This document shows, in pieces, positions 1 to 32,220 of a DNA stretch of 32,220 bases. Each line of letters starts with the position of its first letter. Position 1 is the stretch's first letter. A model generated the notes under the pieces. The model did no database searches. It was not told the DNA's origin and was given only the letters and a program-made list of their open reading frames with translations. The DNA is from Candidatus Omnitrophota bacterium (lineage in GTDB: Bacteria > Omnitrophota > Gorgyraeia > Gygaellales > Profunditerraquicolaceae): assembly GCA_026387475.1 (NCBI GenBank), contig JAPLLN010000045.1, positions 1-32,220 of the forward strand, read 5' to 3'. A program made the position numbers and the translations under genes.

Positions 1-2
1 AG

Positions 3-788
3 ACCGGGCACGCCGAAGCAGTCGAGATCGAATTCGATCCTTCTAAGGTTTCATTTAAAGAATTGCTGGATGTATTTTGGCAGATACATGATCCGACTAC
101 GCCTAACCGCCAGGGACCGGACGTAGGGTCGCAATACCGCTCGGCGATCTTTTATCATAATGACGAACAGAAAAATCTGGCTATTGATTCAAGGGATGCG
201 CTGATAAAGTCCAAGGCTTATAATGTTCCGATAGTGACCGAGATCGTTCCGGTTAAGGAATTTTATCCCGCGGAGGAATACCATCAGCGGTATTATGAGA
301 AGCACGGCATAAAACACGGATGCGCGGTGCCTATCAAGAAGAAGGCCCTGACTATCAGTATTTATAACGCTGAGACCGGTAAGACCGAACAAGTGGATAA
401 AATCATCAAGACTGACGCGGAGTGGAAGAAGATACTCACCCCGGATCAATTCCGCATAACTCGCTTGGGAGAGACCGAACGGCCGAATACCGGGATGTGC
501 GACCTGCCTAAAAAAGTCGGGCTCTATAAATGCGTTTGTTGCGGGACGGATCTATTTGCCGTGGGTACAAAATTTGAGTCCGGCACGGGTTGGCCGAGTT
601 TTTATCAGCCGGTTTCGGAATTAAATATCATCGAGCGGAAAGATAATAACTTCGGGATGCATAGGACCGAAGTGCTTTGTGCCCGTTGCGAGGCGCATCT
701 GGGGCATGTGTTTGATGACGGCCCGCCGCCCACTGGAAAACGTTATTGCATAAATTCGCTGGCGCTTAAATTTGAACCGGGTAAATAA
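3..788 (+). CDS. msrAB: Peptide methionine sulfoxide reductase MsrA/MsrB fusion, 5'-truncated by window edge
   Basis: Frame is open from nt 3 ([53 protein letters not shown], MsrA), followed by MsrB ([52 protein letters not shown]). Confidence 0.95.
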
Positions 789-815
789 AAGTTTATTCAC
801 AGGAAGGAGGAGCCC

Positions 816-1757
816 TTGAATAGAAAATTAATGATCATAGTCGCGGTAATCGTCGCAATATTTGCCGTGGGGATCATCAAGGATCAGGTGATAAGAGGCA
901 TAGTCACGGTCTCGGCGACAGGCATGACCGGAGCTCCGGTGCATATGGACGGATTATCTTTGGGCCTCTTCAATCAGACGGTGCGCATATCAGGCTTAAG
1001 GGTTTATAATCCGAAGGGTTTCCCCCGGGGTATACTTGTGGATATACCCAAGATAAAGGTAAGTATTGACCTGGGCGCTTTGTTTAAGAAAAGGTTGCAT
1101 CTTAAGGAAGTCGAATTTGATCTTAAGGAGATGATCCTGGTAAAAAATAAAGACGGGGTGCTGAACGTAGACGCGCTTAAGGTCACAAAGGAGACGGGTA
1201 AGAAAGAGGAACCTAAGGAGGCTATGCCTATGCAAATCGATGAATTACGATTAAGCATCGGCAGGATTATCGTTAAGGATTACACCGGCCCAAAGCCCAT
1301 AATTGAAGTCCACGATATTAACAGCAAGAAGATTTCCAAGAATATTACCAGCGCCCATCAATTAGTGATGTTGGTTTTAATGGAAGGTATGAAGTCTGCC
1401 GGAATAAGAGGCGCCCAGATGTACGCAGTTTCGGCTCTGGCTGGCGTGGCGATGCTTCCGGTAGCCGCGGGATTTACTCTGGCGGGAAAGGACAGCGCGA
1501 CGCAAGATTTCAAGTCGAGCGAAGCGGCTGTTTTTAATGCAGGGCTTAAGGCCTTGGATTATTTAGGCAGGGTCACCAGGGAAGACTGGCAGGCGCGCGC
1601 CATAGAGGCGGAGGTCGATTCTGCGAGTATCGCCCTGAAGATATCTAAGAGTGAAACGAAGAAGACGCGCGTCACGGTCTCTGCCAGAAAATTCCTGATG
1701 CCTAAGCCTGAAATCGCAGCGGGGATAATTTATCAGATATCGGAAAAGGTCAGGTAG
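816..1757 (+). CDS. AsmA-like membrane-anchored envelope protein (conserved hypothetical)
   Basis: TTG start with strong SD (aggaaggagg); single N-terminal TM; AsmA/DUF748-like pattern 'V.ISGLRVYNPKGFP..ILVDIPKIKVSIDLGALFKKRLHLKEVEFDLKEMILVKNKDGVLNVDAL'. Confidence 0.7.
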   Translation: MNRKLMIIVAVIVAIFAVGIIKDQVIRGIVTVSATGMTGAPVHMDGLSLGLFNQTVRISGLRVYNPKGFPRGILVDIPKIKVSIDLGALFKKRLHLKEVEFDLKEMILVKNKDGVLNVDALKVTKETGKKEEPKEAMPMQIDELRLSIGRIIVKDYTGPKPIIEVHDINSKKISKNITSAHQLVMLVLMEGMKSAGIRGAQMYAVSALAGVAMLPVAAGFTLAGKDSATQDFKSSEAAVFNAGLKALDYLGRVTREDWQARAIEAEVDSASIALKISKSETKKTRVTVSARKFLMPKPEIAAGIIYQISEKVR

Positions 1758-1774
1758 CTAAAAAGGAGGAGAGC

Positions 1775-2161
1775 ATGGTCAAAAGAATCGGAGTTTTAGC
1801 CGTAGCGGGATTACTCATCACCAACCTTTACGGATGTATATTATTAGCCGGGGCTGCCGGCGGAGCGGGGACAGCGGTTTGGATAGGAGATAAACTTAGC
1901 GACCAGGTGAATGTTTCTTATGACCGGGCAATTAATGCAACACGTTCAGCGCTACGTTCGATGAAAATCGAGATCACTAAAGAGTCTAAGGGCACGGATG
2001 TGGCGCAGTTCCTTGCTAAATATTCCGACGGCAAACAGATCTGGATAGATATCCGGCCGATAACAGAAAATAGCTCAAAGGTAGATGTGCGCGTAGGCAG
2101 GCTTTCGCCTGATAAAGCGGCAGCAGATAAGATCATGAAACAGATCAAGCGTTATCTGTAA
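1775..2161 (+). CDS. DUF3568-like lipoprotein
   Basis: Lipobox-like LITNLYGC; compact domain with 'SYDRAINATRSALRSMKIEITKESKGTDVAQFLAKYSDGKQIWIDIRPITENSSKVDVRVG', DUF3568-like; SD aaaaggagg. Confidence 0.7.
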   Translation: MVKRIGVLAVAGLLITNLYGCILLAGAAGGAGTAVWIGDKLSDQVNVSYDRAINATRSALRSMKIEITKESKGTDVAQFLAKYSDGKQIWIDIRPITENSSKVDVRVGRLSPDKAAADKIMKQIKRYL

Positions 2162-2164
2162 CTT

Positions 2165-3226
2165 ATGAAAAAACTACTCAAGATATTTATCTGGATAATC
2201 GCTGTTTTCCTGGTTATTTTTGTCTCTGCCAGTGTTTATATCGCATTTAACGGTAAGCAGTTAGTGGTCGATCAGATCGAAAAGAACTTGAAGATGAAGA
2301 CGACCCTGGAAAAGATATCGCTAAGCATGCCTCTTAGCGTGCATCTGACCGGGCTTAAGATCGGGGATCTGTTTAAGGCGGACAAAATAAGCATTTCCCC
2401 GAATATCTTCAGTCTTTTCCCCGGCAAATTAGTTTTAGGGAGCGTTACCTTGGTCAATCCCGAGGTCACGCTGGTCCAGGATGCCGATGGTAAATTAAAT
2501 ATACCGAAGCTGGAAGGCGGAGGAGGCGCGCCTCCGGTAATGATTACCGGGTTGACGGTGGAAAACGGAAAAATCAATTTTACCGATAAAAAAGTAAGCC
2601 CTGAAGGCCTCACAACAATACTCTCCGGAGTAAACGGCCGTATATCCAAAGTGATGATGCCGCTTACTTCGCTTAACGCGGACTTTAATCTGGACGCGCA
2701 GGTGCAGAGTGCAGAGAACAAGAGGGTAGGAGACCTGTCTTTGAAGGGGTGGATCGATTTCCGGCGCAAGGATATGGACGCGGAGTTCAAGGTCAAAGAC
2801 CTGGACGCAGTTTACTTCGAGCCTTACTACGGGGATTTTCTTTCGCAGAAGAAATTACTGACAGCTAACCTTAATCTTACTTCCGCATTCAAGGCCCAGA
2901 ATAATGACCTGAATATTGATACGGATTTACGGTTGTCTAACCTGACCTATGCCCCGGAGGAGCCGCAGGCGCAGGGTGAAGTCAGTGTTTTCAGTTTTGA
3001 AAAACAGGCGCTGGACCTGTTCACGGATAAAGAGGGGAATCTGAAACTCGAATTTAATATTGAAACTAAATTAGACAAGCCGGAACTCGGAGGAAAGAAA
3101 CTTAGGAAGGTAATCCTTGCCGCGGCAGCCAAGAATCTCATCAACCAGAACCCCGGTGACGTATACGAAAAGGTGATGGATATCGGCAAGCAATTCGAGC
3201 AGTTGTTCAAGAAGAAGAAGGACTAA
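2165..3226 (+). CDS. AsmA family / DUF748-like protein
   Basis: N-terminal TM; 'SLSMPLSVHLTGLKIGDLFKADKISISPNIFSLFPGKLVLGSVTLVNPEVTLVQDADGKLNIPKL', typical AsmA/DUF748 repeat pattern. Confidence 0.7.
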   Translation: MKKLLKIFIWIIAVFLVIFVSASVYIAFNGKQLVVDQIEKNLKMKTTLEKISLSMPLSVHLTGLKIGDLFKADKISISPNIFSLFPGKLVLGSVTLVNPEVTLVQDADGKLNIPKLEGGGGAPPVMITGLTVENGKINFTDKKVSPEGLTTILSGVNGRISKVMMPLTSLNADFNLDAQVQSAENKRVGDLSLKGWIDFRRKDMDAEFKVKDLDAVYFEPYYGDFLSQKKLLTANLNLTSAFKAQNNDLNIDTDLRLSNLTYAPEEPQAQGEVSVFSFEKQALDLFTDKEGNLKLEFNIETKLDKPELGGKKLRKVILAAAAKNLINQNPGDVYEKVMDIGKQFEQLFKKKKD

Positions 3227-3279
3227 AATTATTAAAATTTATTTTGACAAAAGCGTAATTCGTGTATAATAAGGTTGAT

Positions 3280-3723
3280 ATGGAAAGACCCGCTTCGACA
3301 TTAGAGCCGGGGGTAATAAAGACTGCCCCCGCAGATATAAAGAAGAAGACACAGATCTTCGGCTACGAACTCCTGCTTGATCTTTATGATTGCAAGCCGG
3401 GGGTCTGCGATGATCTTGCCCTCTGTTACAAATTCCTCGATGAATTCGTGGAATACCTCGGAATGGAGAAACAGTCTCCGCCGAGCATCTTTTTCACCGA
3501 CGGCAAGCGTTTCCCGGATAAGGCCGGGCTCTCCGGCTGGGCGCCGCTGGTGGAAAGCTCCATTGTAATACACACGCTCACGGTCACGAATTTTATTTCC
3601 ATCGATGTTTATTGCTGCAAGGAATTCGATGTCGCAAAAGCCAAATCATTTGTCCGCAGGTTCTTCTCCCCCAAGCGCATAGATGAGCAATTCCTTCTGC
3701 GCGGCGTAGATTACTATAAATAA
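3280..3723 (+). CDS. S-adenosylmethionine decarboxylase (SpeD/SpeH)-like pyruvoyl-dependent decarboxylase
   Basis: 'GLSGWAPLVESSIVIHTLTVTNFISIDVYCC' aligns with the class-1 SpeH processing/catalytic block (ESxxxIH..DV..C). Start moved from 3262 to ATG 3280 because the upstream GTG overlaps a TATAAT box. Confidence 0.75.
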   Translation: MERPASTLEPGVIKTAPADIKKKTQIFGYELLLDLYDCKPGVCDDLALCYKFLDEFVEYLGMEKQSPPSIFFTDGKRFPDKAGLSGWAPLVESSIVIHTLTVTNFISIDVYCCKEFDVAKAKSFVRRFFSPKRIDEQFLLRGVDYYK

Positions 3724-3739
3724 GAAAAACAAACCAACG

Positions 3740-4135
3740 ATGAAGATCAATTGCAATAAATGTATCCGGATGCATCATTGCTGTGCTACCGGCGCCTGGG
3801 CCGATCTGGAAGAGGCGAAGAAAATATTAGAGCTTAAGCTGGGCGGGGAATTCTATCATCTTGAGAAAGATCCGGATTTCCCTTCGGGTTATAAGATCGG
3901 GACCAGCATAGGCTACAATCCCTGTACCTTTCTTACCAAAGACGGGCTCTGTTCCGTTCACATCGCGAAATACGCTTATAAGCCTAAGATGTGTATCGAG
4001 TTTCCTTATGAAAAGGGAAAACTTGCCCCGTATATTTACGACCTGTGCATAATGTACAAAAGAGCAAAGAATAAAGCTAAAAAACGCGCTGCCTCAAGGA
4101 GAAAGAATGTTTCGCGAAAAAATAAAAGTTCTTGA
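3740..4135 (+). CDS. YkgJ-like cysteine cluster protein
   Basis: Cys pattern 'INCNKCIRMHHCC ... YNPCTFLTKDGLCSVHIAKYAYKPKMCIEFP ... LCIMY' typical of the CxxCxxxCC zinc/iron-chelating family. Confidence 0.8.
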   Translation: MKINCNKCIRMHHCCATGAWADLEEAKKILELKLGGEFYHLEKDPDFPSGYKIGTSIGYNPCTFLTKDGLCSVHIAKYAYKPKMCIEFPYEKGKLAPYIYDLCIMYKRAKNKAKKRAASRRKNVSRKNKSS

Positions 4136-5057
4136 TTGCACCATAAGAGACGGGGGTCTTATGAACAATCATAAATTCGACCTGCGCTTTGTGCGCGAGG
4201 TCTATAAGGCCATCTCCGAGGCGGGCATTGATTATATGGAGATGGGCTACAAGAATTCCAAGAGGCTATTCGCGCCTAAGGATTTCGGCAAGTGGAAGTT
4301 TTGCGACGACGCCGACATAAGGGAAGTAATAAAAGGCGTAAAGTCCAAGACCAAGATCTCGGTCATGGTCGATGTCGACCGCGTGGATATCGAAGATGTG
4401 GTGCCTAAGAAAGATAGCCCCGTAGATATGATCCGGGTCGCTACTTACGTAAAAGACGTGGATAAGGCGATATTCCTGGCGAATCACTTCAGCGATAAGG
4501 GTTATGAGACTACCATCAATATTATGGCTATATCCCGCGCCCTTGATAATGAACTTAATGAGGCGCTGGAGCAGCTGGAAAAAGAGTGTAAGGCTAAAAT
4601 CGTCTATATTGTCGATAGTTTTGGTTCTCTGTATCAGGAGACCACCGAATTCCTGATCAAAAAAGCCAAAAATATCCTGAAATCCAAAGAAGTGGGGATG
4701 CACGCGCATAATAACCAGCAGCTCGCTTTCGGAAATACGATTGAGGCAATAATCCATGACGCGAATTACGTGGATTGCTCTATTTACGGCTTGGGGAGGG
4801 GAGCGGGTAATTGCCCCACCGAATTAATGCTGGGTTTCCTGAAAAATCCCAAATTCGATATCCGTCCTATCCTCGATGTGATTTCCAAGGAATTCGTCCC
4901 TCTGCAAAAAGAGATCGAGTGGGGTTATTTTATCCCTTACGCCATCACCGGTATACTTGACGAACACCCCCGTTCCGCCATCGCGCTGCGCGACAGCGAC
5001 AAAAAAGAAAATTACCGCGAGTTTTACGAGGGCCTGGTGGGAGAGGGCGAGGATTAA
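4107..5057 (+). CDS. DRE-TIM/HMGL-like aldolase catalytic domain protein
   Basis: 'VLDCTIRDGGLMNNHKFD' N-terminal motif and 'VGMHAHNNQQLAFGNTIEAI' metal-binding HxHN motif; overlaps the ykgJ-like gene by 29 nt. Confidence 0.8.
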   Translation: MFREKIKVLDCTIRDGGLMNNHKFDLRFVREVYKAISEAGIDYMEMGYKNSKRLFAPKDFGKWKFCDDADIREVIKGVKSKTKISVMVDVDRVDIEDVVPKKDSPVDMIRVATYVKDVDKAIFLANHFSDKGYETTINIMAISRALDNELNEALEQLEKECKAKIVYIVDSFGSLYQETTEFLIKKAKNILKSKEVGMHAHNNQQLAFGNTIEAIIHDANYVDCSIYGLGRGAGNCPTELMLGFLKNPKFDIRPILDVISKEFVPLQKEIEWGYFIPYAITGILDEHPRSAIALRDSDKKENYREFYEGLVGEGED

Positions 5058-5708
5058 GTGAAGGTCTCCGAATTTAGACTACTCCCGATCATAGCTATTT
5101 TGCGCGGCATTAAAGAGGATCAAATCGAGCCGCTCTGCGAAGAGATGATCTCCGCCGGTATTAAAACCGTAGAGATCACCATGAATACCAAGGGCGCGCC
5201 GGCGTTGATCAAGAAAGCGGTCAAGTTTTCCTCGGGCCGGCTTACTGTCGGAGCGGGTACGGTCTTAGATAAAAAAAGTTTAAAAGCTGCGCTGGATGCC
5301 GGGGCGACCTTTATCGTCACCCCGGTTTTGATAAATGATGTCATGGGCTACTGCGTTAAGCATAAGATCCCCGTTTTCCCCGGGGCATTGACCCCTACGG
5401 AAATATACGCGGCGTGGTTGGCGGGCGCTACTATGGTAAAAGTCTTTCCGGCCAAGGTTTTCGGGCCGTCTTATATAAAGGAAGTAAAGGGGCCGCTGGA
5501 TAAGATCGAGCTTTTGGCCTGCGCCGGGGTGACACCCGGGAATCTGGGTGAATATTTCGCAGCGGGTGTAAGCGCGGTAACTTTCGGGGCAAGCGTCTTT
5601 AAAAAAGAGTGGCTTAAGGCAAAAGATTATAAAAGTATCGGCGATCTTATGAAAGAATATGTCTCAAGTTTTAAGGAGGTAGCGGGTAATGGCAAGATCT
5701 CTGGATAA
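5058..5708 (+). CDS. eda: 2-dehydro-3-deoxyphosphogluconate (KDPG/KHG) aldolase family protein
   Basis: GTG start; 'LPIIAILRGIKEDQIEPLCEEMISAGIKTVEITMNT', 'VGAGTVLDKKSLKAALDAGATFIVTPVL', 'PVFPGALTPTEIYAAWLAGATMVKVFPA', family signatures. Confidence 0.88.
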   Translation: MKVSEFRLLPIIAILRGIKEDQIEPLCEEMISAGIKTVEITMNTKGAPALIKKAVKFSSGRLTVGAGTVLDKKSLKAALDAGATFIVTPVLINDVMGYCVKHKIPVFPGALTPTEIYAAWLAGATMVKVFPAKVFGPSYIKEVKGPLDKIELLACAGVTPGNLGEYFAAGVSAVTFGASVFKKEWLKAKDYKSIGDLMKEYVSSFKEVAGNGKISG

Positions 5709-6330
5709 TATCGAGCAGAAAATGAAGGAATTGGATACGAATTCGCTGCGTTATCATATTTTAGAAAACGCCAAGAGCTTTAAGACTTCCTGGGTGGAGT
5801 TAGGCAGGGCTCTGTATACCGTCTGGAAAGATAAGATGTATAAAGATTGGGGATACGGCACGCTGGACGCTTATACAGGTAAGGAGATCGGCATTAGGAA
5901 GCAGACCGCGATGAAATTACTGAAATCATACTATTTTCTGGAGAAGGAAGAGCCGCATTATTTGAGGCCGGATTACGTAAATTCGGCGGACGCCGCGACT
6001 GTGCCGGGTTATGAGTCTATCGATGTCCTGCGCCTGGCAAAATCCAAGAAAGGGCTGGATGCCGAAGACTATTCCAACCTGAAAAAAGAGATCTTTGAAA
6101 AGGGGAAGGATTACCGCGAGGTAAGGAAAGACCTGACGACTATGATGCGCCAGAGGATGGAGCTTGAACCGGAAGAGGCGCTTAAGAATAAGAGGTTGAG
6201 CACGGTGCGCAGGTTCCTGGGGACCCTTAGGGCCCTGAAACAGGAGTGCGAGATGTCCAAGCTGCTCCCGGCGCCCCTGATCAAGGAGGCTGCCAGCTTG
6301 ATCAAGAAATTCGAGGAAGAGCTCGGGTAG
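5689..6330 (+). CDS. Conserved hypothetical protein, mostly helical
   Basis: 213-aa ORF with good SD (aaggagg) overlapping eda by 20 nt; charged/helical composition; no family recognised. Confidence 0.7.
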   Translation: MARSLDNIEQKMKELDTNSLRYHILENAKSFKTSWVELGRALYTVWKDKMYKDWGYGTLDAYTGKEIGIRKQTAMKLLKSYYFLEKEEPHYLRPDYVNSADAATVPGYESIDVLRLAKSKKGLDAEDYSNLKKEIFEKGKDYREVRKDLTTMMRQRMELEPEEALKNKRLSTVRRFLGTLRALKQECEMSKLLPAPLIKEAASLIKKFEEELG

Positions 6331-6341
6331 GATAGATTTTA

Positions 6342-6370
6342 TTGACTCAAAACGCAAACTGTTGTATAAT
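6342..6370 (+). promoter_or_regulatory. Sigma70-like promoter for rpsO-pnp
   Basis: TTGACT (6342-6347), 17-nt spacer, TATAAT (6365-6370). Confidence 0.75.
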
Positions 6371-6406
6371 AGCACAATTACAGAGAAGTGATAGGAGGTG
6401 AAGAGA

Positions 6407-6676
6407 TTGGTTTTGGTAAAGGAAAGAAAAACAAAAATAATCGACGATTTTAAGGTCCATGCCCGCGATACGGGCTCGGCCGAAGTTCAAATCGCAATTT
6501 TAACCGAGAGAATCAATACGCTTGGGGATCACTTCAAGGCCCACAAGAAGGATTTCCATTCTCGCCGCGGGCTGCTTACTATGGTAGGCAAGCGCCGCAG
6601 ACTCCTCAATTATCTCAAGTCCAAGGATATCAAGAAGTACGAAGGCATCCTGGAAAAGCTTAGCTTGAGAAAGTAA
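6407..6676 (+). CDS. rpsO: 30S ribosomal protein S15
   Basis: '[57 protein letters not shown]', S15. The GTG at 6398 overlaps the SD AGGAGGTG, so in-frame TTG 6407 (8-nt spacing) is the better start. Confidence 0.95.
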
Positions 6677-6708
6677 ACCGAGGTTCAATACAAAAAGGAA
6701 GACATTTT

Positions 6709-8793
6709 ATGCAAGGAAATAACCTTAAGGTAAAGTTCGGCTCAAATGACATCATTTTAGAAACCGGCAGGATCGCCAAGCAGGCTAACGGCTCGATCAC
6801 TATCTCTTGCGGCGGGACCGTGGTTCTGGTCACCGCGTGTATGTCCAAGGATATTAAGGAAGGAAGGGATTTCTTTCCTCTTACCGTGGAGTACCAGGAG
6901 AAGACGTACGCCGCAGGCAGAATTCCGGGAGGTTTCTTTAAAAGAGAAGGCAGGCCGTCCGAGAGCGAAATATTGACCTCAAGGTTGACTGACAGGCCGA
7001 TCAGGCCGTTATTTCCTAAGGGATTCTTAAACGAAGTCCAGGTTATGGCGATGGTCTTATCCAGCGACGGGGAGAATGACCCCGATGTATTAGCTGTGAC
7101 CGGGGCATCGGCGGCTTTATCCATTTCCGATATACCTTTTAACGGGCCTCTGGCGTGCTGCCGCGTAGGCCGCGTTGAGAATCAGTTGGTTTTAAATCCT
7201 ACTTACGCCCAGTTAGACAAAGCGGATTTAGATGTGGTCATCGCCGCAAATAAATCGGGTGTTGTGATGCTGGAATCCAAGGCGCAGGAAGTTTCAGAAG
7301 ACGATTATTTAGCCGCGGTGAAGTTCGGCTATGAGAATCTGCAGTCGTTGATCACTTTGCAGGAAGAATTCACCCGCAAATTCGGCAAACCTAAGGCTAA
7401 GGTCGATTTGAAGATCTTGGACCCGGCGCTGGTAAAGAAACTTGAAGAGTTGGCAAAAGATAAATTAAAGACAGTCTATGACCTGCCCAAAAAAGAAGAG
7501 CGCGAAGATGCGGTAGATGCTTTAGCTAAAGAATTGGAAGTAAAGCTTGTCGCCGAGGGATTTGTGGCGGCGGATATAAAAATGGGGCTGCAGGATGTGG
7601 AGCAGGATCAGGTCAGAAGGATGATCCTTGACGAGCATAAACGTTTTGACGGCCGCGGATTTAAAGATATCCGGCCGATCTCCTGCGAAGTAGCGGTCTT
7701 GCCCCGCACTCACGGATCGAGTTTATTTACCCGCGGGCAGACGCAGAGTTTAGCCGTAACCACATTAGGCACCGGCGACGACGAGCAGATGATCGAGGCC
7801 TTAGAGGGCGAGAAATATAAATCTTTTATGCTGCATTATAACTTTCCGTCTTTTAGCGTCGGCGAAACCAAGCCGATACGCGGACCGGGAAGGCGCGAAA
7901 TAGGGCACGGCGCGTTAGCAGAGCGCGCGCTGTTAGCGGTTATGCCCGGTAAAGATAAATTTCCTTATACCGTGAGAGTCGTTTCCGAAATACTTGAGTC
8001 TAACGGCTCATCGAGCATGGCCTCGGTGTGCGCCGCGACGTTATCATTAATGGACGCAGGTGTCCCCATAAGGGATGCAGTCGGCGGAGTCGCCTTAGGT
8101 TTAGTCAAAGAAGGCAAAAAAGCAGTGATCATTACCGATATCGCCGGATTAGAGGATCATTTCGGAGATATGGATTTTAAAGTAGCGGGTACAAAGAAGG
8201 GGATCACCGCGGTCCAGCTGGATCTAAAGATTGACGGCATCTCCATCGACCTGTTAAGGGATTGCCTCGCGCAGTCCAAAGAGGGGAGATTATTTATTCT
8301 GGATAAAATGGCGACGGCGCTTACTGCGCCGCGCGAAGCTTTATCCAGCTATGCCCCGCGCATTGAAGTCATTAAGATCAATACCGAAAAGATCGGCGCA
8401 GTCATCGGCCCGGGCGGTAAGACCATTAAAGGTATTATCGCAGCCACCGGCGCTTCCGTTGATATTCAGGATGACGGCACGGTCCTCATCGGCTCGACTG
8501 ACGCGGCCAAGTCTGCGCAGGCGATACAGATGATCAAGGCTATTACCGATGATGTCGAAGTCGGGCACATCTATATAGGAAAGGTCAAGCGCATCACTAA
8601 TTTCGGCGCATTCGTTGAGATCGCTCCCGGCAAAGACGGGTTGGTCCATGTTTCGGAGCTTTCGGATAAATTTGTCAAGACCGTCGAAGAAGTGCTTAAG
8701 ATCGGCGATGAAGTCAAGGTCAAGGTCATCGGTATCGATGAGCTGGGCCGGGTCAAATTAAGCAAGAAGCAGGCGGATCAACCAGCAAGTTAA
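6709..8793 (+). CDS. pnp: Polyribonucleotide nucleotidyltransferase (PNPase)
   Basis: Two RNase PH domains, KH (IGAVIGPGGKTIKGI) and S1 (VGHIYIGKVKRITNFGAFVEIAPGKDGLVHVSEL). Confidence 0.97.
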   Translation: MQGNNLKVKFGSNDIILETGRIAKQANGSITISCGGTVVLVTACMSKDIKEGRDFFPLTVEYQEKTYAAGRIPGGFFKREGRPSESEILTSRLTDRPIRPLFPKGFLNEVQVMAMVLSSDGENDPDVLAVTGASAALSISDIPFNGPLACCRVGRVENQLVLNPTYAQLDKADLDVVIAANKSGVVMLESKAQEVSEDDYLAAVKFGYENLQSLITLQEEFTRKFGKPKAKVDLKILDPALVKKLEELAKDKLKTVYDLPKKEEREDAVDALAKELEVKLVAEGFVAADIKMGLQDVEQDQVRRMILDEHKRFDGRGFKDIRPISCEVAVLPRTHGSSLFTRGQTQSLAVTTLGTGDDEQMIEALEGEKYKSFMLHYNFPSFSVGETKPIRGPGRREIGHGALAERALLAVMPGKDKFPYTVRVVSEILESNGSSSMASVCAATLSLMDAGVPIRDAVGGVALGLVKEGKKAVIITDIAGLEDHFGDMDFKVAGTKKGITAVQLDLKIDGISIDLLRDCLAQSKEGRLFILDKMATALTAPREALSSYAPRIEVIKINTEKIGAVIGPGGKTIKGIIAATGASVDIQDDGTVLIGSTDAAKSAQAIQMIKAITDDVEVGHIYIGKVKRITNFGAFVEIAPGKDGLVHVSELSDKFVKTVEEVLKIGDEVKVKVIGIDELGRVKLSKKQADQPAS

Positions 8794-8794
8794 G

Positions 8795-10996
8795 GTGAAA
8801 GAGAAAAGGCTTAATGAAGTTAAAGGAGTAATCCTTTTTGCTCTGGGGCTGATGGTGTTAGCCAGCCTCATCCGTTTTGACCGCCTTGACCTGGCATTCT
8901 ACACATCCCACCCCAATATCCCCGCCAAGAATTTCCTGGGTATTTTCGGAGCGTATCTCGGCGGAATAATCATATTTTTATTCGGCAGGCCTACGAGTTT
9001 TATCCTCCCGGTTTTAGTCCTGGCTTTAGGCGTAAAGTTTTTCCGTCAGCACGAGCCTTATTTAAGCATCCCGCGTATCCTGGGGATGCTTTTGCTTTTG
9101 TTATCCCTAAGCTCGCTCATCGGGATGTTCAATTTAAGCAACCAATACGTCAGATTTTATCTGTCGGGATTCTTCGGCGCTGCGATCTCAAGTTTTATTA
9201 CCAGCTATTTCAGCCGCTTAGGCGGTTTTATTATTTTTATCACCTTTATTATACTGTCACTTGCCCTGGTAACCGAGATCATGATCTCCTCTTTATTCAT
9301 GAACACGGTGGATAAGACTAAATCATTCTTCGGCTTACTCGCTCCTATCTTTAAACTCAAGAGAAGAGAGAAGGCTACTCCGGTTAAAATCAAACCGCTT
9401 GCGGTCAATGGTATCAAACCCGCGGTCATCCCTAAAAAAGAAGAATCGCTTGTTTCAGAACCGCAGGCATTAATTAAACCGAAAATTCAGATCAAGACTA
9501 AGCCCGCAGAACCGGCGCCCAAAGTAAGGCCGCAGGAATTAAAGATCGGCGATTATCATCTTCCGTCTCTGGATCTATTGGATACGCCTCCGCCGTTTGA
9601 AGCGCGCCAAATCAAGGATGACCTGGAGGCAACCGCCAGAATACTTGAAGAAACGCTGGAAGATTTCGGTATATCGGCTAAGGTCACGGATATCGAGCGC
9701 GGCCCGGTGATCACGCGCTATGAACTTGAACCTGCGCCGGGTGTTAAAGTAAATAGCATTGCCACTTTAAGCGACGATATCGCTTTAGCGATGAAAGCGC
9801 AGTCAGTAAGGATCATTGCGCCCATCCCCGGAAAAGGCAGGGTCGGCGTAGAAGTGCCGAATACGCAAGGCAGCTTTGTTTATTTGAAAGATGTGTTGGC
9901 CTCGAATGAATATCAGGGAGCTAAAACAGATCTCCCTCTGGCGTTAGGAAAAGATATCACCGGTAAATCCGTAGTCGCAGACCTTGACGATATGCCCCAT
10001 ATTTTGATCGCAGGGACTACGGGCTCGGGTAAGACTGTTTGTGTTAATTCGCTTATACTCTCGCTTCTTTATAAATTATCCCCTAATGACCTGAAGTTCC
10101 TGATGGTCGACCCGAAGATGGTCGAGCTTATGCCTTTTAACGGTCTGCCGCACATGCTCTGCCCCGTAGTCACTGACGCTAAAAAGGCGTCGGTTGCGCT
10201 TAACTGGGTGGTGAATGAAATGGAAGAGCGCTATCAATTGCTGGCCAAGGTGGGGGCGAGGAATATCGAGGCTTATAATGAAAAACAGGAGAAGCTTCCT
10301 TATATAATAGTGATCATCGATGAATTCGCGGATCTGATGACTGTTGCGCGCGATCAAATCGAAAACGCGATCACCCGCCTGGCGCAGTTATCCCGCGCGG
10401 TAGGCATTCATTTGATGCTGGCTACGCAAAGGCCTTCGGTCGATGTTATCACCGGCGTTATCAAGGCAAATCTGCCTGCCCGCGTATCTTTTAAGGTAGC
10501 CTCGAAAGTTGACTCCCGCACCGTGCTGGATATGAACGGCGCGGATAAATTATTAGGTAAGGGCGATATGTTATTTTTACGGCCCGGCGAAGAAAAATTG
10601 ATCCGTATTCAGGGTACACTTGTATCGGATAAAGAGATCGAAAAGGTGGTAAGTTTTATCAAGGCCCAGGCTGAACCGGTCTATGACGAAGAGATTCTGA
10701 AAGAACAGCAGAAGTCGCATATGGGCACCGGGGAAAAAGACGAATTTTATGATGAAGCGGTAAGGGTGATCATGGAGAGTAATCAGGCGTCGGTCTCAAT
10801 TTTGCAGAGGCGCATGCGGTTAGGTTATACCCGCGCTGCGCGTATCATCGACCAGATGGAATTAGAAGGCCTGGTCGGGCCGTTTGAAGGAAGTAAACCG
10901 CGCAGGATCATGGTAGACAGGACTCCGTGGCTTGAGAAGGCGGCGATGGGAGGAAAGATCCAGGAGCAGACAGGCGAGGAGGGCGCGGATGCATGA
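8795..10996 (+). CDS. ftsK: DNA translocase FtsK/SpoIIIE
   Basis: N-terminal TM region, Walker A 'IAGTTGSGKTVCVNSL', 'IIVIIDEFADLM', C-terminal gamma winged helix 'SVSILQRRMRLGYTRAARIIDQMELEGLVGP'; GTG start. Confidence 0.96.
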   Translation: MKEKRLNEVKGVILFALGLMVLASLIRFDRLDLAFYTSHPNIPAKNFLGIFGAYLGGIIIFLFGRPTSFILPVLVLALGVKFFRQHEPYLSIPRILGMLLLLLSLSSLIGMFNLSNQYVRFYLSGFFGAAISSFITSYFSRLGGFIIFITFIILSLALVTEIMISSLFMNTVDKTKSFFGLLAPIFKLKRREKATPVKIKPLAVNGIKPAVIPKKEESLVSEPQALIKPKIQIKTKPAEPAPKVRPQELKIGDYHLPSLDLLDTPPPFEARQIKDDLEATARILEETLEDFGISAKVTDIERGPVITRYELEPAPGVKVNSIATLSDDIALAMKAQSVRIIAPIPGKGRVGVEVPNTQGSFVYLKDVLASNEYQGAKTDLPLALGKDITGKSVVADLDDMPHILIAGTTGSGKTVCVNSLILSLLYKLSPNDLKFLMVDPKMVELMPFNGLPHMLCPVVTDAKKASVALNWVVNEMEERYQLLAKVGARNIEAYNEKQEKLPYIIVIIDEFADLMTVARDQIENAITRLAQLSRAVGIHLMLATQRPSVDVITGVIKANLPARVSFKVASKVDSRTVLDMNGADKLLGKGDMLFLRPGEEKLIRIQGTLVSDKEIEKVVSFIKAQAEPVYDEEILKEQQKSHMGTGEKDEFYDEAVRVIMESNQASVSILQRRMRLGYTRAARIIDQMELEGLVGPFEGSKPRRIMVDRTPWLEKAAMGGKIQEQTGEEGADA

Positions 10997-11768
10997 GGCC
11001 GGAGAAAAATTAAAAAAGATACGCCTGGCTAAAGGACTTACTCTCGAAGAAGTCCAGAAGAAGACCAAAATACACTTAAGCATTCTAAAGGCGATCGAAG
11101 GAGAGAGCCTGACGAATCTAAACCCGGTTTATTTAAAGGGATTTGTAAAAATTTACTGTAAATTTCTGGGGTTAGACCCTAAAGAGTGCATCCCCGATTA
11201 TCAGGATAATCCGCGGACTTTTAGCGTACATAAGGCCGAAGAAGAGCATACGCAACCTAAACCGATAGCGGAAATAAAGACTTCCTCGTCCAGGGGCCCG
11301 GCTTTTACCCTCCCGTTCGATCTGAAGAAGGCCATCGTAATTGTTTTAGTTGTCTTTGTAGCCGTATTTACTTTCTATAATCTGGGTAAATTTATTTCAA
11401 GCCGCAAAAAGGCTGAACCGGTCGCCGCAGCAACGGAAGCGCAGAAGCAAGGCACGCAGCCGGCTAAGGCGCCAATGAACACAACTCCGCAGGCCAAAGA
11501 ATTACCTTCGGTTGTAAGGCTTACCGTTATTGCCCGGGAAAATTGTATGGTCACAGTCAAGGTTGACGGCAAGGTCTTTCGTCAGGGCCTGATCGCCAAA
11601 GGGCGCTCCGACAGCTGGAAGGCTAAAGACAAAATAGAGTTGAGCGTTACCAATGCCGGCGGCGTTGAGCTGATCGTGAATTCGCAGCGTTTTCCTAATA
11701 TCGGCAAGAAGAAGCAGAAGATCAATAATATTATTATTGATAAGCAGGGCCTGCATATCCCGCGGTGA
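10989..11768 (+). CDS. RodZ-like HTH protein with single TM and C-terminal DUF4115-like domain
   Basis: 'MHEAGEKLKKIRLAKGLTLEEVQKKTKIHLSILKAIEGESLTNLNPVYLKGFVKIYCKFLGLDP' HTH_25; TM ~11335-11390; DUF4115-like tail. ATG 10989 preferred over 10932, which lies deep inside ftsK. Confidence 0.85.
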   Translation: MHEAGEKLKKIRLAKGLTLEEVQKKTKIHLSILKAIEGESLTNLNPVYLKGFVKIYCKFLGLDPKECIPDYQDNPRTFSVHKAEEEHTQPKPIAEIKTSSSRGPAFTLPFDLKKAIVIVLVVFVAVFTFYNLGKFISSRKKAEPVAAATEAQKQGTQPAKAPMNTTPQAKELPSVVRLTVIARENCMVTVKVDGKVFRQGLIAKGRSDSWKAKDKIELSVTNAGGVELIVNSQRFPNIGKKKQKINNIIIDKQGLHIPR

Positions 11769-13009
11769 AAAATAAAGTCGGAATATTAAGTTTAGGCTGC
11801 CCCAGGAACCTGGTGGACTCGGAAAATATCTTAGGCAGGCTTCTGCTTAAGGGGCACGCGATCGTGGATATGGATAAGGCGGACGTAGGTATCGTCAATA
11901 CCTGCGCCTTTATCGACGAGGCTAAACGCGAATCGATCGACGCGATTTTGGACCTGATCCGGTTAAAGAAGTCCGGAAAATTAAAGAAGGTCATTGTTTA
12001 CGGCTGCTTGAGCCAGCGTTATAAAGAAGAGCTGAAAAAAGAGCTCCCCGAGGTCGACGCCTTTATCGGCAAGGTTTCTCTGAATCACGAAGTAAAAAGA
12101 TATCCGATCACCCCTAAGCATTTTGCTTATCTTAAAGTCTGCGAAGGGTGTATTAACAGCTGCAGCTACTGCGTAATACCCAAGATAAAAGGTAAGTTTG
12201 TGAGTCTCGAAGAAGAAGCGATCTTAAAAAAGGTAGCCAAATTCAGCGCAGAAAAATTATCGGAGCTGAATATCATCGGCCAGGATATCACCGGCTACGG
12301 GGTTGATATCTGCGGCAAGCCGGAGTTAGCGGCGATATTAAAAAAGATCGTGCGTCAGGCAAAGAATATACGCTGGATAAGGCTTTTATATTTACATCCC
12401 GACCGCGTAGGGGATGATTTGTTGGAGTTGATTAGGGTTGAACCGAAGCTCTGTAAATATATCGATCTGCCTATTCAGCATATCAATAACCGCATATTGA
12501 AATTGATGAACCGGAGCACCGGCAGGGTTGAAATCGAAAAGCTGATCAAAAAGGTAAGAAAAAGTATCCCCGGTGTGGCGATCCGCACTTCGGTGATAAC
12601 AGGCTTCCCCACTGAAACGGAGCAGGAATTTAAAGAGCTTCTGGATTTCATCAAAGAGGCAAAGTTCGACCGGCTGGGCGCTTTTACTTATTCTGCCGAA
12701 GAAGGGACTCGAGCTTTTGGCCTTAAACCGCAGGTGCCTGATGAGGTAAAGCGTGAGAGATTTGACAGGATTATGACGGCGCAGCAGGAGGTCTCTGTTG
12801 ATAATAACCGTAGATTGTTAGGCAAGACCATGGAGGTCCTGATCGACGAAAAAGGCGAGGGAACTTACCTGGGGCGCACCCAGTCTGACGCGCCGGAAGT
12901 CGACGGCATGGTTTACGTAAACTCCGGCCGCAAGCTTAAGCCCGGAGATTTTGTAAAAGTAAAAATAACCGATACCCTTGAATACGACCTTGTAGGAGAA
13001 AACCTATGA
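11765..13009 (+). CDS. rimO: Ribosomal protein S12 methylthiotransferase RimO
   Basis: 'VGILSLGCPRNLVDSENILGRL', radical SAM 'CEGCINSCSYCVIPKIKGK', C-terminal TRAM-like domain; GTG start overlapping upstream TGA. Confidence 0.95.
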   Translation: MKNKVGILSLGCPRNLVDSENILGRLLLKGHAIVDMDKADVGIVNTCAFIDEAKRESIDAILDLIRLKKSGKLKKVIVYGCLSQRYKEELKKELPEVDAFIGKVSLNHEVKRYPITPKHFAYLKVCEGCINSCSYCVIPKIKGKFVSLEEEAILKKVAKFSAEKLSELNIIGQDITGYGVDICGKPELAAILKKIVRQAKNIRWIRLLYLHPDRVGDDLLELIRVEPKLCKYIDLPIQHINNRILKLMNRSTGRVEIEKLIKKVRKSIPGVAIRTSVITGFPTETEQEFKELLDFIKEAKFDRLGAFTYSAEEGTRAFGLKPQVPDEVKRERFDRIMTAQQEVSVDNNRRLLGKTMEVLIDEKGEGTYLGRTQSDAPEVDGMVYVNSGRKLKPGDFVKVKITDTLEYDLVGENL

Positions 13010-13584
13010 ATATCGCCAATAGATTGACCATGTTCAGGATCCTGATCACATTTGTGTTTATGTTCTTTTTATTTTGCCATGGGCTCTGGTTTAAGGTATT
13101 GAGCCTCGTGCTCTTTATCGCTGCCGCGCTCTCGGATTTTCTCGACGGGTTTATCGCGCAGAAGATGAATATGATCACCGACTTCGGCCGGCTGATGGAC
13201 CCGATCGCGGATAAAATACTCGTCCTCGCGGCATTCGCAGCTTTTGTCCAGATGCAGCTAATTGACGCCTGGATGTTCGTGATCATTGTCTCGCGGGAAA
13301 TTTTGATCACATCGCTGCGCTTATTCGCTTTGAATAAGGGTAAGATATTATCTGCGACCCGCGCGGGAAAACATAAGACCGTATCCCAGATGCTGGTCAT
13401 ATTTCTCATCCTCGTGTTTATCGTCTCAAAGGAAGTGATGCTCGCCTATTTCACCTGGAACCCGGCGTGGGAGAAGATATTTCAGCAGAGCATTTATGTC
13501 TTGATGCTTCTGACTGTGGCGCTTACGCTTTATTCCGGCCTCTCGTACCTTTGGGATAACCGCAAGATCATCACCCATTTATAA
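13006..13584 (+). CDS. pgsA: CDP-diacylglycerol--glycerol-3-phosphate 3-phosphatidyltransferase
   Basis: 'NIANRLTMFRILITF', CDP-alcohol motif 'SDFLDGFIAQKMNMITDFGRLMDPIADKI'; ATGA overlap with rimO. Confidence 0.95.
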   Translation: MNIANRLTMFRILITFVFMFFLFCHGLWFKVLSLVLFIAAALSDFLDGFIAQKMNMITDFGRLMDPIADKILVLAAFAAFVQMQLIDAWMFVIIVSREILITSLRLFALNKGKILSATRAGKHKTVSQMLVIFLILVFIVSKEVMLAYFTWNPAWEKIFQQSIYVLMLLTVALTLYSGLSYLWDNRKIITHL

Positions 13585-13589
13585 TTCCG

Positions 13590-14057
13590 ATGAAGATCAA
13601 AGAACAGGTTATTAAAACGCTTAGCACTTTTTTTGGCGTTGGTTTCCTGCCGCTTATGCCCGGGACATTCGCCAGCCTTGCCGGGCTATTGATCTATTTC
13701 CTGGTCAAGGATAACCTCGCAGTTTATATTTTAGTCACTGTCTTGCTGGTTGGTTTGGGTTTTTTGGTCTCGGGTGCAGCGGAAGGAATATTCAAGAAGA
13801 AAGACCCGAGTTATGTCGTCATTGACGAAGTCGCGGGGATGCTGTTAAGCCTTTTATTTATTCCTTATGATATCAAGTGGGTGATCGCCGCGTTTTTGAT
13901 TTTCCGCGCTCTTGATACAATGAAGCCGTATCCTGCCGGACAGATCCAGGAAGTAAAAGGAAGTGCGGGGATAATGCTTGATGATATTATTGCCGCGGTC
14001 TATACAAATATTTTGCTTCAGGTAGTGGTGAGAATACCTTCTTTCAGGGGTTCGTAG
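13590..14057 (+). CDS. pgpA: Phosphatidylglycerophosphatase A
   Basis: 'GVGFLPLMPGTFASLAGL', 'DPSYVVIDEVAGMLLSLLFIPYDIKWVIAAFLIFRALDTMKPYPAGQIQEVKGSAGIMLDDIIAAVY'. Confidence 0.95.
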   Translation: MKIKEQVIKTLSTFFGVGFLPLMPGTFASLAGLLIYFLVKDNLAVYILVTVLLVGLGFLVSGAAEGIFKKKDPSYVVIDEVAGMLLSLLFIPYDIKWVIAAFLIFRALDTMKPYPAGQIQEVKGSAGIMLDDIIAAVYTNILLQVVVRIPSFRGS

Positions 14058-14590
14058 GACGGGCCTTTTGAAGAGAGAGTGCTTTTGAATAAAGTTATTT
14101 TGGTTGCCGTAAATTCCCCGTGATCCGGCTTGAAATTTTCCTGCCTCTTTTTTAATTCTTCAATTAAAATTGCGCGGTTAAGCGCAGAGCGCGTTCTCCC
14201 GATGGTGATGTGAGAGGAGAAGGCGCGGTCTTCTTTGGGAATGCCGAGTTTCCGGAGTTTTTCTTCCAGGGCCTGGGCAATTTTTTTAGTTTCTTTGTCT
14301 CCGGAATCAATACCTACCCAGATAACCCGTAAGTGTTCTATTTTAGGAAATGCGCCCAGTTCGTTGATGTTTATTCTATAGGGTGAGTTTTCTCTGGCAA
14401 CTTCATCTATGATGAGATTTATCTTTTGCAGTTGTTCGTCGTTGATCTCGCCGAGGAATTTGAGGGTAAGGTGTATATTCTGTGACTCGACCCATTTTAC
14501 ATCTGCGCCGGTCTTCTTAAGTTGATCCTGTAAGCGCGCTAATGCGTCTTTCGTTTCTTGAGGTAATTCAATGGCTATGAATGCTCGCAT
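14018..14590 (-). CDS. thpR: RNA 2',3'-cyclic phosphodiesterase (LigT-like)
   Basis: 'MRAFIAIELPQETKDAL', two HxTx motifs (HLTLKFLGE; HITIGRTRS). Confidence 0.93.
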   Translation of the reverse strand: MRAFIAIELPQETKDALARLQDQLKKTGADVKWVESQNIHLTLKFLGEINDEQLQKINLIIDEVARENSPYRININELGAFPKIEHLRVIWVGIDSGDKETKKIAQALEEKLRKLGIPKEDRAFSSHITIGRTRSALNRAILIEELKKRQENFKPDHGEFTATKITLFKSTLSSKGPSYEPLKEGILTTT

Positions 14591-15044
14591 TTAATAATTG
14601 CAATGCTTTTAGGGCGGATTGCGTGCGAATCGCCGAGCGGCTGCCGCGCAATTGTAAGCGCCTGCAGGTAGTTTTCTTAGAAGTAGCTATGGCGATGTAA
14701 ACTGTGCCGATTGGCTTGGTAGTGGTGGCGCCGGAGGGGCCGGCGATGCCGGTGATCCCGATCCCAAAGTCAGCTCTGGCGATTCTTCTTGCTGATTGCG
14801 CCATTTTGGACGCAACTTCTGCGGATACCGCGCCTTTATGTCCAATCAGGCTGGCAGGGATCTTAAGAAGTTTTGTTTTGGCGTAGTTGCTATAGGCGAC
14901 AATGCCTAATAATAGGTAAGCAGAGCTGCCGGAGAGGCTGGAGAGCATTCCGGAGAGGAGGCCGCCGGTGCAAGATTCGGCGACAGCCACGGTCTTGCGG
15001 CTTTTAAGCAGGGCTGAATGTACTTGCTTTGCAATATTTTGCAT
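14568..15044 (-). CDS. pncC: CinA C-terminal domain / nicotinamide-nucleotide amidohydrolase
   Basis: 'TVAVAESCTGGLLSGMLSSLSGSSAYLLLGIVAYSNYAKTKLL', 'FGIGITGIAGPSGATTTKPIGTVYIAIAT'. Confidence 0.93.
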   Translation of the reverse strand: MQNIAKQVHSALLKSRKTVAVAESCTGGLLSGMLSSLSGSSAYLLLGIVAYSNYAKTKLLKIPASLIGHKGAVSAEVASKMAQSARRIARADFGIGITGIAGPSGATTTKPIGTVYIAIATSKKTTCRRLQLRGSRSAIRTQSALKALQLLNASIHSH

Positions 15045-15077
15045 GATTTTATTCTATTATAAGCACAAATTAGGCTC

Positions 15078-15105
15078 TTGACAAGCCCAGATTTCGTGTT
15101 ATATT
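15078..15105 (+). promoter_or_regulatory. Sigma70-like promoter of the riboflavin operon
   Basis: TTGACA (15078-15083), 16-nt spacer, TATATT (15100-15105), about 10 nt before the first riboswitch stem. Confidence 0.75.
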
Positions 15106-15114
15106 AATACCTGT

Positions 15115-15238
15115 TAATCTTCGGGGCAGGGTGAGATTCCCGACCGGCGGTTAAGCCCGCGAGTTCCGGTATAATACCGGGACATGATCTGGTCACATTC
15201 CAGAGCCGATAGTAAAGTCTAGATGAGAGGAGATTAAT
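15115..15238 (+). ncRNA. FMN riboswitch (RFN element)
   Basis: Conserved RFN blocks GGGGCAGGGTGAGATTCCCGACCGGCGG, AAGCCCGCGAG, GATCTGGTCACATTCCAGAGCCGATAGT, AGTCTAGATGAGAGGAG; P1 TTAATCT/AGATTAA. Confidence 0.97.
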
Positions 15239-15247
15239 ATTCTATGA

Positions 15248-15276
15248 CCCGAAGATTCTGTCTTCGGGTTTCTTTA
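15248..15276 (+). terminator. Riboswitch-associated intrinsic terminator
   Basis: CCCGAAGA-ttctg-TCTTCGGG hairpin (15248-15255 / 15261-15268) followed by TTTCTTTA. Confidence 0.9.
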
Positions 15277-15294
15277 TTTGGAGCACTTTAATCT

Positions 15295-16506
15295 ATGTTT
15301 AACTCAATTCCAGAGATATTAGAAAATTTAAAAGCCGGTAAAATGGTCATCGTGGTCGATGACGAAGACCGCGAGAACGAGGGCGACCTGATAATCGCTG
15401 CTTCCGCCGTGCGTCCGGAGCATATTAATTTCATGGCTAAATTCGGCCGCGGGCTGATCTGCATCCCCATGGAAGAAGAGCGGCTTAGGGAATTAGATTT
15501 GGAGCCTATGTTAAAAAATACACTCACGCACAGCAAGGACGACCCTTTTAAAACCGCCTGGATGATCTCCGTTGACGCGGCAAGAGGGATTACTACGGGA
15601 ATATCCGCGCATGACCGGTCAAGGACCATTGAAGCCTTGGTCAATCCTGCTTCCAAGCCCGAAGACCTGATCCGGCCCGGGCATATTTTTCCGCTGCGCG
15701 CGCGTAAAGGCGGGGTCTTAGTCAGGGCAGGGCATACCGAGGCCAGCGTTGATTTTATGAAGCTCGCCGGGCTAAATGCGGCCGGCGTTATCTGCGAGAT
15801 CATGAATGACGACGGGACCATGGCGCGCCTTCCGCAATTACTGGATTTTTCCAAAAAACATAATCTTAAGATCTGCTCCATTACTAATCTTATCGAATAC
15901 CGCAGGCGCTCGGAAAAATTGATCGAGCGCGTCACCGAAACAGAACTTCCCACCGAATTCGGAAAATTTAAATTAATACTCTATCGGGACCTGACCAATA
16001 GCAAAACTCATTTAGCCCTGGTCAAGGGCGAGGCTAAGAATGACCCGGCTTTGGTGCGCGTGCATTCCGAATGCCTGACCGGAGACGTTTTTGGTTCGCT
16101 TCGCTGCGACTGCGGCCGGCAACTTAAAAAGGCGATGGAGATAATCGATAAAGAAAAGTCCGGAGTGATCCTGTATATGAATCAGGAGGGCCGCGGCATA
16201 GGGCTTACGGATAAAATCCGCGCGTATAATCTTCAGGATAAGGGCATGGATACGGTCGAGGCGAATGTCGCCCTGGGGCATAAGGCGGATCTAAGGAATT
16301 ACGGGATAGGCGCGCAGATGCTCGTAGACCTGGGGATCAAGAATATCCGCTTGTTGACTAATAATCCGCGTAAGATCGTCGGTTTAGAGGGTTATGGCCT
16401 GAAAGTCATCGAGAGGGTCCCGCTTGAGATCGAGCCGAACCCGGCGAACTATAACTATTTGAAGGCCAAGAAAGAAAAGCTGGGACACAATCTGAATATA
16501 GAATAA
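15295..16506 (+). CDS. ribBA: Bifunctional 3,4-dihydroxy-2-butanone-4-phosphate synthase / GTP cyclohydrolase II
   Basis: RibB 'VIVVDDEDRENEGDLIIAA..', RibA 'VRVHSECLTGDVFGSLRCDCGRQL', 'NQEGRGIGL'. Confidence 0.97.
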   Translation: MFNSIPEILENLKAGKMVIVVDDEDRENEGDLIIAASAVRPEHINFMAKFGRGLICIPMEEERLRELDLEPMLKNTLTHSKDDPFKTAWMISVDAARGITTGISAHDRSRTIEALVNPASKPEDLIRPGHIFPLRARKGGVLVRAGHTEASVDFMKLAGLNAAGVICEIMNDDGTMARLPQLLDFSKKHNLKICSITNLIEYRRRSEKLIERVTETELPTEFGKFKLILYRDLTNSKTHLALVKGEAKNDPALVRVHSECLTGDVFGSLRCDCGRQLKKAMEIIDKEKSGVILYMNQEGRGIGLTDKIRAYNLQDKGMDTVEANVALGHKADLRNYGIGAQMLVDLGIKNIRLLTNNPRKIVGLEGYGLKVIERVPLEIEPNPANYNYLKAKKEKLGHNLNIE

Positions 16507-16511
16507 GAAAA

Positions 16512-16567
16512 GATCCTTCGCTTACGCTCAGGATCAATTTTCCGAGCCGTAAGTGAGGGAAAATTGA
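16512..16567. repeat. Compound palindrome upstream of ribH
   Basis: GATCCT/AGGATC (16512-16517/16530-16535) and TCAATTTTCC/GGAAAATTGA (16534-16543/16558-16567), plus a longer alternative stem between 16515-16529 and 16544-16559. Confidence 0.75.
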
Positions 16568-16576
16568 GGAGGGAAC

Positions 16577-17044
16577 ATGGCAAAGGTAACAGAAGGAAAT
16601 ATGATAGCAAAGGGAAAGAAATTCGCGATAGTAGCGTCGCGTTTCAATGATTTTATTACCAAGGAACTCATCTCCGGCTGCACGGATACCCTGGTAAGGC
16701 ACGGCGCGGATGATAAGGATATTACCGTTGCATTGGTTCCCGGGGCTTTTGAGATCCCGGTCGTCGCGCAGAGATTAGCCAAGTCAAAAGATGTCGACGC
16801 GGTAATTTGTTTAGGCACGGTAATACGCGGTTCGACCCCGCATTTTGATTATATCGCCGCGGAAGTGGCTAAAGGGATCTCTAAGGTCTCTTTGGATTCC
16901 GGCGTGCCGGTAGTCTTTGGCGTGATCACCGCCGATACTATCGAACAGGCAATTGAGCGCGCGGGCACTAAAGACGGGAACAAAGGGAGAGACGCGGCGC
17001 TGACCGCTATTGAAATGTCAAATCTGTTAAACCAGATCAAATAA
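16577..17044 (+). CDS. ribH: 6,7-dimethyl-8-ribityllumazine synthase
   Basis: '[24 protein letters not shown]', '[15 protein letters not shown]', '[27 protein letters not shown]'. Confidence 0.97.
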
Positions 17045-17047
17045 TCC

Positions 17048-17464
17048 ATGCGTAAACGCACAAGAGCCAGGGAATTTGCCCTGCAGATACTTTATCAGCT
17101 GGATATCACCAAGGAAGCGCCTGTTGCGGCCTTAGATAATTTTTGGGGAACGCACGTTGAAGAAGAGGTGGGGGATGATTTGAAGGCCTTTACCGCGGAA
17201 TTAGTCAAAGGGACCCTGGAGAATGCCGAGGCAATCGATGCAAGCATCACTAAGTTTGCCGCGAACTGGCATTTGAAGCGCATGGCAGTTGTAGACAGGA
17301 ATATTTTGCGTATGGGTTGTTTTGAACTTATGTTCCGGGAAGATATCCCGCCTAAGGTAGCTATTAATGAAGGTGTCGAATTAGCTAAAAAATATTCGGG
17401 AATTGAGGCGGGAAAGTTTGTCAATGCCATCCTCGATAAAGTGAAGCTGGAAAAGGGAAAATGA
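17048..17464 (+). CDS. nusB: Transcription antitermination factor NusB
   Basis: 'RKRTRAREFALQILYQLDI', 'VVDRNILRMGCFELMFREDIPPKVAINEGVELAKKYSGIEAGKFVNAILDKV'. Confidence 0.96.
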   Translation: MRKRTRAREFALQILYQLDITKEAPVAALDNFWGTHVEEEVGDDLKAFTAELVKGTLENAEAIDASITKFAANWHLKRMAVVDRNILRMGCFELMFREDIPPKVAINEGVELAKKYSGIEAGKFVNAILDKVKLEKGK

Positions 17465-18297
17465 CCCAGCCGAAAAAATTCGCCGACCTGCACCTGCATA
17501 CTATATTCTCCGACGGCACCTATACCCCCGAAGAGCTGGTGGCAAAGAGCATTAAAGCGGGGTTATCCGCGATCGCCGTAGTCGACCACGATACGGTGGA
17601 AGGCCTGCCGGACTGCATTGCCGCCGGAGTTAAGCAAGGCCTGGAGATCATCCCGGGTATAGAGCTAAGCGCTGAAAGCGAAGGACAGGAGATCCACGTC
17701 CTGGGTTATCTCATCGATTACCGCTCAAAGCTTTTGAATGAAAAAATAGTTTTCTTGAATAAGAGGCGCGTGGAGCGGGTCTATAAAATGGCCGAGAAAT
17801 TAGGGGAGATGGGGATAAAGCTTAATCCACAGGAAGTTTTTGAACTCTCGGGGTCGGGGACTGTGGGGAGGCTGCATATAGCCCGCGCCATGGTCAAGGC
17901 AGGTTTGATCGATTCTCTTTACGACGCCTTTCATAAATATATCGGCGATGAATGCCCGGCTTATGTCTGCGGATTTAAATTCTCCGCGCAAGAGGCGATA
18001 AAAGTCATCCGCGATTCCGGCGGTATCCCGGTCCTGGCGCATCCTTATGTGGTAAAGAATGATGAACTTCTTCATGAACTTATCAATCAAGGGCTGATGG
18101 GGCTTGAGGCATATTATCCCGAGCATTCGCAGTCGATGATAAATTTTTATCTTAATCTGGCTAAAGAGAATGATCTGCTGGTTACCGGCGGGTCCGATTT
18201 CCACGGTTCAGCTAAGCCGAAAGTCAAGATCGGCGCGACCAAGATCCCCTATGAATTAGTCGAGCGGCTAAAAGAGGCGAAAGATAAGCATGATTAA
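17461..18297 (+). CDS. PHP domain metal-dependent phosphoesterase (RNase AM/YciV-like)
   Basis: 'FADLHLHTIFSDGTYTPEELV', 'AVVDHDTVEGL', 'IPGIELSAE', 'VTGGSDFHG'; ATGA overlap with nusB. Confidence 0.92.
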   Translation: MTQPKKFADLHLHTIFSDGTYTPEELVAKSIKAGLSAIAVVDHDTVEGLPDCIAAGVKQGLEIIPGIELSAESEGQEIHVLGYLIDYRSKLLNEKIVFLNKRRVERVYKMAEKLGEMGIKLNPQEVFELSGSGTVGRLHIARAMVKAGLIDSLYDAFHKYIGDECPAYVCGFKFSAQEAIKVIRDSGGIPVLAHPYVVKNDELLHELINQGLMGLEAYYPEHSQSMINFYLNLAKENDLLVTGGSDFHGSAKPKVKIGATKIPYELVERLKEAKDKHD

Positions 18298-19384
18298 GAA
18301 ACGAAAAGTTTATTTTATGGATCTGGCTTTAAAATTGGCGGCTAAAGGTAAAGGTAAGACTTCGCCTAATCCTTGCGTCGGCGCGTTAGTGGTCAAGAAT
18401 GACCGCATCATCGCAGGGAGCTTTCATAAGAAAGCCGGGCTTGCCCATGCGGAGGCAGCTGCGCTTGATAAAGCGGGCAGTAAAGCCAGGGGGGCAACGC
18501 TTTATGTGACCCTTGAGCCTTGCGCGCATTTCGGCCGCACGCCGCCGTGCGTTGATAAGATAATCAAAGCGGGGATCAAGGAAGTAGTGATCGGGATGAT
18601 CGACCCTAATCCGCTTAATAACGGAAGAGGAATAGCTAAATTAAAAGAATACGGTATCAAGGTCGAAGTCGGATTCCTGGAAGATAAACTAAGGAAATTA
18701 AATGAGCCGTTCATAAAATATATTACCAAGCGCGCGCCTTTCGTGACGGTCAAGATCGCCGAATCGCTCGACGGCAAGATCGCCACTAAAGACGGAGATT
18801 CAAAGTGGATCACCTCGGATAAGTCGCGCGCCTACGCCCACCGCATCCGCTCGGAGTTTGACGCGATCATGGTGGGGGTCAATACCGTGATAAGGGATAA
18901 TCCCAATCTGGACGCCTGGTTTTCTAGGAAACATCCGGTAAAGGTTGTCACCGACAGCCAGTTAAGCACTCCGCAAAACGCCGCGATCTTTTCGGGGAAT
19001 AGCCCGGTAGTAATCGTGACTTTGCCGTCGCGTCCGGGGCAGGAGACGGATAACCGCAAGGCCATCACGGAAAAAGCCAAGATCTTAGAGGTAAAAGAAA
19101 AATCCGGACAGATAAATCTAAGGGATATGTTTAAACGGCTGGCCCAAATGGAGATAACCAATATTCTGGTCGAAGGAGGTGGTACTTTGATCGGCGCTCT
19201 CTTCGATGAGGGATTGGTGGATAGGGTGATGTTTTTCATAAGTCCCAAGATCATCGGAGGCAAAGAGTCGTTAAGCTCGGTAATGGGGAGGGGTGTTTCA
19301 AGGATCGATAAGGCCTTCAAATTAAAGAATATAAAAGTCAGGCGGATAGCCGAAGATATACTGGTCGAGGGAGATATAAAATAA
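18290..19384 (+). CDS. ribD: Bifunctional diaminohydroxyphosphoribosylaminopyrimidine deaminase / 5-amino-6-(5-phosphoribosylamino)uracil reductase
   Basis: 'GKTSPNPCVGALVV', 'HAEAAAL', 'LYVTLEPCAHFGRTPPCVDKII', reductase 'VTVKIAESLDGKIATKDGDSKWITSDKSR'. Confidence 0.97.
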   Translation: MIKKRKVYFMDLALKLAAKGKGKTSPNPCVGALVVKNDRIIAGSFHKKAGLAHAEAAALDKAGSKARGATLYVTLEPCAHFGRTPPCVDKIIKAGIKEVVIGMIDPNPLNNGRGIAKLKEYGIKVEVGFLEDKLRKLNEPFIKYITKRAPFVTVKIAESLDGKIATKDGDSKWITSDKSRAYAHRIRSEFDAIMVGVNTVIRDNPNLDAWFSRKHPVKVVTDSQLSTPQNAAIFSGNSPVVIVTLPSRPGQETDNRKAITEKAKILEVKEKSGQINLRDMFKRLAQMEITNILVEGGGTLIGALFDEGLVDRVMFFISPKIIGGKESLSSVMGRGVSRIDKAFKLKNIKVRRIAEDILVEGDIK

Positions 19385-19385
19385 G

Positions 19386-19964
19386 ATGTTTTCCGGGATC
19401 GTCGAAGAACTGGGAGAGGTAATGAATATTTCCCGCCGCGGCAATATCACGCGGATAACCGTAAGGGCCTCTAAAGCCCCGGAAGGCGCTAAGGCCGGCG
19501 ACAGCATAGCCGTAAACGGGGTTTGCCTGACGGTTGTTGAAGAGGGCGCGGAAAATCTTGTCTTTGAGGCGATGCCGGAGACCTTGAGCGCTACAAATTT
19601 AGGGAGCCTAAGGACCGGCGAAAAGATAAATTTGGAAAGAAGCCTCGTGATCGGAGAGCGTTTATCCGGGCATTTTGTCACCGGCCACGTTGATTGCGTC
19701 GGAGTAATCCGCAAAAAAACCCGCGTGAGCAATAATCTCGGTTTTGAGATAGCGGTCAAACCGGAATTCATGAAATTTATCCTGCCTAAAGGCTCGGTCT
19801 CGGTCGATGGGATAAGCCTGACCATTATGAAGAGAGAGTCGAATACTTTCTGGGTCTATATAATCCCGCATACCTTAAAGAATACTACTCTTGGTTTCAA
19901 AGGCCCCTCCGATAAAGTAAATATCGAGTTCGATATCCTCGCTAAACGCGCCGCGGCAGTTTAA
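19386..19964 (+). CDS. ribE: Riboflavin synthase (alpha chain)
   Basis: 'MFSGIVEELGEV', 'DSIAVNGVCLTV', 'GHFVTGHVDCVGVI', duplicated lumazine-binding domains. Confidence 0.97.
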   Translation: MFSGIVEELGEVMNISRRGNITRITVRASKAPEGAKAGDSIAVNGVCLTVVEEGAENLVFEAMPETLSATNLGSLRTGEKINLERSLVIGERLSGHFVTGHVDCVGVIRKKTRVSNNLGFEIAVKPEFMKFILPKGSVSVDGISLTIMKRESNTFWVYIIPHTLKNTTLGFKGPSDKVNIEFDILAKRAAAV

Positions 19965-19984
19965 GTTATGTTAACTTGAAAATA

Positions 19985-20013
19985 TTGCTATCCTGCCTGA
20001 TTTCTGGTATACT
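19985..20013 (+). promoter_or_regulatory. Sigma70-like extended -10 promoter upstream of tRNA-Pro
   Basis: TTGCTA (19985-19990), 17-nt spacer, TGGTATACT (TATACT 20008-20013). Confidence 0.6.
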
Positions 20014-20113
20014 AGTTGAAATAATTTGAGAGAATAACATATTTCCCTCGCAACTTAGTTTTTAATAGCGGGTTGCTCGGGATGATTTGCATAAGTTTAT
20101 AGCTGGTAAATCA

Positions 20114-20187
20114 CGGGGAGTGGCCCAGTTTGGTAGGGCGTTTGGTTCGGGACCAAAAGGCCGTGGGTTCAAGTCCCACCTCCCCGA
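20114..20187 (+). tRNA. tRNA-Pro (anticodon CGG)
   Basis: Acceptor CGGGGAG/CTCCCCG, anticodon arm TTTGG-TTCGGGA-CCAAA, T arm GTGGG-TTCAAGT-CCCAC; CCA not encoded (followed by CAT). Confidence 0.96.
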
Positions 20188-20239
20188 CATTAATTATCTC
20201 GTAAGAGTCGGAAGCGTTATAACCGGAAAGGAGTAGGGT

Positions 20240-20779
20240 GTGCAAAAACCATTATTAGTCATGGTCTTAAGTTTAATTCTTGGTTCTCCTGCCTCACTCT
20301 GCCATGCTGAGCAGCCGGAGGAAATCGTATTTACTACTTATTATCCTTCGCCTTACGGCAACTATAATGAACTGCAAACTAATAAATTGGCAGTGGGGGA
20401 TACTAATGGCGACGGAAAGGTTGATGCCAGCGATGTGCCGCCTGCTAATGGGCAAATATATGCGGCAAGAAGCATGATCTTAAGGCCACAGGGTCTTCCT
20501 GCTACTGATGTGAGAGAGGGTGAGCTTGTCTATAACAATGCTGACAAAGCACTTTATCTTTATAATGGCGCCAGCTGGGTAAAGCAGGGAGTTGCCGGAG
20601 GAGGGGGTTGTTATGTATCTTATTCCGGAAGCTGTCTTACGGGGTTTGTTGATAAGGGTTCAGCCGGTAGTTATGGCGCCTGTCTTTACGCTTGCTGGAC
20701 TTCCCGGCCGCCGGGTGCCGGTTGCGTGTCCGGAGGAACTAGCTATCATATCGGTGATGCGCGTGTATGTTGCCAGTAG
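20240..20779 (+). CDS. Secreted Cys-rich surface protein with 'TTYYPSPYGNYNEL' motif and EF-hand/dockerin-like loop
   Basis: GTG start with SD aaaggag; signal peptide (LLVMVLSLILGSPASLCHA); FTTYYPSPYGNYNELQTNKLAVGD; DTNGDGKVDASD; 'EGELVYNNADKALYLYNGASWV'; seven-Cys C-terminus. Confidence 0.8.
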   Translation: MQKPLLVMVLSLILGSPASLCHAEQPEEIVFTTYYPSPYGNYNELQTNKLAVGDTNGDGKVDASDVPPANGQIYAARSMILRPQGLPATDVREGELVYNNADKALYLYNGASWVKQGVAGGGGCYVSYSGSCLTGFVDKGSAGSYGACLYACWTSRPPGAGCVSGGTSYHIGDARVCCQ

Positions 20780-21540
20780 TTTTCTGTTTTCTTCTTTTCT
20801 TTAGCGCTACTCCCTGCTCTGCTTATGATATTAGCCCTTATCTGAAACAGGCACCTTCTAAATCTAGGCCTGTTTTGAATCTTGTATTCTGTTCTTTGAG
20901 TTATCAGGATAAAAATATCTTTTTGAAAGACGTAGATCGGCTTGCGCAGGAGCTAAAAAAGACTAAGCCTTTTGATGGATTTAGCGATTTTTCTTTCTGG
21001 TTTGTCAGCCTTACGAAGAAAGAAGAGGGTTTGCTATTTACGTTAACTCCCGGGTTTCCTCCCCTTAGGGCGAAAAGCGATTTTCTTCAGGATATTTTTG
21101 TTAAACTCGGCCGGGATTACAAGTTGATCATCGTTGATAGGACCGGCTTAGTCTCTTGTGCGGAGTTATCCTCAATCAATATGACCTCCTTGATAATACT
21201 CGGCAGGAAAATGTATGCAAGCGAAGAATCTTTCAGTAAAGGCTTCTTACATGAATTAGGGCATTCCTTGGGACTGCGCGATGAATGCGTTGCTTGCGAA
21301 GAACTTTCTTCGGCGGGCGAGCCGAATTGTGCCAGGGACAAGGAAGAGGCAATTAAGTGGTGGGGCGATCTTGTGGGTAAAGATCCGCGGGTAAATTACA
21401 TTTCCGGATGTTGCGGGAATAAGGGTTATATCCGTCCGACAGCGGTTTCTTTGATGAATGACCCGGATAAGGCTGATGATTTTGGCCCGGTCAATGAACG
21501 CTATTTAAAGCAGGTGTTGAGTTTACCGGCGAAGAAATAG
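20767..21540 (+). CDS. Putative secreted M64 (IgA peptidase)-like zinc metalloprotease
   Basis: Signal peptide (FCFLLFFSATPCSA); 'FLHELGHSLGLRDEC' HExxH + downstream D/E; N-terminal part resembles M64 ('LVFCSLSYQDKNIFLKDVDRLAQELKKTKPFDGFSDFSFWFVSL'). Confidence 0.72.
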   Translation: MLPVVFCFLLFFSATPCSAYDISPYLKQAPSKSRPVLNLVFCSLSYQDKNIFLKDVDRLAQELKKTKPFDGFSDFSFWFVSLTKKEEGLLFTLTPGFPPLRAKSDFLQDIFVKLGRDYKLIIVDRTGLVSCAELSSINMTSLIILGRKMYASEESFSKGFLHELGHSLGLRDECVACEELSSAGEPNCARDKEEAIKWWGDLVGKDPRVNYISGCCGNKGYIRPTAVSLMNDPDKADDFGPVNERYLKQVLSLPAKK

Positions 21541-21541
21541 G

Positions 21542-24310
<2,769 letters not shown>

Positions 24311-24314
<4 letters not shown>

Positions 24315-24928
24315 TATTAGAGAATATACCGGTGGGCGCCCTGGAATCTAATTGTTATGTGCTGGCTTTGGGAGAAGGAAGGGACGCGATAATCATCGAC
24401 CCGGGGGCAGAAGAGCGCAAGATACGGAAGGCCCTGGAAAAACATAAATTGAAACCTGCGCTCGTAATCAATACCCACGGGCATTACGACCACATAGGCG
24501 CGGATGACAAGTTTGGCGTGCCTGTTTATGTCCATAAGCTGGATTCCGCGATGCTTCGCGACCCGATGCTTAATCTATCGGGTATGTTTTCTCTGGCTTA
24601 CGGGGTAAAATCCGAGATCAAGATGCTCGTTGAGAACCAGATCATCGCCCATGACGGGATAGAGTTGAAGGTTTTACACATACCGGGGCACACCCCCGGA
24701 GGCATTGCTCTGGTTTTAATGAAGCCTGATGAGCATATCGTCTTTACCGGGGATACTTTGTTCTGTCAGGGGATAGGCCGCTCGGATCTGGAGGGCGGAG
24801 ACGGCGAACAGCTTGTTAAAGCCATCAAGGAAAAATTGTTGAGCCTTCCTTCTGATACGGTAGTTTATCCCGGGCACGGCCCTTCCACTACTATAGATGA
24901 AGAGAAGAGAGAGAATCCTTATTTATGA
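24311..24928 (+). CDS. MBL-fold metallo-hydrolase (glyoxalase II-like)
   Basis: 'VINTHGHYDHIGAD', 'LHIPGHTPGG', 'FTGDTLFCQGIGRSDL', 'VYPGHGPSTTI'. Confidence 0.94.
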
Positions 24929-25812
24929 AAGAGCTGATCGATTCATTCTTGAATTATATTTCAGTTGAGCGGGGGTTATCCAACAATACTATTATCTCTT
25001 ACCGCGAAGACCTGAATACTTATATTGATTTCCTGGAAGGCCGGCACATCGACGCGCTCTCCAAGATCAATAAGGACGACATCACTAATTTTATGTTTTC
25101 TCAAAAGGACACGGGGCTGGCTGCTAATTCCGTGGCCCGGAGGCTCGCTGCGATAAGGATGTTCCACAGGTTTCTTGCCCGCGAGAGGATCTCCAAGAAT
25201 GACTCCACTACCCTGATCGATTCTCCCAAGCTTTGGAAGAAGATACCGGATTCGCTCTCTTTGGCCGAAGTCGAGGCATTGATCGCCGCGCCCAATATCC
25301 GCGATAAACAGGGCGTGCGCGATAAGGCGATACTTGAAACACTCTATGCCACCGGGATGCGCGTATCCGAAGCGGTAAATTTGCGGAAGGATAACGTAAA
25401 TCTGGATATCGGTTTTTTGCGCTGCATCGGCAAGGGAGATAAAGAGAGGGTAATCCCCCTGGGTTCAAAGGCTATCGCTAGCATTAAAAGATATCTGGAG
25501 GTAAGCCGTCCGATCTTCTTAAAGGGCAAGCAATCGGAGAATTTATTTTTAAACCGTTTCGGCAAGAAAATATCCCGGCAGTCATTCTGGAAGATAATCA
25601 AGAAATACGCTGCCGAGGCGAAGATCAAGAAACCTATCCGGCCGCATATATTAAGGCATTCTTTCGCCACTCATCTTTTAGAGAGGGGCGCGGACCTGCG
25701 TTCGGTGCAAGAGATGCTGGGGCATTCCAATATTTCTACCACGCAGATCTATACGCATATCAACCGGGACAGGCTTAAGGCGGTGCATAAGCAGTTTCAT
25801 CCGCGGCCGTAG
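24925..25812 (+). CDS. xerD: Site-specific tyrosine recombinase XerD
   Basis: SAM-like N-domain, 'LYATGMRVSEAVNL', 'HILRHSFATHLLERGADLRSVQEMLGHSNISTTQIYTHINRDRL'; ends KQFHPRP*. Confidence 0.94.
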   Translation: MKELIDSFLNYISVERGLSNNTIISYREDLNTYIDFLEGRHIDALSKINKDDITNFMFSQKDTGLAANSVARRLAAIRMFHRFLARERISKNDSTTLIDSPKLWKKIPDSLSLAEVEALIAAPNIRDKQGVRDKAILETLYATGMRVSEAVNLRKDNVNLDIGFLRCIGKGDKERVIPLGSKAIASIKRYLEVSRPIFLKGKQSENLFLNRFGKKISRQSFWKIIKKYAAEAKIKKPIRPHILRHSFATHLLERGADLRSVQEMLGHSNISTTQIYTHINRDRLKAVHKQFHPRP

Positions 25813-25821
25813 GAGAAAAGA

Positions 25822-27096
25822 ATGAAGAAATATTTAGAAGGGTTGCCCAAAAAGATCCGTGAACTGGTTTATCTTGCCAAAGACCTGGCTGCTTATCGCA
25901 GGATGCCGGCGTATCTGGTCGGCGGGTTTGTGCGCGACCTTATCCTGGGGGTGCGGAATTTTGACCTGGATATCGTTGTCGTCGGAGACGGCATAAAATT
26001 CGCGGAGTATTTTGCCAGGGCCCTGAAGGCAAAACTTATCCGGCATAAAAGATTCGGCACGGCAACTGTCGTCTTAAAGCCGGGATTAAAGATCGATATC
26101 GCAACCGCGCGCAGCGAAATTTATCCGCTCCCTGCGCATCTACCCGTAGTCAAACCCGGCTCGCTTGAGGATGACCTTTTCCGCAGGGATTTTACCATCA
26201 ACGCCATGGCTATCAGCCTGGCTGAAAATGATTTCGGCAGGCTTATTGATTGTTACGGAGGAGTCGGTGATTTAAAGAACAAGACGATCCGCGTTTTGCA
26301 CGCCTTAAGTTTTATCGATGACCCTACCCGCATTATCCGGGCAATCCGTTTTGAGCAAAGGTTCGGTTTTAAGCTGGATGCCGGGACCTTGAAATTGCTA
26401 AAAGAGGCAGTAAGGGCAAAGATGCTTAAGATTGTCGAGCCGCAAAGGCTGCGCGATGACCTGATCCTGGTATTAAAAGAAGCCGAGCCGATCAAAGAGA
26501 TAATGCGTTTCAAGGAATTGACCGGTTTTTCTTTTATCGATAAGCATTTAGTCGCAGGGGCTAAGACTATCGGCCTGTTGCGCTGCGCCGATAAGGAGAT
26601 AAAATGGTTTATCCGCACGCATCCGCGCAGACGGGCGCTCGATTCATGGCTCATCTATTTTATCGCGCTTACTGATAACTTAAAGTCGCCGGCTATCAAG
26701 CCACTTGTTCAGCGCTTCGCCTTAAAGAGGGGAGAAGAGATAAGGATCTTAAGTTATAAGTCCGCTCAACTGAAGATAGCGCCCGCATTAAAAAAGAAAG
26801 ATATCAATCCCTCGGAATTATTCTCCTGCCTCGAGCCGTTAAGTTACGAGGTGATCATTCTTTTAAAGGCGAAATTCGGCGGTGCCTGTCTTAGGAATAA
26901 TATCGATAAGTTTTTTCTTAATCTGAACGGGGCGCGCATCAGTATCTCCGGCGATGACCTGCGCCGGTTAGGCCTGGAGCCCGGGCCGCATTACCAGAAG
27001 ATATTCAAATCGATACTTAACGCCAAGCTTGACGGGAAACTGCGCACCAGGCAGGATGAGTTAAGGCTGGTAAAAAATATCATCAGGAGACCATAA
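25822..27096 (+). CDS. tRNA nucleotidyltransferase / poly(A) polymerase family protein
   Basis: 'AYLVGGFVRDLILGVRNFDLDIVVVGDG', 'DDLFRRDFTINAMAISL', 'DDPTRIIRAIRFEQRFGF'. Confidence 0.92.
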   Translation: MKKYLEGLPKKIRELVYLAKDLAAYRRMPAYLVGGFVRDLILGVRNFDLDIVVVGDGIKFAEYFARALKAKLIRHKRFGTATVVLKPGLKIDIATARSEIYPLPAHLPVVKPGSLEDDLFRRDFTINAMAISLAENDFGRLIDCYGGVGDLKNKTIRVLHALSFIDDPTRIIRAIRFEQRFGFKLDAGTLKLLKEAVRAKMLKIVEPQRLRDDLILVLKEAEPIKEIMRFKELTGFSFIDKHLVAGAKTIGLLRCADKEIKWFIRTHPRRRALDSWLIYFIALTDNLKSPAIKPLVQRFALKRGEEIRILSYKSAQLKIAPALKKKDINPSELFSCLEPLSYEVIILLKAKFGGACLRNNIDKFFLNLNGARISISGDDLRRLGLEPGPHYQKIFKSILNAKLDGKLRTRQDELRLVKNIIRRP

Positions 27097-27098
27097 AA

Positions 27099-27566
27099 AT
27101 GGCAAGAAGCGATAAAGTAGCGGAAGCGATAAGGCAGGAAGCAAGTTTGATCGTGCATGATAAATTAAAGGACCCGCGCTTAGGGTTCGTGACTATCACC
27201 CGCGTGGAGATGACCGATGACCTAAGGTACGCTAAAATATTTTTCAGCGTCTTAGGCAAGGACGAGGACTATAAGAAAACGCAGGAGGGGCTTGATTCCG
27301 CAAAGGGTTTTATCCGTAAACTCGTCTCGGACAGGGTCAACCTGAAATTTGCCCCGGATATTGCTTTTTACGAAGACCGCTCCAGCGAATACAGCGTGCG
27401 CATCGAAGAAGTCTTGAATGAGATCAAGCAGCTGGATGAAGCTAAAAAGGAAGAAAAGAAGCTGAAAAAGGCTAAGAAGAGCGCAAAGGTAAAGAAGGCG
27501 CCGAAAAAATCAAAGGGAGGCAAAGTTGGGACTAAGACAAGCCGCCGCCGCAGTAAGAAAAAATAA
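27099..27566 (+). CDS. rbfA: Ribosome-binding factor A with Lys/Arg-rich C-terminal extension
   Basis: 'RSDKVAEAIRQEASLIVHDKLKDPRLGFVTITRVEMTDDLRYAKIFFSVLG'; tail KKEEKKLKKAKKSAKVKKAPKKSKGGKVGTKTSRRRSKKK. Confidence 0.94.
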   Translation: MARSDKVAEAIRQEASLIVHDKLKDPRLGFVTITRVEMTDDLRYAKIFFSVLGKDEDYKKTQEGLDSAKGFIRKLVSDRVNLKFAPDIAFYEDRSSEYSVRIEEVLNEIKQLDEAKKEEKKLKKAKKSAKVKKAPKKSKGGKVGTKTSRRRSKKK

Positions 27567-28497
27567 TAGTTTCGTTATTACCGCTCACGTCAACCCCGAA
27601 GGCGACGCGTTGGGTTCGCAGATCGCTTTTTATAACCTGCTCAAGAAGCTGGGGAAAGAGGCGGTTATTTTGGATGAAGACGCAGTGCCTTCGGAATATG
27701 AATTTCTTCCCGGCCAGGAATTGGTCAGAAAGTTCAAATATAATCCCAGAAGGCGCATTGGCTTTGACTGCCTTGTCGTCCTGGATAGTTCGGATCTGAA
27801 GAGAACGGGTGAGGTCTGGCGCGTCAACCAGGAGAAGAAGATCGTGCTTAATATCGACCACCATATCAGCAATATTAAATTTGGAGATGTCAATTGGGTT
27901 GAGCCGCTTACATCTTCCGCGTCCGAAATGGTCTATAAGCTCTTTAAATATATGCGCGTTCCTCTCGACGCTGATACCGCGTTGGCGTTGTATGTGGGGA
28001 TGATGACGGATACGGGGTCATTCCGGTATTCCAATACTACCGCCGGAACGCACCGCGCAGCAGCCGAGCTTATGAAATATAAGATCGATACGGTGCAGGT
28101 ATATAAAAATATCTACGAAAACATCCCTAATGAAGAAGTGAAACTTTTAAACAAAATACTTCCAAGCGTAAAAAGGGATTGCGCAGGGAAGCTAGTCTGG
28201 TTTCAGGTGCCGCATGACCTGCTTAAAGGTAAAAAGATAACCTTTGATCTAAGCGAGCATATTTTGAGTTTCGGCAGGGCGATGCAGGGCGCGGAGGTAG
28301 TAGTGTTGTTCAAGGAAAATTTGGGAATTAAGCGCGAGATACGAGTAAACTTGCGTTCGCAGGGAAAGTTTGACGTGAATAAAGTCGCCCAGCTTTTCGG
28401 CGGCGGAGGCCACAAAGCCGCAGCCGGCATTACCATGCACGGCACCATCACCGCAGTGCGTAAGAAGGTATTAGCTAAAATAAAATCCTCTCTGTAA
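27526..28497 (+). CDS. nrnA: Bifunctional oligoribonuclease / PAP phosphatase (DHH family)
   Basis: 'FVITAHVNPEGDALGSQIAFYNLLKKLG', 'LVVLDSSDLKRTG', 'IDHHISN', 'GGGGHKAAAG'; TTG start with SD gggagg inside rbfA. Confidence 0.93.
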   Translation: MGLRQAAAAVRKNNSFVITAHVNPEGDALGSQIAFYNLLKKLGKEAVILDEDAVPSEYEFLPGQELVRKFKYNPRRRIGFDCLVVLDSSDLKRTGEVWRVNQEKKIVLNIDHHISNIKFGDVNWVEPLTSSASEMVYKLFKYMRVPLDADTALALYVGMMTDTGSFRYSNTTAGTHRAAAELMKYKIDTVQVYKNIYENIPNEEVKLLNKILPSVKRDCAGKLVWFQVPHDLLKGKKITFDLSEHILSFGRAMQGAEVVVLFKENLGIKREIRVNLRSQGKFDVNKVAQLFGGGGHKAAAGITMHGTITAVRKKVLAKIKSSL

Positions 28498-29405
28498 TGA
28501 AAATCTTTCATGGGATTGAGAATATTGGCAGGTTAAAGAAGCCGGTGGCAGCGCTCGGAGTGTTTGACGGCGTGCATTGCGGCCATATAAAGATTTTAAA
28601 AGGCGCGGTCAAGCAGGCGCGTAAAATAAAAGGGACGAGTGTCGCCGTGACCTTCTGGCCCCATCCGCAAAAAGAAGGGAGCTTGTATTCTCTTGAACAT
28701 CGCTTAAGGTTGATTGCTAAGCTGGGGATTCAGGCAAGTGTCGTCATTAATCTCAATCCGCATCTTCGTAAATTAAGCGCCGGAGATTTTATTAAAAATA
28801 TACTAGTAAAAAGGTTCGGCGTAAAATATATTTACGTCGGAAAGAACTTCAAGTTTGGAAAAGGCGCGAGAGGGGATGTAAAGTTATTAAATAGATTGTC
28901 GCGGGAGTATGGTTTTAAAGTCAAAGCCTTTGGTGTGGTAAAAGTAAATCATGAACCCGTCAGCAGCACGCTTATCCGCGCGCTGATCAGGACGGGCAAG
29001 CTTAAAGAAGCCCAGAGGTTGCTTACCCGGCCCGTAAGTGTTTTAGGCACGGTGATCAAAGGCTCGTCGGTCGCCAGAAAATTAGGATATCCTACGGCAA
29101 ATATTGATCCGCACCACGAAGTGACGCCGCCTCCGGGTATTTACGCCGTCACCGTAATCTATAACAATAAAAAATTATACGGGGCATGCTACATAGGCAG
29201 GAAGCCTACTTTCGGGATATCAAAAGAAAAGCATATCGAAGTCCATATTTTTGATTTTAAAAAAAATATCTATTCTGAATTTCTGGAGATACGGTTTGTT
29301 AAAAAGATAAGGGATGATAAAAAATTCTCCGATACTTCGGTTTTAGCGGAGAATATCAAAAAAGACATGATCTCCATCCGTTCCTTATTCATGCCCTCCC
29401 ATTAA
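28497..29405 (+). CDS. ribF: Bifunctional riboflavin kinase / FAD synthetase
   Basis: 'ALGVFDGVHCGHIKILKGA', 'YVGKNFKFGKGARGD', 'SSTLIRALI', kinase 'VARKLGYPTANIDP'. Confidence 0.96.
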   Translation: MKIFHGIENIGRLKKPVAALGVFDGVHCGHIKILKGAVKQARKIKGTSVAVTFWPHPQKEGSLYSLEHRLRLIAKLGIQASVVINLNPHLRKLSAGDFIKNILVKRFGVKYIYVGKNFKFGKGARGDVKLLNRLSREYGFKVKAFGVVKVNHEPVSSTLIRALIRTGKLKEAQRLLTRPVSVLGTVIKGSSVARKLGYPTANIDPHHEVTPPPGIYAVTVIYNNKKLYGACYIGRKPTFGISKEKHIEVHIFDFKKNIYSEFLEIRFVKKIRDDKKFSDTSVLAENIKKDMISIRSLFMPSH

Positions 29406-29481
29406 ATACCACAACAGCTATCCTAAGTAACCTTCCAGGTACACTACCCCTTGTAAAACATCAAGTTAGGGAATATTTTTC

Positions 29482-29510
29482 TTGACAAAGGGGGGTATTT
29501 TTACTACAAT
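29482..29510 (+). promoter_or_regulatory. dcw-cluster promoter
   Basis: TTGACA (29482-29487), 17-nt spacer, TACAAT (29505-29510). Confidence 0.85.
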
Positions 29511-29520
29511 TTACCTACAA

Positions 29521-29550
29521 GTGGGAGAAAGTGGAGTAAAGTGGAAGGAG
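29521..29550 (+). promoter_or_regulatory. Three 10-bp-phased MraZ-box-like direct repeats
   Basis: GTGGGAGAAA GTGGAGTAAA GTGGAAGGAG immediately upstream of mraZ. Confidence 0.85.
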
Positions 29551-29560
29551 CGTTAAAGCT

Positions 29561-29998
29561 ATGTTCTATGGTGAGTTCGTACATTCCATAGACCGTAAAG
29601 GTCGTCTTATCTTACCTGCCAAATTCAGGGAAGTAGCCAAAAATCATTTCATAGAAAAATTTTATATAACGCGCGGCTTGGATAAGTGTTTATTTATGCT
29701 CGCGGAAGAAGAGTGGCGAACGCAAGAGAGCAAACTTAAGGCCATGCCTTTTACCAAACAGCAGTCGCGCACATTCAATCGTTTGTATTTCTCCGGGGCG
29801 ATGGAAGTGATCCCGGATTCGCAGGGGAGAATATTGCTTGCGCAAAACCTGAAAGATTACGCCGAGATCAAAAAAGACGTGATCATCGTCGGTGTCTCTA
29901 ACCGCGTCGAAATCTGGGCGAAAAATAAATGGGAAGAGTTTTACGGTAATTCCCGTTCCTCTTACGAAGAGATATCCGAGAAGTTAATGGATATTTAA
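29561..29998 (+). CDS. mraZ: Transcriptional regulator MraZ
   Basis: 'MFYGEFVHSIDRKGRLILPAKFRE', second AbrB-like 'GAMEVIPDSQGRILLAQNLKDYA'. Confidence 0.97.
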   Translation: MFYGEFVHSIDRKGRLILPAKFREVAKNHFIEKFYITRGLDKCLFMLAEEEWRTQESKLKAMPFTKQQSRTFNRLYFSGAMEVIPDSQGRILLAQNLKDYAEIKKDVIIVGVSNRVEIWAKNKWEEFYGNSRSSYEEISEKLMDI

Positions 29999-30000
29999 AA

Positions 30001-30894
30001 GTGGTTTATCATGTTCCGGTTATGCCGGATGAAGTCATAAAGTTTTTGAATTTAAAGCCCGGTCAGCTGATAGTAGACGCCACCATGGGGACAGGGGGCC
30101 ACAGCGAAATGATCCTGGAGCGGATAACCCCCAAGGGCAGGCTGATAGGGATTGACCGGGATAAGGATTCTTTAGAGATCTGCAGAAGAAGGTTAGAAAG
30201 GTTTACGGGCACTTTTCAATTGGTGCATGGCAACTTCGCCCAGGTCGATGTGATACTAAAGGATTTGAAGATAAAGAAGATCGACGGTATATTATTCGAT
30301 CTGGGTATTTCGACATTTCAGTTAAAAGATAAGGACCGGGGGTTCAGTTTCCTGGAGGAGGGCCCTTTGGATATGCGTATGGACAGGACAAGTTACTTCT
30401 CGGCTTACGACCTGGTGAATAACCTTAAAGAAAAGGAGATCTCCGATCTCCTTTGGTCGTTCGGAGAAGAGAGGTGGCATAACCGTATCGCGCGCATCAT
30501 TGTGGAAGAGAGGGAGAGGCATCCGATCACCACTACCGCGCAGCTGGCAAATATCGCAGCCAGATCCGTGCCTGTGCGCTACCGCCATAGCCATTACAAG
30601 ATACATCCGGCGACGCGGACATTCCAGGCGGTGCGTATCGCGGTAAACCGCGAGCTGGAGATCTTGGAAGGCGCTTTGAACAAAGGCATTGAGTTTTTGA
30701 AAATAAAAGGTAGAATATGCGTCATTTCCTTCCATTCGCTGGAAGACCGCATCGCTAAACATACTTTTAAAAAAGCCCAGGCAGAAGGCTTAATAAATAT
30801 ACTTACGCCTAAACCCTTGACCCCTGCGCAGCTTGAGGTGGAGAGTAATCCCTCCAGCCGCAGCAGCAAGTTCAGGGCAGCGGAGAAGATATAA
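30001..30894 (+). CDS. rsmH: 16S rRNA (cytosine(1402)-N4)-methyltransferase
   Basis: 'HVPVMPDEVIKFLNLKPGQLIVDATMGTGGHSEMIL', 'FDLGISTFQLKDKDRGFSFLEEGPLDMRMD', 'ISFHSLEDRIAK'; GTG start. Confidence 0.97.
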   Translation: MVYHVPVMPDEVIKFLNLKPGQLIVDATMGTGGHSEMILERITPKGRLIGIDRDKDSLEICRRRLERFTGTFQLVHGNFAQVDVILKDLKIKKIDGILFDLGISTFQLKDKDRGFSFLEEGPLDMRMDRTSYFSAYDLVNNLKEKEISDLLWSFGEERWHNRIARIIVEERERHPITTTAQLANIAARSVPVRYRHSHYKIHPATRTFQAVRIAVNRELEILEGALNKGIEFLKIKGRICVISFHSLEDRIAKHTFKKAQAEGLINILTPKPLTPAQLEVESNPSSRSSKFRAAEKI

Positions 30895-30895
30895 G

Positions 30896-31264
30896 ATGAA
30901 ATTATCCAAGTTCATGTCCGTAGTCGGCTTCATCACCTGTTTTTCCCTTCTCTACGTCTACCAGCAGTCCGAGATCTTCCGTATGGCTTATGTGGGCCAG
31001 AAGAACCATGTGGAATTCCAGGAATTGCTTGATAAGAACAGCCAGCTAAGATACAATATAGGCAGGAGTGCTTCCCTTGTTCAGATAGGGAGCAAGATCT
31101 CGGATTCAACGGAATTTCAGATGCCCGATAGTTATAAACTGGTAAGGCTCGCGCCTTCCCGCGAAGGTTACAGTTTAAGAGATGAAAGTTCCGGCAGGCA
31201 GACGCTCTTATCCAAGATCTTCGGTATTAAGAGCCAGGCCGAGGCAAGGACTTTAAGCCCTTAA
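30896..31264 (+). CDS. ftsL: FtsL-like cell division protein
   Basis: Small single-TM protein with coiled-coil-like region between rsmH and ftsI; ATG at 30896, not 30833 which lies inside rsmH. Confidence 0.72.
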   Translation: MKLSKFMSVVGFITCFSLLYVYQQSEIFRMAYVGQKNHVEFQELLDKNSQLRYNIGRSASLVQIGSKISDSTEFQMPDSYKLVRLAPSREGYSLRDESSGRQTLLSKIFGIKSQAEARTLSP

Positions 31265-31290
31265 TCAGTTCCATCCAACTTTTATAAATT

Positions 31291-32220
31291 GTGCATATAG
31301 GCAACTCTCGCCCCAAAAGCGAGGCGGTATTCCTGGTTTTTCTTACCCTGCTTCTGTTTTTTATCCTACGGCTTTCCTACATCCAGTTTTTCCGTTCTAA
31401 CTATCTTTCGGAATTAGCCAACAAACAGCATAATTTATTCGTAGAATTAGAGCCACTGCGCGGGACTATTTATGACTCGAGTTTAAGGCCCGAGGCAATA
31501 AATTTGGCCGCGCCCTCGCTCTACGCCTCTCCAAATGAAATAAAAGATAAGGAAGGCGCTGTAAAAAAGCTGGCCCCCATATTAAAAGTCGATTATGCCT
31601 ACTTAAGAGACAGGTTTAATCGCAAGAAATCATTTGTCTGGATCAAGCGTAAGCTTTCTCCCGAGGAATCGCAGGCGGCCAAGGATTTGAAGATCAAGGG
31701 CCTGGGTTTTATTAAGGAAAGCAAGAGGACATATCCTAATAATTATCTGGCCAGCCATGTCATCGGCTTCGCCGGACTCGATAATACCGGCCTAGAGGCG
31801 ACAGAGTTAAACTACGACAAATTCCTTAAAGGAGAACCGGGGTGGGCGATATTTTTGCGCGATGCCCGCCAGAAGAGGCTGGATCTCTGGCAGAAGATGG
31901 TCCTTCCTAAGGACGGATACAGCCTCGTATTGACCATTGATGAAGTCATCCAGTATATCGCCGAGCGCGAACTGGATAAAGCGTACAGGAAATATCACGC
32001 AAAAGGGGCGAGCATCGTCGTGATGGACCCGCGCACCGGCGCGATTCTCGCTCTGGCTAACCGGCCTACTTATGATTTAAACGACCCTAACGGTGTAACG
32101 AAAGACAAGACCCGGGACAGGGCGGTCGCAGATATGTTCGAGCCCGGTTCGGTCTTTAAAATCGTCACTGCTTCCGCAGCACTCGAAGAAAAGAAGGTCA
32201 CCGAAGGAGATAGATTTTTC
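31291..32220 (+). CDS. ftsI: Penicillin-binding protein 2 / FtsI-type transpeptidase, 3'-truncated by window edge
   Basis: GTG start, frame open to window end: 'LRLSYIQFFRSNYLSELANKQHNLFVELEPLRGTIYDSSLRPEAINLAAPSLYA', 'VVMDPRTGAILALANRPTYDLNDPN', SxxK in 'FEPGSVFKIVTA'. Not in the supplied ORF track because it lacks a stop. Confidence 0.95.
   Translation, partial: MHIGNSRPKSEAVFLVFLTLLLFFILRLSYIQFFRSNYLSELANKQHNLFVELEPLRGTIYDSSLRPEAINLAAPSLYASPNEIKDKEGAVKKLAPILKVDYAYLRDRFNRKKSFVWIKRKLSPEESQAAKDLKIKGLGFIKESKRTYPNNYLASHVIGFAGLDNTGLEATELNYDKFLKGEPGWAIFLRDARQKRLDLWQKMVLPKDGYSLVLTIDEVIQYIAERELDKAYRKYHAKGASIVVMDPRTGAILALANRPTYDLNDPNGVTKDKTRDRAVADMFEPGSVFKIVTASAALEEKKVTEGDRFF

Follow-up and report, generated by a model that had tools for sequence, protein, structure and literature searches.

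The DNA analysed here, a stretch of 32,220 nucleotides referred to as the window, carries two overlapping genes inserted together between a tRNA-Pro gene and an acylphosphatase gene, the first (ORF1) coding for a predicted secreted protein with a Cys-rich C-terminal head and the second (ORF2) for a predicted secreted metzincin related to the M64 family. Pairs of this kind recur in other Omnitrophota, and the C-terminal domain of ORF1 corresponds in relatives to the variable region of a diversity-generating retroelement (DGR). The best reading, to which we give about an even chance, is a surface-fibre protein with a hypervariable-type binding head that would be exported with its own protease. 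With the same half measure of confidence, the pair could be regarded as an Omnitrophota islet of two genes, mobile or acquired repeatedly, through which a binding protein would be exported with its own protease. The source genome is a draft (1.26 Mb, 118 contigs, 82% complete), and core genes flank the pair, ribD and ribE on one side and acylphosphatase and ligA (assigned from its sequence) on the other. The features of this region are the following:

20114..20188, + strand: tRNA-Pro (CGG), bordering the insertion; the right border carries no copy of the tRNA 3' end
20191..21551, + strand: two-gene insertion (islet, ~1.36 kb) between tRNA-Pro and acylphosphatase, from the alignment to genome G395, boundaries good to a few bases
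20240..20779, + strand: ORF1, YYPSPYG-family predicted secreted protein with a Cys-rich variable-type C-terminal head, GTG start, 179 aa
20767..21540, + strand: ORF2, predicted secreted M64-related metzincin, ATG start, 257 aa, 13-nt overlap with ORF1
21542-21826 of the window: acylphosphatase, listed start 21542, likelier ATG 21554

The insertion is delimited by an intact empty site in a genome of the same genus (G395, locus L148), in which ribE, tRNA-Pro, acylphosphatase and ligA follow one another with ~3 nt in place of the pair. In the global alignment, the left flank is identical at 116 of 119 positions up to 20190 and the right flank at 185 of 209 positions from 21552, and the ~1,361 bp between them hold just ORF1 and ORF2, with the ORF1 start 51 nt downstream of the tRNA-Pro(CGG) end at 20188. 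Several other members of the window's family also show the order ribE-tRNA-Pro-acylphosphatase without the pair; because these and G395 lack it, the site was probably empty in the ancestor, and the window would carry a clean insertion. Since homology to the empty site starts at 21552, acylphosphatase probably begins at 21554 and not at 21542, the latter being probably an insertion-derived start. The third-position GC of the pair (0.41 and 0.46, vs 0.57 for ligA and 0.58 for ribE) is consistent with a foreign origin. Att-like repeats and inverted ends were looked for at the insertion borders and none were seen; lacking an att-like repeat, site-specific integration with tRNA duplication was ruled out. 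ORF2 relatives were also sought in viral contigs, phages and plasmids; none were found, and a phage or plasmid origin was rejected on this ground. An earlier reading from the sequence only had described two ORFs with a 13-nt overlap behind tRNA-Pro and between core genes, which the coordinates confirm; it had missed both the clean insertion relative to the same-genus empty site and the diversification of the head by DGRs in relatives.

ORF2 has the following elements:

20767..20823, + strand: predicted hydrophobic signal segment, ORF2 residues 1-19, from sequence: MLPVVFCFLLFFSATPCSA^YD, without a basic residue
21250..21285, + strand: zinc/catalytic motif HELGHSLGLRDE, HExxHxxGxxD, ORF2 residues 162-173
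21448..21459, + strand: Met-turn S-L-M-N (Met230) of ORF2

The protein contains HELGHSLGLRDEC, and its motif HELGHSLGLRD corresponds to HExxHxxGxxD, with the same spacing in the aligned relatives. Across 11 aligned sequences, H162, E163, H166, G169, D172, E173 and Met230 do not vary, so that ORF2 combines the two hallmarks of metzincins, HExxHxxG/NxxH/D and a downstream Met-turn methionine. The zinc site, on which the sequence-only reading had staked its protease, is complete and invariant, with the structural model at low confidence after residue 173. Of the 384 Omnitrophota genomes sampled, 13, scattered over several families, contain relatives with ~47-60% identity and strong E-values; a further locus, L022, comes from another collection. 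Their invariant H162, E163, H166, D172 and M230, together with the invariant Gly/Cys pattern among ORF1 relatives, establish both ORFs as real beyond chance.

The proposed likeness of the N-terminal block to M64 is real, and the fold of ORF2 is probably nearest to this family. Pfam PF09471 (M64) matches residues 45-89 weakly, with E=0.0016, at 18.1 bits vs a gathering cut-off of 26, and a PDB profile search supports the resemblance with a match to the IgA protease of T. ramosa (E=4e-5). In the AlphaFold model (pLDDT 67) the core is good and residues 173-238 are poor. The top 17 Foldseek matches are all M64 (E 9e-6 to 5e-4), with a query TM of only 0.35-0.41 and residues 173-238 at low confidence, and archaemetzincin and ADAM-8 come next in the PDB. 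Membership of M64 was not upheld. M64 proteases, or igalysins, are defined by HExxHxxxGxxD, in which an additional residue precedes Gly (PMC12237041; also PMC12402451). The zinc motif of ORF2 has no such residue, and for this reason ORF2 is placed as a metzincin related to M64 yet outside it. An NCBIfam snapalysin match was sub-threshold (E=0.13).

The elements of ORF1 are listed here:

20240..20308, + strand: predicted signal peptide, ORF1 residues 1-23, from sequence: MQKPLLVMVLSLILGSPASLCHA^EQ
20333..20359, + strand: TTYYPSPYG motif, ORF1 residues 32-40, read in sequence
20399..20434, + strand: single EF-hand/dockerin-like Ca loop DTNGDGKVDASD, 12 residues, ORF1 residues 54-65
20516..20581, + strand: fibre-type connecting segment EGELVYNNADKALYLYNGASWV, ORF1 residues 93-114, conserved in the family
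20600..20776, + strand: seven-Cys C-terminal head, C...C.xGF...GSYGxC...PPGxxC...G....CC, homologous to the DGR variable regions of relatives

The YYPSPYG motif, the Ca-like loop, the fibre-like segment, the seven C-terminal cysteines and the ORF2 motif are thus all present as first described. Of the two signal peptides claimed, that of ORF1 is predicted; the N-terminus of ORF2 has no basic residue, basic n-regions are present in its relatives, and hydrophobicity together with these relatives points to a signal peptide there as well. Loops resembling that of ORF1 are also found in its relatives. The Dockerin_1 match to the loop (E=0.026) lies below the cut-off, and a dockerin type I assignment was rejected, with a single sub-threshold loop vs the two Ca-binding repeats needed; sub-threshold dockerin and EGF matches were set aside. 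At least one YYPSPYG match is found in 108 of 384 genomes of the phylum, with few copies each and very different C-termini. Four other YYPSPYG proteins end in the S74 fibre chaperone, which argues for a fibre-like family, and a Pfam search did not find a C-terminal S74 domain in ORF1. The VYNxxDKxLYxYNGxxWV segment of ORF1 resembles fibre repeats. A profile search of the PDB with ORF1 gave no meaningful match; its AlphaFold model is poor (pLDDT 46), and the best PDB match of this low-confidence model in Foldseek is a weak one (E=0.3), to the trimerisation domains of collagen XV/XVIII. No paper containing the YYPSPYG string was found in a search of the literature outside subscription journals and preprints.

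Further members of the family were observed in passing. Two more YYPSPYG genes lie in the window's genome (G000:C58:17579 and G000:C116:10481), the second also with a Cys-rich tail, of another kind. Genome G163, with 14 matches, contains tandem arrays of YYPSPYG genes with differing C-termini (C122, C115, C58 and C63; L109-L112), which suggests expansion of fibre-type genes by duplication with swapped ends.

All seven cysteines of the head lie after ORF1 residue 119. The head comprises ~60-85 residues, has no Pfam C-type-lectin match, and was found by a head profile in only 12 of 384 genomes; this profile scores the window at E=3e-16, but the window sequence is in the model. Among relatives, the frame C...CPxG[FW]...LGxWGxC...PPGGxC...G.A..CC is kept, and both the sequence and the length of two loops differ strongly. 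Because DGRs hypermutate its domain class in relatives, the head most likely serves recognition, with a fixed Gly/Cys frame carrying the two variable loops; its cysteines would form disulfides.

A secreted partner with a Cys-rich C-terminus stands beside the protease in 10 of 12 loci with a readable neighbour, at several chromosomal addresses, so that the two-gene surface unit proposed from the sequence gains support from a neighbourhood recurring in relatives. The ten are the window, G120/L021, G108, G116/L026, G330/L048, L022, L027, L028, G017/L024 and G239. The two readable loci without a partner beside the protease, G131/L029 and G153/L023, are both near contig ends, and the protease loci of G163 and G062 were left out of the twelve as cut by contig ends. 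The partner is adjacent to the protease except where DGR genes (L022, L048) or ~390 bp (G116) intervene, and the genes overlap by 13 nt in the window, ~4 nt in G120/L021 and ~19 nt in L027. In G239, a match to the head profile lies directly upstream of the protease gene; this is an independent confirmation, since G239 was not used to build the profile. Five of the 12 head-bearing genomes have the protease, vs 13 of 384 overall (p=1.3e-5), and the two genes are adjacent in four of the five; no protease lies beside the head genes of G100, G374, G142, G051, G094 and G223. The expectation of a recurrent neighbourhood was thus borne out, and it is the Cys-rich head, more than the YYPSPYG motif, that tracks the protease: the G017 partner has the Cys-rich end but not YYPSPYG, and the motif occurs in 108 genomes vs 13 with the protease.

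Arrival as one insertion in the window would also fit two functionally unrelated genes that hitchhiked together. We consider this very improbable, given that the association recurs at several addresses in different families. Exact YYPSPYG matches are few in protease-bearing genomes (0-14 per genome), and the probability of chance adjacency of a YYPSPYG gene and the protease over five genomes is ~1.5e-9, ignoring kinship; the recurrence led us to reject chance adjacency. The loci of G108, G120 and G330 are in related chromosomal regions and not fully independent, and differing addresses are seen around ribE/ligA, purB and ilvD and in G116, G017, L022 and L028. Separately, an in-frame stop interrupts the G108 protease gene (L008/L016, G108:C7:73417-74166), whose neighbours are two YYPSPYG genes in tandem; this points to decay or to an error in the assembly.

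In relatives, the Cys-rich C-terminal domain of ORF1 is a DGR variable region. A reverse transcriptase (RT) is found at three protease loci (L028, L022 and L048), and a template repeat (TR) and variable region (VR) with adenine-biased substitutions at two of them, at which TR adenines account for 10 of 16 differences (L028, p=6e-4) and 9 of 14 (L022, p=7e-5). The gene order is protease, ORF1-like gene, RT (YMDD) and template repeat in L028; ORF1-like gene, RT, template repeat, bAvd (E=2e-23) and protease in L022; and ORF1-like gene, Avd-like ORF, RT and protease in L048. With an adenine-specific TR/VR beside an RT (RVT_1 match), the L028 and L022 homologues qualify as DGR variable proteins. 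G100 carries an ORF1-like head gene and a truncated RT of the same clade on a contig without the protease. No fully intact cassette was seen: the RT is truncated in L022 and in G100, no TR could be detected in L048, and the VR of L028 is frameshifted. None of the other DGR RTs seen in the phylum adjoins a YYPSPYG gene, and a remote DGR serving the pair was rejected, as the additional RTs of G108 and G330 serve different targets and lack a template that matches. At L022, a ~187-bp palindromic repeat with the ends GGGTCGCGTCTTTA/TAAAGACTCGACCC was also observed at L022:5751-5937, 8762-8948 and 10448-10634 (partially at 11729-11830), in copies 95-96% identical; it brackets the block of ORF1-like, DGR and protease genes plus the next YYPSPYG gene, and is possibly a non-autonomous mobile element.

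The window's own genome, 82% complete, gave no RVT_1 match, no template and no further copy of the DNA that codes for the head. ORF1 was therefore not accepted as an active DGR target, its own genome having no detectable RT or template repeat, and its head is apparently a frozen DGR-derived type. The lack of a DGR in this genome, and a DGR link at no more than four of the loci examined, would suit a different account, in which DGRs captured the head incidentally in relatives and recognition is not its role, ORF1 having a structural or matrix function and the protease serving for turnover. This is quite unlikely in our estimation: even in heads with no DGR close by, the loops vary and the Gly/Cys frame stays fixed, and the TR-adenine substitutions of L022 and L028 fall mostly within these same loops.

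Returning to the preferred reading of a fibre with a binding head and a protease, ORF1 would be a secreted surface fibre with the YYPSPYG start, one Ca loop, the fibre-type connector and a disulfide-rich C-terminal head that is a frozen descendant of a DGR-diversified one, and ORF2 a small secreted metzincin that may be translated by overlap after ORF1. The head would most likely bind a changing extracellular target, such as a polymer, a phage or another cell's surface, and proteins at the bound site would most likely be cut by the protease exported with it. The analysis shows the sequences, the zinc site, the recurrence, the insertion and the DGR signature in relatives; export, disulfides, fibre display, binding and the protease substrate are what we infer here. 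A bolder version, rather unlikely as a whole, is a recognition-guided protease, in which a small disulfide-rich head other than a C-type lectin, hypermutated by DGRs in some lineages, steers a co-exported metzincin to changing targets, and the pair moves as an islet that persists after loss of the mutagenic machinery.

The main rival, possible though short of probable, is that the protease is a dedicated processing enzyme that trims or releases its partner surface protein, in maturation or shedding. The overlapping and apparently coupled genes, the shared predicted secretion and the arrangement of a single protease gene beside one or two partners would all be expected from it. It is mildly disfavoured by the many YYPSPYG proteins that live without a protease (motif in 108 of 384 genomes, protease in 13) and by the differing partners: the protease genes adjoin at least two types of head and, in one case, a partner that lacks YYPSPYG, so no shared cleavage site is apparent.

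Omnitrophota are mostly uncultured and how they touch other cells is little known; a recurrent cassette coupling a hypervariable head and a protease would, if true, give a testable entry point and link DGR diversification with proteolysis. ORF2 would represent a new metzincin lineage in which the fold of M64 occurs without its zinc motif. Roux et al. 2021 (PMC8144416) report systematic C-type lectin folds for annotated VR regions and expect uncharacterised ones to be further variants; the head may add a small Cys-rich scaffold, a possible new one for DGRs. Each component belongs to a known kind; our literature search turned up no description of the recurrent head-plus-metzincin cassette, of its link to DGRs or of the small variable head rich in Cys, and no papers linking Omnitrophota with DGR targets of this Cys-rich head kind were found in that search, which covered sources other than subscription journals and preprints.

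Compared to known systems, ORF1 is similar to the DGR variable proteins (Mtd, TvpA and the cellular targets of Roux et al. 2021), which are likewise secreted or at the surface with a C-terminal variable region, and RT, Avd, a template repeat and adenine-biased substitutions are also found near its relatives. It differs in its small, Cys-rich head without a Pfam C-type-lectin match and in a host genome without a detectable DGR. Phage tail fibre-like proteins with the S74 intramolecular chaperone are matched in S74 by other YYPSPYG proteins and in the fibre-repeat-like segment by ORF1; ORF1 itself has no S74, and ORF2 has no phage, plasmid or viral-contig relative. With M64 proteases (T. ramosa IgA protease, BF3526 and BACOVA_00663), ORF2 shares the N-terminal block, Asp third zinc ligand, Met-turn and probably the overall fold, whereas its zinc motif is HExxHxxGxxD, not HExxHxxxGxxD; it has only ~257 aa in all, vs the multidomain IgA protease, and lacks the Cys that the IgA protease has (C606) two positions ahead of the Met-turn methionine. 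Snapalysin (M7) and other HExxHxxGxxD metzincins have the same zinc motif as ORF2, with Asp as the third ligand, but the fold search puts M64 above all other metzincins, and the N-terminal part of ORF2 is larger than theirs.
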